This document shows positions 1-64,000 of a stretch of DNA of 64,000 bases, piece after piece; the first letter of the stretch is position 1, and every line of letters begins with the position of its first letter. The position numbers were made by a program, and so were the translations under genes. Origin of the DNA: Candidatus Nitrospira neomarina (lineage in GTDB: Bacteria > Nitrospirota > Nitrospiria > Nitrospirales > UBA8639); contig NZ_CP116968.1 in NCBI RefSeq assembly GCF_032051675.1, positions 1,488,001 through 1,552,000 on the forward strand. The letters run 5' to 3'. Under the pieces are notes generated by a model. The model worked only from the letters and a program-made list of their open reading frames with translations, was not told the DNA's origin and did no database searches.

Positions 1-126
1 TCCAACATGTTGAAATCTAAAATCGCTTTTTAGGACACTGGTAAGGGGATCATTTAATCATTCATGAAGTCGAACATATTAGCGTGTTTCCACAAGCGGA
101 TGTGAAACAATTAAGGGAGATTGTCT

Positions 127-1011
127 ATGAAAAAACTTAAAGGAATTGGTTTATTACTAATTGCCAATATCCTCATCTTTATCACCCTCTCAATCTCGTT
201 CACCGTGTTGTCTGAGATGATTCTCCCGGCCTTCGGGATCGATCTCCGTGGATCAATCGCTCAAATGGATCTGTTATGGGCATTTGTCATCGGATTTGGT
301 GGTGCATTTATCAGTTTGGCCTTTTCCAAACAAATGGCCAGGGCCTTTATAGACTGCACGCAAATCACAGAACCGCGAAACCAGGCGGAAAGAATCGTGT
401 TTGACACAGTCCAAAAAATATCTGAAAAGTTAAGCATTTCCATGCCGGAAGTATGGATTTATGAATCGCCAGACCCCAATGCGTTTGCCACCGGACCCAC
501 AAGAAACAACTCGATGGTGGCCGTATCAACCGGCCTGCTCAACAACCTTAATGAAGGTGAAGTGCGAGCCGTCCTGGCTCATGAAATGGGCCATGTCTAC
601 AACGGCGATATGTTCACCACAACCGTGTTGGCAGGCCTGATGAATACTTTTGTCTACTTTATTAGCCGGTTTATTTACCGGCAGGTAGCGGAACGTAATG
701 AAGCATTAGGATTTGGAGTCTATATCGTGTTGCAAATTGTTCTCTCCGTCCTGGCGATGATTCCCATTAGCTGGTGGTCCCGCCGTCGGGAATTTGCAGC
801 CGACCGGTTCGCAGCCAACACCGTAGGCAAAGAACATATGATCTCTGCTCTGGAGGGCATTGATCGTTGGGTGCAACGCACCCAGTTTGAATATAGCACC
901 CAAGATGCACTGGCTACGATGAAAATATCGGGGAAATCGCACAGTTTCATGCAGATATTTGCGACTCACCCGCCAATTGAAGCGAGGGTGACTGCGTTAC
1001 GGCAACTCTGA
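127..1011 (+). CDS. htpX: Membrane zinc metalloprotease HtpX
   Basis: M48-family protease of the inner membrane that degrades misfolded membrane proteins. Two hydrophobic segments lie near the N-terminus (about residues 7-30 and 45-65) and two more flank residues 175-215. The zinc-binding HEMGH is at about residues 152-156 and the third ligand is probably the Glu of RREFAAD near residue 222. The length of 294 residues is normal for the family. The ATG at 127 is preferred over an in-frame TTG at 121 because AGGGAGA ends right before the TTG, leaving correct spacing only for the ATG. A terminator follows, so the gene appears to be transcribed alone. Confidence 0.95.
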   Translation: MKKLKGIGLLLIANILIFITLSISFTVLSEMILPAFGIDLRGSIAQMDLLWAFVIGFGGAFISLAFSKQMARAFIDCTQITEPRNQAERIVFDTVQKISEKLSISMPEVWIYESPDPNAFATGPTRNNSMVAVSTGLLNNLNEGEVRAVLAHEMGHVYNGDMFTTTVLAGLMNTFVYFISRFIYRQVAERNEALGFGVYIVLQIVLSVLAMIPISWWSRRREFAADRFAANTVGKEHMISALEGIDRWVQRTQFEYSTQDALATMKISGKSHSFMQIFATHPPIEARVTALRQL

Positions 1012-1038
1012 CTCGTAAAATAGGCGTAATTCAAAAAA

Positions 1039-1070
1039 GGGACTTGGCATGGCCAGGTCCCTTTTTTTTT
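1039..1070 (+). terminator. Intrinsic terminator after htpX
   Basis: A ten-base-pair stem (GGGACTTGGC with GCCAGGTCCC, one G-T pair) around a three-base loop is followed by nine T residues. It lies 28 bases after the htpX stop codon. Confidence 0.92.
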
Positions 1071-1146
1071 ATCGTCTTTCCGCCAATCCGAATTGTTTCA
1101 AAACAAAAGGAGCGATTTGTTTGTCCACGGCCGGAGAAAATGCGAG

Positions 1147-1479
1147 TTAATTCAGCGTTCTGACATCGTATTCATGGGAACGGACTACTGGGAACTCCTT
1201 CATTCCATGCCGGCAAAGAACAGGAAGGAGCGAGGCGGGAGGTTGAACCAGTGCGACAGGAATACGTAATTGCTGAAGATGATAGAGCCCATACCCACAC
1301 AAAATCAGCCCCATCGGGCCCATGGATTCCACCTCAGAAAAATCAACGAGTACTTTTCGATAGTCCAGACCTATCGCTCGCGCTCCCGCCTTTTCAAACA
1401 TCTCCCCGAGAGAATGATCCGGCAAACCCAATATTCGAATAACTATGGCATCCGGTAAAACCCGAAGTCCCCATTGCAT
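1147..1479 (-). CDS. STAS-domain protein (anti-sigma factor antagonist-like)
   Basis: A 110-residue protein with the pattern of a STAS domain: an initial strand (RVLPDAIVIRILG), a central strand with LVDFSEVESMGPMGLILCGYGLYHL, and a later strand (IPVALVQPP). In SpoIIAA-type proteins a Ser or Thr sits where this protein has DFSEVESMG, so S or M may occupy the phosphorylation site; phosphoregulation is therefore unproven. The ATG at 1479 is chosen because GAGGAGG lies eight bases upstream; a longer frame extends to 1539 without such a site. It faces htpX convergently, and no kinase or phosphatase partner is adjacent. Confidence 0.75.
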   Translation of the reverse strand: MQWGLRVLPDAIVIRILGLPDHSLGEMFEKAGARAIGLDYRKVLVDFSEVESMGPMGLILCGYGLYHLQQLRIPVALVQPPASLLPVLCRHGMKEFPVVRSHEYDVRTLN

Positions 1480-1539
1480 TAGGAAATCCTCCTCAAGCCT
1501 GAATGATCGGTGTTGAGGCACCCACTCTCGTAGCGCCAC

Positions 1540-1976
1540 CTATCCATACAGGATTGAGTGAACCCTTTGAGCCATACCCCTACAATTCCCTATTTGAACT
1601 AGCGTCGTCTTTTTGGACCGAGTCCTTCGCCAGGCCCACCTGCGATGACCGCGGGATTGCCCTGATCAGGCAGTTCTATTGTGAGAACAAGTGATTGAGC
1701 GCGTAGAAATGGTCGAGGGCATGAAATCAAAAAGTCTATCGTAGGGTGATTGGCAACATGGCCCAGACAGATGGCCTTGAAAGCATTGGATATCACAATG
1801 GGAGTGGAAAGCAGGATGAACTGTCTCGAGCGCAGAAATTAATTTCCCATGACAGCCTGGGCTGATTCTGGGCCGAATCCCAATCTCAACATTTTTCTGA
1901 ATTCCTTCCCGAGACAAAAGCCGGAAACATTCAGAACTCTATGCCCGAAGAAGATAAGGGAAGTGGTGGATTGAAT
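1540..1976. other. Gene-free interval between STAS gene and tRNA-Gly
   Basis: About 440 bases with only short open frames whose translations look random. I see no convincing terminator, repeat or RNA gene here. It probably carries the promoter of the STAS gene at its left end. Confidence 0.5.
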
Positions 1977-2051
1977 TGGAGCGGGCGAGGGGATTTGAAC
2001 CCCCGACAACTTGCTTGGGAAGCAAGGACTCTACCACTGAGCTACGCCCGC
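1977..2051 (-). tRNA. tRNA-Gly (anticodon CCC)
   Basis: Read on the minus strand, the acceptor stem GCGGGCG pairs with CGCCCGC. The D arm contains TAGCTCAGTGGTAGAG. The anticodon stem CTTGC/GCAAG encloses TTCCCAA, which gives anticodon CCC. The T arm has GGGGGTTCAAATCCCC, and the 3' CCA is encoded. It lies just upstream of no gene on its strand and downstream of tyrS. Confidence 0.96.
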
Positions 2052-2174
2052 TCACGAGATCAGGATTCGCATTCTAGGTGTGGGCTGAGTCTTAGTCAAG
2101 ATACAAAAAATTGGCGAGCGGCTGAATTGGCTCTGCCGTCGAAGTCGGTCACTCCCGAATGTATCCGGATGAAT

Positions 2175-3410
2175 CTATTCCCTGAATTCAATGATCGCAA
2201 ATTTTCGCTTGCCAATTTTCATCGGATAGGATCGGCCAGGCTCGAAGGTCATCATCCCGTTGGGGTCCGCAAGCTTTTCTCCGTCCACCTGGACCCCGCC
2301 CTGGGAAACGAGCCGTCTGGCCTCAGATTTACTGGGCACTAAGCCCGTCCGCATCAGGAGGTCAACGACCGGCATGGAATAATCTTGCGAGTGGGGAAAA
2401 TCCGTGGGAGTCAGTTTCACGCGAGCATCCGGTTCATCGGGAAAATCCCGCTTTTGAAATCGCTGTTGAAAATCAGCCTTGGCCTCTTCCACGGCATCCC
2501 TTCCGTGATATTGTCGAACAATCTGCTCGGCCAAAGCCATTTTGGCTTCCATCGGATGTTGATGCTTGACCTCATCCAAATTGCGGACCGTCAGCAGTTC
2601 GTAATAGCGCAGCATCAGGACATCGCTAATAGACATCAGCTTCCCGAACATGTCTGCCGGACGATCTTCCAAGGCGATATAATTCCCAAAGCTCTTACTC
2701 ATTTTCCGGACCCCATCCGTGCCTTCTAACAACGGCATGGTGAGCACCACCTGCGGTTTTTGGCCGTAATCCCGCTGCAAGTCACGCCCGACAAGGAGGT
2801 TAAATTTCTGATCGGTTCCACCCAACTCCACATCGGCCTCCAACACCACGGAGTCGTACCCCTGCACCAAAGGATAAAGAAATTCATGCACGCTGATATG
2901 CTTTTGCTCCCGATATCGTTTTGAGAAATCGTCCCGCTCCAACATGCGCGCCACGCTATAATGTGAACACAACTCCACCATCTTTTCCACCCGCATGCCA
3001 CTCATCCAATGACTATTGAATTCGATACGGGTTTTCTGTGGGTCCAGGGTTTTGAAAATCTGTTGTTCATAGGTTTTGGCATTGGCCAGCACCTGCTCTT
3101 TCGTCAGCGCCACCCGGGTTTCCGATACCCCGGTCGGATCGCCAATCATGCCGGTAAAATCCCCAATGAGAAAAATAACTTGATGCCCCAACTCCTGAAA
3201 GTGCTTGAGTTTTTGGATTAACACGGTATGACCCAAATGCAGGTCCGGCGCCGTAGGATCAAACCCGGCTTTAATCTTGAGAGGACGCTGTTCTTTTAAG
3301 GACTCCGCTAATTTGGCTTTTAATTCGTCGAGCTGAATAACCTCCACGGTTCCCCGAAGAATAAGGTCCAGCTGCCGGTTGATTTCTGAAGGTGTCATCT
3401 TGTAAGCCAC
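2175..3410 (-). CDS. tyrS: Tyrosyl-tRNA synthetase
   Basis: Class I aminoacyl-tRNA synthetase that charges tRNA-Tyr. HLGH (the HIGH signature) is at residues 58-61 and KMSKS at 236-240; an S4 RNA-binding domain fills the last 65 or so residues ([16 protein letters not shown]). The length of about 410 residues fits the longer bacterial TyrRS type. The given start is a GTG; an in-frame ATG four codons later is an equal candidate, since neither has a strong ribosome-binding site. The gene lies 19 bases downstream of the comEA-like gene on the same strand. Confidence 0.96.
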
Positions 3411-3429
3411 GCTCTGTGAAAGTGAAAAA

Positions 3430-3993
3430 TTAACTCCCGATCCCTATCGCCATGGTTGAGGCCCGGACACCAACAAGAGGGCGCAGTTGCTCCAACCGTT
3501 TTTTTCCAATACCCGGCACCAGAGCCAAATCTTCAACGCGTCGAAATGCTCCATGAGACGTTCGATGTGCCACGATTCGTCCTGCCAGGATTGGTCCAAT
3601 ACCAGGAAGATGCTCTAATTCAGCTAAGGTGCCGTCATTCAAGTCGACAGTAAACGCCGCGACTTCCCTGGATTGTCCACCTTCTCCCTTTACCCCCTCC
3701 TGAAGAGGCTGAACCACATTTCTTCCCACAAGGCGTGCCACGCTCACAACCTCGTCAGGACCACCCGCAGACCCGGAAGGAAGGGTGCGTAATGACTGAG
3801 CATCTGAGATTTCAAGCGGAACAACTGGAGAAAGGGACGGTTGCGGCCAACCAACCCAGTAAACGAAAAACACCCCCATTCCCAACAAGGCCATTTTCAA
3901 CAGGAGCGAGCTTCCCCAGGAAATTTTGCCTGAATGCCTATCAGATGCTTGGAGCGAGCTGGCGGGAGACCTTGGCGGTTCAATGTCTTTCAT
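3430..3993 (-). CDS. ComEA-like helix-hairpin-helix DNA-binding protein
   Basis: A 187-residue protein with an N-terminal cytoplasmic stretch, one membrane segment at about residues 30-48, a linker and a C-terminal tandem helix-hairpin-helix domain. The domain starts with [25 protein letters not shown] and ends with [20 protein letters not shown]. This is the ComEA arrangement, in which a membrane-anchored domain binds incoming double-stranded DNA during natural transformation. No comEC or pilus gene is adjacent, so a competence role is inferred from domain type only. It sits between lpd and tyrS on the same strand. Confidence 0.85.
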
Positions 3994-4036
3994 CTTGAAT
4001 CAATGAATTGGCTTCATTTTCGCTTCATAAGGATTA

Positions 4037-5440
4037 TCAGCGCTTTCGCGCCTGGTGAATGGCCATGCCCTCCACATCCTCGGCTGCCTCCATCAACCCT
4101 TCCGAAAACGTCGGATGCGCATGGATCATGTTGGCGAGATCCTCAACCGTCAACCCACCCTGCATGGCCATGGCGGCTTCATGAATAAGGTCCGCCGCAT
4201 GAGCACCGATAATATGAACGCCAAGAATTTTCTTGGTCTGTTCATCCGAAATCACTTTGAAATGTCCAAACGGTTCACCAACGGCCTGTGCTTTTCCGAG
4301 ACCGGCATATTTAAATCGCCCGACCGCGACCGCCAACCCACGTTCCCGGGCCTGGGCCTCAGTCAGTCCGACACGCCCGATTTCCGGCAAGGTAAAAATT
4401 CCTGCCGGAATGACATCATAGTTAATGGCCTGCGGCCGGCCCATCGCGTTTGAGACGGCCACTTTTCCTTGGGCCGAGGCCACATGCGCCAACATGAATT
4501 TTCCCGTCACATCTCCAATCGCGTAAATACCGGGGACGGAGGTTTCCATTTTTTCATTGATCAGAATCTCACCCCTGGCTCCCACCTGCACGCCGACCTG
4601 TTCCAGCCCTAACCGGCCGGAATTCAGACGACGCCCGACCGAAACCAGCAGGTGGCCTGTCACCAGTTCTTCTCCCGAAGCCAGCGTTGCTCGCACTCCC
4701 TCATCAACAGCCGCCCAATTGGTAATCTGCGTATTGAGATAGAGTTGTATCTTGCGTTTTTTCAACTCACGAGTCATAGTGGAAATCGTATCTTCATCCT
4801 CAAGTGGCAGCACCGACGGCATCATTTCGACCATACTCACTTCCGTTCCCAACCCGCTCAACAAGCAGGCAAACTCACATCCTTCTATCCCACCGCCGAC
4901 AATCACCATGCTCCTGGGAATCTCCGTGAGATCCAGCGCCTCCTTACTGGTCAACACGCGTTGGCCATCAATGGGAAACTGAGGCAGTTCAGGCCAGGAA
5001 GAACCTGTGGCAAGAATAATGGCGTCGGCATCAATGGTGGAAGAGGACCCATCAAGATGGGTAACCCGCACCTGCCGGTCATTAACCAGTTCGCCTCGCC
5101 CCGGCACGTGGGTAATTTTCCACTGCTTCAACAAGGTGCCGATTCCCTTTACGAGCCCACGAACCACTTCCTCCTTACGCGCAACCATGCGGGCAAGGTC
5201 ATAGCTCACAGGCCCCTCAATGTTGAGGCCAAACGGCTGGGCATGCCGAACCCGCTCGCCAAGATCAATAAAGCCCAACAGGGTTTTACTGGGAATACAG
5301 CCCCAATTCAGGCACACCCCACCAAGCACCTGTTCCTCAAGGATCGTCACCATGGCCCCTAATTGGGCGGCGCGAATAGCCGCCACATACCCACCAGGAC
5401 CTGATCCGATAATGACAATGTGGGGGGGGGAGGTGGTCAT
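4037..5440 (-). CDS. lpd: Dihydrolipoyl dehydrogenase (E3)
   Basis: FAD-dependent enzyme that reoxidises protein-bound dihydrolipoamide with NAD+. The FAD motif GSGPGG is at residues 12-17, the redox-active disulfide is C43/C48 (CLNWGC), the NAD motif is GGGIEG near the middle, and the C-terminal catalytic pair is in HAHPTFSE. The length of 467 residues is typical. Its ATG overlaps the gcvH stop by ATGA, so translation is coupled to the lipoyl protein it would reoxidise. A run of nine C residues falls within codons 4-7, an unusual slippage-prone tract. Confidence 0.95.
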   Translation of the reverse strand: MTTSPPHIVIIGSGPGGYVAAIRAAQLGAMVTILEEQVLGGVCLNWGCIPSKTLLGFIDLGERVRHAQPFGLNIEGPVSYDLARMVARKEEVVRGLVKGIGTLLKQWKITHVPGRGELVNDRQVRVTHLDGSSSTIDADAIILATGSSWPELPQFPIDGQRVLTSKEALDLTEIPRSMVIVGGGIEGCEFACLLSGLGTEVSMVEMMPSVLPLEDEDTISTMTRELKKRKIQLYLNTQITNWAAVDEGVRATLASGEELVTGHLLVSVGRRLNSGRLGLEQVGVQVGARGEILINEKMETSVPGIYAIGDVTGKFMLAHVASAQGKVAVSNAMGRPQAINYDVIPAGIFTLPEIGRVGLTEAQARERGLAVAVGRFKYAGLGKAQAVGEPFGHFKVISDEQTKKILGVHIIGAHAADLIHEAAMAMQGGLTVEDLANMIHAHPTFSEGLMEAAEDVEGMAIHQARKR

Positions 5441-5823
5441 GATTCCTGTGAGGCTAAAAATGCCGTGTATTGCTCCGGCGTCATCAACCCATCCACCTCA
5501 CCAGGATCGGCTAATTCCAGCACCGCGATCCACCCCTTGCCATAGGGATCCTGATTGAGTAGTTCGGGATGGTCCTGAAGTTCTGTATTTACTTGAAGAA
5601 TTTTTCCGGTGACCGGCGTGTAAATCGTCGAAGTGGCTTTGGTCGACTCCACTTCTCCCAATTGATCTTCAGCTTGCAGCGAGGTTCCTACTTTAGGAAC
5701 GTCCACAAACACTACATCCCCCAGGGCATCCTGAGCAAAATTGCTAATCCCTAAGGTCGCCTTTTTCCCTTCAACGCGAATCCATTCGTGTTCCTTGTGA
5801 AATCGTAAATCCTGTGGCTCCAT
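5437..5823 (-). CDS. gcvH: Glycine cleavage system H protein
   Basis: Small lipoyl carrier protein of the glycine cleavage complex, 128 residues. The lipoylated lysine is K62 within ESTKATSTIYTP, and the C-terminal half has the usual NPYGKGW-type motif (DPYGKGWIAVLEL). It is translationally coupled to lpd. The P and T subunits of the complex are not in this window, so the partner genes must be elsewhere; H proteins can also act in lipoate relay. Confidence 0.95.
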   Translation of the reverse strand: MEPQDLRFHKEHEWIRVEGKKATLGISNFAQDALGDVVFVDVPKVGTSLQAEDQLGEVESTKATSTIYTPVTGKILQVNTELQDHPELLNQDPYGKGWIAVLELADPGEVDGLMTPEQYTAFLASQES

Positions 5824-5935
5824 TCTACCCCCTTTTGTTCGAAACGATGATGGCGTTCATAGTTGTCTGATGTCTCCCATGCACCTCATGAAGCGAGTGT
5901 CCCCAGCTGCATGAGGCAGGACAGTACCGGAGCAT

Positions 5936-7495
5936 TCAAGAAAATGCGCGAAGATCGTGCACGACACCAATTCCCGAAGGAAACTCACCGAGCAGTGAGG
6001 TACTGCTCCCGCCGGTTCCCGGCACAATGCGCTTTCCTCTCTCCGCCGGCATACTCACCCATACCCGTCGCGGATCGTCAAGCACGGGTAGCAAGCGGGT
6101 TAATACCGCCTTCGTCGAAATGCGACGGAGCTTCTCAATGGCCGACACTTGATCGGACGAGGAGTGCCGGTCAATTTCCGGCCGCACAAAGAAAAATGAA
6201 AACGGGCGACGGATGGCTTCCATTGCGTCCTGGGCATAGTCCACCAGAGCCCGAACCGGATCGGTCAATCCATGTGGATGGAGCTCCAGACCACATTGAA
6301 CCGTTAAGTGGCGTTTGCGAAGCTGGCCAATCAACTGCTCAACAACAGTCAATCGCTCACGAGCCTTCCATCCCGCCCAGCGCCAAAACACGGAATCTTC
6401 CTTAGAAGCGCCTGAAGGCCGGGTTGATCGACTCGCTAATTTCGATGCTTTGAGGGGATCAAACCCCGACTGAAAGGTCCGTACGGGATCAAAACTCACA
6501 CCGAAGGCGGTTTGAAAACGGGTCAATCCCGACGGCGACACCCCGTCATACACCCCCATGGGGTAATCGTCGAGAAATACAAGACCATCCACGCTGTCCT
6601 CGGAAAGATGCGTGAGAAATTGATCGAGAAAACGTTGATACTCCGGATGAAAAATATCAAAAAACCTGGAATCCTGAACCTGGTGAGTGGTCGTATTATA
6701 CCTGCCGTCCCGCCATTCCGGCAGAGGGGAATCATGCCAATTGCCAAGACAACGGAGATTCACTCCCACATACACCAACAGCTGCAACTGATGACTGCGT
6801 TCCACATATGAGCGTAGCAACGTCTGGAGATCAAGCAGATGGCGAGGGGACCGCGACGTCGTCCGCTGTTGATCGGTGTGGAATCCGGCTCCCTCACAAC
6901 CCAAATCAATCAGCAGGGTGGTAATTCCATCAGCCTTCATCTTTTTTATTCCCTGGTCAAACCCTCCACTGGCCGGCAATTGTTCAAGAGTTAACCGGAT
7001 GGCCTGAGTATCGAGAGGCGGCATCGTAAATTGTTCAAGTAATCGTTGAAGTTCATTGAACTGCACTTGAGCGCCGGCTTGATAAGGATTGGCGCTTCCC
7101 GCAACGGTGAGTATGCGGTACTGATCCCTGGCGGCTTCCCATTCTCCAACCTGACGATAGGCTTGAGCCAGCAACCATCGGCTTTGGACTTCAATGGGCT
7201 CTCCAGGAAGAAGCGCCAGCAAGCGCGTCAGTCCGCTAATAGCCTGCGGATAGGCTTTTCTCTCAAAATCATCCTTGGACCGTTGAAAGAGTTCTGCGTG
7301 AATCTGTTGAATATCCTGAGGAACGTCAGGTGGTGATGACTCAATGCCTTCATCGCGATCCTCCGGCACGGACTCGACGGCCGGGGGAGGAATGGCACCA
7401 CTCACCGGTGGCCCCTGGGGAGGACGTGTTCGCCCGCATCCGGCCAAGAGCCCCAGGCACAACAGCAAACTACACATTTTCAACCATGTTGTCAT
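5936..7495 (-). CDS. Lipoprotein with TPR-like region and PgaB-like glycoside hydrolase domain
   Basis: A predicted lipoprotein of about 519 residues. The signal peptide ends in LLAGC, so the mature protein would begin with a lipidated Cys near residue 20. Residues 60-170 look like tetratricopeptide helices (AEL..RSKDDFERKAYPQAISGLTRLLALLP). The remainder has the pattern of the C-terminal hydrolase domain of PgaB: GGFDQGIKKMKADGI, then a partner strand YVGVNLRCLG, then DGLVFLDDYPMG with candidate acidic catalytic residues. The PgaB deacetylase domain itself is absent. The ATG at 7495 is chosen because it begins the signal peptide; a longer frame starts at 7561. A role in exopolysaccharide processing is inferred. 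Confidence 0.7.
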   Translation of the reverse strand: MTTWLKMCSLLLCLGLLAGCGRTRPPQGPPVSGAIPPPAVESVPEDRDEGIESSPPDVPQDIQQIHAELFQRSKDDFERKAYPQAISGLTRLLALLPGEPIEVQSRWLLAQAYRQVGEWEAARDQYRILTVAGSANPYQAGAQVQFNELQRLLEQFTMPPLDTQAIRLTLEQLPASGGFDQGIKKMKADGITTLLIDLGCEGAGFHTDQQRTTSRSPRHLLDLQTLLRSYVERSHQLQLLVYVGVNLRCLGNWHDSPLPEWRDGRYNTTTHQVQDSRFFDIFHPEYQRFLDQFLTHLSEDSVDGLVFLDDYPMGVYDGVSPSGLTRFQTAFGVSFDPVRTFQSGFDPLKASKLASRSTRPSGASKEDSVFWRWAGWKARERLTVVEQLIGQLRKRHLTVQCGLELHPHGLTDPVRALVDYAQDAMEAIRRPFSFFFVRPEIDRHSSSDQVSAIEKLRRISTKAVLTRLLPVLDDPRRVWVSMPAERGKRIVPGTGGSSTSLLGEFPSGIGVVHDLRAFS

Positions 7496-7560
7496 ATGGC
7501 AATACGTGCGTAGAGGGAAATTAATCCTAAACCTATACACTAGATTTATGAGGAGAAACA

Positions 7561-7582
7561 TGCCCGCCGTTTTCGGCGGGCA
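7561..7582 (-). terminator. Hairpin between ndk and the downstream lipoprotein gene
   Basis: A perfect nine-base-pair stem (TGCCCGCCG/CGGCGGGCA) with a four-base loop lies 50 bases past the ndk stop. The tail on the minus strand is only partly T-rich (TGTTTCTCC), so it may be a weak terminator or an RNA 3'-end stabiliser. Its strand is not certain. Confidence 0.5.
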
Positions 7583-7633
7583 GCGTACCGGAGTCAGTGG
7601 ATTTTAGAAATACAGGCTCAGTTTGATCTTCCA

Positions 7634-8050
7634 CTAGCCCAAATTGGATTCTGCGAAAAAGTACCGGATCTCAATTTGAGCATTCTCAGTGGAATCGGAC
7701 CCATGCACCGCATTGGCCTCAATAGAAGCCCCATGCGCAGCCCGAATGGTACCCGGATCGGCTTTTTTCGGATCGGTCGCTCCCATCAAATCGCGGTGTG
7801 TTTTGACTGCGTCCTTTCCTTCCAACACCACAACCACCACCGGCCCCGAACTCATATAGGTCGTTAAGTCATTAAAGAAGGGGCGTTCTCGATGCACAGC
7901 ATAAAACCCTTCCGCCACCCCTTTGGATAACCGCATCATTTTCATCGCAACCGGAAACAACTCGGCCTCTTCATAGCGGCGGATAATATCACCAATCGCA
8001 TGTTTGGCCACCGCATCAGGCTTAATAATCGCTAACGTCCGCTCTGACAT
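7634..8050 (-). CDS. ndk: Nucleoside diphosphate kinase
   Basis: Transfers the gamma-phosphate of ATP to nucleoside diphosphates through a phosphohistidine. The catalytic His is at about residue 116 in NAVHGSDS, and the N-terminus [12 protein letters not shown] is the family signature. The length of 138 residues is standard. The ATG at 8050 is preferred over a longer frame from 8068 because it matches the family start and GAAAGGA lies about ten bases before it. Confidence 0.96.
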
Positions 8051-8149
8051 ACTTCTCGTCCTTTCCAAAAAATCCCATAATAAAACCCTGTGAATAAGAA
8101 AGGAGCATTTTACGGCCCCTCCTAACCAGTTGCAATCTCAAGGCCACAC

Positions 8150-9448
8150 TTAAACGGCTGTAATCACAATGACTTCGGCTGGCTGAAACACAACACACTC
8201 AGGGATGGAATGGGAATCAGGATGTTGATCCAGCGAACTGACACGCCACATTCCGGGAGAAGACGGGAGGGTGCCCAACTCATCGATGGCTACCTCAACC
8301 GTCTCTTGAGTATTGGTATTGAGACAGAGGAGTGCCCAACTGTGCGGATTTTCCAACGACCGCCGCTCCAAAACGCACAGATTGGGGTTGGCCATCGACC
8401 GTTGAACCAGATCCCCCTCCCCTTGCCAGAGCGGCACCTCCAACTTCAAGTGATTCACCGCACGGATAAAACTCTGCAAATCCCATCGGGGGGATTCCCA
8501 ATCATCAGGAGTGGTCTCCACCACATGCAGGGATTGTTGAAATCCGAATTCATACCCCATCGGGATCATGAGGCCGGTTGAGAACAAGGCGGCAAAGGCA
8601 TAGCGTTGGCGTTGAACCGCCTCATTCCCTCCCGACTCAGAAGCCAGACGCGGGGTATCATGCGACTCAGGAAACCCAATAGACGGCATAGCCTGAAATT
8701 CCCGATGCTGATTCAGACACCAGGCATCCTTGAAATTCCACCATTTGGAGCTGTTACAAAAAAAATGAAATCCCGCTTCTCCCAGCGCGCGCGTCTGCTC
8801 CAGGGTACAACCAAGATTCTCCGCCCAAAAGACGGCCTGCGGATTCACGCGTTGCGCCCGGTGAATAAGAAAGCGCCATAACTCACCGGGAACTTTATAG
8901 GCCGCGTCACACCGAAACCCCTGAAACCCCAATTCAAGGTACCGGTCAACCAATTGCCCCCAAAACTCCCAGAGATGTTCCCGGTCCGGAGAATGCCGAT
9001 TATCAATTTCGGCTAAATCGCCCCACACCGTTTTCTTGCTGGGGTCATCCGGATCAACCGCATACGGATTTTCAACTTTTCCCTGACCATCCCGCATGTA
9101 CCAGTCGGGGTGCTGGGTCACTAGGGAGGAATCGATGGCCGTGTGGTTTAATACGAGATCCACCATTGGTGCCAGGCCACATTGGGCAATACGTTGAAGC
9201 GTGGGACGTAACACATCAAGGCGCTGGTCCTGAGTCCCTTCCGGGAGAAATGCCGGATTCAGGAGATCATATTCTTTGATCGCATATAAACTTCCCGAGA
9301 ATCCCGGCAGATGAATGGGATTCACAAAGAGCCAATTAAACCCCATGCCTGCCGCCCGTTCCGCGTGCGAGATCCAGCGATCACAAGGACCGGCCAGGCG
9401 AGGGAACAGATTATAAATAAGAGGAACGTGGTGCGAAGAGTGCATCAA
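8150..9448 (-). CDS. GH13 alpha-amylase family enzyme
   Basis: A 432-residue TIM-barrel glycoside hydrolase. All four GH13 motifs are visible: DLVLNH (97-102), GFRCDAAY with nucleophile D181, FWAENLG with acid/base E210, and FPESHDTPR with D264. A short all-beta C-terminal domain follows. No signal peptide is seen, so it is probably cytoplasmic. Motif II and the AYKVP sequence resemble the GlgE maltosyltransferase type, but the protein is shorter than GlgE and lacks its N-terminal domain. Substrate is therefore unassigned; alpha-glucan or trehalose metabolism is likely. It lies eight bases downstream of the ketopantoate reductase-like gene. Confidence 0.85.
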   Translation of the reverse strand: MMHSSHHVPLIYNLFPRLAGPCDRWISHAERAAGMGFNWLFVNPIHLPGFSGSLYAIKEYDLLNPAFLPEGTQDQRLDVLRPTLQRIAQCGLAPMVDLVLNHTAIDSSLVTQHPDWYMRDGQGKVENPYAVDPDDPSKKTVWGDLAEIDNRHSPDREHLWEFWGQLVDRYLELGFQGFRCDAAYKVPGELWRFLIHRAQRVNPQAVFWAENLGCTLEQTRALGEAGFHFFCNSSKWWNFKDAWCLNQHREFQAMPSIGFPESHDTPRLASESGGNEAVQRQRYAFAALFSTGLMIPMGYEFGFQQSLHVVETTPDDWESPRWDLQSFIRAVNHLKLEVPLWQGEGDLVQRSMANPNLCVLERRSLENPHSWALLCLNTNTQETVEVAIDELGTLPSSPGMWRVSSLDQHPDSHSIPECVVFQPAEVIVITAV

Positions 9449-9455
9449 GACAAAC

Positions 9456-10814
9456 CTACGCTTTCTCCGGACAGACCTGAGGTGGACGGCTATCCGAAAT
9501 CAGACCTTTTGAAAAGATGATTTTGCCAACCTGTTTCACATTGGCGCACAAGTCACCCAATCCGGGGGTGACCAACCGAAACGGCCCGCCTCGTTCGGAA
9601 GGAAACGGCGCGCCATTCTGTTCATACACAAGAATTCCGAAGTCTGCAGCTTGCTTGATGGTCAAACAAGCTGAGAATTTTCCGTCCTGCGATTCGAAGG
9701 TCACATGGTCGGCTCCCACATTAAGGGTTACAACATCAAGTATTGCTTGAAATTTGACGCCTCGGACACTCAGCCCTGGCATCACGGTGGGCAATTCAGA
9801 CACCTGATGCGTGGCAGGAAGTTGTGCCAGCGTCGTTCGCGTAAAATTGAGAGTTTGCAAAATGGTCCCGTTCAACTCTATCGTGGCCTCGGTGGAAAGG
9901 CTGGATGCGGTCATGGCCTTAATGAATGCCGTCAACATGTCATTCATAGGGGTAGGCACCCCAAACGCCTTGCCTTGTTCGGTGATAAAACCATTCAGTT
10001 CATCAATCTCAGTGGGTCGTCCGGCCGACCAATCATCATACATCGACGTATGAATATCTCGAAGCTCTTGAGCCCATTTGACGACCTTCTCCGGCATATC
10101 CTCATCCAACGGCACACGGTGCACCGCCATGGCCACGGCCGAGACTTCCCGTACAATGGTCGCGATAACCGGTTGAAACTCCTGATGATCCAAGGCTTTT
10201 GCCACCCGATCATTCAGCAACACCGTCAGCGGGTTAAACACACAATTCCAACACATTTTCTCCCACTTGGCGCGCCGGATATCAGGATTAATGAAACAGG
10301 GAATCCCCGCCCCTTTCAATAAGGCCAGGATGGCTTGGAGTCTGGGAGTTTCCATCCCCAATGGTTCGCCAATAGTCAGCATGCCTTTCTTATAATGGTC
10401 GATCACCCCCGGCTCGGCGATCTTGCTATAGATAAATGCCACTCCGCCCACAATCCGCTCCCGGCCAAATCGGACCATTAGGGTATCCTCAATCGTCACC
10501 CCGTTTTGCAAGGTCAGAATAATGGTATCCGGTTTCAGCACCGGCTCAATCTGGTTCATTGCCTCATCCAGGTCATAGGCTTTGATCCCCAGCACAATCA
10601 GGTCCGGTGGGGGCAGCTCCTCGGGATCTGAAGCTACGGGGGGATGCACGGTAAAACTCTCACCAATCGCGCTCCGGATGGTCAGCCCGTTTTTAGCCAC
10701 GGCCTCCCTGGTACGCGGTCGCAGGAGGAACGACACATTCGGATTGTGGCGAGCCAGGTGCGCCCCAAAATATCCCCCAACTGAGCCCGCCCCCACAAAC
10801 AAAATCTCCTTCAT
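9456..10814 (-). CDS. Ketopantoate reductase-family protein with sulfite-oxidase-like C-terminal tail
   Basis: Residues 1-320 have the PanE/ApbA fold: NADP motif GAGSVGGYFGAH (7-18), then LTLQNGV and the C-terminal helical domain with a W..M..N..FNPLTVL pattern. PanE reduces 2-dehydropantoate to pantoate for coenzyme A synthesis. The protein is about 450 residues long against roughly 300 for the family. Residues 345-452 resemble the second half of a molybdopterin-dependent oxidoreductase domain: VTFESQDG, LVYEQNGAPFP, GGPFRLVTPGLGD and NVKQVGKI. The same motifs occur in the YedY-like protein at 59467-60504. The cysteine segment that binds molybdenum is absent. Whether it is a true PanE is uncertain. 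Confidence 0.8.
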   Translation of the reverse strand: MKEILFVGAGSVGGYFGAHLARHNPNVSFLLRPRTREAVAKNGLTIRSAIGESFTVHPPVASDPEELPPPDLIVLGIKAYDLDEAMNQIEPVLKPDTIILTLQNGVTIEDTLMVRFGRERIVGGVAFIYSKIAEPGVIDHYKKGMLTIGEPLGMETPRLQAILALLKGAGIPCFINPDIRRAKWEKMCWNCVFNPLTVLLNDRVAKALDHQEFQPVIATIVREVSAVAMAVHRVPLDEDMPEKVVKWAQELRDIHTSMYDDWSAGRPTEIDELNGFITEQGKAFGVPTPMNDMLTAFIKAMTASSLSTEATIELNGTILQTLNFTRTTLAQLPATHQVSELPTVMPGLSVRGVKFQAILDVVTLNVGADHVTFESQDGKFSACLTIKQAADFGILVYEQNGAPFPSERGGPFRLVTPGLGDLCANVKQVGKIIFSKGLISDSRPPQVCPEKA

Positions 10815-10905
10815 CCGATTACCTTTGATTACCTTTCCATTTTTACTGAAATTTCGCGTGATGGTTTACTTATCAACAAGCCAAATCAGGATGAGACCTG
10901 ACCAT

Positions 10906-10935
10906 TGCTGTCATCCTGAGCTTTTGCGAAGAATC
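10906..10935. repeat. Possible dispersed intergenic repeat fragment
   Basis: The intergenic sequence around TCATCCTGAGC and GAAGAATCT resembles a short repeat often seen between genes in many bacterial genomes. Only one copy is visible in this window. Nearby, the decamer GATTACCTTT is repeated directly at 10818-10840. Confidence 0.3.
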
Positions 10936-11032
10936 TGTGCCCAAAGCAACAGGCTCGGGCTCCGATGTATGACGCCAAAACAGAATCCCTCACTCTATCA
11001 GAATTGCCCCCGCTCTCCTACGGACATTTGTC

Positions 11033-11497
11033 TTACTTGGCACCATGAAACTGCAGCTGCCGCCAGGCCTCATAGACAACGACGGCAACAGCATTGCTCA
11101 AGTTTAAACTACGAGAATCGGGCCGCATGGGGATGCGCAAACGATGCGTGGGAGGAAGCGCTTCTAAAATATGGGCAGGCAAGCCCCGCGTCTCGGGACC
11201 AAAATACAAGGCATCGCCAGGCTGAAACGCCACGTCGTGATAGGGTCGCTGCCCTTTTGTGGTGATCGCAAAAATACGCGAGGGCTTTTGAGCATTAAGA
11301 TAGTCTTGGAGGGTGGGATAATCCTTCATCCGGGCCAATTCATGATAATCCAACCCGGCCCGACGGGCCCGCTTGTCATCCAACTCAAATCCTAACGGAT
11401 GAATCAAATGCAAACCGAATCCGGTATTCGCACATAACCGAATAATATTCCCGGTGTTCGGGGGAATCTCCGGTTCATAGAGGACAACATCTAACAT
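11033..11497 (-). CDS. trmL: tRNA (cytidine(34)-2'-O)-methyltransferase TrmL
   Basis: SPOUT-class methyltransferase that methylates the ribose of the wobble nucleotide in some leucine tRNAs. The start [18 protein letters not shown] is the classical TrmL N-terminus, and the knot motifs [10 protein letters not shown] and IPM...[14 protein letters not shown] near the C-terminus form the AdoMet site. The ATG at 11497 gives 154 residues, the normal length; the frame is open further upstream to 11626 but that part does not match the family. It follows the DoxX gene by 34 bases. Confidence 0.92.
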
Positions 11498-11531
11498 TAC
11501 TAGTGCTTCAGCAAGTTCATTATTCGAGAAG

Positions 11532-11894
11532 TCATTGATCTCCTGCATGCTTTCCAGGCGTTTCTCTAATTGCCCAAGCCAACAAAAGCAGAAGACCAAG
11601 CAGCACAAGTGGAACCGGCACAGCACCCATTTCTCCAGCTCTCAGGTGTGTCAGCGTTGCACCGACCATGGTGATGCTCAAGACCCCAATGCCATACCAT
11701 TGGGTCCTGGGAATAAACAAACAGAGTCCGCCGCCGACTTCAATGATCCCGGTCAAATACAGAAACCAGAAGGGATATCCCCATTGCGCAAAATGTTCGA
11801 CTTGGGATGGGCTGCCCATGAGCTTGGCTCCCCCTGCCGCAATAAAAAAAATCCCTAATAGCACACACAGGAAAATTTTCATCACGCGCTTCAT
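11532..11894 (-). CDS. DoxX-family membrane protein
   Basis: About 120 residues with four hydrophobic segments. The motif [16 protein letters not shown] at the start and [16 protein letters not shown] in the middle are typical of the DoxX/DoxD-like family. Members are inner membrane proteins of often unknown function, some linked to quinone-dependent thiosulfate oxidation. The ATG at 11894 begins the first membrane helix directly; the frame extends to 11939 without a clear ribosome-binding site. Confidence 0.8.
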
Positions 11895-12455
11895 GGCATC
11901 GCCAACCCATTTAAAAAAGAAAGATCTGAGCCCAACCAAGCTCTTACTCTTAAACCTTTTTCAATACGACAGAACAACAGACGACTCGTAGTATATGCAA
12001 GACTCTCGTTTTTCCCATTTCTGCACCTCCTTGTCATCTTAACGATTACACCGGTTAGAGCCAGTTTCGATTCCGTCCTTGCGCAAAAGCCGAGTGACCA
12101 TAGGTGCAGCATGCTGAAGAAGAGAGTTGATAAGCCAGGTTCATTCAGCAAATCGGAATGGTTGTCCTTGGGACAAAAAGCATCGAGTCGGGCGGAGAAT
12201 CCCTTTACGCCTCCAGCGAATCACGCCCATGGCCGAGCATCCCGCGCAGGCCAGGGGGAGATTTCTGCTGGATGGGGACATGGATCGCAAGGCCCGTATT
12301 CATTAGCTCCTGATGAGCGGGCGCATTTCTGTGTTGACGCCGAGCGATAGGGCTGAGAGGCACCGCCTTTTTGCGGCGCCCTTCTCAGACCATTGATTGA
12401 GTAAATGTTTTTCGTGGTCCAAGGTCAAATTCAGCTTAATTTGTCAGGAGCACCT
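11895..12455. other. Gene-free interval with GC-rich structured segment
   Basis: About 560 bases without a convincing gene. From about 12190 onward the sequence becomes GC-rich and contains several inverted repeats, ending in the hairpin at 12353-12388. One open frame on the plus strand (12111-12350) translates to a composition that does not look like protein. It may be a decayed insertion or an RNA gene. Confidence 0.45.
12353..12388. other. Strong hairpin without U-tract
   Basis: CTGAGAGG pairs with CC-C-TTCTCAG and the inner CCGC pairs with GCGG around a CTTTTT loop. There is no T-run after it on either strand, so a simple intrinsic terminator is not supported. Confidence 0.5.
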
Positions 12456-12701
12456 CTATGTTTCTTCTTCTCCAATTTGCTCAGTCGAGGTTGTTAGCCA
12501 CTTTTTGCCGGTACTACTTTCAACGTAATAGACCGGCTTCTCATTTCGTAACATATCGGAAAGATAGACGGCATTCTCCTTTGGGGGAAACCAATTCACA
12601 TTTTTCCAAACTCCAGACACTTTATAGTGAAAAATAAACCAAGGACGCTGTTGTTCCAAGTCATACCGGAGAACATAGTTTTCGACCATATGAACAGCCA
12701 T
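12456..12701 (-). CDS. Small hypothetical protein rich in aromatic residues
   Basis: An 81-residue protein that I do not recognise. It is soluble, has four Trp residues and patterns such as ENYVLRYDLEQQRPWFIFHY and KPVYYVES, and ends in acidic residues. The ATG at 12701 has an excellent ribosome-binding site (AGGAGGAAGGAG), which strongly supports it as a real gene. It stands alone, with gene-free DNA on both sides. Confidence 0.7.
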   Translation of the reverse strand: MAVHMVENYVLRYDLEQQRPWFIFHYKVSGVWKNVNWFPPKENAVYLSDMLRNEKPVYYVESSTGKKWLTTSTEQIGEEET

Positions 12702-12942
12702 GATGAACTCCTTCCTCCTGAAATTTTGCATGACGGTTAACACAAATCTCGTAATGCTATTCCTGAGCTATCACCCCCTTTTCAATCCTGCTTAGGAATG
12801 ATTGAATGGATTGGCATAGTATGCGAGATCATTCTATGCTGTCGGTGTAACACGACTGCGATTCTTTCGAAAAATACACAATAGTCTCTTTAAACCATAC
12901 TGCCAAAGCTGCGAAGCGGAATCCGCTCACGTCATTTACTTC

Positions 12943-14529
12943 TCAGCTCCACGGTCTTGCTTCGATGCGTAACGTTCCAACCAGGCCAGGACGAGCGTTC
13001 TGCTCGATGGGAATATCGAAGGCAATGCCGGAATTCGGTTTTCCCTTGATGAGAGGACGCGAGTCGACCTCTTTGCCGGGTTTGCCGGGATTCATGTCCT
13101 GGTAGCCATATTTGATGCGCCATCCACTCGGACTTTCTTTATCGGGAAAGGCCTCGACCAGAATCAGCTCACGATAGATAAACCCACCCTCGTAGTGCCG
13201 CTTCATGAAGAGCAAGCCATCCACGACGTAATCGGGTACCAGCACCTTGATGTCGAAGGCAAAGCTGACAGACTTGGACGATTTAACGCTTTTACTCGGG
13301 TCCAGAAAAATGGAGAAGAGGTGTGGACTCTTCGTGCGGTCGGGCTTGCGTTTGGTACCAGCCTTTCCGGGAAAGAGTTCATCGTAGCTCCGGAAGATCG
13401 CCGAACTCTCACGCACCTCGCGCCGCGTCATCTGCCACTGACAGCCGCGCACGCTGGCGGCAATTTCGAACTGATACGACGCCCGCACTGTCTTACCGTC
13501 GTCAAGTGCCTTTTGCACCTCCACCGGTAACGTGATGTCGTCGATGTTCAGAATGCCATCCACGCGTAATTTACCGAACAGGAACCGCGTGAGGTTCTGG
13601 TAGCCTTCCTCGGAGTTCACAATACCGTAATGGCCCGAATGGCTCCTGTGCACAAACGCGCGGGGCGAACTCACATCCTTGCCGTTGGGACCCGCGCCAT
13701 GCGTGGTGGCATTCTCGATGCGCACCAGCCCGTCGCTGGCATCGCCCGCCGCCCACGCCGAGATGCCGCCGGCCACGGTATAATCGCGTGAATCGGTGCC
13801 GACCAGATTAAAGATGCGCTCGGGCGGAAAGTTTTTCACCACCGAGACGTCATTACCCTTGGGCACCGCAAGGTAGGAGGCCATCTTGTCGCGATTGAAA
13901 TTATTGATATCGCCGAACGAGAGCCAGCCCGGAACATTGCGTACGATCCGCATGTCAATGCCATTGTGAGGCGTGGCATAGGTAAAGACTTTATCAACCG
14001 CACCTCGCGCCTCCGCTGAGCCGAGTTTCGTATTCTGCAGAAAGGCCCGGCAGATCAGCCCTCCCATGGAGTGCGCCACGAGATACACACGATAGTCGTT
14101 GGGCGTGACTTTATTGGCCTTATTCGCACAGACCTTTTCGCGCAGGCGCAGAATGAGAGTGCCCAGGCCTTTGGCGAAGTGCTCGATGGGCGGCGTCTTG
14201 CCATCCCCAAAGTCTTTCGAGGCTTCATCGTAATAGCGGTAGATGATAATCGAGCGATATGGGACGGGATACTCGGTACGCTCAGCTAACACGAGGTCGT
14301 CTCCATCCACAAAAACATCCTCATATTCGTGGTCGCTCATTAACCGCACGAGGGGCGACTCAAAATAAAAACGCTTCACGTCGCCGGTCCAGGCCGTGCG
14401 CGATTTGGTCGAACCGATATTAAATCCCATATAAGGGTCGGCCACCGTTTCCTCAATCTCGCTCTGTGTCGCTGCGAAGCCACGGACATAGATAATCGGG
14501 TGGTAGGGATGCTGCGCGGATGTCGTCAT
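12943..14529 (-). CDS. Alpha/beta hydrolase (lipase/esterase-like), possibly acquired
   Basis: A 528-residue protein with an alpha/beta hydrolase core. PIIYVRGFAAT at residues 11-21 is the usual first strand and oxyanion region. The nucleophile is S154 in VAHSMGGL, and a candidate catalytic His lies in RSHSGHYGI near residue 298. The C-terminal 220 residues form an additional beta-rich region of unknown type. No signal peptide is visible, so it is probably cytoplasmic. GGAGGT eight bases before the ATG supports the start. By eye its codons are more GC-rich at third positions than those of its neighbours, and it is flanked by gene-poor DNA, which hints at horizontal transfer. Confidence 0.78.
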   Translation of the reverse strand: MTTSAQHPYHPIIYVRGFAATQSEIEETVADPYMGFNIGSTKSRTAWTGDVKRFYFESPLVRLMSDHEYEDVFVDGDDLVLAERTEYPVPYRSIIIYRYYDEASKDFGDGKTPPIEHFAKGLGTLILRLREKVCANKANKVTPNDYRVYLVAHSMGGLICRAFLQNTKLGSAEARGAVDKVFTYATPHNGIDMRIVRNVPGWLSFGDINNFNRDKMASYLAVPKGNDVSVVKNFPPERIFNLVGTDSRDYTVAGGISAWAAGDASDGLVRIENATTHGAGPNGKDVSSPRAFVHRSHSGHYGIVNSEEGYQNLTRFLFGKLRVDGILNIDDITLPVEVQKALDDGKTVRASYQFEIAASVRGCQWQMTRREVRESSAIFRSYDELFPGKAGTKRKPDRTKSPHLFSIFLDPSKSVKSSKSVSFAFDIKVLVPDYVVDGLLFMKRHYEGGFIYRELILVEAFPDKESPSGWRIKYGYQDMNPGKPGKEVDSRPLIKGKPNSGIAFDIPIEQNARPGLVGTLRIEARPWS

Positions 14530-14804
14530 GAAGGTACCTCCGAATTACGGTTGGGCGAATGTCAGTGTGAACTAGCCTTCTTCTGTTCCAGTTTATTTTC
14601 CATCGCAGATGCGAGAATCGGCTGAGAGGAGATTTTTGGTCAATTCAGGAAATTAGTCAAGGTGTGAAGAGGAAAAAGAAGAACTAGAAGGGTCAGCAAG
14701 ACAGCAGGAAGATTTGGAATTTCGCATTCACTCTTGATAGGGTATATCTACTACGTTCTTGATGGCCGGAGAGACCAGATTCGTCCAACCCAATGGAGCG
14801 TTCT

Positions 14805-15800
14805 ATGCTTCACAGTCTCAGCCGATGCAATCCGAGCAGACTTCTTTTCTTTTTCTCCCCACGATACGAACATGAACGAAATGCCGAGCGGCCACGGCAG
14901 CGATTAGGGATCCGATACCTGAGGCCTGCTCGGAGCGCGTCTGTCCTGCTGATCAGTCTGACCCTGACGATTTCTCTCACGGATAGACTGTGGGCACATG
15001 AGGAGCCGCTGACCAAGTCCTCATGGTCGCAGGAGGATCAAAAAATCCTACAGAACATTCAGACCATACTCGTCGCCGGCACTGTCCAAACGTGGTTGAA
15101 TGTGCCGAGTCCACCCTACAATGTGGGGGTGACCTTGAAACTCAAACTGGAAGATGCGGGGTTTCAGGTGGTCTTTGATCCCAAGCAACCACATGATGCG
15201 ATGCTATACATTCAATATGAGGAAATACCCAGCGGACAGTTTCAGGTATTGGAACAAGCGACGGCTATCCGCTACGACATGAAGCTGGTGCATGACCGTT
15301 TAGGCAAAATCTTTTCACATCACTTTGAAGCAGAACCCAATGCGGTTCCCCTCGGAAGTCTGTATTGGGACGCGATTGGTAATCTGGAGGAAGATCCGTA
15401 TTACTGTTTTGTTGGAGATCTGATTCGGGGACATATTGATCGGGACCAGAATGCACAGGAGATGTTAATGGAGGTGTTGGTAAGGCCCTTTACCCAAAAA
15501 GAGTTGGTGAATGCGGCCGGAGCCCGGGGAGCGACTCAGGCTATTGTCCAACAACGCGCCAGGTTGAATATCATTCAGGAACTCGGACAGGGGGCATTTC
15601 ATACCCCTGAAGCGCAAGCAGTCTTATGGACGGTTGCCAAAAAAGCGCAACCCACTGAACGGGGGGCCGCCATGACCCAACTTGGCGAGATTGGCGACAC
15701 CACGTTTCTCTCTCCACTCTCAACATTGTTGGAAAAAGAAACCGATCCCGAAGTGCGGTCGGCTGCGGAGCATGCGATCCAACTCATTGAATCCCGGTAA
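14805..15800 (+). CDS. Exported protein with C-terminal HEAT-like repeat
   Basis: A 331-residue protein with a hydrophobic segment at about residues 45-60, followed by a possible cleavage site at LWAHEEP. This is an unusually long N-region for a signal peptide, so the true start may be further in. The middle (TWLNVPSPPYNVGVTLKLKLEDAGF) is unrecognised. The last 90 residues look like HEAT-repeat helices (GAAMTQLGEIGDTTFLSPLSTLL). Start ATG 14805 has GGAG six bases upstream; an ATG at 14793 lacks one. The function is unknown. Confidence 0.7.
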   Translation: MLHSLSRCNPSRLLFFFSPRYEHERNAERPRQRLGIRYLRPARSASVLLISLTLTISLTDRLWAHEEPLTKSSWSQEDQKILQNIQTILVAGTVQTWLNVPSPPYNVGVTLKLKLEDAGFQVVFDPKQPHDAMLYIQYEEIPSGQFQVLEQATAIRYDMKLVHDRLGKIFSHHFEAEPNAVPLGSLYWDAIGNLEEDPYYCFVGDLIRGHIDRDQNAQEMLMEVLVRPFTQKELVNAAGARGATQAIVQQRARLNIIQELGQGAFHTPEAQAVLWTVAKKAQPTERGAAMTQLGEIGDTTFLSPLSTLLEKETDPEVRSAAEHAIQLIESR

Positions 15801-15959
15801 CGTACACGAGAAAAAATTTCACGTGGGTATAGCAGTCCTGTAGCGGTAGCCCTCGCAAATAATCTTCCTGAAGCATTTCCAGCCTCTGGTTTGATCATTT
15901 TTGCAACTTCCCGCACGGCACATTCCTACTGCACAATCCACAGTCTTCTATTGAGAAAA

Positions 15960-17267
15960 TCACCCTGCCCGCCGCAGCAGATAGTATCCCGAAATCCCAC
16001 CTATCAACGAGGCCAGTAGGATGCCTAACTTGGCTTGGAGGATCAATACGTCATCGTTGAAAGCCAGTCCGGTGATAAACAGCGACATCGTGAACCCCAC
16101 CGAAGCAAGCATCGCAGCACCAAAGAGATGCCGCCAGCCGGTCTGTTCCGGAAAAGAGGCCCACCGCAAATGAATCAGGAGGAAGCACATGCCCATGATG
16201 CCCAACACCTTTCCTCCGAGCAGTCCCGATGCCACTCCTAATGTGACCGGACTGGCCAACTGATTCATGAAGTCAGCCGGAAAGCTGATGCCGGCATTCG
16301 CCAACGCAAAGACCGGCATCACCACAAACGCCACGAAGGGGTGCATGCCATGTTCCAGCCGTTGGAGCGGAGTCAGTGCCTCCCTGGCCACCGCGCGAAT
16401 GTCTTCAAGCACATGGAGTTGCTCATCTGTCACCAGAGTCAGGTCATTGCTTTTGGCTGTCTCGAATCTGTCCCCCAATGTTTTGATGCGTGAAACGAAT
16501 CCCTTGTCCGAGATTTTCACATTGGCAGGAATCGTGAACGCGGCCAGCACCGCGGCAATGGTGGCATGCACTCCTGATAAGAGAAACGCCAGCCACAGGC
16601 CGCCGATTCCCAGCAGTCCATACCACAGAATGTTGCGGACACCCAGCAGGTTGGACGTCACCAGCAGGATCATGAATCCCGCACCGGCCGCCAGATTGAT
16701 GAGATCGATGTGTGATGTATAAAAAACTGCAATGACCAGCACCGCGCCCAGGTCATCCGCGATCGCAAGAGCGGTCAGAAATACTTTAAGTGATAAGGGG
16801 ACCCTGTTGCCCAACAGGGAGATGATGCCGAGCGCGAAGGCGATATCGGTCGCCATGGGAATGCCCCATCCGTCACTGGCGTCGCCCGACGAATTGAACG
16901 CCAGATAGATCAACGCCGGCACAACCATGCCGCCTACCCCCGCTGCGATAGGGAGCAGCGCATCACGGGGATTGCTTAGTTCACCCGCCATGATCTCGCG
17001 CTTCAGTTCCAACCCGATCACAAAGAAGAAGACAGCCATCAACCCATCATTGATCCAATGGTGCAGGGTCTTGGTGATCACGAAATCGTTAAATCCGACT
17101 GAGATTTCGTTGTCCCAAAGATGGTGGTAGGCGTCCGCAAAGGGAGAATTGGCCACGATCAATGCCAGCAGGGCGGCAACGAATAGCACCATGCCACTGG
17201 TGGTCTGCCTGCCAAGAAAGCTGTTAAGGGGATCTGTCAGCCAAGTATCAACTGGAGTTTTCTTCAT
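15960..17267 (-). CDS. nhaA: Na+/H+ antiporter NhaA
   Basis: Electrogenic sodium/proton antiporter of the inner membrane, for pH and salt homeostasis. It has about 12 membrane segments over 435 residues. The ion-binding aspartate pair is in ALAIADDLGAVLVI, and the N-terminal FFFVIGLELKREIMAGEL motif is characteristic. A cytoplasmic loop of about 50 residues around TLVTDEQLHVLEDIRAVAREAL is somewhat longer than in E. coli NhaA. It is transcribed away from the gene-free stretch at 17268-17665. Confidence 0.96.
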   Translation of the reverse strand: MKKTPVDTWLTDPLNSFLGRQTTSGMVLFVAALLALIVANSPFADAYHHLWDNEISVGFNDFVITKTLHHWINDGLMAVFFFVIGLELKREIMAGELSNPRDALLPIAAGVGGMVVPALIYLAFNSSGDASDGWGIPMATDIAFALGIISLLGNRVPLSLKVFLTALAIADDLGAVLVIAVFYTSHIDLINLAAGAGFMILLVTSNLLGVRNILWYGLLGIGGLWLAFLLSGVHATIAAVLAAFTIPANVKISDKGFVSRIKTLGDRFETAKSNDLTLVTDEQLHVLEDIRAVAREALTPLQRLEHGMHPFVAFVVMPVFALANAGISFPADFMNQLASPVTLGVASGLLGGKVLGIMGMCFLLIHLRWASFPEQTGWRHLFGAAMLASVGFTMSLFITGLAFNDDVLILQAKLGILLASLIGGISGYYLLRRAG

Positions 17268-17665
17268 GCTTCGAAACTACCATGAAGGACGGGCATGTGA
17301 AACCGGATGCCGGAACGATTTCTTATGGCACGGAATCTGCGTTCCTCAACTTCCTAATATCCTTGTGCAGTATGCCCAATACCATCTGGGACAATGCCAT
17401 CACCTATCATGCCGCCGAACATTGGGGCAGGCGCCACCACACGTACCACCGCACAGTGGGGGGCATTCACATCAAGATGAGGGTCATGAAGGATCAACGA
17501 GGGAGATAATGGAATTCTCTTGTATAGAAAATTCGATCGGACCACGCAGACAGTGACCGGCGACCATATGCTTCTGGCAGGCCTCATCCACCTCTATCCA
17601 CCGGGGATCCTGAACCGGATGCGGGCCAGGGAGAGAAACCTGAGACTCAGCAAGGCTCTTCTCTC
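17268..17665. other. Gene-free interval between nhaA and DUF4412 gene
   Basis: About 400 bases. Several short open frames exist on both strands, but none has a ribosome-binding site or a recognisable protein pattern. The promoter of nhaA probably lies in the left part. Confidence 0.5.
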
Positions 17666-18499
17666 CTATTGCCCCATGGGAGTAGAAAGATTTTTCGGCA
17701 AGAAATCTTTTTTGACATAACCGTTGGGAGGGTCAAATTCCTTCGCGGCGACCGACTTCTCCTCTACTCCGGTCAACCGGCTTTCTGTGACAATGGTCCC
17801 ATTGGAGAAAATTCTCGTGAACACCGGGTAGCCTTCAATCTTCCCTAGGGATTCAAAAAACGACGCTGGACCTCCACCACCTTTGAATGCTCCTTGCCAG
17901 ACCTCCTGAGAAAAGGCAGCCATATCTTGAAACACGCCTCGGGCTTCCTGGCTGCCGGGAACCTGCTTCCAATCACTCACGCAATGTTCTGCAACTTTTT
18001 CGTTTCCCCGCCAGGTTTCATATTTCACACACGGATAGCCATTGATGGTCTGCCTTTCGCCCGTTTTTTTGACCTGCATCTCGACCTTCCCGCCCAACAT
18101 GGCAGGATTAATCCCCTGCCCGGCAAACATCTTTTCCATCATGGCTCGTCGTTCCGGTGGCATATTCTTCAACATTTCCTGCATCTTTTCCATGGCCGGG
18201 TTGATCTGTTGGCCAAGACTGACCATCGTGGCCTTGTCCATCGCACGCCAGGTGTGATCTCCATGATTGATCAGCAGAATTTCCTCCAGATCGCCTCGAT
18301 AAATAACTGTAGATTGCGTGGTTCCCGCCTCATTGATCGTCATTTTCAGTTTCTTCCCGTCAACCGTCATCGCGTCGATTCTGGAAGGGACCGCTGTCCG
18401 ATTGGGAAAGGTGGTCTCGACATGAAAAACCACGCCTGCACAGACCGTGGTCTGAATACCCAGCACCAACCCGCCCACAAGACCCAGAACCTTCACCAT
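17666..18499 (-). CDS. Exported DUF4412-type protein
   Basis: A 277-residue protein with a cleavable signal peptide (VLGLVGGLVLGIQTTVCAG). The mature part begins VVFHVETTF and contains DGKKLKMTINEAG and YRGDLEEILLINHGDHTWRAMDK, matching the DUF4412 pattern of periplasmic proteins. A Met-rich stretch at about residues 95-130 (MEKMQEMLKNMPPERRAMMEKM) could bind metal ions such as copper; this is inference. AGGAGG five bases before the ATG at 18499 decides the start. Confidence 0.75.
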   Translation of the reverse strand: MVKVLGLVGGLVLGIQTTVCAGVVFHVETTFPNRTAVPSRIDAMTVDGKKLKMTINEAGTTQSTVIYRGDLEEILLINHGDHTWRAMDKATMVSLGQQINPAMEKMQEMLKNMPPERRAMMEKMFAGQGINPAMLGGKVEMQVKKTGERQTINGYPCVKYETWRGNEKVAEHCVSDWKQVPGSQEARGVFQDMAAFSQEVWQGAFKGGGGPASFFESLGKIEGYPVFTRIFSNGTIVTESRLTGVEEKSVAAKEFDPPNGYVKKDFLPKNLSTPMGQ

Positions 18500-18781
18500 A
18501 TCAACCTCCTGACGCGTGATAGATGGCACAACCTGCTACTTTGACAAATGGAAACACTAAGACCCGTCAATTTCTCAAAATTCTACCCGATTCACAAGGC
18601 ATTTTATTGTGGAAAAGCTTTAACGCACGCTTCTCCCACCTGCCATTTTGATCCCACCAAGAATCATTTTTCATACAGAGAGCTAGGAATTGGTTTCCCC
18701 TTCCTGGTAAAAGAAGTATAGACAGGTAAGGCTCGTTAGACGACCACCCCACATAACCGACAGGCAGACATCCCTTAAAAG

Positions 18782-18803
18782 AGGTCACGAGTTGTCGTGA
18801 CCT
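18782..18803. other. Perfect nine-base-pair inverted repeat
   Basis: AGGTCACGA and TCGTGACCT flank a four-base GTTG loop. On the minus strand it is followed by CTTTTAA, a weak terminator-like tail. It could be a protein-binding operator or part of an RNA structure. Confidence 0.6.
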
Positions 18804-18923
18804 TTCACGGTTTCGTCATCATGGTCAGGGACCATATGCTGCCCGGCGCGACACGACCATCGGGTCGCGGGGTAGGACAACGGTAAGAAGGCCCAGTCTC
18901 TTAAAGGTGAGGCCAACCAGCCC

Positions 18924-18954
18924 AAGGAAGACGGTTTCCACCGTCCCTTCTTTT
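18924..18954 (+). terminator. Terminator-like hairpin upstream of helicase gene
   Basis: AAGG, a two-base bulge and GACGGT pair with ACCGTC and CCTT around a TTCC loop, and CTTTT follows. It sits 93 bases before the helicase start, so it would end a short RNA or act as an attenuator. Confidence 0.6.
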
Positions 18955-19046
18955 CGTCTTTAACGAACATCACATATCGACAGACCGGCACAAAGTCGGC
19001 CTGCACACAATATCAGGACCTCATCCAGAAAGGTTGCAAAACCGTC

Positions 19047-20804
19047 ATGAAACACGATGCCTCCAACTCACCCACGGCTCCAACGATGAAGGGCTTTTCA
19101 CCCGGCTTTGCCGCTCTTGGCCTTGAAGCGGCGCTGCTGACCACGCTCGAGGCATTAGGATATGAAGAGCCCACCCCCATCCAACGCGAAGCCATTCCAC
19201 CGCTATTGGCCGGAAACGACCTTCTGGGGCGTGCCGCAACCGGAACTGGAAAAACCGCTGCCTTCACGCTTCCCTTGCTCCAGCGTCTTGCCCATTCGCC
19301 CAAGCAGCCACATCCTTCCGCCCTTATTCTCGTGCCCACCCGCGAATTGGCCATACAAGTTTGTGAGGCTGTCCAGCGTTATGGGAAGCAACAGGCCATC
19401 GCCATCCTCGCGGTTTATGGAGGTCAAGCCATCCGACCACAGCTCATCGCGTTGAAACGCGGGGTTGATATCGTTGTGGCGACGCCAGGCCGGGCACTGG
19501 ACCATATCCGGCGCAAAACCCTTCATCTCAAAGACCTTCAGATCGTGGTCCTGGATGAAGCTGATGAGATGCTGAATATGGGGTTCGCGGAAGATCTGGA
19601 TGCCATTCTGAAACAAACGCCGACGACCAGGCAGACCGCACTATTTTCAGCAACCATGCCTCCACGCATTGCATCCATCGCACGACATCATCTACGCAAC
19701 CCCATCGAGATTCAGATCATCAAGGAACCCGTAAAGGCCGGGATGACTCCTCGGGTGCACCAGACGGCCTATCTTGTGGCCAGGCCACATAAAGTGGCAG
19801 CCCTTGCCAGAATCCTGGATATGTCCAGTCCAAAGTCCGCCCTGGTATTTTGCCGAACACGCTTGGAAGTCGATGAGCTGACCTCCATGCTCAACGGCCG
19901 CGGATACCGGGGAGAAGGCCTGCATGGCGGGATGAACCAGGCTCAACGGGATCGGGTGATGCAATCGTTTCGTGCCGGGAAAACCGAGCTGCTTGTTGCA
20001 ACGGACGTGGCGGCCCGCGGTCTGGATATTCCTCACGTATCACACGTCGTGAATTATGATGTCCCGTCCTCTCCCGAAGCCTACGTCCATCGTATCGGAC
20101 GAACCGGACGCGCCGGACGGGCTGGTGAAGCTATCACCCTTGTGGAATCCCGAGAACGCTGGCTGCTGCAAAATATCGAGCGCGTGACCAAATGCAAAGT
20201 CGAGATGGGCACCCTCCCGACGGGGGCCGACCTTCAAGCCAAGCGCCTTGGACAGATTGGCGTTTCTATTCAAGAAATTCTCAAGGCCAACGACTTTGAG
20301 CAGTTCCGAGCCGTCGTCAACACCCTCACCGAAAAATTTGACCCTGCGGATGTCGCCGCAGCCGCCCTTCAATTGGCCTATGGGTCAAAAACAGGTAATC
20401 GGGTGGAAGAGGATATTCCTACAATACGGGACCGGGCACCTGACACATCCCAGACGTCCAGACGGCCAAGGCGAGGGCCATCGGATCTCCCAGACTCTGG
20501 GAGGGTTCTCAGAGGAGGTGGAGGGGGTAGGCCCGCGGGCAGGCGGGAACGTCACCGTCAATCCACAAGCATGGCAACCTTACATGTGAACGCCGGTCGA
20601 ATGGCAGGGGTCCGCACAGGAGATCTGGTCGGTGCCATCGCCAACGAGGCCGGAATTAATTCCAATGTCATTGGCCCCATTAAAGTTTCCGATCAATTCT
20701 CTCTGGTCAAAGTGCCGGAAGAGCATGTCCATGGCATTATCAAGGCTCTGGGCCGGACACGAATTAAAGGGCAAAAAGTCACCATCCGCCTCTATAAGGA
20801 ATAA
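19047..20804 (+). CDS. deaD: DEAD-box ATP-dependent RNA helicase
   Basis: A 585-residue helicase that unwinds RNA in ribosome assembly, mRNA decay or cold adaptation. Motifs in order: Q motif (PTPIQREAIPP), Walker A AATGTGKT, PTRELA, DEADEML, SAT, and HRIGRTGRAGR. An Arg/Gly/Ser-rich linker follows (DTSQTSRRPRRGPSD, then GRVLRGGGGGRPAGRRER). The C-terminal 75 residues form a DbpA-type RNA-binding domain (HVNAGRMAGVRTGDLVGAI). The ATG at 19047 is used; a Met 13 residues later is possible. The structured upstream region suggests post-transcriptional control. Confidence 0.93.
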   Translation: MKHDASNSPTAPTMKGFSPGFAALGLEAALLTTLEALGYEEPTPIQREAIPPLLAGNDLLGRAATGTGKTAAFTLPLLQRLAHSPKQPHPSALILVPTRELAIQVCEAVQRYGKQQAIAILAVYGGQAIRPQLIALKRGVDIVVATPGRALDHIRRKTLHLKDLQIVVLDEADEMLNMGFAEDLDAILKQTPTTRQTALFSATMPPRIASIARHHLRNPIEIQIIKEPVKAGMTPRVHQTAYLVARPHKVAALARILDMSSPKSALVFCRTRLEVDELTSMLNGRGYRGEGLHGGMNQAQRDRVMQSFRAGKTELLVATDVAARGLDIPHVSHVVNYDVPSSPEAYVHRIGRTGRAGRAGEAITLVESRERWLLQNIERVTKCKVEMGTLPTGADLQAKRLGQIGVSIQEILKANDFEQFRAVVNTLTEKFDPADVAAAALQLAYGSKTGNRVEEDIPTIRDRAPDTSQTSRRPRRGPSDLPDSGRVLRGGGGGRPAGRRERHRQSTSMATLHVNAGRMAGVRTGDLVGAIANEAGINSNVIGPIKVSDQFSLVKVPEEHVHGIIKALGRTRIKGQKVTIRLYKE

Positions 20805-20940
20805 GAGATTTCCTGACACCGGCAGTGACGGAATGTTCTCAATAGTGTGCTTAGGCCATACATGATAACTTTAACTAAAAAATAGACATGAAAACCTAAC
20901 ATGGCGTCTGGCTATCTCACTCTGAAATTGAATTTATGCT

Positions 20941-21675
20941 ATGCCTAGTGGTCTGACGATTCTTGATGTGCGTGACCGTATTACCAAAGCCCGGTCGGTC
21001 ACGGTCCTTACCGGTGCGGGAATTTCCGCGGATAGCGGCGTGCCGACGTTTCGCGGACCTGAAGGCTTGTGGAAAAATTACCGGCCGGAAGAACTGGCAT
21101 CGCCCGAAGCCTTTGCCCGTGACCCGAAACTTGTTTGGGAGTGGTATAACTGGCGCCGTGAATTGGTCGCAACCAAACACCCAAACGCGGCACACGAAAC
21201 CATCGTTGAACTGGAACGAAGGATTGAACACTTTTGGCTCATCACGCAGAACGTCGATGGACTTCATGCCCTGGCCGGCTCGCAACGTCTTTCCGAAATC
21301 CATGGCAACATCTGGAAAGTGCGTTGTACGCAATGCAACCGGATTTCGCCGAACCGCGATTTGCCTTTGGTCTATCCACCCATCTGCACGGACTGTTCGG
21401 GGTTATTACGCCCTCATATCGTGTGGTTTGGAGAATCATTGGATCAGGAAGATATGAGCCGCAGTTATCAGGCATTGCAAACTTGTGATATTCTTCTCAT
21501 TATTGGGACGTCAGGCGTGGTTTACCCGGCTGCATCTTTTGCTTCGATTGCCAAAGACGGTGGCGCATTAGTGGTCGAGCTGAATTTGGACCCGACGCCA
21601 AATTCCTCCGTTGTGGACGTGGCCTTTCAAGGCCGTGCGAAAGACCTGGTGCCGCTGTTGCACGGAGTCACCTAA
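20941..21675 (+). CDS. cobB: Sirtuin NAD-dependent protein deacylase
   Basis: Removes acyl groups from protein lysines using NAD+. It has GAGISADSGVPTFRG (25-39), QNVDGLH, catalytic His H121 in EIHGN, and four zinc cysteines at C129, C132, C149 and C152. The Y69-x-x-R72 motif (WYNWRR) is the one that recognises succinyl or malonyl groups in SIRT5 and CobB, so desuccinylase activity is likely. The length of 244 residues is normal. In this position it may act on local metabolism, but nothing ties it to the sulfur genes that follow. Confidence 0.93.
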   Translation: MPSGLTILDVRDRITKARSVTVLTGAGISADSGVPTFRGPEGLWKNYRPEELASPEAFARDPKLVWEWYNWRRELVATKHPNAAHETIVELERRIEHFWLITQNVDGLHALAGSQRLSEIHGNIWKVRCTQCNRISPNRDLPLVYPPICTDCSGLLRPHIVWFGESLDQEDMSRSYQALQTCDILLIIGTSGVVYPAASFASIAKDGGALVVELNLDPTPNSSVVDVAFQGRAKDLVPLLHGVT

Positions 21676-21759
21676 TCGCGGCATTTCTTGACTCCCTTCA
21701 TGGGGGTTTGTTACGTTTTTTTGTTTAGGGATTCTCAGTACTTACGTTTGGAGCACGGT

Positions 21760-21960
21760 ATGCAATTGACGATCAATGGGAAACCTGAAACCCTGGAGGT
21801 TTCGACGGTGCTGGACGTTTTGAAAACCAAAGATATTGACCCGCAACTCGTTGCGGTAGAACTGAATACGCAGATGGTTGATCAGGAGCAACTAGGAACC
21901 ACCTCCATTAAAGATGGCGATAAACTGGAGTTTTTGTTTTTCATGGGCGGTGGCGTGTGA
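21760..21960 (+). CDS. ThiS-like sulfur carrier with C-terminal GGGV
   Basis: A 66-residue ubiquitin-fold sulfur carrier: MQLTINGKPETLEV, VAVELNTQMV and IKDGDKLEFLFFMGGGV. Carriers of this kind normally end in Gly-Gly, which is adenylated and converted to a thiocarboxylate. Here a Val follows three Gly residues, so the carrier may need proteolytic trimming first. Start ATG 21760 has GGAG seven bases upstream. The last codons overlap the start of cysteine synthase (GTGA), so the two are translated together, which suggests that the carrier donates sulfur for cysteine synthesis rather than thiamine. Confidence 0.85.
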   Translation: MQLTINGKPETLEVSTVLDVLKTKDIDPQLVAVELNTQMVDQEQLGTTSIKDGDKLEFLFFMGGGV

Positions 21961-22886
21961 GTGCCGCATTTCTTCGGAATATTACGGATGGCATCGGGCA
22001 TACTCCGTTAGTACGATTAAACCGGCTTTCCCCTCCAGGCGGGGCCATCATTTATGGGAAGGCGGAGTTTTACAATCCGGGCGGCAGCGTGAAAGACCGC
22101 ATCTGCCTGAATATGATTGATGAGGCAGAGCAGAAGGGACTACTCAAGCCGGGCGGCACCATCGTGGAACCCACCAGCGGCAATACCGGCATCGGGTTAG
22201 CTTTGGTGTCTGCGGTTCGGGGGTATAAACTTATTCTCGTCATGCCGGAAGGGATGAGCCTGGAACGGGCCAGTCTGCTCTCCTCGTATGGTGCGCAATT
22301 GGTGTTGACTCCCGCTCGGGAAGGAATGCGCGGATCAATTAAAGAAGCAGAGAGTATTTTGGACCAAAATCCCGAATACTTCATGCCGAACCAGTTTTCT
22401 AATCCGGCCAATCCAGCCATGCATCGAAAGACCACGGCGTTGGAAATCTGGGAAGCCTTGGATGGAAAGGTGGATGCATTCGTGGCGGCAGTGGGCACCG
22501 GCGGAACGATTACCGGCTGTGGAGAACTGTTTAAAGAAAAAAATCCCTCGGTCAAGGTGATTGCGCTAGAACCAGCCGGCTCTCCCGTTTTATCCGGAGG
22601 AGAACCCGGGCCACACCGAATCCAAGGGATCGGCGCAGGCTTCGTCCCCAAGGTGCTGAATCGCTCACTCATTGATGAAATTATGACTGTGACTGATGAA
22701 GAGGCCTACCAAACTACGAAGCAACTTGCCAGGAAGGAAGGGCTCCTGGTGGGAATTTCTGCTGGAGCCAATGTATTTGCCGCTCAAAAAGTCGCGGAAT
22801 CCTTAGGGCCGAATAAAAATGTGGTGACCATTCTCTGCGATACAGGTGAACGATATCTGAGTATCGAGAAATATTTCAATATTTAG
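21957..22886 (+). CDS. cysM: Cysteine synthase (CysM/CysK family)
   Basis: PLP enzyme that builds cysteine from an activated serine and a sulfur donor. PLP is bound by K46 in NPGGSVKDR; TSGNTGIGLA and GTGGTITG hold the substrate and PLP phosphate. The length of 309 residues fits the family. It starts with GTG overlapping the stop codon of the ThiS-like gene. In Mycobacterium CysM uses O-phosphoserine and the thiocarboxylated carrier CysO; the coupling seen here supports a similar donor, although the acceptor specificity cannot be read from the sequence by eye. Confidence 0.93.
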   Translation: MSAAFLRNITDGIGHTPLVRLNRLSPPGGAIIYGKAEFYNPGGSVKDRICLNMIDEAEQKGLLKPGGTIVEPTSGNTGIGLALVSAVRGYKLILVMPEGMSLERASLLSSYGAQLVLTPAREGMRGSIKEAESILDQNPEYFMPNQFSNPANPAMHRKTTALEIWEALDGKVDAFVAAVGTGGTITGCGELFKEKNPSVKVIALEPAGSPVLSGGEPGPHRIQGIGAGFVPKVLNRSLIDEIMTVTDEEAYQTTKQLARKEGLLVGISAGANVFAAQKVAESLGPNKNVVTILCDTGERYLSIEKYFNI

Positions 22887-22976
22887 GGGATTTCCACTGA
22901 ACCCTTTCCATGAAGGAAGAGCCAAGATGAGGAGGAGCACATAACGCCCCTCTCTCAAACAAGATAAAGAAGTTTA

Positions 22977-23003
22977 CGATATGCCAGGGCATATCGGCTT
23001 TTT
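22977..23003 (+). terminator. Intrinsic terminator after cysteine synthase
   Basis: An eight-base-pair stem (CGATATGC/GCATATCG) with a CAGG loop is followed by GGCTTTTT. It separates the carrier/cysteine synthase pair from the next sulfur-transfer genes. Confidence 0.82.
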
Positions 23004-23105
23004 GAAAAAAATTTTCATGGCCAAGAATTATTTTTGAATATCAACACGCCTCATTCTCCTCTAATGTGGGGATGACCCCATACACCGTCAAAGGTCAGAG
23101 ATCAT

Positions 23106-23936
23106 ATGAGTTTCACAGAAGATCAGATTACCCGTTATAGCCGACACATTTTACTACCCGAAATGGGCGGCAAGGGTCAGAAAAAGTTATCGCAGGCCAA
23201 AGTCTTTATCGTTGGAGCTGGAGGTCTAGGAAGCCCTGTCGCCTATTACCTTGCCGCAGCCGGCATTGGCACTATTGGATTGATTGATAGTGATGTGGTG
23301 GATCTTTCCAACCTTCAACGACAAATTCTTCATCATACTCCGGATGTAGGACGGTCCAAGGTGCTTTCGGCCAAAGAAAAAATTCTGGCGTTAAACCCTG
23401 ATGTCCAGGTCAACATGCATGAAGAACGATTGACGTCTCGCAATGCTCGAGACCTGATCAGCCAATACGATATCGTTATCGATGGCGTCGACAACTTCCC
23501 GGCAAAATTTTTGATCAATGACGCCTGTTATATGGAGAATAAGCCCCTCGTCCATGGCGGAATCCTCCGGTTTGAAGGACGGGTCTTCACTATTATTCCC
23601 AATCAATCCGCCTGCTACCGTTGTATTTTCAAAAATCCTCCGCCCGCCGGCGTGGTTCCTACCTGCCAGGAGGCCGGAATCATTGGAGTCGTTGCGGGAA
23701 TTATCGGGACCATTCAGGCCACAGAGGCCATGAAACTCATCCTCAACATTGGAACGCCATTGACGAACCGCATCCTGGATTTTGACGCACGCACCACCGC
23801 GTTTCGAGAAATTCGCGTCAAACGGAATCCTTCCTGTGCACTTTGCGGCCCAAATCCTTCGTTGACGGAGCTCATCGACTATGAACAAGAGGCGTGCCAA
23901 CTTCAACCATCGGCTACAACGCTAACCAACGGATAA
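23106..23936 (+). CDS. E1-like sulfur-carrier adenylyltransferase (MoeB/ThiF family), copy 1
   Basis: A 276-residue enzyme that adenylates the C-terminus of ubiquitin-like sulfur carriers. The ATP-binding GAGGLGSP is at residues 37-44, the zinc ligands are C170/C173 and C244/C247, and a conserved Cys, C187 in VPTCQEAG, is the likely catalytic one. No rhodanese domain follows, unlike MoeZ, so the sulfur source must be a separate protein. It is closely related to the second copy at 25732: 59 of the first 80 residues are the same by my count. It precedes the threonine synthase homologue by 31 bases. Confidence 0.93.
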   Translation: MSFTEDQITRYSRHILLPEMGGKGQKKLSQAKVFIVGAGGLGSPVAYYLAAAGIGTIGLIDSDVVDLSNLQRQILHHTPDVGRSKVLSAKEKILALNPDVQVNMHEERLTSRNARDLISQYDIVIDGVDNFPAKFLINDACYMENKPLVHGGILRFEGRVFTIIPNQSACYRCIFKNPPPAGVVPTCQEAGIIGVVAGIIGTIQATEAMKLILNIGTPLTNRILDFDARTTAFREIRVKRNPSCALCGPNPSLTELIDYEQEACQLQPSATTLTNG

Positions 23937-23967
23937 ACCCCACCGGTTAAGAGGGGAGGATGATGCT

Positions 23968-25206
23968 ATGAAAAAAATGCAAGCTCTGGTGTGTCGGGAG
24001 TGCGGGAAAGAATATCCTACCCAGGATATTCATGTATGCGAATTATGCTTTGGACCACTGGAAGTCAAATACGATTATGCCGCCATCAAACAGGTCATGA
24101 CGCGTGACAAGATTGCATCCGGTCCTCACAGCCTTTGGCGATATGTGGATCTCCTCCCCGTGGAAGGCACGAATTTCATCGGTCTTCATGCCGGATTTAC
24201 TCCGCTGGTTCACGCCAAAAACCTTGGAGCATTCCTCGGACTGGACAACCTGTACATTAAAAATGATTGCGTCAATCATCCAACGCTGTCGTTTAAAGAT
24301 CGCGTGGTGGCCATTGCCTTAACTCGAGCCAGAGAACTGGGATTTGAAACAGTCGCCTGTGCCTCAACCGGCAATCTGGCAAATTCCGTGTCGGCCCATG
24401 CAGCCTCCGCAGGGATGAAATGCTATGTGTTTATTCCCGGTGACCTGGAAGCCGCGAAGGTGCTGGGGAATTTGATTTATCGTCCCAATGTCGTGGAAAT
24501 TGAAGGAAACTATGATGATGTCAATCGACTTTGCAGCGAAATCGCGGGAGAACGTCACTGGGCATTCGTCAACATCAACATCCGCCCCTATTATGCTGAA
24601 GGCTCAAAAACCTTGGCTTTTGAAACAGTCGAGCAATTAGGGTGGCGGGCTCCGGATCAGGTCGTGGTGCCCATGGCTTCGGGCTCCTTGCTCACGAAAA
24701 TTTGGAAAGGGCTCAAAGAATTTGAGAAGTTGGGCCTCGTGGATTCGGTGAAGACCAAGGTAAACGGGGCGCAAGCAGAGGGCTGCTCCCCCATTGCCAC
24801 GGCATTTCGTGAGAATCGGGATTTTTTTAAACCGGTGAAGCCACACACTATTGCCAAATCACTGGCCATCGGCAATCCGGCGGATGGATATTATGCCTTA
24901 AAAACCGCCGCGGAAAGTCAGGGGGCCATGGAGGCCGTCACCGATGATGAAATAGTGGAGAGCATTAAACTTCTGGCTCAAACCGAAGGGATTTTTGCTG
25001 AAACCGCCGGGGGGGTCACCATCGGCGTCCTTCGCAAATTGGTAAAACAAGGGCGCATTCAAAAAAATGATGTGACTGTGGCCTACATTACCGGTAACGG
25101 ACTGAAAACCCAGGAAGCGGTCGTCGATTCCGTTGGACGCCCATTTCGCATCCCACCCAGTCTCAGTCACTTTATTAAGACTTTTGCCATAGAGGAGTCA
25201 GCATGA
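23968..25206 (+). CDS. thrC: Threonine synthase family PLP enzyme
   Basis: A 412-residue fold-type II PLP enzyme. An N-terminal zinc ribbon (CRECGKEY and CELC, residues 9-30) comes first; the PLP lysine is in TLSFKDRV, and the phosphate loop is in ASTGNLANSVSAHAA. Threonine synthase converts phosphohomoserine to threonine. Because its stop overlaps the start of the sulfur-carrier gene (ATGA), it may instead, or in addition, take sulfur from the carrier to make homocysteine from phosphohomoserine; this is an inference from context. GGGAGG about nine bases before the ATG supports the start. Confidence 0.85.
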   Translation: MKKMQALVCRECGKEYPTQDIHVCELCFGPLEVKYDYAAIKQVMTRDKIASGPHSLWRYVDLLPVEGTNFIGLHAGFTPLVHAKNLGAFLGLDNLYIKNDCVNHPTLSFKDRVVAIALTRARELGFETVACASTGNLANSVSAHAASAGMKCYVFIPGDLEAAKVLGNLIYRPNVVEIEGNYDDVNRLCSEIAGERHWAFVNINIRPYYAEGSKTLAFETVEQLGWRAPDQVVVPMASGSLLTKIWKGLKEFEKLGLVDSVKTKVNGAQAEGCSPIATAFRENRDFFKPVKPHTIAKSLAIGNPADGYYALKTAAESQGAMEAVTDDEIVESIKLLAQTEGIFAETAGGVTIGVLRKLVKQGRIQKNDVTVAYITGNGLKTQEAVVDSVGRPFRIPPSLSHFIKTFAIEESA

Positions 25207-25478
25207 TTAAGGTCAGAATTCCCACTCCCTTGCGCCCCATGACCGGAGGAAAAAGCGAGGTGGAAATAGCAGGGAACACGGTGTCGGAAATTATTGACAA
25301 CCTGGGGTCTGCCCATCCCGGCATTAAGGAACGAGTCTATGATGAACAGGGAGAGGTACGACGGTTCATCAATATCTACGTCAACGAGGAAGATATTCGG
25401 TTTTTGACCGGCAAGGACACCCCACTGAAAGACGGAGATGAAGTCTCCATCATCCCCGCAATCGCAGGAGGTTCATGA
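25203..25478 (+). CDS. MoaD/CysO-like sulfur carrier ending in GGS
   Basis: A 91-residue ubiquitin-fold protein. VRIPTPLRPMTGG, VSEIIDNLGSAHPGIKERV and LKDGDEVSIIPAIAGGS follow the CysO pattern. The C-terminus is GGS, so one Ser masks the diglycine needed for thiocarboxylation. In Wolinella the HcyS carrier is likewise made with an extra residue that a JAMM protease removes. A JAMM protease gene lies at the end of this operon. The gene overlaps the upstream threonine synthase homologue by four bases and the NIL gene by one to four bases. Confidence 0.88.
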   Translation: MIKVRIPTPLRPMTGGKSEVEIAGNTVSEIIDNLGSAHPGIKERVYDEQGEVRRFINIYVNEEDIRFLTGKDTPLKDGDEVSIIPAIAGGS

Positions 25479-25717
25479 TGGCCAAACTACGCTTTCACAT
25501 TCGCTATCCCGAAGATAAAATTCCTTCTCCCATCCTGTATGAAATCGGACAGGAATACCAGGTGGTGCCCAGTATTCGACGTGCCGATGTCCGTGAGACG
25601 ACCGGATGGATGGATGTGGAATTTTCTGGAGAAACGGATGAAATTGACCGGGCTATTCAGGGTCTTCGTCAAAAAGGCTGCATGGTAGATCCAATTGAAC
25701 TGAACGTCGTTGAATAA
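25478..25717 (+). CDS. NIL-domain protein
   Basis: A 79-residue ferredoxin-like NIL domain (AKLRFHIRYPEDKIPSPILYEIG, then VRETTGWMDVEFSGETDEIDRAIQGLRQKGC). NIL domains also occur at the C-terminus of methionine ABC importers and in the homocysteine biosynthesis proteins of methanogens, so sulfur amino acid binding or sulfur relay is a reasonable guess. One Cys, in QKGCMV, could carry sulfur. The second of two adjacent ATG codons is chosen because AGGAGG is six bases before it but only three before the first. Confidence 0.85.
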   Translation: MAKLRFHIRYPEDKIPSPILYEIGQEYQVVPSIRRADVRETTGWMDVEFSGETDEIDRAIQGLRQKGCMVDPIELNVVE

Positions 25718-25731
25718 GGATTTCGCTTCTC

Positions 25732-26532
25732 ATGGAATTTACTGAATCTCAAATCCAGCGTTACAGCCGTCAGATCATTCTGTCGGAAGTGGGTGGCAAA
25801 GGACAGAAAAAGTTACAGGATGCCAAAATCCTGGTGATTGGAGCAGGAGGGCTTGGTTCTCCGGCAGCTCTGTATCTGGCTGCGGCCGGAATAGGAACCT
25901 TAGGTCTGACTGATGGCGATGTCGTAGACTTATCCAATCTGCAACGGCAAATTTTGCATACAACCGACCGGATAGGTGTTTCAAAGGTTGAATCCGGCAG
26001 AACATTATTGTCAGCCCTCAATCCTGAAACCACACTCAAGCTGTATCCCGAACACGTAAGCGCCACCAATATCCTCTCCTTAATTGAAGCCTATGACATC
26101 ATATTGGACGGATCAGACAATTTTTCCACACGTTTTCTCGTCAATGATGCCTGTTTTTTTGCGAAAAGGACACTGATTTCAGGAAGCATTTTTCGCTTTG
26201 AAGGACAATTAGCCACCATCAAGCCTCATGAAGGATTTCCCTGTTATCGCTGTTTATATCCAGAGCCTCCCCCCGCCGGCCTTGTGCCAAATTGTCAAGA
26301 AGCCGGGGTGTTAGGCGTGTTAGCCGGGACCATTGGAGTTTTGCAGGCCAATGAAGCTATTAAAGAAGTCCTTGGTCTTGGAGAAAGTTTGGCCAAACAT
26401 CTTCTTCTCTACGATGCCCTGGATATGACATTCAGAAAGGTTGGTCGCCCAAAATCTCCAGACTGTCCTCTTTGTGGACCTCATCCCACAATCACCAAAC
26501 TTGTGGAACAGGAAGTCTCCTGTAGCATATAG
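25732..26532 (+). CDS. E1-like sulfur-carrier adenylyltransferase (MoeB/ThiF family), copy 2
   Basis: A 266-residue paralogue of the enzyme at 23106. GAGGLGSP is at residues 37-44, zinc ligands are C171/C174 and C245/C248, and the candidate catalytic Cys is C188 in VPNCQEAG. It lies directly between the MoaD-like/NIL pair and the JAMM protease, so its natural partner is the GGS-ending carrier. No rhodanese domain is present. With two E1 enzymes and two carriers, a one-to-one pairing is plausible but not shown. Confidence 0.93.
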   Translation: MEFTESQIQRYSRQIILSEVGGKGQKKLQDAKILVIGAGGLGSPAALYLAAAGIGTLGLTDGDVVDLSNLQRQILHTTDRIGVSKVESGRTLLSALNPETTLKLYPEHVSATNILSLIEAYDIILDGSDNFSTRFLVNDACFFAKRTLISGSIFRFEGQLATIKPHEGFPCYRCLYPEPPPAGLVPNCQEAGVLGVLAGTIGVLQANEAIKEVLGLGESLAKHLLLYDALDMTFRKVGRPKSPDCPLCGPHPTITKLVEQEVSCSI

Positions 26533-26536
26533 GTCC

Positions 26537-27046
26537 ATGCTTGCCATTCCGTCCAGCATCATCAACAATATGATTCTTCATGCCCGGGAGCTAGCTCCCC
26601 ATGAATGTTGCGGCATTCTCTCAGGAACAGAAAATACCATCGCCGAGGACTATCGCATTACCAATATTCTGGCTGAGTTATCAGAACAGGATCTGACACG
26701 CTTTGACGGAGCCAAATTGTCCGACCTGCAACGCTTATCGCCGGAGGAGCGAGCGGATATCGCCTTTCAGATGGATGCCAGGGAAATGGCCATGGCTCAG
26801 CGGGACATTCGTTCAAAAAATCTTAATCTGTTAGGTTTTTACCATTCCCACACCTTTAGTCCGGCTAGGCCATCTCAAACGGATATTACTATTGCCATGG
26901 AATTTGAAAGCTACCGAGCCAAACTCCACCTCCCGGAACCGTTTCACTTGATTATTTCCCTAGAGCATACGGATCAACCCGTAGTCCGGGCCTATAAAAT
27001 CCAGGAATCCAAAGCCACAGAAGTTCCCATCCATACCTTGCCCTAA
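26537..27046 (+). CDS. JAMM/M67 metalloprotease (Mec+-like)
   Basis: A 169-residue zinc protease of the JAMM family. The motif is complete: E23 in PHECCGIL, H103 and H105 in FYHSHTF, S113 and D116 in RPSQTD. In Mycobacterium, Mec+ releases cysteine from the CysO-cysteine adduct; in Wolinella, HcyD trims the carrier HcyS. Either job fits this operon, and the non-standard carrier termini favour trimming. The ATG at 26537, four bases after the E1 stop, is chosen because the family similarity begins there. Confidence 0.9.
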   Translation: MLAIPSSIINNMILHARELAPHECCGILSGTENTIAEDYRITNILAELSEQDLTRFDGAKLSDLQRLSPEERADIAFQMDAREMAMAQRDIRSKNLNLLGFYHSHTFSPARPSQTDITIAMEFESYRAKLHLPEPFHLIISLEHTDQPVVRAYKIQESKATEVPIHTLP

Positions 27047-27156
27047 GTGGTGTCCTCCCAATCATGCCTGCAATTTTTATTGGAAAGAGCATAGACTTAC
27101 ACCCGAGATCTTGAGATAATGAGAAAGGCTTCTCAAAGCAACAAGAGGAGAAAATT

Positions 27157-27507
27157 ATGCCAATCCCCCATCACCTGTTAGGTTTTCTGCTAGGGTTGAT
27201 TGTATTTTTTCAGCCGGGTTCACAGGTGTTTGCGGAAGCTTCCACCTCGCTGCAGAAGTTCAACAGCCCCATTATGAAAATTGAATCTGACAAAGGGGTA
27301 TTTTTAATTACCACCGATTCTGGCATTCAATGGGTTCAAGTTGATGAAGTGGCAAAGATTCAACTGAAGACATTGGATGTAGGAGATATCATCGACGTGA
27401 TCGTCGAAATGCGATCAGATAACACCCCACCATTGGTTAAATCCTGGAAATTAGCCAGAAGTGGTTCCTCCTGTAAAGTGTTCAATGGTAAGACCTGCAG
27501 TCCTTAA
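27157..27507 (+). CDS. Small exported hypothetical protein
   Basis: A 116-residue protein with a signal peptide (HHLLGFLLGLIVFFQPGSQVFAEA). The mature part (PIMKIESDKGVFLITTDSGIQWVQVDEV, then LDVGDIIDVIVEMR) looks like a small beta-barrel domain of the kind found in periplasmic proteins, and ends with a Cys pair (SCKVFNGKTC) that could form a disulfide. GAGGAG precedes the ATG. Not recognised further. Confidence 0.72.
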   Translation: MPIPHHLLGFLLGLIVFFQPGSQVFAEASTSLQKFNSPIMKIESDKGVFLITTDSGIQWVQVDEVAKIQLKTLDVGDIIDVIVEMRSDNTPPLVKSWKLARSGSSCKVFNGKTCSP

Positions 27508-27678
27508 GACTTTCTTAATAGGACAATTCTACCCGCACCTCCAACGACCTCAGCTGATGTCCATTGCCTCAAAGCGGCTTAACGCAGCCGAAACGTTCCT
27601 GGCAGCTTTACGCAAGTAAAACATATGGCCCTGGGCCGTATCTCCGGACATACCAGGGATATCGGGAGAGAGCCAGCT

Positions 27679-28878
27679 TTACCAATGAAGAATTTTTCCG
27701 ATTTCCGTCACCGTATATCCCCCCAGTGATTCGATTTCCCGCCTGAATGGTTGACTGACCATCGCATCAAGAAATTGAGACATGATAGGGTGGGATTTTA
27801 GAAATTCTCTGCGCATAATTAAGTCATACTGTTCTTCGCGAAGCGGAATGAAACCAAGACCATAATGACGAGCTGCGGCTTCCACTCCAATGCCCACGTC
27901 AGCCATGCCATCTCGAATCAGGCGAGCGACTTCGAGATGAGACGGTACTTCGTGCGCATATCCCAGTACCTGGTCTCCAGTGAATCCTGATTTCTGAAGC
28001 AGGGAATCCAAAAGAAATCTCGCTCCGGCTCCCAATTCCCGATTGACGAGACGAAGTCCCGACTGGCCAAAGTCATCCACACCACCGATGTGTTTGGGGT
28101 TTCCCGGGTAAACCAACAGGCCTTGCACCCAAGAAGCAAAGCGCACTCCGACAAAATCATGACCAGGAATATGGCGTTTCAGATACGGAACGTTACTTTG
28201 CCCGGATTTCACATCCACAAGATGCAATCCCGCCATATGCACTTCATCCCGTTGCAGAGCACGGAGTGCATTCGCGCTTCCCATCGTCCAATTCGTAATT
28301 CCCGCCAGGGTATTTATCTTGCGGACATGCTCGCCGGCGAGAAATAACGCCGGGTCACACCCGGCAATAAGAATCCCTTTTTTGATCACGTCCAAAGAAT
28401 TCAGTAATTGAACCTGCACAGAGGGCCTTTTTCCGCTGGAAGATTTCTTCCCCTGTTCCTGAATTATTCCATCAGCCGGCATCACAAAATTCAACACATC
28501 GCCCAGTTCGGCCATCGGTCTGGCCAGTATCCGGGATCCAACGAATGACAGCTTCACCCTTGTTGGCTGACCCAGTGGCGTTGTCCCACCAATGAACTCA
28601 GCTTCAACAGTTTCTTCATGATCGGCAAGGATAAAAAGATCCTCAACTCGGCACTTCAACGCACGAGCGAACCGTAGGGCAATGTGGGTGCTTGGCAAAT
28701 ATTGATTGGCCTCTATGGCGTAGACTGCTTGTCGTGTCAGGCCAACAAGGACTGCTAATTCTGCCTGTGAGATTCCCTGTTTTTTTCTTCTATCCCGTAA
28801 GCGATTACACACGGATTCTTGAGGCGAGACCTTCGCCTGCCGTGAAATTTTGGGACTTTTAGAAACCATGTTTTTCAT
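27679..28878 (-). CDS. XRE-type regulator with PBP-like ligand-binding domain
   Basis: A 399-residue one-component regulator. Residues 25-85 are an XRE helix-turn-helix (ISQAELAVLVGLTRQAVYAIE). Residues 175-380 resemble a periplasmic-binding-protein-like domain of the COG1910 type (IAGCDPALFLAGEHV, then GARFLLDSLLQKSGF and HLEVARLIRDGMADVGIGVEAAA). Such fusions are linked to molybdate or tungstate sensing, which is an inference here. It is transcribed away from the sulfur operon. No transporter gene is adjacent. Confidence 0.82.
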   Translation of the reverse strand: MKNMVSKSPKISRQAKVSPQESVCNRLRDRRKKQGISQAELAVLVGLTRQAVYAIEANQYLPSTHIALRFARALKCRVEDLFILADHEETVEAEFIGGTTPLGQPTRVKLSFVGSRILARPMAELGDVLNFVMPADGIIQEQGKKSSSGKRPSVQVQLLNSLDVIKKGILIAGCDPALFLAGEHVRKINTLAGITNWTMGSANALRALQRDEVHMAGLHLVDVKSGQSNVPYLKRHIPGHDFVGVRFASWVQGLLVYPGNPKHIGGVDDFGQSGLRLVNRELGAGARFLLDSLLQKSGFTGDQVLGYAHEVPSHLEVARLIRDGMADVGIGVEAAARHYGLGFIPLREEQYDLIMRREFLKSHPIMSQFLDAMVSQPFRREIESLGGYTVTEIGKILHW

Positions 28879-29042
28879 GATCGTACGGCTCTATCAAGGA
28901 GAATGCCTGCTGTCTTTATGACCTGCTCAAAATCCCTTAAGCATCCTTGCGCCTCTCTCAACCCAACACCATTGCTATAGGACCCGTAGATGGCAGTCCC
29001 GCCCCCTATCACATCCCCTACCGGTCACCTTAGGACCCATCC

Positions 29043-29723
29043 TTACATTTTCATCATCGACAATCGGGAAAGATCGAGAACTATTTCGCCGCTATGTTCG
29101 TCTCCAAAAATAGCGTCCCATAAACTTTTCTTTTTCGGCAGTACCGTCTCTTCTGTCTCATAGAGTAAATCCACGTCAAGTGGAGCAAGAGAAAACAGTG
29201 GATACCGCCGATCATAGATCAGTCCTGCAGGGGGAATCTCATAGTTAGTACGGTGATTACTGATGATGACGTGGAGATGCCCATCTCTGACATACATCCC
29301 TCCGGAAGTCACTTCCCGTTTCGTAGCATTCACCGGGTGACTGATGTAAAACGTGACCAGTTCCTGGGGAACAGCTAATCCTAGTCCCTCCAGCAATCGT
29401 GGCACCAATAATTCAATTTCCTCCTTATTGAAAGCCGGCTCGGGATCCGCGAGGCCACGAATCCAGCGAATGGGGCCGGAACGATACTCACGCACCCGTA
29501 ATCCGCTCAGGGCCTCGATCATTTGGCGGCGAGACAGGGTAGCGGGATGCTCATTCAATGTCTGAGGAATATTAGGATCGACCCATGGGGAGACCTCAAG
29601 GCGAACAAAAGAAGTGGGATTTTCATAGACCAGGTAGGAATAGAATGGAGGGGCAACACATCCCGCGAATAGCCATCCAATAAATAGGCAACACAACCAG
29701 ACGCCGCGCCAAGGCTTAGGCAT
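29043..29723 (-). CDS. Predicted lipoprotein of unknown function
   Basis: About 226 residues. The lipobox LFAGC near residue 18 follows a Trp-rich hydrophobic signal (WRGVWLCCLFIGWLFAGC). The mature part is not recognised; it contains RREVTSGGMYVRDGHLHVIISNHRTNY. The ATG at 29723 starts the signal peptide; a GTG at 29738 is possible. It overlaps the end of the cyclophilin gene by eight bases, suggesting co-transcription. Confidence 0.7.
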   Translation of the reverse strand: MPKPWRGVWLCCLFIGWLFAGCVAPPFYSYLVYENPTSFVRLEVSPWVDPNIPQTLNEHPATLSRRQMIEALSGLRVREYRSGPIRWIRGLADPEPAFNKEEIELLVPRLLEGLGLAVPQELVTFYISHPVNATKREVTSGGMYVRDGHLHVIISNHRTNYEIPPAGLIYDRRYPLFSLAPLDVDLLYETEETVLPKKKSLWDAIFGDEHSGEIVLDLSRLSMMKM

Positions 29724-30240
29724 TCGCTTCAGTGACACTCATCGTCATTTCAATTCGTTCAAAAGGATTATCATTGGCATCCCGCTTGGCACTGACGATT
29801 CGATCCACGGTCTCCATACCACTCACCACCTCACCAAAGACCGTATATTGACCATCTAAAAAACTCGAATCCGCCACACAAATAAAAAACTGGGAGCCCG
29901 CGCTATTGGGATCTTGTGATCTCGCCATCGATAGCGTTCCGCGTTTGTGAGGCTTGGAGCTAAATTCCGCATTGACGCGATGGCCTGGACCACCCATTCC
30001 ATGGCGTGACCGATCGTGATCCTTACTATTGGGATCTCCCCCTTGAATCATAAAGTTGGGAATCACCCGATGAAATGTCGTGCCGTCATAAAACTTCTCC
30101 TTGGCTAATTTCAACATATTCTGGACATGGTTAGGCGCGACATCCGGAAAAAGCTTTAAGTGGATATCCCCCCAGGCCTCGCCGTTCACCTGGATGTGAA
30201 TAGTGATTGCCTGACTTTCAAGTGTTGCGTCGCTCATCAT
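29716..30240 (-). CDS. Peptidyl-prolyl cis-trans isomerase (cyclophilin type)
   Basis: A 174-residue cyclophilin that isomerises proline peptide bonds. Family motifs are FHRVIPNFMIQGGDP, GTLSMARSQDPNSAGSQFFI and LDGQYTVFGEV, including the catalytic Arg of FHR. No signal peptide is seen, so it is cytoplasmic (PpiB type). The start has AAAGGACGGG upstream. It lies 24 bases downstream of the BNR-type gene. Confidence 0.94.
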   Translation of the reverse strand: MMSDATLESQAITIHIQVNGEAWGDIHLKLFPDVAPNHVQNMLKLAKEKFYDGTTFHRVIPNFMIQGGDPNSKDHDRSRHGMGGPGHRVNAEFSSKPHKRGTLSMARSQDPNSAGSQFFICVADSSFLDGQYTVFGEVVSGMETVDRIVSAKRDANDNPFERIEMTMSVTEANA

Positions 30241-30263
30241 CCCGTCCTTTCCGTTCCACCGAT

Positions 30264-31406
30264 TTATTCATAAGGGCCTTTGGGAACCAACTGGATACCC
30301 AACCCCTGGCTAATATTCGTCCAATGCGCACCCCCGTCTTGACTCCGAAATGCTCCGCTACTGGTTCCGGCATATAACTCGCCGGCATTCGATCTCGTGA
30401 GACTTTGAATAGCCAGGTTAGTCAACCCGGTATTCATGTCCATCCATTTTTGCTGATCATTTTTCCAACGAAAAATTCCGTTTCCCGTCGCCACAATGAC
30501 ATCTTTATGATCGGGGACAATGCTTCTGATTGAATCATTGGGAAGATTCCGACTGAGGGAGGACCAGGAATGCCCTCGATCCGTACTCGTGAAAATCCCC
30601 CCATCCTGTGTCCCTAAAAAAATGTGTTGCGCCTCATTGACGGCAATGACCCGAAGATAGCGATGCGGCAACCGCTCCCGTGGATCGACAAATACTGATT
30701 GGGAGTCCACCCATGTAGAAGGAGGAGAGTGTTGTGTCTCCAGATGAAAGAGACCTTTGCCTGAAGTCGCCGCTAACAGCTTGCCATCATCCATAATGGC
30801 AAGGCCCGGAACCAGAATCCGATCCAATCCGGCTCCGACAGTGACCCACTGTTTCTCAGCTTCAACCCACCGATACACCCCGGTTCCTGTTCCCGCATAC
30901 ACGACATCCTGGTGAACCAAAAATGATTTGACTTCCGACTCATGTAATCCGGTTCCAATAGACTCCCACGTCGTCCCCTTGAGTTCAAGCCGATAAATTC
31001 CACCACGCATTGTCCCGGCATAGATATGCTTCCCGGGAATCACGGCCAGACACAGCAAGAAAGGGTCGGTTAAGCCTCGATTCAACGGCTCCCAGGATTT
31101 CCCCTTATCCTGGCTCCGAAAAAGCCCCATTCCAAAGGATCCTGCATAGACAACTCCGTCCGGGGTCACCACGAGGGTTTGAATACTGGGGGAAAATCCT
31201 TTTTGGGAGTTTTGGGAATCATCCGGATGAAGAGACGGAATATTCGAGACGGAAAACCACGGCGGTATTAGAGAATGACTTTCTCCAATTCCGGAAAATC
31301 CCATAAGCCAGAACGAGGCAACTGTGCCCACAAGACAATTCCATAGAGGTCTTGGCATTCGGGTCGATTGGTGAACGGGTCTAATCCATTTAATCTTTTG
31401 CTGCAT
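30264..31406 (-). CDS. Exported BNR/YCF48-like beta-propeller protein
   Basis: About 380 residues with a hydrophobic signal-like segment near residues 28-45 (LWNCLVGTVASFWLMGFSG). The rest consists of repeats of about 40 residues with the pattern VYAGT..GVYR and SxDxGxxW (SQDKGKSW, STDRGHSW, SQDGGAHW), the BNR or Asp-box signature. Such propellers often bind sugars or serve in assembly; the partner is unknown. The ATG at 31406 is preferred because GAGGGAGAGG precedes it, which makes it overlap tatC by 17 bases. Confidence 0.78.
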   Translation of the reverse strand: MQQKIKWIRPVHQSTRMPRPLWNCLVGTVASFWLMGFSGIGESHSLIPPWFSVSNIPSLHPDDSQNSQKGFSPSIQTLVVTPDGVVYAGSFGMGLFRSQDKGKSWEPLNRGLTDPFLLCLAVIPGKHIYAGTMRGGIYRLELKGTTWESIGTGLHESEVKSFLVHQDVVYAGTGTGVYRWVEAEKQWVTVGAGLDRILVPGLAIMDDGKLLAATSGKGLFHLETQHSPPSTWVDSQSVFVDPRERLPHRYLRVIAVNEAQHIFLGTQDGGIFTSTDRGHSWSSLSRNLPNDSIRSIVPDHKDVIVATGNGIFRWKNDQQKWMDMNTGLTNLAIQSLTRSNAGELYAGTSSGAFRSQDGGAHWTNISQGLGIQLVPKGPYE

Positions 31407-32190
31407 GGTCGGGTGCCTCTCCCTCCTCAGTCGCTTCACACTTCTCCCCCGCCGGCAGAGGAGCACGCCCAAAGACCTTTGCCCCCCAAATACCTATTTC
31501 ATATAGAATGATCAACGGGACCGCCATTAATAGCATGGTGAACATTGTCGCGTCCGGGGTGATCACCGCAGAAAGAATCAACGCCACCAGCGCCGCATGC
31601 TTGCGGAACCGAACAAGGACAGATGCTTGAATGACACCCACGCGGGCCAAAAGAGAAAGCACCAGTGGAATTTCAAACGCAAAGCCAAACGCCAGAAGAA
31701 ATTTGACGTTAAAATCGACATAGGTGCCGACAGCTAATTCTGGAGTAATGGCTCGATCCATGCCGAACGTGACAAAAAAGTTGATGACCAACGGCAGGAT
31801 CACCATATTGCAAAAGCCCAACCCTAGAAGGAAAAACCCCAACCCGAGGAAGAAAAGCGGCACGGCCCATCGTTGCTCCTTCTGGAGCAACGCCGGCTCA
31901 ATAAATTTCCAAAATTGGTACAGAATGATAGGGACACTGGCAATCACCGCCGCCATAAAAGAGATTTTTATGGAGGCAAATAATGCCTCTGCCGGAGCGT
32001 AAAAAATCAGATCATCTTCAAATGGCCGTTTGAACCAGTCGATGAGAATGGATGAGTAGGAAAATGCTATAACAAAAAACACCATGATCGTGGCTCCCAC
32101 GATCAGTAACCGGCGTTTAATATCACGAATGTGGCGCTGTAGGGGATGCACCACCGCATTCATGGCCATGGAAGGGGAAAAAGCAGCCAT
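31390..32190 (-). CDS. tatC: Sec-independent protein translocase TatC
   Basis: Multi-spanning receptor of the twin-arginine export system. It has six membrane segments in 266 residues and an acidic N-terminal half (FAYSSILIDW and FYAPAEALFASIKIS). FEIPLVLSLLARVGV near residue 175 is a family signature. It would export folded, cofactor-bearing proteins such as the RR-signal enzyme at 59467-60504. TatA and TatB are not in the window. The C-terminal tail is acidic and charged. Confidence 0.94.
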   Translation of the reverse strand: MAAFSPSMAMNAVVHPLQRHIRDIKRRLLIVGATIMVFFVIAFSYSSILIDWFKRPFEDDLIFYAPAEALFASIKISFMAAVIASVPIILYQFWKFIEPALLQKEQRWAVPLFFLGLGFFLLGLGFCNMVILPLVINFFVTFGMDRAITPELAVGTYVDFNVKFLLAFGFAFEIPLVLSLLARVGVIQASVLVRFRKHAALVALILSAVITPDATMFTMLLMAVPLIILYEIGIWGAKVFGRAPLPAGEKCEATEEGEAPDHAAKD

Positions 32191-32228
32191 TAGAAAGTGG
32201 GACTTAAAGTGCGAAGTAGCCGTTCGGA

Positions 32229-32474
32229 TTAACCAGGTGTTTTGGCATTATCACGTGAGGCACGATGTTCACGAATCAGAGCGGCCATTCGATCTTTCTT
32301 GCCAAGCTTTTCCTTCTGTAAATGTTTTTTAAGAATTTCTTCCTGAGGAGTCAACACATGGTGTTTTAATAACTGCTGAAGCTCCAGATCCAACCGGTGA
32401 TGGGATTCCTCCAACTCCTGATACTCCACATTGGATGCCCGCAAATTTTCGGCGATTTGTTCGTCCGTCACCAT
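32229..32474 (-). CDS. DUF465/YdcH-like small coiled-coil protein
   Basis: An 81-residue, highly charged alpha-helical protein (EYQELEESHHRLDLELQQLL, then TPQEEILKKHLQKEKLGKKDRM) matching the YdcH/DUF465 pattern. Function unknown. AGGAGGG seven bases before the ATG supports the start. It is the likely first gene of a group running through tatC. Confidence 0.82.
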   Translation of the reverse strand: MVTDEQIAENLRASNVEYQELEESHHRLDLELQQLLKHHVLTPQEEILKKHLQKEKLGKKDRMAALIREHRASRDNAKTPG

Positions 32475-32521
32475 CGGTGCCCTCCTGTGTTAGTAGTGAA
32501 TGTTGAACTGGTGACCGTTGC

Positions 32522-33076
32522 TTATTTACATTCGGCCGGGATTCCCAGGAGATCGTTTTTGTCAGATTTAGGCTTGAACAGAGGCTCCAGAATCATAAGG
32601 ATAGCATCCTCATTTGGATTCGTATAGTAGGAACTTCTTCTGCCATATTCCTTAAATTCAAAGCTCTCATAGAGACGTTTCGCCCCCTGATTGGAGTTCC
32701 GAACCTCTAACATTCCCCGACAACATCCCTGAGCACTCCCGATGCATAAAGCTTGTAAAATTAACTGCTTAGCCAATCCCTGCCCACGGAAATGAGGGTG
32801 AACCGCCAGATTTAAAAAGCGGATTTCTTCAAAAATCACCCACACGCAGCAATAGGCCAGCAAGGGAATTTCCTGTTGTTCCTTTGAACCTGGGATGACA
32901 AGAATTCGGCTAAAGGCATTCCCTTGCAATTCGGCTTCAAAACTTTTTTCCGACCAGGGAACAGAAAAGCAGGCCTCTTCCAGACTCACCAATGCGTCCA
33001 AATCAGCCAATGTGGCCAATCGGATACCCTCATTGTGTGAAAGTTCACTCCCCACGACAGGGTCATGTGCGCCCAT
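32522..33076 (-). CDS. rimI: Ribosomal protein S18-alanine N-acetyltransferase
   Basis: GNAT-family acetyltransferase of 184 residues. The acetyl-CoA loop is in HPHFRGQGLAKQLILQAL, preceded by ACFSVPWSEKSFEAE, which is characteristic of RimI. The N-terminus (MGAHDPVVGSELSHNEG) is about 20 residues longer than the core fold. It lies 45 bases downstream of tsaB, its usual genomic neighbour. Confidence 0.9.
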   Translation of the reverse strand: MGAHDPVVGSELSHNEGIRLATLADLDALVSLEEACFSVPWSEKSFEAELQGNAFSRILVIPGSKEQQEIPLLAYCCVWVIFEEIRFLNLAVHPHFRGQGLAKQLILQALCIGSAQGCCRGMLEVRNSNQGAKRLYESFEFKEYGRRSSYYTNPNEDAILMILEPLFKPKSDKNDLLGIPAECK

Positions 33077-33120
33077 GCTTCCACTCCTCTGATGTCACAG
33101 GACCAGGTACCCGAAAAGTC

Positions 33121-33816
33121 TCACCCGATGGGATCCAAGCTTTTCGTTTTCGATATTTCTGCATACGATGGCTGAATATAATGTGGGGTGCAGCCTAACG
33201 GAAGGAGAGCCCGTCGTTCCAGCAGGACCCGTCCTGCCAACCCAATCCCTTTGGCTGATGGCCATTGCTCATCGGGAGGAGCTTCGATAAGAGAGAACCC
33301 TTTTGAAAGGAGAGTCGTCCGATTTTGCATCCACCCATCTCCGAGCACAACGGTCGGCTCGGTCAGACCGCCACAGACCTCCATGATGTCCCCAATGCGT
33401 GACTCTTTCACGCACACCATCCGGTGATTCTCCCAACGAAACAGTGCCCAATACACGATTTCCTGCCGAATACCGATAGTGCTGAGCAGAGGGAGCTCGG
33501 TAACAGGATGATTCCAGGCAAGCCCTTCGAGTGTAGAAACTCCCACCAAAGGAATCTGTAAAGCCAGCCGGAAGGCCGTCATGGTCGCCAAGCCCACCCG
33601 TAATCCGGTGAACGTCCCCGGTCCTATGGACACTACCAAGCCTTCAAGATTTGATAACTGCAAAGAGACCGAGGATAACAGCCGATCTATGGTGGGGATG
33701 AGTTGCGGGGTCAAAGGTTGCCCCGACTCACAGGCCAGACTGGCTAACAGCTGTTGGTCCCGGAACACGGCCACACTCTGATGGGAGGTGGCAGATTCTA
33801 GAGCTAAAAACAACAT
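33121..33816 (-). CDS. tsaB: tRNA threonylcarbamoyladenosine biosynthesis protein TsaB
   Basis: ASKHA-fold protein that partners TsaD in making t6A37 in ANN-decoding tRNAs. The start LFLALESATSHQSVAVF and IGPGTFTGLRVGLATM near residue 68 are diagnostic. The length of 231 residues is normal. tsaD and tsaE are elsewhere. Confidence 0.94.
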   Translation of the reverse strand: MLFLALESATSHQSVAVFRDQQLLASLACESGQPLTPQLIPTIDRLLSSVSLQLSNLEGLVVSIGPGTFTGLRVGLATMTAFRLALQIPLVGVSTLEGLAWNHPVTELPLLSTIGIRQEIVYWALFRWENHRMVCVKESRIGDIMEVCGGLTEPTVVLGDGWMQNRTTLLSKGFSLIEAPPDEQWPSAKGIGLAGRVLLERRALLPLGCTPHYIQPSYAEISKTKSLDPIG

Positions 33817-33867
33817 AGTGATGGATCCTGACTTACCGATTAGTGGTCCCTTGATGCATTAGGGCAA

Positions 33868-34653
33868 CTATGAGGCCGCATTGACGATAAACTCCTTGAA
33901 GTGCAGGGTAATGGATCCTCCGCTGGGCCGATAGTCTGTCGCCCGAACCAGAAACGGCAATCGAACCGGAGCGCTCTCTTCGCCCGTGGCGACTTTCACC
34001 TCTCGATAATCTTCACATTCTACAAACACGACAATGTCATCGAACGAGCGTCGGTATTCAATCGACGTCAGATCCAGGGTCTGGACATCCACCCACGTCC
34101 GTACGGTGAACTCATCCTGAGATGAGATAGATGAGGATGGGTTTGCAGCCAGATCAATGCGATAGTGTTCGTTATTCTTCCACACGCGAGCCTCCTCATC
34201 GCCTACCCCCGAGACTTTACCCAACATGGCATCCAACGCACGAAGGCTCAGCATCACGGTGTGATCCCAGGGTGAACGCTCCTGAGGTTCATCTACTCTT
34301 CCGGTGATCACCTTGTCTTCACCGGATAAATACAATTCATACTCGTTGCCCCTGCGATGAAAAGTCATCACGGGAACACCCATACGGATAAAGGTTTTCA
34401 GATCCAAGATATCGGGATGCACATACGAAACCGTGCCAAGAACATTTTGGGAAAGCGGCACTCCGGAACCAGAGATGGACGCCTGAAATAATCCTCGAAG
34501 GGTGCGAATGGTCGACTCTTTTTGACGTAAGGCTTGGAATACCTTCCGTCGGTCCGGCTCGTCTTCAACCAGTTGTAATGATCCTTGAAAGATTCCGGCG
34601 CATCCGACAAGGAACACCAGCGGCAACAAGAACCAGCGACTGACAGCATTCAT
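33868..34653 (-). CDS. LolA/LolB-like or DUF4292-type lipoprotein
   Basis: About 261 residues. The signal peptide ends with the lipobox LVGC at residue 18. The mature protein has REKxSTIRTLRGLFQASISG and beta-strand-rich middle parts (VSYVHPDILDLKTFIRMGVPVMTFHRRG), resembling outer-membrane lipoprotein carriers. That assignment is tentative. The start at ATG 34653 begins the signal peptide; an ATG at 34680, directly after the radA stop, would add nine residues. Confidence 0.65.
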   Translation of the reverse strand: MNAVSRWFLLPLVFLVGCAGIFQGSLQLVEDEPDRRKVFQALRQKESTIRTLRGLFQASISGSGVPLSQNVLGTVSYVHPDILDLKTFIRMGVPVMTFHRRGNEYELYLSGEDKVITGRVDEPQERSPWDHTVMLSLRALDAMLGKVSGVGDEEARVWKNNEHYRIDLAANPSSSISSQDEFTVRTWVDVQTLDLTSIEYRRSFDDIVVFVECEDYREVKVATGEESAPVRLPFLVRATDYRPSGGSITLHFKEFIVNAAS

Positions 34654-34680
34654 AATAACTAATCCGATTGACCACGCCAT

Positions 34681-36060
34681 TTATGAGGCAGGACTCACAA
34701 CCGTTTCCCAAATATCCCCAATGTCACGAATGCCAACGACTTCCATGCCAGCCACAGGTTTCCATTGGTTACGATTCGGCTCAGGAACCACGCAGCGTTG
34801 AAACCCCAATTTCATCGCCTCGCGAATGCGTAAGTCCGCATGTTGCACCGGCCGGACCTCTCCACCCAACCCGACCTCGCCCATCACGACCAATCTGGGA
34901 TCCAACGCTAACTCCCGAAAGCTGGAAAGCACCGCACAGACGATGCCCACGTCAACGGTCGGCTCATCAATCCGAAGCCCTCCTACCACGTTCACGTACA
35001 CATCGTACCCGCTAAAGTGCAACCCCAATCGTTTTTCAAGAACGGCCAACAGCAAGGACACCCGATTCACTTCCACACCTTTGGCCATACGTTTCGGCAT
35101 GGGGTAGGTGGTCTCCGCGACCAGAGCCTGCAGCTCAACCAATAAGGGCCGAGACCCTTCCACGCTCGACACGACAATAGATCCGGCCCCATGTCCGATG
35201 CGTCCCGTTAAAAACAGTTCGGAGGGATTCCCAACCTCGGTCAACCCCTCATCCTTCATTTCAAAAACCCCGATTTCATTGGTCGGCCCGAAGCGGTTTT
35301 TCACGGCTCGAAGAATTCGGTAGCTCTGGCCTTTGTCTCCTTCAAAATACAACACCGTATCGACAATATGTTCCAGAAGCCTTGGCCCGGCAATCACGCC
35401 TTCCTTCGTCACATGCCCGATAATAAAGATAGGAACATGCGTCCGCTTGGCATACCACATCAGGCGGCAGCCAACCTCCTGAACCTGGCTGACACTCCCT
35501 GGGGCCGATGTGAGTTCCTGCGTAAAAACTGTTTGAATGGAATCCACGACGATAACACCGGGATTCATCTGCTCAGCCACTTTGAAAATTTCTTCCAGGG
35601 AGGTGGCAGCAGCCACATACAGGTTGGGGGATTGAATGCCTATACGATCCGCCCGCATCTTAATTTGCTGAGGTGATTCTTCTCCCGATACATACAACCC
35701 GACCTGTTTGGCCGTTCCCAGGGAGGCAAGGGTTTGGAGCAAAAGCGTCGTTTTACCAATTCCAGGGTCGCCTCCAATCAAGATAACCGATCCTGGAACC
35801 ACTCCCCCACCGAGCACTCGATTCAGTTCTTGGATACCAGCCTGAAGACGAAACTCCTGAGTCTGTTCAATAGAGCTGATTGGAACAGCCTCCGGTGTTC
35901 CTGCGGCGACACTTCGCTCTTGAAGGGTTGAAAGATCTCGATCAACCTCCTCCCGCAAAGAATTCCATTGCGCACATTCCGGACACCGACCGCTCCAGCG
36001 GACGCCTTGATATCCACATTCCTGACACACAAAACGGGTTTTGGGTCGTGCTGCCTTCAC
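34681..36060 (-). CDS. radA: DNA repair protein RadA
   Basis: A 459-residue RecA-like protein that processes recombination intermediates. The N-terminal zinc finger uses C12, C15, C26 and C29. The Walker A motif GDPGIGKT spans residues 97-104, the KNRFG motif is near residue 255, and a Lon-like C-terminal domain ends the protein. The next gene begins directly after its stop. Confidence 0.95.
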   Translation of the reverse strand: MKAARPKTRFVCQECGYQGVRWSGRCPECAQWNSLREEVDRDLSTLQERSVAAGTPEAVPISSIEQTQEFRLQAGIQELNRVLGGGVVPGSVILIGGDPGIGKTTLLLQTLASLGTAKQVGLYVSGEESPQQIKMRADRIGIQSPNLYVAAATSLEEIFKVAEQMNPGVIVVDSIQTVFTQELTSAPGSVSQVQEVGCRLMWYAKRTHVPIFIIGHVTKEGVIAGPRLLEHIVDTVLYFEGDKGQSYRILRAVKNRFGPTNEIGVFEMKDEGLTEVGNPSELFLTGRIGHGAGSIVVSSVEGSRPLLVELQALVAETTYPMPKRMAKGVEVNRVSLLLAVLEKRLGLHFSGYDVYVNVVGGLRIDEPTVDVGIVCAVLSSFRELALDPRLVVMGEVGLGGEVRPVQHADLRIREAMKLGFQRCVVPEPNRNQWKPVAGMEVVGIRDIGDIWETVVSPAS

Positions 36061-36172
36061 GAAGACTTCTTCCCTACAATCGGTTTCATGAATAGAAAAT
36101 TATATAGAATTTATAATATCCACATCCGGTCGTTGGACCGATCGTCGACCGCCTATTTGCTAATTGGCTCCA

Positions 36173-37039
36173 TCAAAGATGCCGTCGAATACGTGACCAA
36201 TCATCGAGGACAATGGCCCGGCGTGGAAACCGACCCTTTGTCTGTGGTAGCGGTAAAATCACGGTTTGCAAACGATTTTGAACGAGTACTTCCGCAAACT
36301 CTGCCGTGCGCCCGATACCTCCACTCACTTTTTCCCACCCCTCTGTTTTCAGATCGTGTATGAGCTCGATCAATGCCGTTGGCGTCTTCGGAAGGATTCT
36401 AATCATTCCTGGAGGGAATTGGTGCTCGCGCAACCAATCCTGAATATGTTCAAGATGCCCTCGCCCGGTCAAGTCCAGATACACAAGGTTGTAATAAAAT
36501 TGCGCAAGCTTGCCCAATTCTGCCGCTGCTGCCGGATGGGCATCTCCTAATATGAGGCCCGGATCCTCATAGGGTTCAGGCGGGGGCGGATCCATGATCA
36601 GTTCCCCTTCCACTAACACCGCCAAGTCAATCAGCAATATAGGACGACGACGTTCCCAGGATAGGAGGACCCCTTTTCCTTCGATGGCCTCGGTTTTAGA
36701 TGGTGTCACCACCTTCACAATGATTGACAAATTCCCCCGCATACTGGGAGTAAAGTCGAGCCGAGCCCACCCGTGCGCGTCGGTATTCGCCTGGCCCACC
36801 GTCCGGCCATGCACAATAAATTCCAAGGGGCGGTCCGGCAAACCAATTTCCCCTTCGGCCTCGGGATTGGTTAAACGTGCTTGTAACTGAATGGGCTTCC
36901 CGGGAGAGGTGAGCAAATCAGTCACCGACAAATTAGCCGCCTGAGCCAGTGAGGCATTTAACCCTATTAAGGTCACCAAAATTCTCAAACCCCAATCTAG
37001 CAACACTAACCTCGGCATGGGACGATCGCCTTGCTTCAT
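36173..37039 (-). CDS. Exported protein with Ig-like and possible HAD/LNS2-like region
   Basis: A 288-residue protein with a signal peptide ending ASLAQAA. Residues 40-125 look like an Ig-like fold (GKPIQLQARLTNPEAEG, then RTVGQANTDAHGWARLDFTP). The C-terminal half (YYNLVYLDLTGRGHLEHIQDWLREHQFPPGMIRIL) resembles the HAD-like phosphatase region of LNS2/APP1 proteins, but the DxDxT nucleophile is not obvious, so it may be inactive. Function unassigned. Confidence 0.6.
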   Translation of the reverse strand: MKQGDRPMPRLVLLDWGLRILVTLIGLNASLAQAANLSVTDLLTSPGKPIQLQARLTNPEAEGEIGLPDRPLEFIVHGRTVGQANTDAHGWARLDFTPSMRGNLSIIVKVVTPSKTEAIEGKGVLLSWERRRPILLIDLAVLVEGELIMDPPPPEPYEDPGLILGDAHPAAAAELGKLAQFYYNLVYLDLTGRGHLEHIQDWLREHQFPPGMIRILPKTPTALIELIHDLKTEGWEKVSGGIGRTAEFAEVLVQNRLQTVILPLPQTKGRFPRRAIVLDDWSRIRRHL

Positions 37040-37068
37040 TCTACGGTCTCCATGTGGCTGGCAGATGG

Positions 37069-37308
37069 TTAAAATAATCCTCTTCCGCGCTTACCAAATG
37101 CAAACGCATCGAAGCCAGCCAGAATGGCAAATTGCATATAAATTAGCCACCCTGTCGGCCAGAAAAACTTGGAAATAATCAATAAAAAAATCCCACAGAC
37201 CAGGTAAATATTCCCGCGTTTGACACCTAAGTACAGATGACCGATCCCCGGTAAAATGGAGAGGGTGGCGGCTCCAAGAGCATGCATGGTCTTTTCACGA
37301 TCATTCAT
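37069..37308 (-). CDS. Small membrane protein (TM2-like)
   Basis: A 79-residue protein with two or three hydrophobic segments. LGAATLSILPGIGHLYLGVKRG is the pattern of TM2/DUF5683-type proteins, in which PG..GHLYLG opens a hairpin. The ATG at 37308 is preferred over a longer frame beginning at 37335. Confidence 0.7.
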   Translation of the reverse strand: MNDREKTMHALGAATLSILPGIGHLYLGVKRGNIYLVCGIFLLIISKFFWPTGWLIYMQFAILAGFDAFAFGKRGRGLF

Positions 37309-37437
37309 GAGAGTACCCGTCCCAAACCATACCATTGGCCCTCAAGTGAGTTCCAGGGATAGGCATCTGCACGATAAAAGAGTTGGCGGCCCACTCGCTG
37401 AAAAGCAGAAATCTGGAGGGATGGAAGGAGGAGTTCT

Positions 37438-37725
37438 TCAGGTAAGGTTCCGCTTGCGTAATTCTTCCTGGTAGGTTTTTTGATAAAGGACATCCCATTC
37501 TTGGGAACCTTCTGGAATCGGCCGTGCATATGATTGCAATCGACTCCGCACTTTTTGAACCAATTCCTCCTCTGCTTTCATGTGCTCGGCCAGCACGCGC
37601 TTCACTTCACGAAGAGCATGAGCAGAATCGCCAATCATCTTTGCCTCGGGCATGTCGGTGACACTAGTCAGAATTACATGGGCAAGATGAGTTTGTTTTT
37701 CGTCGCTGAGAATGGGTGTATTCAT
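37438..37725 (-). CDS. DUF507-related protein, copy A
   Basis: A 95-residue charged helical protein (ALREVKRVLAEHMKAEEELVQKVRSRL) that resembles DUF507 in length and in its helical C-terminal part (YQKTYQEELRKRN). It is adjacent to a clearer DUF507 protein. Function unknown. Confidence 0.65.
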   Translation of the reverse strand: MNTPILSDEKQTHLAHVILTSVTDMPEAKMIGDSAHALREVKRVLAEHMKAEEELVQKVRSRLQSYARPIPEGSQEWDVLYQKTYQEELRKRNLT

Positions 37726-37771
37726 TAGCAATTCAGTCCTATGGCATTCAACGTCCTTTCTGCCCTATACC

Positions 37772-38053
37772 CTATAAAATGACCCCGCGTTCCTTGATGA
37801 GCTTTTGTTTCACCATCGTAAACATTTTCTGATAATCCGCCCGACCTTCTGCAAACTCTCGTTCAAACTGTTTCAACATCTCCCGGACATCCGCGTTCAA
37901 ACGATCTTCCACCTGCAACTCGGATAGAATGGCTGCTTCCAATTTCTGAATCACCACTTCCGGTTTCCCTTGAATCTGTAACAATCCACTCGACTGTAAT
38001 CGTTCAATGACTGAGACGGCCATATGATGTACGCGAACCTTATTGAGTCGCAT
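37772..38053 (-). CDS. DUF507 protein, copy B
   Basis: A 93-residue helical protein beginning MRLNKVRVHHMAVSVIERLQSSG and ending YQKMFTMVKQKLIKERGVIL, which fits the DUF507 family found in Nitrospirota and deltaproteobacteria. Its ATG overlaps the stop codon of the cyclophilin-like gene, so the two are coupled. Confidence 0.8.
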   Translation of the reverse strand: MRLNKVRVHHMAVSVIERLQSSGLLQIQGKPEVVIQKLEAAILSELQVEDRLNADVREMLKQFEREFAEGRADYQKMFTMVKQKLIKERGVIL

Positions 38054-38448
38054 CAGGTTCCTTCAGGAAGCTGTTCCACTCTCATAAGGGACGCCCCTGT
38101 GGCCTCCCTCAACACTTTCGGATCCCCTATTACTTTTCCAATGACGTTCACTCGATCAGCAGGAACCGGATCATCTCCGAGACTCATAGGAGTGCGTCCA
38201 AAAAAGACCGCCAACATTCCCCCCATGCCCCAAAAAGCGACATCGCCAACTTTTACCTGAGTGGTGGCAACTTCTCGATAGTCTTTGACCCCCGGCATGT
38301 TGCAATAAAACTCTTCTCCCCACTGATTCACTGGGGCCTCAATAGGAAGAGCTTCGACCACAGCCTGTGCGGTTCGATTCGGTTTGAGTTGTGCAATGAC
38401 CTGGATCCCACCGATGGTCATTTTGATTTTCTGAGGACGGAATTCCAT
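38053..38448 (-). CDS. Cyclophilin-like fold protein (TM1367-type)
   Basis: A 131-residue protein with the pattern of the small cyclophilin-like family: QVIAQLKPNRTAQAVVEALPIEAPVNQWGEEFYCNM and VGDVAFWGMGGMLAVFFGRTP. It lacks the isomerase catalytic residues of true cyclophilins, so binding rather than catalysis is likely. Coupled to DUF507 copy B. Confidence 0.8.
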   Translation of the reverse strand: MEFRPQKIKMTIGGIQVIAQLKPNRTAQAVVEALPIEAPVNQWGEEFYCNMPGVKDYREVATTQVKVGDVAFWGMGGMLAVFFGRTPMSLGDDPVPADRVNVIGKVIGDPKVLREATGASLMRVEQLPEGT

Positions 38449-38558
38449 ATATTCTCGCTTATGCTAGGAATGAACGAAGATCTCAAGATTGCATCGAATG
38501 TAGCTTGTCCTCTTGGTGAAATCAAGGTTAGAATTAACCTCTCTTCGCGTTAAGACTC

Positions 38559-39332
38559 ATGTTACAATCCACATTTCTTTTTTTACCCGGCATTGGAGAA
38601 TCCACTGAACGCCTCTGGTGGGAGGATGGCATTGGCACATGGGATACTTTCCTCGAAAAACCTATCGCACCCCGCATATCCCCGTTTCGAAAAGCCCAAT
38701 ATGATGAAGACATTCTGGAAGCACAAAAACAGTGGAAGGCACAGAATTCCCGTTTTTTTACCCGCATCCTGAAAGCGCGTGACCACTGGCGTCTTTATCC
38801 TAATTTTCGATCTCAGGCAGCGTTTCTCGATATTGAGACAAACGGAATTCCGTTCCCCGATGGCGAGATTACGGTGGTGGGTATTTACGGAAAAGGTCGC
38901 ATGACCACGTTGATTCAAGGAGAAAACTTATCCGGTGAACGCTTGCAGGCGGAATTTGCCTCATACGATCTTCTTGTGACCTTCTTTGGCTCAGGCTTTG
39001 ACTTGCCATTTTTAAAGGCCAAATATCCAGACTTGAGGATGGATCATCCCCATATCGACTTGTGTTTTGCGGCCAGACGTCTCGGATTAAAAGGTGGGCT
39101 GAAGGCAATTGAGACCGAAATAGGCTGTTATCGCCCGACTTTGGTGGAAGGACTGACGGGGTGGGATGCGGTCCGCCTGTGGGGAGAATGGCAACTCGGA
39201 CAATCGAACTCTAGAGATGTACTCATCCAATACAATGAGGCAGATTGCAAAAACCTGGAGCCTTTGGCCGACCTTATTTACAACCGTTTGGTCCAACGTC
39301 ATGGACTCCCTGAATTTATTGATTTCCTATGA
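38559..39332 (+). CDS. RNase H-like exonuclease domain protein (YprB type)
   Basis: A 257-residue protein. AAFLDIETNGIPFPDGEI carries the first two acidic metal ligands (DIE), DLLVTFFGSGFDLPFL the third, and YNEADCKNLEPLADLIYNRL the last, the DEDD exonuclease set. YprB-type proteins act on nucleic acids; the substrate is unknown. Its stop overlaps the start of the phosphatase gene (ATGA). Confidence 0.85.
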   Translation: MLQSTFLFLPGIGESTERLWWEDGIGTWDTFLEKPIAPRISPFRKAQYDEDILEAQKQWKAQNSRFFTRILKARDHWRLYPNFRSQAAFLDIETNGIPFPDGEITVVGIYGKGRMTTLIQGENLSGERLQAEFASYDLLVTFFGSGFDLPFLKAKYPDLRMDHPHIDLCFAARRLGLKGGLKAIETEIGCYRPTLVEGLTGWDAVRLWGEWQLGQSNSRDVLIQYNEADCKNLEPLADLIYNRLVQRHGLPEFIDFL

Positions 39333-40108
39333 CATCCGCGCAACGCTCTGACAAATGGACCGGCGTCGGATTGACGGACCTCGGTCTAGTTAGAAAACTG
39401 AACCAGGATGCCTTTTCACTCGATAACTCCCTACAATTGTGGGTGTTGGCAGATGGGATGGGCGGACATGCCGGGGGGGAGGTAGCCAGCCAGATTGCGG
39501 TCAAAGCCATTCCCGATGTCGTCCGAACCCAGCTCTCTACTGAAATTTCTCCCTCCGTTCAACCTGACAAATTAGAATCGCTGCTGGATCAAGCTCTTGA
39601 ATCCGCCAATCAACGTATTCGAAACGCCGCAGCAAAAGACGAATCCCTGAAAGGGATGGGAACAACCATCATCGTGGTCGCCATCACGCATTCTCCTAAA
39701 GGATACCAGGCAAGCGTGGCGCATGCCGGCGACAGCCGCGCCTATCTCTTTAGGCAGGGCACACTTTCGCTCTGGACAAAAGATCATACCCTTATGGAGG
39801 AACGGTTAGCCCTGAATCTCATTACAGCCAAACAGGTTCGCACTCACCCCCTTCGACATGTGTTAACCAAAGCCCTTGGAATTGATCCTGAGACACGTCC
39901 TACCATTCAGACCTATCCGCTTGAGCCATCGGATCTCATTCTGATGTGTTCAGACGGACTCACAAAAATGCTGACTGATCAGGAAATTCAAACGATTATC
40001 CGCAAGGAAGCTCCACAGGCCGAAGCGATATGCGGAACACTTGTGGATACTGCCAACCGATTAGGTGGAGAAGACAATACAACTGTCGTGTTAATCGGGT
40101 TGCACTGA
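39329..40108 (+). CDS. PP2C-family serine/threonine phosphatase
   Basis: A 259-residue metal-dependent phosphatase. Metal ligands are in NQDAF, ADGMGGHAGG, SDGLT and GGEDNTTVVL; AHAGDSRAYL is the family core. The protein is soluble and close to the minimal size of the PrpC/Stp type. A partner kinase is not in the window. It is translationally coupled to the exonuclease gene, an association worth noting. Confidence 0.93.
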   Translation: MTSAQRSDKWTGVGLTDLGLVRKLNQDAFSLDNSLQLWVLADGMGGHAGGEVASQIAVKAIPDVVRTQLSTEISPSVQPDKLESLLDQALESANQRIRNAAAKDESLKGMGTTIIVVAITHSPKGYQASVAHAGDSRAYLFRQGTLSLWTKDHTLMEERLALNLITAKQVRTHPLRHVLTKALGIDPETRPTIQTYPLEPSDLILMCSDGLTKMLTDQEIQTIIRKEAPQAEAICGTLVDTANRLGGEDNTTVVLIGLH

Positions 40109-40129
40109 GGAGGGATAAGGAGGAAGGTT

Positions 40130-40870
40130 CTAACGATGGGGTTTTCGAAACATGGCCGACCATCCAAAATATCCCACGGCATCTTTCATGTTTGAAAACC
40201 ACCGTTGGGCCAGACCCATGGACGGATTGGTGACGTATTGTAGCGTGAGCACAACCCGCTCTTCTCCAGCCCCCAGCGGCGTAACGGCATGATGCAATTT
40301 ATCGCCATTAAAGAAAATAAATGTACCTGGATCAGTCGGAAGGGATAACTCTTTAACCTCTCGACCCTGTTCTTTGGTATGTAAACGGCAGACCAAGCGG
40401 CTGCTTGATTGATCCTGCAATCCCAATAAAACCGTAAATCGTTTACCCTTATAATACGAGGTATCATAATGATACCCGATATGATCTCCAGCCTCGGTGT
40501 AAAAATACAGTGCACAGGAATGGGGATCCTCCTCAGGGCACAGCATTAACGGAACTCCGGCAATCCGGCTCAAAAGGTCGATCCATCCCTGGTGGTGATA
40601 GAACGCAAGAATGGCCGGAGCCGATTGCTGCAGAAGATAAAAACTGACACTTCCCCCCTTTTTATGCCCTGGTATAAAGTTTCGATTGATTTGGGGCCGC
40701 ACCCGCTCTACTTCCCGCATAAATTCCTGAACAATCTGAGTGGGGATCAAATGCTCTAAAGCCAAGAACTCACCCTGTTCCCAATAGTAACGCGTGACCT
40801 CCTCAACCTTGATGATCTGAAGGGTCTCAGTCAACAGTTGATCAATGTCGGACACCGCTGGATTGAGCAT
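40130..40870 (-). CDS. 2OG-Fe(II) oxygenase-like protein
   Basis: A 246-residue double-stranded beta-helix protein. The iron ligands are H134, D136 (GYHYDTSYY) and H193 or H194 (DKLHHAV), with R205 in ERVVLTL as the probable 2-oxoglutarate ligand. The upstream part has QINRNFIPGHKKGGSVSFYLL. GGAGAG lies six bases before the ATG at 40870, which decides the start. It is divergent from another protein of the same general fold, 41112-41780. The substrate is unknown. Confidence 0.8.
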   Translation of the reverse strand: MLNPAVSDIDQLLTETLQIIKVEEVTRYYWEQGEFLALEHLIPTQIVQEFMREVERVRPQINRNFIPGHKKGGSVSFYLLQQSAPAILAFYHHQGWIDLLSRIAGVPLMLCPEEDPHSCALYFYTEAGDHIGYHYDTSYYKGKRFTVLLGLQDQSSSRLVCRLHTKEQGREVKELSLPTDPGTFIFFNGDKLHHAVTPLGAGEERVVLTLQYVTNPSMGLAQRWFSNMKDAVGYFGWSAMFRKPHR

Positions 40871-41111
40871 AGGCACTCTCCTTCATCCCTTCAGATTCAA
40901 AACTTTCAGTCTATTCTTTTTTCAATGTGGTCATTGCCACCATTGATCGTAGCTTATCATGACAACCATCACATTCTCACCAGGCTATCAAATAATCTAT
41001 CCGCTTGACCTCACCCTGACTGACGTTTTATGGTGCCCATTTTCGTCCACGAATTTTCATGTCGTCTCACAATTTTCTCCGCTGATCACACACTCCGTCT
41101 GGCTTGTATTC

Positions 41112-41780
41112 ATGAACAGACTCCCCTATCGCGAATTAATTCATGGCCAGGATTATTGGATTCAGGATCAGGCCCTTCCCAACGCATTAGAGATTGCCCA
41201 ACGATGTATGGCCATTCCAACCTGGACATTGGGATCCCCCTGGCGCCCGGAACCCTGGCCCGGCATGCGGGCTCCTGGAGCTCTGACTCCCGATGAACTG
41301 CACACCGTGGAAAGCTATGTGACCACACATTTAGGTATTCCCAACCTCTCTCCCCAATCGCATAACGAGGCAGGAATTTCCGGGCACAATCACATTCAGA
41401 TATGCGGAGGAGCTGAAGGGGTCGCTCGTCCACATGTCGACTCTGCCAGAATTTGCAACTACGCCGCCGTCCTCTACCTCCATCCAAGCCCACCCACATC
41501 ACATTGCGGCACATCCTTTTACCGACTGAATCTTCCCGGTGAACCACCAGACGGCAACTATTGCCCAAAAGGTTATGAAAGTCTTAGCGAAGTGCCTGGG
41601 GTATCACAGGAAATGGATCCCACCATGTTCAAAGAAATCCTGGAGGTCCCGTATGTCTTTAACCGCCTAGTTGCCTATAAATCGGATCTCATCCACTCTG
41701 CAACAGCGTATTTTGGCTGGGACCATGCGTTAGCTTCAAAACGAATGGCTGTCGTATTTTTTTGGAAAGCCGGATCTTGA
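41112..41780 (+). CDS. DUF6445-type 2OG-Fe(II) oxygenase-like protein
   Basis: About 222 residues. An H-x-D pair in ARPHVDSARICNYAAVLYL and a distal H in DLIHSATAYFGW fit the metal triad, followed by KRMAVVFFW. The open frame continues upstream to an ATG at 40959, but that stretch does not look like protein and neither start has a ribosome-binding site, so 41112 is a preference only. Adjacent to, and divergent from, the other oxygenase-like gene. Confidence 0.7.
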   Translation: MNRLPYRELIHGQDYWIQDQALPNALEIAQRCMAIPTWTLGSPWRPEPWPGMRAPGALTPDELHTVESYVTTHLGIPNLSPQSHNEAGISGHNHIQICGGAEGVARPHVDSARICNYAAVLYLHPSPPTSHCGTSFYRLNLPGEPPDGNYCPKGYESLSEVPGVSQEMDPTMFKEILEVPYVFNRLVAYKSDLIHSATAYFGWDHALASKRMAVVFFWKAGS

Positions 41781-41861
41781 CAATTCTCGAACACAGAGAA
41801 AAAGCTATCCACTCATTTATGAATGGCTATCCTGCATGTATCAAGCTCATTCGAATTTAGA

Positions 41862-43592
41862 TTAGGTTTTGGCAGGTTTTTTGGGGGGCTTATTGTGACC
41901 GGGGGCTACGTGAGGACGGTTTCCCCGATCCAGCATTTCACCGGCGGTTTTTCTGATAGTGGGAGTTAGCGTGCCTCCTCCCAACATGCGAGCGATTTCG
42001 GTTTCCCGATGAACTCCTGTGACTTCGTGGACCCTCGTGAGGGTTCGGTCTTCTAGCGTTGTTTTCTCAACCACAAACTGTGCATGAGCCTGAGAGGCAA
42101 TCTGCGGAAGATGGGTGATACAACACACTTGATGAAATTGAGCCAACTGACGCAATCGACTTCCCATGACGTTGCCGGCTTCCCCACCAATCCCACTGTC
42201 AATTTCATCAAAAATGACGACAGGCGTCTGATCATTTTCCGCAAACACGGTTTTTAAGGCCAACATAATTCGGGACAATTCTCCACCCGATGCAATCCGG
42301 CCCAATGGCATCAGCGGTTCTCCAGGATTGGGAGCCAGTAACATCTCAACACGATCCATTCCTGCCGTCCCAAATCGGTTGTCTCCGTTGGCCATTTCAA
42401 TATTAACCTGCACCTCCATTGTCGACATTTTAAGAGCCGCTAATTCCTGCTTGATTTCTTTGACCAAATGCTTCGCAACTGCTTTCCTCCTGGCCGACAA
42501 GTCTTCCGCCAAGGCCTTCATCGATTCATATCGACTGGTCACTTCTGCTTGCAGATACCGCACCTGCTCTTCTCCATTTTGGAGTTGCGCTAAATCTTGC
42601 TCAAGGGTCTTGGTAAGTTCTACTAAATCTTCGACCGGCTTTCCATATTTCTTTTTCAGCCGCTGAAGACCGGCCAACCGACTATCAATCAGATCCATTC
42701 TCTCAGGATCATACTCGATCCGAGTCCGGTAATCCCGAAGGTTATCTGTCACTTCCCGCAACGACATGTTCGCTGCCTCCAACAATGGGACCCACGATTC
42801 ACCGTGCGCATCAATTTTTGCAAGCTCTTGTACCCACTCAGTCACCTTACCCAGATAATCCAGAATCGATCGTTCGCCTTCATGTAATGCCGTAAAGGCT
42901 TGATTCGATAATTCTCCTAATCGACCGCTATGTTTCAACCGATGGTATTCCTGGCTGAGAGTCTCTTCTTCTCCGGACTGCAACTGCATTTTGACTAGCT
43001 CGTCATATTGATATTGAAGAATATCTTGCCTATTGGTTTGATCCCGTAACCGGACCACATATTCATCCAAAGCTGCCTTTTTCTCGACCCATTCTCGGTG
43101 CATCACCTGATAGGATCCGACGACATCCTCAAGGTTCCCAAACGCATCCAACAATTTGAGCTGGGTCTTAGGGGAGAGCAATGATTGCTGATCATGTTGG
43201 CCATGGATATCTACCAACTGAGGGCCGATGTCTTGAATCGTTTGAAGAGGGGCAAGTTGCCCGTTGAGGAAATTCCGATTCCTTCCCGACCGCGATAAGA
43301 TCCGACGAACGATAATGTCCTGTTGATCGGGAAGGAGGTATCCGTCCCCTTGCAATCTGCTCGCTAGAGGATGAGTCAGTGGGATGAGGAAACAGGCTTC
43401 CAGCAGAGCTTCCTCGGCACCAAACCGAATATGCTCGGCGGAGGCTCGTCCCCCGGTGATTAACACCAATGCATCAATAAGAAGAGATTTTCCAGCGCCG
43501 GTCTCCCCCGTCAAGACGAGAAACCCAGGAGGAAATTCCAAATGGAGTTGATCGATGAGGGCAAAGTTGGAGATACGCAGCTCGGTCAGCAT
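41862..43592 (-). CDS. recN: DNA repair protein RecN
   Basis: A 576-residue SMC-like ATPase that organises DNA ends in double-strand break repair. The Walker A GETGAGKS lies near residues 29-36 and the ABC signature GGELSRIMLALK is in the C-terminal half; a coiled-coil middle region separates them. The tail GHNKPPKKPAKT is an unusual basic extension. It is 25 bases downstream of trxA. Confidence 0.95.
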   Translation of the reverse strand: MLTELRISNFALIDQLHLEFPPGFLVLTGETGAGKSLLIDALVLITGGRASAEHIRFGAEEALLEACFLIPLTHPLASRLQGDGYLLPDQQDIIVRRILSRSGRNRNFLNGQLAPLQTIQDIGPQLVDIHGQHDQQSLLSPKTQLKLLDAFGNLEDVVGSYQVMHREWVEKKAALDEYVVRLRDQTNRQDILQYQYDELVKMQLQSGEEETLSQEYHRLKHSGRLGELSNQAFTALHEGERSILDYLGKVTEWVQELAKIDAHGESWVPLLEAANMSLREVTDNLRDYRTRIEYDPERMDLIDSRLAGLQRLKKKYGKPVEDLVELTKTLEQDLAQLQNGEEQVRYLQAEVTSRYESMKALAEDLSARRKAVAKHLVKEIKQELAALKMSTMEVQVNIEMANGDNRFGTAGMDRVEMLLAPNPGEPLMPLGRIASGGELSRIMLALKTVFAENDQTPVVIFDEIDSGIGGEAGNVMGSRLRQLAQFHQVCCITHLPQIASQAHAQFVVEKTTLEDRTLTRVHEVTGVHRETEIARMLGGGTLTPTIRKTAGEMLDRGNRPHVAPGHNKPPKKPAKT

Positions 43593-43617
43593 AACACCGA
43601 GTCATCGGTCTCGCTGA

Positions 43618-43965
43618 TCAGGCAGGAGACGTGGATTGAGCCAGGAGCGAGTCAATAACTTGTTTGAATTGTTGCTTCGGTCTTGCACCAACAATTTTTT
43701 CGACAACTTGGCCATCCTTGAAGAAGAGAATACTTGGGATACTCATGATTTGATATTTCCCCGCAACTTCGGGAGCATCATCGGTATTGAGCTTCATGAC
43801 TTTAAGTTTTCCCTGATATTCCTGTGCAAGCTCATCGACGATTGGGGCCACCATTTGACAGGGTCCACACCAAACTGCCCAGAAATCCACCATCACGACC
43901 TCTGAAGATTTCAGTACTTCCCCATCCCAATTCGCTGCATCGGCTTTGGCCACTAAATCAGACAC
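43618..43965 (-). CDS. trxA: Thioredoxin
   Basis: A 115-residue disulfide reductase with WCGPC at residues 32-36 and cis-proline motif MSIPSILFFKDG. The start is GTG, with AGGAGG six bases upstream. It reduces protein disulfides, including those of peroxidases and biosynthetic enzymes. Confidence 0.96.
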   Translation of the reverse strand: MSDLVAKADAANWDGEVLKSSEVVMVDFWAVWCGPCQMVAPIVDELAQEYQGKLKVMKLNTDDAPEVAGKYQIMSIPSILFFKDGQVVEKIVGARPKQQFKQVIDSLLAQSTSPA

Positions 43966-44129
43966 TGACTGCCTCCTTGGATAAATACGACAAAATGTCC
44001 AGACTGTCTTGCCATCCTAAAACCGCTCTTATCGGACTGTCAACTCACTCAAATACGATTAACCTATCTCCAGAGAGGGGCACCCTGTGTGCTCTGCTTG
44101 ACCACTTCACTCACAGGCAGAGATAGAAT

Positions 44130-44690
44130 TCACCATTGCCATTCATCCGGGGTTCCAGTCCACCATGAATCAGGCTTCAATGCACGCCAACGAGTTTGTT
44201 GCGCCCACAATTCATCCGTCCGTGTCCGACTCAACCGATTGGCCATTGCTGCGGTCACATCAAATTGTTGCCGAATGCCTTCATGAATGAGTTCTTGCGC
44301 CATACGAGGCATGACATTCGGCGGATCAATGAGATCGAGAACATCCCGTGCGGTCAAATTCAGGGCTAATTGCTCCACTTTCACATAATCTTCCTGCTTG
44401 GCTAATGCTCCTAAATAACCATCAATTGCCTCATAGACATAGGCCAAATAAACGTATGCTTCAACCGAGGGATTGCGGTCAATATTTTCCTGGCAAGCCT
44501 CTACTGCTCGACGGTAATCTCCGGCCATCAAAAACACTTTAGCGTGTGCAAGAGATTGCATAGGCAAGACAGGCGTCTGATCTGACTGAGCCCAACCATT
44601 GGAAAGCGGTAACGTACCAAGAAGAATTACTCCCACCCCGAGACACATCATCATTTCCCTTCCTCTTTCGCTCAACGACGAAATAGTCAT
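44130..44690 (-). CDS. Exported TPR-like protein
   Basis: A 186-residue protein with a signal peptide (MMMCLGVGVILLGTLPLSNGWAQ). Residues 45-110 have TPR-like helices (AKVFLMAGDYRRAVEACQENIDRNP, then AYVYLAYVYEAI). The C-terminus is Trp-rich (RWRALKPDSWWTGTPDEWQW). GGAGGAG before the ATG at 44690 decides the start. The partner is unknown. Confidence 0.75.
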   Translation of the reverse strand: MTISSLSERGREMMMCLGVGVILLGTLPLSNGWAQSDQTPVLPMQSLAHAKVFLMAGDYRRAVEACQENIDRNPSVEAYVYLAYVYEAIDGYLGALAKQEDYVKVEQLALNLTARDVLDLIDPPNVMPRMAQELIHEGIRQQFDVTAAMANRLSRTRTDELWAQQTRWRALKPDSWWTGTPDEWQW

Positions 44691-45132
44691 GTTCTCCTCC
44701 ATCACTAAAATCGCGCAACAAACATCATTCTCGATAGATTCTCTGTTCGTTCTGAAAATTTACGATGATTCACTAGACCCATTTTCAAGATTGTCAGATT
44801 TTTAATCAGTACGAGAATCTCGAAATCCCTCTGTTTCCAATCACTATTGCATGATATACGGCTGACCTAATCTTTGATGTCCCGAAACCACGACACAATG
44901 CTGGATAAAGGCCCCTTGTTATTTAGAAAAACACAAAAAGTCTACCACCAGACTCATCCCTACAACTCAAGACTCCCATAAACGCCTTCCATTGAACAAT
45001 CTAAAACGTCAATGGCATGCACTTTGCGAAAGACCGTGTCCAAAAAGCATTTAATTAAACCTGGCTTCTCAATATCTAAACAAAAAATAATGAGGGAAAA
45101 ATTCTAAACCCATTAAGCATTAAAGGAATAAA
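44691..45132. other. Gene-free interval between divergent genes
   Basis: About 440 AT-rich bases separating two divergent exported proteins. It presumably holds both promoters; I could not locate convincing -35/-10 pairs. No hairpin with T-tract is seen. Confidence 0.45.
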
Positions 45133-45702
45133 ATGAAACGAAACCAAACACTGTTATCTTGTGTCCTCATCATTGGTATAGAAACCTTCTCCATATGCTT
45201 ACTCCCCGTTTCACCAACTCCTGCAAATTCGGCCGATATCGCATTAGTTCTTTCGTCTTCTTCGCCTGTATCACCATTGCCTCCGGAAATGGTCCATTGG
45301 CCGGAATCTAGCCACAGCGACGACACCTTAGCGGCCCTCACCATCTATCTGGAAGCCGGCGGTGAAAGTTTTGCTGGAAAGTTAGCTGTCGCGGCCGTCA
45401 TTCGGAACCGAATGGCTCTCAAATACCATAGCGATGGCACGGTCAAGGGCACGGTTCTTCGGGCCAAACAGTTTGAACCATGGATGGGACGAAATCCAGA
45501 AGAAATGGAATTTGATCAAACCAATCGAAACATGAAAGATAGTTTATTAGCCTGGAAGGTTGTACAAGACGGGCGAAAGATGGTGAATGGGGCTGTACTG
45601 TTTTATAATCCCCAACTGGTCAAAACTCCCCGGTGGGCTCAGATCAACCGTAAAGTGGCAAAAATTGGCGGACACGAATTTTTTAATAAGCACACCATTT
45701 AA
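45133..45702 (+). CDS. SleB-type cell wall hydrolase
   Basis: A 189-residue protein with an N-terminal signal or anchor segment (LLSCVLIIGIETFSICLLP). The catalytic domain pattern is Hydrolase_2: LTIYLEAGGESFAGKLAVAAVIRNRM with the candidate catalytic Glu, then FEPWMG, followed by LLAWKVVQDGRKMVNGAVLFYNP. It cleaves peptidoglycan glycan strands in spore cortex lytic enzymes and relatives; in this non-spore-forming lineage a cell-wall remodelling role is likely. AAAGGAA precedes the ATG. Confidence 0.85.
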   Translation: MKRNQTLLSCVLIIGIETFSICLLPVSPTPANSADIALVLSSSSPVSPLPPEMVHWPESSHSDDTLAALTIYLEAGGESFAGKLAVAAVIRNRMALKYHSDGTVKGTVLRAKQFEPWMGRNPEEMEFDQTNRNMKDSLLAWKVVQDGRKMVNGAVLFYNPQLVKTPRWAQINRKVAKIGGHEFFNKHTI

Positions 45703-45712
45703 TCTAGTTTAA

Positions 45713-46591
45713 TTAGTCACGGACCACGGGTGTTTTTCGCAAATTCCTGGGTCGGGGCGCACTGGGTCCCCCATCCTCTATACGTTTCAACTCTATGCGT
45801 AGATGTCGAATGGCACCGGAATGCACCCGGCAGACCCCAGATTCGGTCAGACCCATTTGCCGACCAATTTCTTTCATCGTCAATCCCGCATGATAATACG
45901 ATTGAAGCACCTCTTGCTGGCGTGCCGATAATGTCTGGAGCGCCGCTGACAGGGCCGCTTTCATTTCTGCATCCGCACAGGCCACAAAAGGGTCCAGATG
46001 GTTAACGTCCGGCAAAACATCACGAAGGGTGCATTCATCTTCCCCCTGCCCAACCGGCTCATCCAGACTAATTAACCGGGGATCACACCCGCCCACTCCT
46101 TCTATCTCCTCAATGGGGACGCCCAACAGTGTGGCCAATTCCTGTGTGGTCGGTGGCACCCCATTTTTCTGAAGATGCTCTTCAACTATTTGTCGCACTT
46201 GATCTCGACGAAATCGAACAGACCGAGGAACCCAATCCATAGACCGAATTTCATCTAACATCATGCCACGAATACGATATTCGGCAAATGTGCGAAATTT
46301 AATATCACGTGTCGGATCATAGCGCTTCAACGCCGACAACAGCCCCATAGCCCCTGCGCTGGTCAAATCCTCGACATCCAGGGAAAAGGGATTTCTGAAT
46401 GCCATAATTCCGGCCATCCGACGAATGATCGGGAGAAACTCTAATAAAATCCGGGTAACATATTCCTGATCGAGCTGGCCCTGTGCCTCCGTATGTTCTA
46501 CTTTTTTCGGACTAACCGAACAGAGGTGAGATGTGTCGGGTTCTTTGATACCAACTGTTGTCTCCGTGGAATGTTGTGCGTCTTCGTCCAT
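45713..46591 (-). CDS. fliA: FliA/WhiG-family RNA polymerase sigma factor
   Basis: A 292-residue sigma factor. Region 2 has FRTFAEYRIRGMMLDEIRSMDW and region 4 has SARQQEVLQSYYHAGLTMKEIGRQMGLTESGVCRVHSG, the DNA-binding helix-turn-helix. FliA-type sigma factors direct flagellar and chemotaxis transcription; the symbol is tentative because no flagellar genes are in this window. The ATG at 46591 has GGAAAGG about eight bases upstream; the frame is open further to 46660, but that lies over the riboswitch expression platform. A c-di-GMP riboswitch precedes it. Confidence 0.9.
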   Translation of the reverse strand: MDEDAQHSTETTVGIKEPDTSHLCSVSPKKVEHTEAQGQLDQEYVTRILLEFLPIIRRMAGIMAFRNPFSLDVEDLTSAGAMGLLSALKRYDPTRDIKFRTFAEYRIRGMMLDEIRSMDWVPRSVRFRRDQVRQIVEEHLQKNGVPPTTQELATLLGVPIEEIEGVGGCDPRLISLDEPVGQGEDECTLRDVLPDVNHLDPFVACADAEMKAALSAALQTLSARQQEVLQSYYHAGLTMKEIGRQMGLTESGVCRVHSGAIRHLRIELKRIEDGGPSAPRPRNLRKTPVVRD

Positions 46592-46614
46592 ATTTTGGCC
46601 TTTCCAGGGTGACC

Positions 46615-46646
46615 AAAAAAAAGCGCCCCTTCCAGGAAAGGGGCGC
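46615..46646 (-). terminator. Intrinsic terminator in the riboswitch expression platform
   Basis: GCGCCCCTT pairs with AAGGGGCGC around a TCCTGG loop (minus strand), and eight T residues follow. It is 24 bases upstream of the sigma factor start codon and 22 bases past the aptamer. Confidence 0.93.
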
Positions 46647-46667
46647 ATGAACGAACGCATGGATCTA

Positions 46668-46770
46668 CCAACACAGTTCGGTAACCAGACGAACCCTGCA
46701 ACGACAACGTTCTCAGGGTTTCTTGGCTTTGCGCCCTACCCTCACGGATAGTTTGCCCTTGTCACCTGTT
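46668..46770 (-). promoter_or_regulatory. c-di-GMP-I (GEMM) riboswitch
   Basis: On the minus strand the sequence runs AAGGGCAAAC, then a stem TATCC/GGGTA capped by a GTGA tetraloop, then GGGCGCAAAGCC, then AACCCTG...CAGGGTT, then CTGGTTACCGA. These are the conserved GEMM-I elements: the GGGCAAAC segment, the GNRA tetraloop, the GCAAAGCC segment, the P3 stem and the final GGTTACC. P1 is formed by AACAGGTGAC and GTTACCGAACTGTGTT, approximately. Seven aptamer bases (GGGCGCA, 46736-46730) are complementary to TGCGCCC at the 5' arm of the following terminator (46647-46641), so the unfolded aptamer could prevent termination. This predicts that c-di-GMP turns the sigma factor off. Confidence 0.92.
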
Positions 46771-47068
46771 GAATTCGTTAGTCGATAATTACAACCTCAT
46801 GTAAGTGATGGTTTTTTGAAATTTTCCGATTAACTGTCTGTCTTGGATCTTCGGATTCTCCCCTACTCTTCGACCTCTATCTCTTTGGAAATGTTATCGG
46901 ATCCGAGTCAAGGGGAATTAAGAAAATCCCTTGCGTGTTTATGAAAAAACTACGCAAATTCATATATTGCACAGTATCAAAAACCAATACGAATGGTGAT
47001 CAGGAACAGATGGTCAAAATCTCATTCACACAATCCCTCCAGTGCCCTTCATGACAATCGCGGATCCT
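46771..47068. other. Leader and promoter region of the sigma factor gene
   Basis: About 300 bases between lptG and the riboswitch. It should contain the promoter for the riboswitch transcript. A TTGACT at about 46905-46910 (minus strand) is a possible -35, but no good -10 follows at standard spacing, so the promoter class is unresolved. Confidence 0.4.
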
Positions 47069-48157
47069 TCATTTCAGCCTCAAAAACAGATTTATTCCTA
47101 TGATCAAAAACATGACTGTGGCAATCCAACCGCCAATGATCGGTAATACCGCTCCATTTCGTCCTAAGACAATGCCTACTGAATGCGCCGCCCAGAAAAA
47201 AAATCCAATTGCCAGAGTTTGCCCAAGCCCTTTAGCTATTCCAACCTCACGCACACCACTTCCGCGCAGACTCACCGAGATCCCTAACAGTATCATCACC
47301 AGAGGAACCAGAGAGTACGCAATTCGAGACCAATAATCAGTTAAAAAACGATGAGGACTATGGCCATCTTCTATTAACCTTTGAATATAGTCATGCAATT
47401 GATACAAGGACATATGCTCTGGAGACTGAGCCAGCCAATTCTGAAAATCATCAGGCGTGAGAGAGAGAGGCAACGTCTGCCGTGGGATAACATTCACTTG
47501 CAGGCGTTCTTTAGCCTGAAATGTTCGCTCAATCGCATGCTCCATTATCCATTCTTCATCGACAAACGTTGCCCATTCTCCTTTAAGAATCCTTTTGAGA
47601 CTGAAGCGATCATCGAGGGTGTATTGGTGGATACCATTCAAACGAAACCCATCTTCTGTCACGGAATCAATTCGCATAAGGTGATTGCGTCCCACCCGAA
47701 GCCATAAACGTTCCGGAGTTAGTAAGAGGGGCTCTGGTTTATTTTGGATTAAAACCGATTGAACAAATTCAGCTTTAATATTGGCCAAAGGAATCAACAC
47801 GGACGTCAAACTCAGACCCACCACACTCACAAACCCGCCAAAGACAAAAAAAGGAATGGCAATTTGATAAAAACTTAATCCACAACTTCGCATCGCCGTG
47901 ATTTCACGAGTCCGATTAAGCCCACAAATTGTCAAAATTGATGCCATTAGAGCCGCTAGCGGGGCTAAGAGAAAAGCAATTTCGGGAATTCGATAGACAA
48001 AAAAGCTTAAAATAACGCTTAGGTCTGCATCATATTTCAAAAATTTTCTCAATTTTTCAAAAAAATCCACGACCAGATAAATCGTCAGCACGGTTACAAG
48101 ACACATTAAGAAGACGCGACTAAATTTCCCAAATACATACCAAGAAATTTTTTTCAT
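47069..48157 (-). CDS. lptG: LPS export permease LptG
   Basis: Inner membrane permease (YjgP/YjgQ family) that, with LptF and the ATPase LptB, extracts lipopolysaccharide for transport to the outer membrane. Of 362 residues, the first 110 and last 90 hold six membrane helices; the middle is a periplasmic beta-jellyroll. It starts 28 bases after the lptF stop. LptF and LptG names follow gene order only. Confidence 0.88.
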   Translation of the reverse strand: MKKISWYVFGKFSRVFLMCLVTVLTIYLVVDFFEKLRKFLKYDADLSVILSFFVYRIPEIAFLLAPLAALMASILTICGLNRTREITAMRSCGLSFYQIAIPFFVFGGFVSVVGLSLTSVLIPLANIKAEFVQSVLIQNKPEPLLLTPERLWLRVGRNHLMRIDSVTEDGFRLNGIHQYTLDDRFSLKRILKGEWATFVDEEWIMEHAIERTFQAKERLQVNVIPRQTLPLSLTPDDFQNWLAQSPEHMSLYQLHDYIQRLIEDGHSPHRFLTDYWSRIAYSLVPLVMILLGISVSLRGSGVREVGIAKGLGQTLAIGFFFWAAHSVGIVLGRNGAVLPIIGGWIATVMFLIIGINLFLRLK

Positions 48158-48185
48158 GATCTAACTTGCTTGAGAGAATGCTGGG

Positions 48186-49283
48186 TCATTGTTTTCCAGC
48201 TTGAAATAGAAGGAACCCTGTGAAGAAGGCCAGGATAATGTTGGGCATCCACGCACCGAAAAACGGAGAAATCACCAAAGTCGTCACGAGAAACTCTCCC
48301 AATACATTTAATAAATAAAATCCGATAACCACGAGAACCCCAATCGCAAACCCTCCAGCTTTCCCGGACCGCTTCGACACAATCCCCACCGGGACGCCCA
48401 ATAACCCCAGCACAAAGGTGGCGACCGGAAAGGCGGTGTCTTTATGAAACTCTACTAATCGACGAAGGGCTCCTGCGTCCGTTCCACCTGATTCCTCCAA
48501 TTGCTGAGTGAGGTTGTGGTAGGTTTTCCGTTTTGTCTTATCTTTCACGGAGGAAAAAGGCGAAGAAAGCCAAAAATCATAGGTATCAAAGATAACCCGA
48601 TGAAAATTATTGGCATCTTTGGGGATTTGATGAATTGCCCCCTTAAACAATCGAATGCCAAACTGCTGACGTTCGCTTTGTTTCAACATGTGAAAATTCT
48701 CCGCCACAATTATTAAGGGTTGCTCCGGATTGCGTTGGTCCGAAATGAAGATCCCCTTATCGCCAGAAGCATTCTCCGAGTGTGGCACATACACCATGAG
48801 TCCGGGGATTGGTTCATTAAACACTCCCGAATCAACCGCAAGAGTCAACTCATCTTCGATGACGCTCAAAGCCAAAGTCTTCAAAGACACATTGGCCCAG
48901 GGCTGGCCCCATTGAGAAAGATATACCGTCAAGAGGAATACAATGCCGGAAAAAACCACCACAGGAAGGTTGATTCGCCAGAAACTGACCCCCGCAGCTC
49001 GAATAGCAATGACCTCATTGTCAAACGATAGACGATTAAAGGCCGAAATTGAGGCAATTAAGCAGGCAATTGGTAAGGTTAGGACTAAAAAAGAAGGAAG
49101 CAAATGCAGCACAATTGACCCCAAGGCCGCCAAACTGATTCCCCGGGATACCACTAAATCCACCAACCGTAGCATTTCCTTGGTAAAAATGATGAAACAC
49201 AACCCGGTCAGGCTGGTCAAAAATGGGGGAAGCAACTCAAAAAAAATGTACCGATCGAAAAGTCTGATCAAGGTCTTGGACAA
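48186..49283 (-). CDS. lptF: LPS export permease LptF
   Basis: A 365-residue YjgP/YjgQ-family permease, the partner of LptG. The N-terminal helices (YIFFELLPPFLTSLTGLCFIIF) and the LASISAFNRLSFDNEVIAIRAAG segment are characteristic. The start given is a TTG; no ribosome-binding site is visible, so another start within a few codons is possible. It indicates an LPS-bearing outer membrane. Confidence 0.88.
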   Translation of the reverse strand: MSKTLIRLFDRYIFFELLPPFLTSLTGLCFIIFTKEMLRLVDLVVSRGISLAALGSIVLHLLPSFLVLTLPIACLIASISAFNRLSFDNEVIAIRAAGVSFWRINLPVVVFSGIVFLLTVYLSQWGQPWANVSLKTLALSVIEDELTLAVDSGVFNEPIPGLMVYVPHSENASGDKGIFISDQRNPEQPLIIVAENFHMLKQSERQQFGIRLFKGAIHQIPKDANNFHRVIFDTYDFWLSSPFSSVKDKTKRKTYHNLTQQLEESGGTDAGALRRLVEFHKDTAFPVATFVLGLLGVPVGIVSKRSGKAGGFAIGVLVVIGFYLLNVLGEFLVTTLVISPFFGAWMPNIILAFFTGFLLFQAGKQ

Positions 49284-49422
49284 TTCAAATAAGTGGAAAG
49301 TGATGATATATGTTGGCTGATTAGCAGGGCCGCTTTACTCATTTTCAATCAAATATCCGAAATAATTAGCTTATAGGCGGTTATAGGAGAATAGTAGGGA
49401 ATGAATTTCCTCCTGTCATTTA

Positions 49423-49451
49423 TTGACAGATTCTGTAAACTGTGCTACATC
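49423..49451 (+). promoter_or_regulatory. Sigma-70-type promoter upstream of csp
   Basis: A perfect -35 TTGACA is separated by 17 bases from a -10 TACATC. Transcription would begin near 49458 and immediately run into the terminator at 49501-49542. Confidence 0.72.
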
Positions 49452-49500
49452 CTCTTCGTTTTTGTAATGGGTAAAGAAGTGAGAAGAATATTACGCCGTG

Positions 49501-49542
49501 AAGCCGAGAGAGGAATGGACTCCTTTTTCGGCTTTTCTTTTT
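49501..49542 (+). terminator. Terminator in the csp leader
   Basis: AAGCCGA...GAGGA pairs with TCCTTTTTCGGCTT, with a loop ATGGAC, followed by TTTTCTTTTT. It sits 60 bases before the csp start codon, so most transcripts from the upstream promoter may end here, giving a small RNA or an attenuated leader. Confidence 0.85.
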
Positions 49543-49601
49543 AAATACGCACAACTTTTTTGAAATATATATCCACAAGTACTCTAATGGGGAGGGCCAT
49601 C

Positions 49602-49823
49602 ATGAGAAGTAAGGGAACCGTAAAATGGTTTAATGATCGAAAAGGTTTTGGCTTCATTCAAGTTGAAGGTGGACAGGATGTGTTTGTCCATTATTCCGCA
49701 CTTCAAGAAGACGGCTTTAAATCTTTAAAAGAGGGGGAATCGGTAGAATTTGACTTGGTAGAAGGAGCAAAGGGTCCACAGGCTGCCAACGTCACAAAAT
49801 CAGGAATTGGCCAACCATCTTAA
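49602..49823 (+). CDS. Cold-shock domain protein
   Basis: A 73-residue CSD protein ([16 protein letters not shown] with RNP1 and DVFVHYSAL with RNP2) that binds single-stranded RNA and DNA and destabilises RNA structure. GGGGAGGG precedes the ATG at 49602. The upstream leader with its terminator suggests control by transcription attenuation or RNA structure. Confidence 0.95.
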
Positions 49824-49935
49824 AGTGGTAAATCTCTGTCGCATTCTCGCCATTATTTGCTGATGACGAAAGGGTGAATTTTTTGGGACATTAGATCTCA
49901 ACTTTTCTTCAACGGAATAATCTGGAATTCCTCGT

Positions 49936-49954
49936 CTTTGACTTGTTGTCAAAG
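49936..49954. promoter_or_regulatory. Inverted repeat upstream of NHL gene
   Basis: CTTTGAC and GTCAAAG flank a five-base spacer. It could be a binding site for a regulator of the NHL-repeat gene; no regulator is known. Confidence 0.35.
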
Positions 49955-49989
49955 AAGTCTAAGAGGTAAATAGCCTGCTGGGACTTTCC

Positions 49990-50019
49990 TTGACTTCCCT
50001 CTTTTTCTCCTGGTAGACT
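49990..50019 (+). promoter_or_regulatory. Candidate promoter of the NHL-repeat gene
   Basis: TTGACT, an 18-base spacer and TAGACT. The downstream distance to the ATG at 50095 is about 75 bases. Confidence 0.45.
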
Positions 50020-50094
50020 TTGCCGTAAGTAGTTGAATTTATTGCATAAATTACAAATTTTACACAACTGCCTCATCAGTTTCAGGGGAACAGC

Positions 50095-53037
50095 ATGACA
50101 AAACTTTTCGATGTTTTATTTTATGGAAATCCGCTCTATCGAAAGATTGTGACCGTAGAAAGTGGAGTGGAGGACTGGGGAGCAGGGCAAAACGAGGATG
50201 CCAATATTCCACAGGCACCAGCAAACCTACGCGCTAACCCTGATCACACGCGAATTACCCTGACTTGGGATCCTGTCCCGGAAGCCCTCTATTACAATGT
50301 TTACTTCATGACCACCAAAGGCGTTCAAATTAAGCCCAACGAACTAACCAGGCCAGTCGCAGGCCAAGAGGATTTCATCCCAAAAGTTGGGATAACCAAA
50401 GAAAAAGCCAATTGCATTGAAGGAGCGATCTCTCCTTACGAACATAACGACCTAGCCAATAACTTTTGTTATCACTATGCAATTTCTGTGGTCACGGAAG
50501 AGGGTGAAAGTCTCTTATCCGAAGAGATAATGTCCATTCCTTCGCCCTACCTCCCCGTGATGCAAATCGGGTGTGAAGGCGTCGACGATGGAGAATTCAA
50601 ATCACCAACCGGCATTGCTATAGATAAAGACGGAAATATCTATGTCGGCGATACGGACAATCATTCAATTCAGAAGTTTGACCGATCGGGAAAATTTCTT
50701 GCACGTTGGGGTGACGAACCTGATTCAACCGAAGGAAAATTTTACTACCCGCGGGGCATTGCCACATCCCCCGAAGGGGATGTGTATGTGGCAGATAGTG
50801 GGAATAATCGGATCCAAAAGTTTGATTCTGAAGGAAATATTATCAACGCATGGGGAAAATTCGGTTTTGCCTGGAGAGGGGCGGAAGCGGGGAAATTTGA
50901 TGTCCCCTGGGGAGTTACCACCGATTCCCAAGGCAATCTGTTTGTCTCGGATACCAGCAATGCCAGAATTCAAAAATTCCTTTCAGACGGCTCTCCTGTG
51001 CTTAAGTGGGGGCGTGACGGGGGATATGACGGCGCCTTCTTTTATCCCCGCGGGCTCGCAGTTGACTTTGTCGGGAATATTTATATTGCCGATGAGGGGA
51101 ACCATCGAATTCAAAAATTTGATGCACGAGGTAACTTTCTCCTGAAGTGGGGAAAGGAAGGGAATGCCCCTGGCCAATTTAAAGCACCATGGGGGGTCGC
51201 CTGCGACCCTTTAGGATATGTGTATGTGGTCGACAGCGGAAATCACCGTGTCCAAAAATTTGATTCTAGCGGGACCTATCTCACTTCGTGGGGAAATCGG
51301 GGATTAACCGAAGGACAACTGAATTTCCCGTCAGGGATTGCGGTGGACAAAGAGGGATATGTGTATGTCATAGACAGCGGCAATCACCGTTTAACCAAGT
51401 TTGCCCCAACTGAGGATGAACTCAATCGAGGCAAACAAGAAAAACGGGTTGCCAGCGATCTTACAGCCCCCATCAATCTTGCCGTCAAACCCGGAGATAC
51501 AGAAAACATCCTAAGTTGGCTCGAAGTGCCCAATGCTGTCAGTTACAACCTCTATTTTAGTACTGAACCCAACCTCTCAACAGATACCTCCACAAAGATC
51601 GAAGGTGTGACCACTCCATACATTCATAGTGGCCTCACAAATAACACGGCATATTTTTATGCTATGACGTCGGTGACCGAAGATGGAGCTGAAAGCCGGC
51701 TATCTGAAGAGCAGACCGCTATTCCGGTTTTGATCGACATCTCGGCACCTCAAAATCCTGACATCGTCATTAATCATGGGGCTTACATGACCAATAGTCC
51801 TGATATGGTCGCCACCATCTCAGCCAAAGACGTGGATAGCGGAGTGGCTGCCTATTTCATCTCTGAAAACCCCATGACTCCAAGCGGGACCATGCCTGGA
51901 TGGGTTGAAGTGGAACCGGAACAAAAGTTTGGAGCCACTATTCCTTTTACCACCTCGCCAACCGATGGCACAAAAACCGTCTACGTTTGGTTTAAAGACG
52001 CCAACAACAACGTTTCTGTTCCCGCCAGCACCAACATCCTTCTCAACACGTCTGGGTATATTTGTGCCGCCAAGTGGGGAAAACCAGGCCGGGGAGCTTC
52101 CCTTCTCCATGGTGGAGAATTTATTAGCCCTCTATACGGCCTAACGATTGATCGCCAAGGGTCATTGTTTGTGGTTGATAACGGGAACAACCGCATCCAG
52201 AAATTCGACAGAAATGGCAATTTCATCCTATTATGGGGAAATTTCGGATCCGCTAATGGAGGCTTTAATAATCCCACAGGCATCGCATGCGATGGAAATG
52301 GGAATGTGTATGTGGCTGACACCAATAACCATCGGATTCAAAAGTTTGATGGCAAATTAGGCCATTATATGATGAAACTGGGATCCCGCGGGAATGGGGA
52401 AGGGCAATTTAATGCTCCATGGGGAGTGGCGGTCGACCGGGTACGCGGGTACCTGTACGTCGTAGATAGTGCCAACTTCCGGGTTCAAAAATTTGATGAA
52501 ACCGGAGAATTCATTATGCAGTGGGGAAGCTTTGGGAATGGGGACGGGCAGTTTTATTTTGCGCGAGGCATTGCTGTAGATCAAACGGATGGAACCGTCT
52601 ATGTGGTCGATATGGGTAATCATCGGATTCAAAAATTTGATACAAGCTCAAACGTCCTCCCACAATTACTTACCAAGTGGGGCGGAGGCATTGGGCCTGG
52701 CCATGCCAGCAGCGCTCAGGCACAAGAACCTGGACAATTTCGATCACCCTGGGGTGTGGCAGTAGATGAATCAGGAGACGTATTTGTCAGTGATACCGGC
52801 AATCAACGCATTCAAAAGTTTGATCGAGACGGTAACTTTATCACCCAATGGGGCGGTTTTGGCTCTCAGGATGGCCAATTCAACTTCCCCTATGGAATTG
52901 GAGCTGACTCCAGAGGACACGTCTATTCGGTTGATAGCGGAAATATGCGAGTTCAAGAATTCATGCCGGCAGAGGAAGCCGAAGATCATTTCCAGGAAGA
53001 GGAAACGATGGCCTTTATTCCTGAGGCAGCAGAATAG
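50095..53037 (+). CDS. NHL-repeat protein with two six-repeat blocks
   Basis: A 980-residue protein. A first fibronectin-III-like domain (40-150) is followed by six NHL repeats (about 155-435), a second FN3-like domain (450-545), another beta domain (550-650) and six further NHL repeats (655-965). Each repeat has a GIAVDxxGNVYVxDxGNHRIQKFD core. Two six-bladed propellers are expected. No signal peptide, lipobox or anchor is visible, so how it is exported, if it is, is unclear. AGGGG before the ATG and a strong terminator after the gene support a monocistronic unit. NHL propellers bind proteins, RNA or glycans. Confidence 0.9.
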   Translation: MTKLFDVLFYGNPLYRKIVTVESGVEDWGAGQNEDANIPQAPANLRANPDHTRITLTWDPVPEALYYNVYFMTTKGVQIKPNELTRPVAGQEDFIPKVGITKEKANCIEGAISPYEHNDLANNFCYHYAISVVTEEGESLLSEEIMSIPSPYLPVMQIGCEGVDDGEFKSPTGIAIDKDGNIYVGDTDNHSIQKFDRSGKFLARWGDEPDSTEGKFYYPRGIATSPEGDVYVADSGNNRIQKFDSEGNIINAWGKFGFAWRGAEAGKFDVPWGVTTDSQGNLFVSDTSNARIQKFLSDGSPVLKWGRDGGYDGAFFYPRGLAVDFVGNIYIADEGNHRIQKFDARGNFLLKWGKEGNAPGQFKAPWGVACDPLGYVYVVDSGNHRVQKFDSSGTYLTSWGNRGLTEGQLNFPSGIAVDKEGYVYVIDSGNHRLTKFAPTEDELNRGKQEKRVASDLTAPINLAVKPGDTENILSWLEVPNAVSYNLYFSTEPNLSTDTSTKIEGVTTPYIHSGLTNNTAYFYAMTSVTEDGAESRLSEEQTAIPVLIDISAPQNPDIVINHGAYMTNSPDMVATISAKDVDSGVAAYFISENPMTPSGTMPGWVEVEPEQKFGATIPFTTSPTDGTKTVYVWFKDANNNVSVPASTNILLNTSGYICAAKWGKPGRGASLLHGGEFISPLYGLTIDRQGSLFVVDNGNNRIQKFDRNGNFILLWGNFGSANGGFNNPTGIACDGNGNVYVADTNNHRIQKFDGKLGHYMMKLGSRGNGEGQFNAPWGVAVDRVRGYLYVVDSANFRVQKFDETGEFIMQWGSFGNGDGQFYFARGIAVDQTDGTVYVVDMGNHRIQKFDTSSNVLPQLLTKWGGGIGPGHASSAQAQEPGQFRSPWGVAVDESGDVFVSDTGNQRIQKFDRDGNFITQWGGFGSQDGQFNFPYGIGADSRGHVYSVDSGNMRVQEFMPAEEAEDHFQEEETMAFIPEAAE

Positions 53038-53085
53038 CCACATCGCTCTGGCAGAACCCAGGAAACAACCACACACTTTAACAAC

Positions 53086-53124
53086 AAATGCCAGAGGGTA
53101 CAGGGATTACCCTTTGGCATTTTT
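53086..53124 (+). terminator. Intrinsic terminator after NHL gene
   Basis: AAATGCCAGAGGGTA pairs with TACCCTTTGGCATTT around a CAGGGAT loop, followed by T residues. Located about 50 bases after the stop. Confidence 0.93.
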
Positions 53125-53229
53125 CATAGTGCCGAACCGGATTCCCCGGTATGGGAATACATTTACCTGCTGATTCTGAGCAGTCTTGTGTGTTTTTCGA
53201 TAAGCCCATTAAGTATAACAAAAGGCACA

Positions 53230-53258
53230 TTGACTGCCTTTCAAAAGAAAATTAAGAT
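53230..53258 (+). promoter_or_regulatory. Promoter of guaB
   Basis: TTGACT, a 17-base spacer and TAAGAT, 55 bases before the guaB ATG. It would drive guaB and guaA and perhaps the following genes. Confidence 0.65.
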
Positions 53259-53313
53259 GAAAGGCTTTTTCACATCCACAATTCTGCAGGAGACGAAATA
53301 CAAGGCCTAACCC

Positions 53314-54774
53314 ATGTTGGAAAAACAATTACGAATGGGACTCACTTTTGATGACGTGGTCCTGGTGCCGCGCCATTCAAATATTATCCCATCTGAGGTA
53401 GACCCCTCCACCCAACTCACTCGAAATATTCGGATTAATATCCCAATTCTGAGCGCGGCCATGGACACTGTAACTGAAGGACGATTAGCCATTGCGATAG
53501 CACGCGAAGGGGGAATTGGAATAATTCACCGCGCCCTCTCCCCTGACATCCAAGCCTCAGAAGTCGATAAGGTCAAAAAATCAGAAAGTGGAATGATCCT
53601 TTCTCCAATCACCATCTCCCCAGATCATACCATTCGCGATGCACACCATCTTATGGCCACTTACCGCATATCTGGAATCCCTGTAACTAAAGATGGCAAA
53701 TTGGTCGGCATCTTAACGAACCGAGATCTTCGTTTTGAAAATCGTTTGGATCTCAAAGTTTCTCAGGTTATGACTAAAAACAACCTCGTGACCGCCCCTG
53801 AGGGCACGGGATTAGACCAGGCCCAAGCAATTCTTCATGAGCATCGCATTGAAAAACTTCCTGTGGTAAATGATCAATTCGAGTTAAAAGGGCTGATCAC
53901 CATCAAAGACATTCAGAAGAAAATCAAATATCCCTATGCCTGCAAAGATGCGCACGGACGGTTACGCGTCGGCGCCGCCGTCGGAGTCGGGCCCGACGTA
54001 GAAGAACGCCTGGAGCGGCTCACTAAAGCTGGAATCGATCTAATCGTTGTCGATACCGCCCATGGGCACTCCCAAAGTGTCCTGGAAAAAGTCAAAGATA
54101 TTAAATCTCGCTATCCAGACCTGGAACTAATGGCAGGAAATGTCGCAACTTCTGCCGCCACGCTGGATCTCATTAAAGCCGGAGCAGATGCTATTAAAGT
54201 TGGAGTCGGGCCAGGCTCAATCTGCACCACCAGAATCGTATCAGGAGCCGGTGTCCCACAATTGACCGCAGTGGCGGATTGCGCCACCATCGCCAAAGAA
54301 CACCAAATACCCTTGATTGCTGATGGAGGCATTAAATATTCGGGAGATCTCACCAAAGCCCTCGCGGCCGGCGCCTCTTGCGTGATGATCGGATCACTCT
54401 TTGCGGGAACCGAAGAATCTCCAGGGGAAACGGTATTGTATCAAGGCCGAACCTACAAAGAATATCGGGGAATGGGATCACTGGGGGCCATGGAACGCGG
54501 AGGAAAGGATCGTTACTTTCAAGAGGGGCGCGAATCTTCAAAATTAGTCCCTGAAGGCATTGAAGCCCGCGTTCCCTACAAAGGAAACCTCGCAGTCATG
54601 GTCTATCAATTAGTGGGAGGGCTGAAGGCAGGAATGGGGTACTGCGGATGTCGAACAATCGAAGAACTTCAACAGAATGCTCAATTCATTCAACTGACCT
54701 CTGCAGGGCTGCGAGAAGCCCACGTTCATGATGTAGTGATTACTAAGGAGGCCCCCAATTATCGGGCTGACTAA
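53314..54774 (+). CDS. guaB: Inosine-5'-monophosphate dehydrogenase
   Basis: Converts IMP to XMP with NAD+, the committed step to GMP. The catalytic Cys lies in [11 protein letters not shown]; two CBS domains occupy about residues 95-205, and [15 protein letters not shown] forms part of the active-site flap. The length of 486 residues is normal. It is followed after 56 bases by guaA. Confidence 0.96.
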
Positions 54775-54830
54775 GATCTGATTCCGCCCCCAAGTCAGTC
54801 AGGTCCCCCGTTGACAAATTCCGGCACGCC

Positions 54831-56387
54831 ATGCACTCGCACCACGATACCATTGTCATTCTGGATTTTGGATCGCAGTATACGCAACTCATTGCACGGC
54901 GGATACGCGAATTCCACATTTTTTCCGTGATTCTCCCCTCGCAGGCGACGGTTCAGGATATCCTTACCTATCACCCCAAAGGGATTATTTTCTCAGGAGG
55001 ACCCGCAAGCGTCACTCAGGCCCATTCTCCGAAAATTGATAGCCAAATCTTTGATCTGGCCATACCCATTCTGGGGATCTGCTATGGTATGCAATTGCTT
55101 GCGCATCAATGTGGCGGAACCGTCAACCCCACACCTCATCGTGAATTCGGGCGAGCCGACTTAACCGTTGACGACAACACGAATTTATTTCTTGGTCTCG
55201 ATCCCACAATGGCATTTCCTGTCTGGATGTCCCATGGGGATTCGGTACAACAGCTTCCACCTGGATTTCATGTGATCGCCCACACGGCCCATGCCCCGAT
55301 CGCCGCGATGAAATCCTCCAATGACACGCAACAGCTCTTTGGTATCCAGTTTCATCCTGAAGTCATGCACACCCTTCATGGGTCAACCATTCTTCAAAAC
55401 TTTGCACGTCATATCTGCCACTGCGAGCCAACCTGGACAATGGGTTCATTCATTGAAAAGGCCGTGACCGACATCCGGCAAACTGTGGGAAACGGCAAGG
55501 TCATTTGCGCACTCAGCGGAGGAGTGGATTCCACTGTGGCCGCTGTTCTGGCCCACCGGGCAATCGGCGACCAATTGACCTGCCTCTTCATCGACAATGG
55601 CCTCATGCGAAAAAATGAAGTGGCACAATTACAAACAACATTCGATTCCGCCTATCATCTGAAAGTCCGCATTGCCGACCATGCAGACACATTTCTGGCA
55701 GCACTGGGGCGCACAACAGACCCTGAACGCAAACGAAAAATCATTGGTCGTCAATTCATTAAAGTTTTTGAACAGGAAGCGGTCTCTTTAGGTAAGGTCG
55801 GGTTTCTGGTTCAGGGAACACTGTATCCGGACGTGATCGAAAGTCTGAGCGTCAAAGGACCATCGGCAACGATAAAAACACATCATAATGTCGGTGGCTT
55901 GCCGAAGCGCATGAAATTCAAACTGATTGAACCTTTTCGAGAATTGTTTAAAGATGAAGTTCGTCAATTGGGATTGGAGTTAGGTCTACCGGAGGATATT
56001 GTCTGGAGACAACCCTTTCCCGGTCCAGGCTTAGCGATTCGCATCATCGGTTCCGTGACCACCCAGCGCCTAGCCATTCTTCGTGAGGCGGATGCTATTG
56101 TTCGAGACGAAATTGAACGAGCCGGGCTGTCAAGAATCATCTGGCAATCGTTTGCGGTCTTGCTGCCGATCCAAACCGTGGGAGTCATGGGCGACCAACG
56201 GACCTACGAATCAGTGATTGCCATTCGTGCCGTCACCAGTACGGACGGCATGACTGCGGACTGGGGCGTGATTCCAGCAGAGGTGTTGGGCAAAATGTCC
56301 AATCGGATTATCAATGAAGTACAAGGGATCAACCGTGTGGTGTATGACATTAGCTCAAAACCGCCAGCAACGATCGAATGGGAATAG
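54831..56387 (+). CDS. guaA: GMP synthase (glutamine-hydrolysing)
   Basis: A 518-residue enzyme that converts XMP to GMP. The class I amidotransferase triad is C in GICYGMQLL and H/E in FHPEVMH. The ATP pyrophosphatase P-loop is SGGVDSTVA, and the C-terminal dimerisation domain ends with YDISSKPPATIEWE. It overlaps or abuts the pseudouridine synthase gene. Confidence 0.97.
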   Translation: MHSHHDTIVILDFGSQYTQLIARRIREFHIFSVILPSQATVQDILTYHPKGIIFSGGPASVTQAHSPKIDSQIFDLAIPILGICYGMQLLAHQCGGTVNPTPHREFGRADLTVDDNTNLFLGLDPTMAFPVWMSHGDSVQQLPPGFHVIAHTAHAPIAAMKSSNDTQQLFGIQFHPEVMHTLHGSTILQNFARHICHCEPTWTMGSFIEKAVTDIRQTVGNGKVICALSGGVDSTVAAVLAHRAIGDQLTCLFIDNGLMRKNEVAQLQTTFDSAYHLKVRIADHADTFLAALGRTTDPERKRKIIGRQFIKVFEQEAVSLGKVGFLVQGTLYPDVIESLSVKGPSATIKTHHNVGGLPKRMKFKLIEPFRELFKDEVRQLGLELGLPEDIVWRQPFPGPGLAIRIIGSVTTQRLAILREADAIVRDEIERAGLSRIIWQSFAVLLPIQTVGVMGDQRTYESVIAIRAVTSTDGMTADWGVIPAEVLGKMSNRIINEVQGINRVVYDISSKPPATIEWE

Positions 56388-56389
56388 AT

Positions 56390-57628
56390 ATGGCTCAACC
56401 AGAGAAAACAGTCCGTTTACAAAAAATCATCGCCCGTTCCGGAGTCGCTTCCAGACGCAAGGCGGAGGAACTGATCCAACATGGGCTGGTCACCGTTAAT
56501 GGGGAAACCGTCATGACGCTAGGGACCAAAGTTGATCCTGCTGTCGACCACATCAAGGTCGAAGGGCGCCATCTGAAGTCCCGACCTCCTGATATGTTTC
56601 TCATGCTTAATAAGCCAGTGGGATACATCTCCACCTTGCATGATCCTGCGGGTCGTCCCACAATTAAAGCCTTGGTCCCGAAACCTTCCATACGGCTATT
56701 TCCGGTCGGACGGTTAGATTATGATAGTGAAGGCTTACTTCTGCTCACCAATAACGGTGATATTGCACAAGCCTGCCTTCATCCCGCACACCATGTCCAT
56801 AAAACATACCTGGTGAAAATTAAGGGTATCCTAGAAGAATCTGAAATCCAAAAACTCCGACATGGGCTGATATTGGAAGATGGGCCCACCGCTCCGGCCA
56901 AAGTAAAAAAAGCCGGAAAAGCGGCGGCTAATTCCTGGGTGGAAATCACCATCCATGAAGGACGTAAACACCAGGTCAAACGAATGTTTGAGCAAATCGG
57001 CCATCCCGTGATCCGGTTAAAACGCGTTCAGTTTGGGCCTCTGAACCTTGGAACTCTTCCCCCAGGCCAGACGCGATATTTAACAGATAAGGAAGCGAAC
57101 GACTTACGCCATTTACTCATCGCACCTGAATCGCCAGGTCCGACTGTCCGCCAGCCGAAAACTGAACTGATGCGCCTATCGAGACCTGCAGGTCAATTAC
57201 GACCACGTCCCGCAATCCCCAATTCCATCAGAAGTAAGAATATGGCGTCACCTGCCGAAAAGGCCGGTCAAACACGACCATGGACACCAACCCGTCCGCA
57301 AATTAAGAAAACGGAAAAATCTGCTCCCTCCAGACCTGCGGCTCCTTCGCGACCACGCTCACCAAACCCGAATTCCATCAAAAGGAAGAGCACCCCAACG
57401 TCTGCGGGAACGATCGGCCAAGCAGGGCTACACCGATCCAAAGATCAACCGACCCAAAGAATGGAAAATTTTCCTAAATCGGGACCCGCTGGTCAGTTTT
57501 GGCCACGCCAGGGAAACCCCAAACCCATCAGGAGCAAGAAGACGATCTCAACTCCTGGCACAACCGGCAACGCACGGCCCCGCCGACCCGGCGTCACATC
57601 AAACAGCCGGTTCAAGTTTAAAACTTAA
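56390..57628 (+). CDS. RluB-type 23S rRNA pseudouridine synthase with long basic tail
   Basis: About 412 residues. An S4 domain (VRLQKIIARSGVASRRKAEELI) precedes the RsuA/RluB catalytic domain, with the catalytic Asp in GRLDYDSEGLLLLTNNG and the C-terminal KVKKAGK...GRKHQVKRM motif. Everything after about residue 250 is an added tail of some 160 residues rich in Pro, Arg, Ser and Lys, with imperfect repeats of NPNSIKRKST/ PNSIRSKN/ PKPIRSKK. Such tails may bind rRNA or result from repeat expansion. The ATG at 56390 is preferred to 56378, which would overlap guaA by ten bases. Confidence 0.88.
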   Translation: MAQPEKTVRLQKIIARSGVASRRKAEELIQHGLVTVNGETVMTLGTKVDPAVDHIKVEGRHLKSRPPDMFLMLNKPVGYISTLHDPAGRPTIKALVPKPSIRLFPVGRLDYDSEGLLLLTNNGDIAQACLHPAHHVHKTYLVKIKGILEESEIQKLRHGLILEDGPTAPAKVKKAGKAAANSWVEITIHEGRKHQVKRMFEQIGHPVIRLKRVQFGPLNLGTLPPGQTRYLTDKEANDLRHLLIAPESPGPTVRQPKTELMRLSRPAGQLRPRPAIPNSIRSKNMASPAEKAGQTRPWTPTRPQIKKTEKSAPSRPAAPSRPRSPNPNSIKRKSTPTSAGTIGQAGLHRSKDQPTQRMENFPKSGPAGQFWPRQGNPKPIRSKKTISTPGTTGNARPRRPGVTSNSRFKFKT

Positions 57629-57694
57629 GTATTCCGAATTCTCGGTTTTATGTTCTGCCATCAAAGCTGTTAGGCGTTGGAAAGGATTTTTTCG

Positions 57695-59470
57695 TTGAAA
57701 CGATCACATCATTGCGGTGAACTCTCCATAGACCATGTAGGCCAAATCGTGACCTTAGCCGGCTGGGTTGCCAGTCGCCGCGACCATGGCGGAGTGAGGT
57801 TCATTGATCTTCGTGATCGCTACGGCCTCACACAAATCGTGTTTGATTCAGAGCAGCAACCCACCGTCCATCAACTAGCCGATCGGCTCCGCAATGAATA
57901 CGTCGTGGCAATCACCGGTGAGGTGGCCTTACGTCCCGAAGGCTCAGCCAACCCTCATATTCCGACTGGCGCCATAGAAATTCGAAGCACATCCCTCGTG
58001 ATTCTCAATGAAGCCAAACCCCTCCCCTTTGCCCTCGACGACACCATCACCACCACTGAAACACTTCGGTTAAAACACCGGTATCTGGACCTTCGCCGGC
58101 CAAAGATGCAAGAACTCCTTCAACTCCGCAGTCAGGTGTCCCATCTTGTACGGCAATACCTTCATGGCAATCAGTTCATAGAGGTGGAAACACCGATTTT
58201 AACAAAAAGCACTCCCGAGGGCGCACGAGATTATCTCGTCCCGAGTCGAGTCAACCCTGGTGAATTTTTTGCTCTTCCCCAATCGCCGCAACTCTTTAAG
58301 CAGATTCTTATGATCGGGGGAACTGATCGTTATTATCAAATAGCCAGATGCTTTCGTGATGAAGACCTCCGGTTGGACCGCCAGCCAGAATTCACGCAAA
58401 TCGATCTGGAAATGTCTTTCGTCGATCAGGAAGATATCATGCAGTTGATCGAACATATGGTCAGACTGGTTTTTAAAGAGACGAAAAATATTGACCTTCC
58501 CTCCCCATTGCCCCGGCTGTCCTTTGAGGAGGCCATGGGACGCTATGGGACCGACAAACCGGATCTTCGCTTTGATCTGCAGTTACAGGACCTGAGTCAA
58601 TTCGCTGCAACCTGTGACTTTAAAGTTTTTAAGAGCGCAGCGGAAAACGGCGGAATCGTGAAAGCCCTCGTCATTCCCGGTGGCAACGCCTTTACCCGCA
58701 ACCGGATTGACAATCTAATCGGTACCGCAAAAGAATTTGGTGCCAAGGGACTCGCCTGGGTCAAAATTAACGAAGAGGGCAATCTGGATTCCTCTATCGC
58801 CAAATTCTTTAATTCCCAAACCCTACGTGACGCCCTACCCTCGGCCAAAACCGGGGACCTGCTCATCTTTGTCGCAGATCAAGCGCCTATCGTCCATCAA
58901 GTCTTAGGCCGCCTTCGCCTGCTGCTGGGGGAGGAGCTAGGATTAATTGATCGAAACCGGTGGGAACCGCTATGGGTCATAGACTTTCCCATGTTTGAAT
59001 TTGACGATACGGCCAAACGATATATCGCTCTGCACCATCCCTTTACGGCCCCTCACTCAGAAGATATGCCGCTTCTGGAAACCGATCCTCTCCAGATTCG
59101 AACGCAAGCCTATGACCTGGTTTTGAATGGCTTTGAGTTAGGTGGAGGAAGCATTCGAATTCATGCGCCACAAGTTCAGTCAAAAGTCTTTGACTTACTC
59201 AACATCTCCAAAACGGAGGCTCGTGAAAAATTTGGATTTCTCTTAGATGCCTTGGAATCCGGGGCACCGCCTCATGGAGGCATCGCGTTGGGACTTGATC
59301 GGTTGGTGATGTTACTCGGCAAGACGGAATCGATTCGAGAAGTGATCCCGTTTCCCAAAACCCAGAAGGCTCAATGCCTGATGACCGAAGCCCCCTCCCC
59401 CGTCACAACAGAACAACTACAGGAGCTCTCTATTCGCACGACGGCTAAAAAGCCTGACAACCCGGTTTAA
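57695..59470 (+). CDS. aspS: Aspartyl-tRNA synthetase
   Basis: Class IIb synthetase of 591 residues, with an OB anticodon-binding domain (LAGWVASRRDHGGVRFIDLRD), the class II motif 2 FRDEDLRLDRQPEFTQ, a GAD insertion domain and motif 3 GIALGLDRL. Whether it also charges tRNA-Asn cannot be decided by eye. The TTG at 57695 starts KRSHHCGEL, the family N-terminus, with AAAGGA eight bases before; an upstream in-frame TTG at 57677 is less likely. It overlaps the stop of the convergent oxidoreductase by four bases. Confidence 0.95.
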   Translation: MKRSHHCGELSIDHVGQIVTLAGWVASRRDHGGVRFIDLRDRYGLTQIVFDSEQQPTVHQLADRLRNEYVVAITGEVALRPEGSANPHIPTGAIEIRSTSLVILNEAKPLPFALDDTITTTETLRLKHRYLDLRRPKMQELLQLRSQVSHLVRQYLHGNQFIEVETPILTKSTPEGARDYLVPSRVNPGEFFALPQSPQLFKQILMIGGTDRYYQIARCFRDEDLRLDRQPEFTQIDLEMSFVDQEDIMQLIEHMVRLVFKETKNIDLPSPLPRLSFEEAMGRYGTDKPDLRFDLQLQDLSQFAATCDFKVFKSAAENGGIVKALVIPGGNAFTRNRIDNLIGTAKEFGAKGLAWVKINEEGNLDSSIAKFFNSQTLRDALPSAKTGDLLIFVADQAPIVHQVLGRLRLLLGEELGLIDRNRWEPLWVIDFPMFEFDDTAKRYIALHHPFTAPHSEDMPLLETDPLQIRTQAYDLVLNGFELGGGSIRIHAPQVQSKVFDLLNISKTEAREKFGFLLDALESGAPPHGGIALGLDRLVMLLGKTESIREVIPFPKTQKAQCLMTEAPSPVTTEQLQELSIRTTAKKPDNPV

Positions 59471-60504
59471 GCATTCAGCACATTTAGAACAATGGAATGC
59501 AATCCCGTCGCCCCAGCCGGTTGTGGTCTCGTGATTTCCGAGGTTTGGATCTTTCCCTTCGTATCGATAGCCCTCACAGACACCATGTGCTTGCCAGGTC
59601 TTGGCGGGCTCCAATGATAATTCCAAATCACCCATGTTAAAGGAGACAACGGTGGTTCGATTTCGGCGGACACCCAGGTTTTCTCCTGATCAAAACTCAG
59701 TTGAACCTCACTGATGCTCTCCGGTCCTCCATAGGCAATCCCACGTAATCGTTGTTGAGACGCTTGTAAAGACTGGTAATGACCCGGGCTATCAATGCGG
59801 GAAAAAATATGAATGGTCCCATCATCCGTCCAACCTTTCTGTTGCCAGTAGCCAAGATAATCGCCGTTATAGACCTCGATTTCCGTAATCCACTTCACAT
59901 TTTTAATCCCGTAGAGACCTGGAACAATCAGGCGGACCGGAAAGCCGTGATCCTTAGGAAGCTTTTCCCCATTCATCAGATATGCCAACATGACATCATC
60001 TTCCATGGCTCTGGCAAAAGGAATACTGTCGGAATATCCGTCAGATGCTCGAAAAATCACATCCCGGGCTGTGTCTTCATCGGCTCCGATGTCTTGCAAA
60101 AGTTTTTTAAGGGAAATCCCTCTCCACATAGCGGTCCCCAAACTACTCCCGCCTGGAAGGGTATCTATACACATCAGCGTCACAGCCTGATCAAAGGATT
60201 CCCGATTGAGGAGGTCGCGCCATTTCATCACCAGAGGGCGTTCCACAGCGCCCTTAACCACCATTTTCCATTGCTCCACATCCAAGTCACGGGTAAAATT
60301 ATAAGAAGCATCCATGAAATTTACAGTGTAAAATTTATCGTTTGATGTAAAATAGGTGGTTTCCCGTGGAGGAACTGCAAACATCGACCCCAGATCGCAT
60401 CCAGGAAATCCCATGCTGATGGTAGCCAGTCCCCCAAGCTTGAAAAGGGCCCGACGGCTCAGTTGAAAAGAAAAGGGAGAATTATTTAAGAATGACATAG
60501 ACAT
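59467..60504 (-). CDS. YedY/sulfite-oxidase-like molybdopterin oxidoreductase
   Basis: A 345-residue protein with a twin-arginine signal (SRRALFKLG, RR at 17-18), so export through Tat is expected. The molybdenum-binding Cys is C112 in LMCIDTLPGGS. The second half contains RASDGYSDSIPF, YLMNGEKLPKDHGFPVRLIVPGLYG and NVKWITEIEV, then a dimerisation domain with WNYHWSPPRPGKHMVSVRA. The lipobox-like GFPGC near residue 36 may instead indicate a lipid anchor. Family members reduce methionine sulfoxide or oxidise sulfite; the substrate here is unknown. Confidence 0.88.
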   Translation of the reverse strand: MSMSFLNNSPFSFQLSRRALFKLGGLATISMGFPGCDLGSMFAVPPRETTYFTSNDKFYTVNFMDASYNFTRDLDVEQWKMVVKGAVERPLVMKWRDLLNRESFDQAVTLMCIDTLPGGSSLGTAMWRGISLKKLLQDIGADEDTARDVIFRASDGYSDSIPFARAMEDDVMLAYLMNGEKLPKDHGFPVRLIVPGLYGIKNVKWITEIEVYNGDYLGYWQQKGWTDDGTIHIFSRIDSPGHYQSLQASQQRLRGIAYGGPESISEVQLSFDQEKTWVSAEIEPPLSPLTWVIWNYHWSPPRPGKHMVSVRAIDTKGKIQTSEITRPQPAGATGLHSIVLNVLNA

Positions 60505-60598
60505 CTTCTCTATTATCTAATACCTTAACGACTTTGGACAAGATCCATCCGACATTTGAAGTTATCATGGATTTTTTGCGGATAGAAGGAGAAACGGC

Positions 60599-61615
60599 AT
60601 GCGGATATTTTTGACCGGAGGAGCCGGTTTTTTAGGAAGTCATTTATGCGAAACGCTTATCCATCAAGGACATACAGTCATATGCCTGGACAATCTCCTT
60701 ACCGGACGTACAGAAAATATCGGTGCCCTCATGGGGCATCCGAAATTCTCGTTTATTCACTACAATGTCTGCGATTATCTTCATGTCGACGGACCAGTCG
60801 ATGCCGTCATGCATTTCGCCTCACCGGCGAGCCCGCAGGACTATCTGGAATTTCCCATCGCCACCATGAAAGTCGGCGCGTTAGGCACACACAAAGCGCT
60901 GGGCCTAGCCAAGGCGAAACAGGCGCGATTTCTCCTGGCCAGCACATCGGAAGTCTATGGAGATCCCCTGGTCAACCCACAGCCGGAATCCTATTGGGGC
61001 AACGTCAACCCCATTAGCCCCAGAGGCGTCTACGACGAAGCGAAACGATTTGCCGAAGCCTTAACCACCGCCTACCATCGCTTTCATGGCCTTGATACAA
61101 GAATCGTCAGAATCTTCAACACCTATGGCCCACGGATGCGCCCAAAAGATGGGCGGGTGGTGTCCAACTTTATCGTGCAAGCCTTACAAGGGCATCCGTT
61201 AACGGTCTATGGCGATGGGTCACAGACTCGCAGCTTTTGTTACGTCGATGATCTGGTCGCGGGAATCCTATCGCTTCTCCAGGCCCCGCCAGACGAATTT
61301 CGAAAAAATCAAGATGTTCAAGATTCGGTTCGATTCGGGAAAACTCAGGCCAACCTCGGCTCCATACATGACCCGGTTAACATCGGCAATCCACAAGAAC
61401 TCACCGTCATGGACATAGCTAAAACGGTCATTAAACTCACCAACTCATCGAGCACAATCACGCAACATCCCCTTCCAATCGATGACCCTAAAGTACGCCG
61501 ACCAAATATTGAAAAGGCTACCACTCTGCTCAAGTGGGAACCTCGGATTACTTTGGAACAAGGCCTGGAAAAAGCCATCGACTATTTCCGGTCTCATTTA
61601 GACCATGTAAAGTGA
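60599..61615 (+). CDS. UDP-glucuronate decarboxylase-like NAD-dependent epimerase
   Basis: A 338-residue short-chain dehydrogenase. The NAD motif GGAGFLGSH starts at residue 7, the catalytic Tyr-Lys is in GVYDEAKR, and the active-site region STSEVYGDP and [10 protein letters not shown] are typical of UXS, which converts UDP-glucuronate to UDP-xylose. Related dTDP-glucose dehydratases share these motifs, so the substrate is probable rather than certain. It supplies cell-surface polysaccharide precursors. AGAAGGAGA before the ATG supports the start. Confidence 0.88.
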
Positions 61616-61790
61616 ATCACGGATCATGAGGTTCATCGATTCCGCGCAATCTGTGACCCTTGACATGCCCTGTCCCGATCGTAATCGGATACAACACCAT
61701 TGGCGCAACACATCCGAGTTTGGCCAAAGCACCGAACACAATTAATCCGCGCCAGTAGACAGAGATCCCTTGCCCCCATAAAATAAAAAC

Positions 61791-62981
61791 ATGCAGAACA
61801 TTCGGCAGGACCACATTCTTGAAGGCATTTTAGTCACCCTTCGTGGCTCTCTGGCGGCTTGCCCGGAAGTGGCCGGGTCGGAGGTCATGACATCAACACT
61901 CATCACAAATTTTTTACATTCCTATCCACCGGACAGACTGTTGACCCATCTCGGTGGGTATGGAATTGCAGCGGTCTATGATGGCCAACATCCCGGGCCA
62001 ACGGTGATGATACGCTGTGAACTGGATGGACTGCCTGTGGAAGAAGCAGACAAAACCCAGTGGCTCGTGCCAGGAGCGAACATCGCCCACCGCTGCGGAC
62101 ATGACGGACATATGGCCATCGTGGCGGGTTTGGCTCCCTTACTTCATCGCACCCCACCAACCTGTGGACGAGTGGTGCTCTTGTTTCAGCCCGCAGAGGA
62201 AACAGGGGCAGGCGCACGGGCAATTATCGATGACCCGAATTTTGAGAAGTTCCGTCCTGACTGCGCGATCACCCTGCATAATCTACCAGGATTTCCCAGG
62301 GGGCATATCGTGTATCGACGGGGGACGTTTGCCAGTGCGTCTGTCGGGATGAGAGTTCGTCTCCTTGGCCAAGCGTCTCACGCGGCCGAGCCGGAACAGG
62401 CTCGTTCTCCTGCGAATGCCGTCGGAAGGCTTCTGGCTGAGCTGCCCCAACTGAGCAGGGTCACGGACAATCCCTATTGTATGCTCACGCTGACCCATGC
62501 GCAGCTGGGACTCATGTCATTTGGGCTCACACCGGGAGAAGCAACCGTGTGTGCTACGCTTCGTGCAGCTTCCGCGGCAGGCCTTCAAAATTTACGTCGC
62601 GACGCGGAGCAGTGCGTTCGCCTTTGTGCCGAGGCGGAACGGCTTTTTGCAGAAGTCGAGTGGGTGCAGGATTTTCCGGCGACCATCAACGATGATGCCC
62701 TGGTGGATACCCTGGAGCGCGTGTGCCTGGAAACGGGAATTGAGGCCATGGAAATTTCCAAACCGTTTCGGTGGTCGGAGGACTTTGGGCATTTTGGCGA
62801 TGTTTGCCCCATCCTCCATTTTGGACTCGGTATTGGTGAGCATGCACCAGGCCTTCATCAGCCGGATTATGAGTTCTGCGACGATACCATCCTGATTGCG
62901 GTGAGTGGCTTTTATGAAATGGTCAAATCGCTGTTGATCGGATATGGAAGTCAAGGAGAGAAAGCCGCAACCGGTACCTGA
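61791..62981 (+). CDS. M20-family amidohydrolase
   Basis: A 396-residue zinc-dependent amidohydrolase of the IlvA-hydrolase or hippuricase type. Metal ligands are in RCELDGLPVEE, HRCGHDGHMA and PAEETGAGA. Such enzymes cleave N-acyl or N-carbamoyl amino acids; the substrate is unknown. No signal peptide is seen. The ATG at 61791 is followed by a normal N-terminal domain. Confidence 0.88.
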   Translation: MQNIRQDHILEGILVTLRGSLAACPEVAGSEVMTSTLITNFLHSYPPDRLLTHLGGYGIAAVYDGQHPGPTVMIRCELDGLPVEEADKTQWLVPGANIAHRCGHDGHMAIVAGLAPLLHRTPPTCGRVVLLFQPAEETGAGARAIIDDPNFEKFRPDCAITLHNLPGFPRGHIVYRRGTFASASVGMRVRLLGQASHAAEPEQARSPANAVGRLLAELPQLSRVTDNPYCMLTLTHAQLGLMSFGLTPGEATVCATLRAASAAGLQNLRRDAEQCVRLCAEAERLFAEVEWVQDFPATINDDALVDTLERVCLETGIEAMEISKPFRWSEDFGHFGDVCPILHFGLGIGEHAPGLHQPDYEFCDDTILIAVSGFYEMVKSLLIGYGSQGEKAATGT

Positions 62982-63135
62982 GCAGCTCGAAAAAATTGCC
63001 GAAGGTACTGCGACAAAGACAGTCATTAAAAAAAACTCTAAACAAAGCCAAAAGCCGGTAGAGAGATCTCCGGAGTATTCAGGGGTTCGACTGGACCCTC
63101 CTTCCAATTCGTTTGTCATTCCGCCATCCGGTTGA
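62944..63135 (+). CDS. Possible small Lys/Pro-rich protein
   Basis: A 63-residue frame overlapping the end of the amidohydrolase gene. It is rich in Lys, Pro and Glu (EVKERKPQPVPEQLEKIAEG), ends FVIPPSG and has no recognisable domain. No strong ribosome-binding site precedes it. It may be a real small gene or chance. Confidence 0.3.
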   Translation: MEVKERKPQPVPEQLEKIAEGTATKTVIKKNSKQSQKPVERSPEYSGVRLDPPSNSFVIPPSG

Positions 63136-63291
63136 GGACCCATCCCGAAGTATGGACTGAACCAATGGACCTCTACCCGATGGAAATTATCCACAGCAAA
63201 AGGAGAAAAACGTCCCCTATCATTTCCATTCGTCTTCTTTATGTATCTTGTTATGGGAGAGTGGTTGAAGAAAAAGACAAGAAACCCATTC

Positions 63292-63627
63292 TCACCGCAT
63301 CTTCAGGGACTTGGGTGGTGTTGGAGGGGTTGGGGGTGTTGGGAGTGTGGCATCAGCAATACCTGTCGATGGGGAAAGAGTTTCTCTTTCGAATTTTTTT
63401 GATAGGACTGGCGAGTCAGTCTTCCTTAATGTTTGAGCAAGACAGATTTGTAATTGCGCGATGGCTTGTACTGTAAGGGAGTTGGGATCGTTCGCATAAT
63501 CCGTGGCTATTTTTTTGCAAATGGCCTCTTCCACGATTTTCTTGACTTCGAAAAGATCGCCCCAGGCCGATCCCGTGAAGACCACAACACCACACAAAGC
63601 TCCCAATATGCCCGCTTGCACTTTCAT
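63292..63627 (-). CDS. Small exported protein with Pro/Thr-rich tail
   Basis: A 111-residue protein with a signal peptide (ILGALCGVVVFTGSAWG). The mature part is helical (FEVKKIVEEAICKKIATDYANDP, with two Cys). The C-terminus is Pro/Thr-rich, written by a short repeat of TPP codons (PTPPTPPTPPKS). The start is ATG 63627, without a strong ribosome-binding site. Function unknown. Confidence 0.6.
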   Translation of the reverse strand: MKVQAGILGALCGVVVFTGSAWGDLFEVKKIVEEAICKKIATDYANDPNSLTVQAIAQLQICLAQTLRKTDSPVLSKKFERETLSPSTGIADATLPTPPTPPTPPKSLKMR

Positions 63628-64000
63628 GCATTATTTTCCGGGTTCAAGGCTATTTACTAGCGGTCCCATAATTGTATTTTCAAAATAAAATGGAGCGCGA
63701 GAGTCATGATACAAGAAAAACCTAGAGTACATTGGATCCAAATTAATAGCGAGCTCTAGGTAAAGGAAAGAGTAATAGCCTGCTCATCATATCGGTTGAA
63801 GTTTTCAACCATATTGGATATTTGGGGCTATTGAAGCTTAAACTGCTACAGGAAGATCACCCCCCGTTCTTATCAAACACGATTATCTCCCATCTAGGAG
63901 AAATCCTGCCCAATCGATCCAATCCCAGCCTCTTAGTCACCGCTCCACAATCCAATGTTAATTCCGGAAGTAACCATTCTTATTTCCATCCTCCTCCTAA
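63628..64000. other. Gene-free window end
   Basis: About 370 AT-rich bases. The inverted repeat GGTTGAA/TTCAACC at 63794-63810 (three-base loop) and a purine-rich AGGAGG with a short frame on the minus strand at 63933-63989 are the only features seen; neither is supported as a gene. Confidence 0.4.

Follow-up and report, generated by a model that had tools for sequence, protein, structure and literature searches.

What does a cyclic di-GMP (c-di-GMP) riboswitch control when it precedes a single sigma factor gene, and does its ligand turn that gene on or off? The question is raised by the minus strand of a 64,000-nucleotide stretch of the Candidatus Nitrospira neomarina genome (contig NZ_CP116968.1, positions 1,488,001 to 1,552,000; hereafter the window), where a first-pass annotation had proposed a c-di-GMP riboswitch upstream of a FliA-type sigma factor. 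The element is very probably a c-di-GMP class I riboswitch whose ligand turns off transcription of the gene for a second FliA/WhiG-type sigma factor in the Nitrospirales. The features of the leader and gene, in order of transcription, are as follows.

46768-46802, minus strand: probable promoter, a GAGG-N8-(TANNAT-like)AA or GAGG-N8-TANNATAA-like block kept in the genus and abutting the aptamer (upstream regions compared by eye)
46677-46767, minus strand: c-di-GMP-I (GEMM-I) riboswitch aptamer (Rfam RF01051), with P1 GGTGAC/GTTACC, P2 CTATCC-GTGA-GGGTAG, and P3
46730-46736, minus strand: aptamer-side antiterminator strand GGGCGCA, comprising the last base of P2, the junction, a GC pair, and the A that corresponds to Vc2 A47
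46653-46659, minus strand: TGCGTTC, also complementary to the aptamer strand, though more weakly (with G-U pairs)
46641-46647, minus strand: TGCGCCC, consisting of the terminator 5' arm and one additional base, able to pair with the aptamer strand or, alternatively, with the 3' arm of the terminator
46615-46646, minus strand: intrinsic terminator, with stem GCGCCCCTTT/GAAGGGGCGC, loop CCTG, and T8
45713-46591, minus strand: FliA/WhiG-family sigma factor gene (292 aa, second paralogue; TIGR02479 and Pfam sigma-70 regions 2, 3, and 4), with start ATG at 46591 and recognition helix TESGVCRVH

Identity of the aptamer and its ligand

The first-pass annotation had called for a GEMM-I covariance search, and in an Rfam search of the window the c-di-GMP-I model (RF01051) matched 46677-46767 on the minus strand with 59.6 bits (gathering score 35; E = 3.9e-9), spanning model positions 1-87 of 87. 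The only other gathering-level Rfam match within the window was a tRNA. All of the conserved elements that had been listed for this aptamer class were found, namely GGGCAAAC, a GNRA (GUGA) loop, GCAAAGCC, P3, and GGTTACC, and the P2 tetraloop keeps the GNRA form among the orthologues (GUAA, GCGA, GAAA, GAGA, and GCAA). The ligand-contact positions of the Vibrio cholerae Vc2 and Vc1 GEMM-I aptamers (G20, A47, and C92; PMC4744006) are the same here, corresponding to G 46757 (Vc2 G20), A 46730 (A47), and the CC at 46681-46680 of GGTTACC (C92).

These features point to c-di-GMP as the ligand, and it is most improbable that the aptamer binds another cyclic dinucleotide (cGAMP) or belongs to the c-di-GMP-I-GGC variant. 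The variant model (RF03167) scored 57.8 bits here, below its gathering score of 59, and was barely above that threshold in some relatives, which favors the variant reading; however, the RF03167 consensus is GCGAA, compared to GCAAA in all leaders examined in this study (G versus A at position 47). In addition, cGAMP-type aptamers have an A at the position equivalent to Vc2 G20, where the base is a G here.

Architecture of the leader

The terminator that had been placed just before the sigma factor start is present, with a stem (46646-46623) of 10 pairs, a CCTG loop, and a predicted energy of -18.0 kcal/mol, followed by T8 at 46622-46615, upstream of the ATG at 46591. The complementarity reported earlier between aptamer and terminator was also recovered, GGGCGCA lying at 46736-46730 and TGCGCCC at 46647-46641, and the pairing of TGCGCCC with the aptamer strand and its pairing within the terminator are mutually exclusive. 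A 7-base Watson-Crick match between the aptamer and the terminator 5' arm was obtained with 5.5% of shuffled arms (single sequence); the complement alone is therefore not compelling, and its support comes from conservation across genera. The weaker complement TGCGTTC (46653-46659) lies just upstream of the terminator, is partly kept in genus g1, and perhaps acts as an early antiterminator.

On the strand of the probable promoter (46768-46802), no match to the sigma-70 consensus was found. Two further candidates were set aside. A pairing of the P1 strand GGTGAC with a GTCACC located 3' of the T-run is not kept in other orthologues, and an in-frame start at ATG 46660 (315 aa) would run through the terminator, whose T-run varies in length between orthologues, while the ATG at 46591 is the one that the genus keeps.

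Conservation of the riboswitch among the Nitrospirales

The relatives compared were Nitrospirales metagenome-assembled genomes (MAGs). Of the 48 genomes of the family, 30, representing seven genera, contain an orthologue of the sigma factor, and 28 of these 30 have the aptamer upstream, in six of the seven genera (labeled here g1, g3, g5, g7, g8, and g9). Of the two exceptions, L034 (g6) has the sigma factor without an aptamer, and in L022 the contig ends inside the gene. The leaders were compared in detail in 29 sequences (the 28 plus one further MAG record, L044), of which 28 contain the terminator; L032 (g7) keeps the aptamer without it.

The aptamer strand is GGGCGCA in g1, g3, g8, and g9 and GGACGCA in g5. 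The 5' arm of the terminator reads TGCGCCC in the former set (or TGTGCCC and TATGCCC in g8), and in g5 it reads AGCGTTC or AGCGTCC (AGCGCTC in L029). Five to seven of the seven pairs with the aptamer strand are kept in all 28 terminator-bearing leaders, giving 189 of 196 pair cells, a total equaled in 4 of 10,000 permutations in a test that ignores kinship. Pair 3 is G-C in 23 leaders, A-U in 4, and A-C in 1, amounting to one compensatory double change between genera (G-C to A-U, seen in four of the five leaders from g5), and this one change makes up essentially all of the covariation. The T at 46647 is invariant in all 23 leaders outside g5; it is unpaired in nearly all of their terminators and paired in the antiterminator.

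Proposed mechanism and alternative explanations

In the absence of ligand, GGGCGCA would pair with TGCGCCC, the terminator would be blocked, and the sigma factor gene would be transcribed. With c-di-GMP bound, GGGCGCA would be locked in the aptamer core, allowing the terminator to form and stopping sigma factor synthesis. Because A 46730 and the GC pair serve both the antiterminator and the ligand-binding core, the ligand should favor termination, and the predicted direction of control is OFF. The antiterminator strand is common to the ligand-binding core, and its pairing is conserved in 28 of 28 terminator-bearing leaders, with one compensatory change among them. On structural and comparative grounds, the aptamer class and the OFF logic of the first-pass annotation are well supported by the contact bases, by an antiterminator within the aptamer core that includes the A47 equivalent, by one compensatory change, and by a leader kept in six genera.

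Folding was performed with ViennaRNA, which models neither tertiary contacts nor ligand; when the transcript was truncated immediately downstream of the 5' arm, 26 of 28 leaders favored the antiterminator ensemble over that of the aptamer core, by 0.7-4.2 kcal/mol, while L029 and L030 did not fit the antiterminator energetically. A gap of this size would be small enough to be reversed by tight ligand binding. Since the terminator hairpin is very stable once its 3' arm is present (-18.0 kcal/mol), the switch would have to be kinetic.

There are two other potential explanations for this arrangement. Class I riboswitches have been described in both directions, as the seven functional C. difficile examples are OFF switches operating through termination and B. 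thuringiensis Bc2 is an ON switch (PMC6366702), and an ON switch, in which the ligand-bound aptamer lets transcription pass the terminator, could be imagined here by analogy with Bc2. It is nevertheless highly unlikely at this locus, as the antiterminator strands identified by folding come from within the aptamer, so that ligand binding should remove the antiterminator, and the linker between aptamer and terminator holds no complement of TGCGCCC. It is also possible, with a probability that we consider low, that the aptamer is real and the 7-base complement incidental, with a terminator that is constitutive or control that is mainly translational. Several observations agree with this: the ribosome-binding site lies in a GGTC...GGCC hairpin, the complement would arise by chance about 5% of the time in one sequence, L032 lacks the terminator, and no obvious terminator was seen by eye in the other five c-di-GMP-I leaders of the genome. 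Against it stand the persistence of the complement in 28 leaders, the compensatory G-C to A-U change, and the invariance of a T that is unpaired in most terminators, and a terminating OFF switch is retained as the preferred reading.

The downstream gene is a paralogue of flagellar FliA

The sigma factor was correctly recognized in the first-pass annotation as FliA-type, scoring 192.7 bits against the TIGR02479 (FliA_WhiG) cut-off of 189.6; against the NF005413 FliA model it scored 186.7, below the cut-off of 201. Its best solved-structure matches were the sigma chains of 6pfv and 6pfj. The genome (4.8 Mb, one contig) contains a second FliA/WhiG-family gene at G000:C1:716.4-717.2 kb, which sits in a full flagellar cluster, with chemotaxis-like genes after it (identities in this cluster, apart from the sigma factor gene itself, were read from translations). 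In a maximum-likelihood tree, the window sigma factor and its orthologues fall on one side (support 100/100) and the flagellar FliA proteins on the other. Region 2 is alike between the two groups in the alignment, while the region 4 recognition helix changes from TESRxCQxH to TESGxCRxH (R to G and Q to R) in all aligned orthologues that cover it. Given two changed residues in the -35 recognition helix, -35 recognition by the window sigma factor likely differs from that of flagellar FliA. With its separate clade, its TESGVCRVH helix, and its lack of flagellar neighbors, the window gene does not behave as the flagellar FliA orthologue.

These results bear on the earlier suggestion that the switch matches repression of motility in sessile cells, which was not supported. 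What c-di-GMP shuts off is a question separable from how it does so, and it is unlikely that the target is the flagellar sigma factor and hence motility. The membership of the protein in the FliA/WhiG family is consistent with a motility target, as is the class I OFF riboswitch that precedes the C. difficile flgB operon, which contains sigD (PMC3649979). However, flagellar FliA is here a different gene, and none of the six c-di-GMP-I matches in the genome lies near it; the riboswitch-controlled paralogue belongs to another clade, has altered -35 helix residues, and adjoins no flagellar gene. The window sigma factor probably transcribes something other than the main flagellar regulon. A genome scan for sigma-28 promoters (TAAA-N14-16-GCCGATAA) returned 4 matches compared to 3 in a reversed control and revealed no regulon.

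In every riboswitch genus a gene for a cell-wall hydrolase lies close to the sigma factor gene, which adjoins lptG in three of them (g1, g5, and g9). Control of the neighboring hydrolase by the sigma factor was considered and set aside, a conserved sigma-54-type site being found upstream of that gene instead. This -24/-12 site, TGGCATGCACTTTGC, lies at 45013-45027 on the plus strand upstream of the hydrolase gene (45133-45702), and similar sites occur in most of the orthologous hydrolase loci inspected.

A possible second sigma-28 system

Two FlgM anti-sigma genes were identified in the genome, one in the flagellar cluster and one beside a gene for a PilZ-domain protein (L138:6214-7433; G000:C1, approximately 1023.2-1024.4 kb). 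Synteny at the latter locus is preserved among the relatives examined, which include several genera with the riboswitch-controlled sigma factor, and the second FlgM is present beside PilZ in many genomes that have an orthologue of the window sigma factor; in G024 some 6 kb separate the locus from that orthologue. This pattern suggests that the second FlgM may be the dedicated anti-sigma factor of the window sigma factor, although the co-occurrence may simply track whether a genome encodes flagella. Inspection of the region upstream of the second FlgM showed no conserved promoter resembling the sigma-28 type. As a tentative and rather doubtful extension, the Nitrospirales could possess a c-di-GMP-gated second sigma-28 system, in which a FliA paralogue with new -35 specificity and its own anti-sigma factor (the second FlgM beside PilZ) would direct a program for surface life or dispersal apart from the flagellar regulon.

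Comparison with known systems and other c-di-GMP elements in the genome

In Streptomyces, c-di-GMP restrains the FliA/WhiG-family sigma factor WhiG through an anti-sigma protein, RsiG; the restraint proposed here likewise acts on a member of this family, via the mRNA leader. The 6pfv and 6pfj matches noted above are a further resemblance to this system. Both the riboswitch class and its logic are already known, and the nearest precedent is the C. difficile element Cd1 (Cdi1_3) before the flgB operon, whose GEMM-I aptamer, premature termination at high c-di-GMP, and operon with a sigma-28-type factor (SigD) (PMC6366702, PMC3649979) parallel the aptamer, the predicted termination, and the sigma factor target of the present leader. 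The target of Cd1 is, however, a whole early flagellar operon, whereas here a lone sigma factor gene would be controlled, far from the flagellar genes, and the standard flagellar fliA is present in addition. The Vibrio riboswitches are not termination-based (PMC6366702), unlike the switch proposed here. The target is unusual and conserved, and no paper on the combination of a c-di-GMP-I riboswitch with a second FliA-type sigma factor was found in the literature collection searched. If this reading is right, a single RNA element would give c-di-GMP direct control over a whole sigma factor regulon in relatives of the Nitrospira nitrite oxidizers, a group in which regulation has been little studied. 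The switch is conserved across six genera, and a handful of point mutants would suffice to probe its simple pairing.

Seven GGDEF matches, in line with the preferred reading, and six c-di-GMP-I aptamers were identified in the genome. Four of the other five aptamers precede Fn3 or Ig-like proteins, three of which are large with Ig-like or FG-GAP repeats, and the fifth (around G000:C1:4528944; L004/L123) precedes a short pilin-like ORF and TadE-like genes, an apparent pilin/Tad locus judged from translation only. A tandem duplication at L122:7368-12224 (G000:C1, 3740.4-3745.2 kb) contains a pair of nearly identical c-di-GMP-I aptamers, each preceding an Fn3 protein, and the two proteins have the same N-terminal sequence and different C-terminal repeats.
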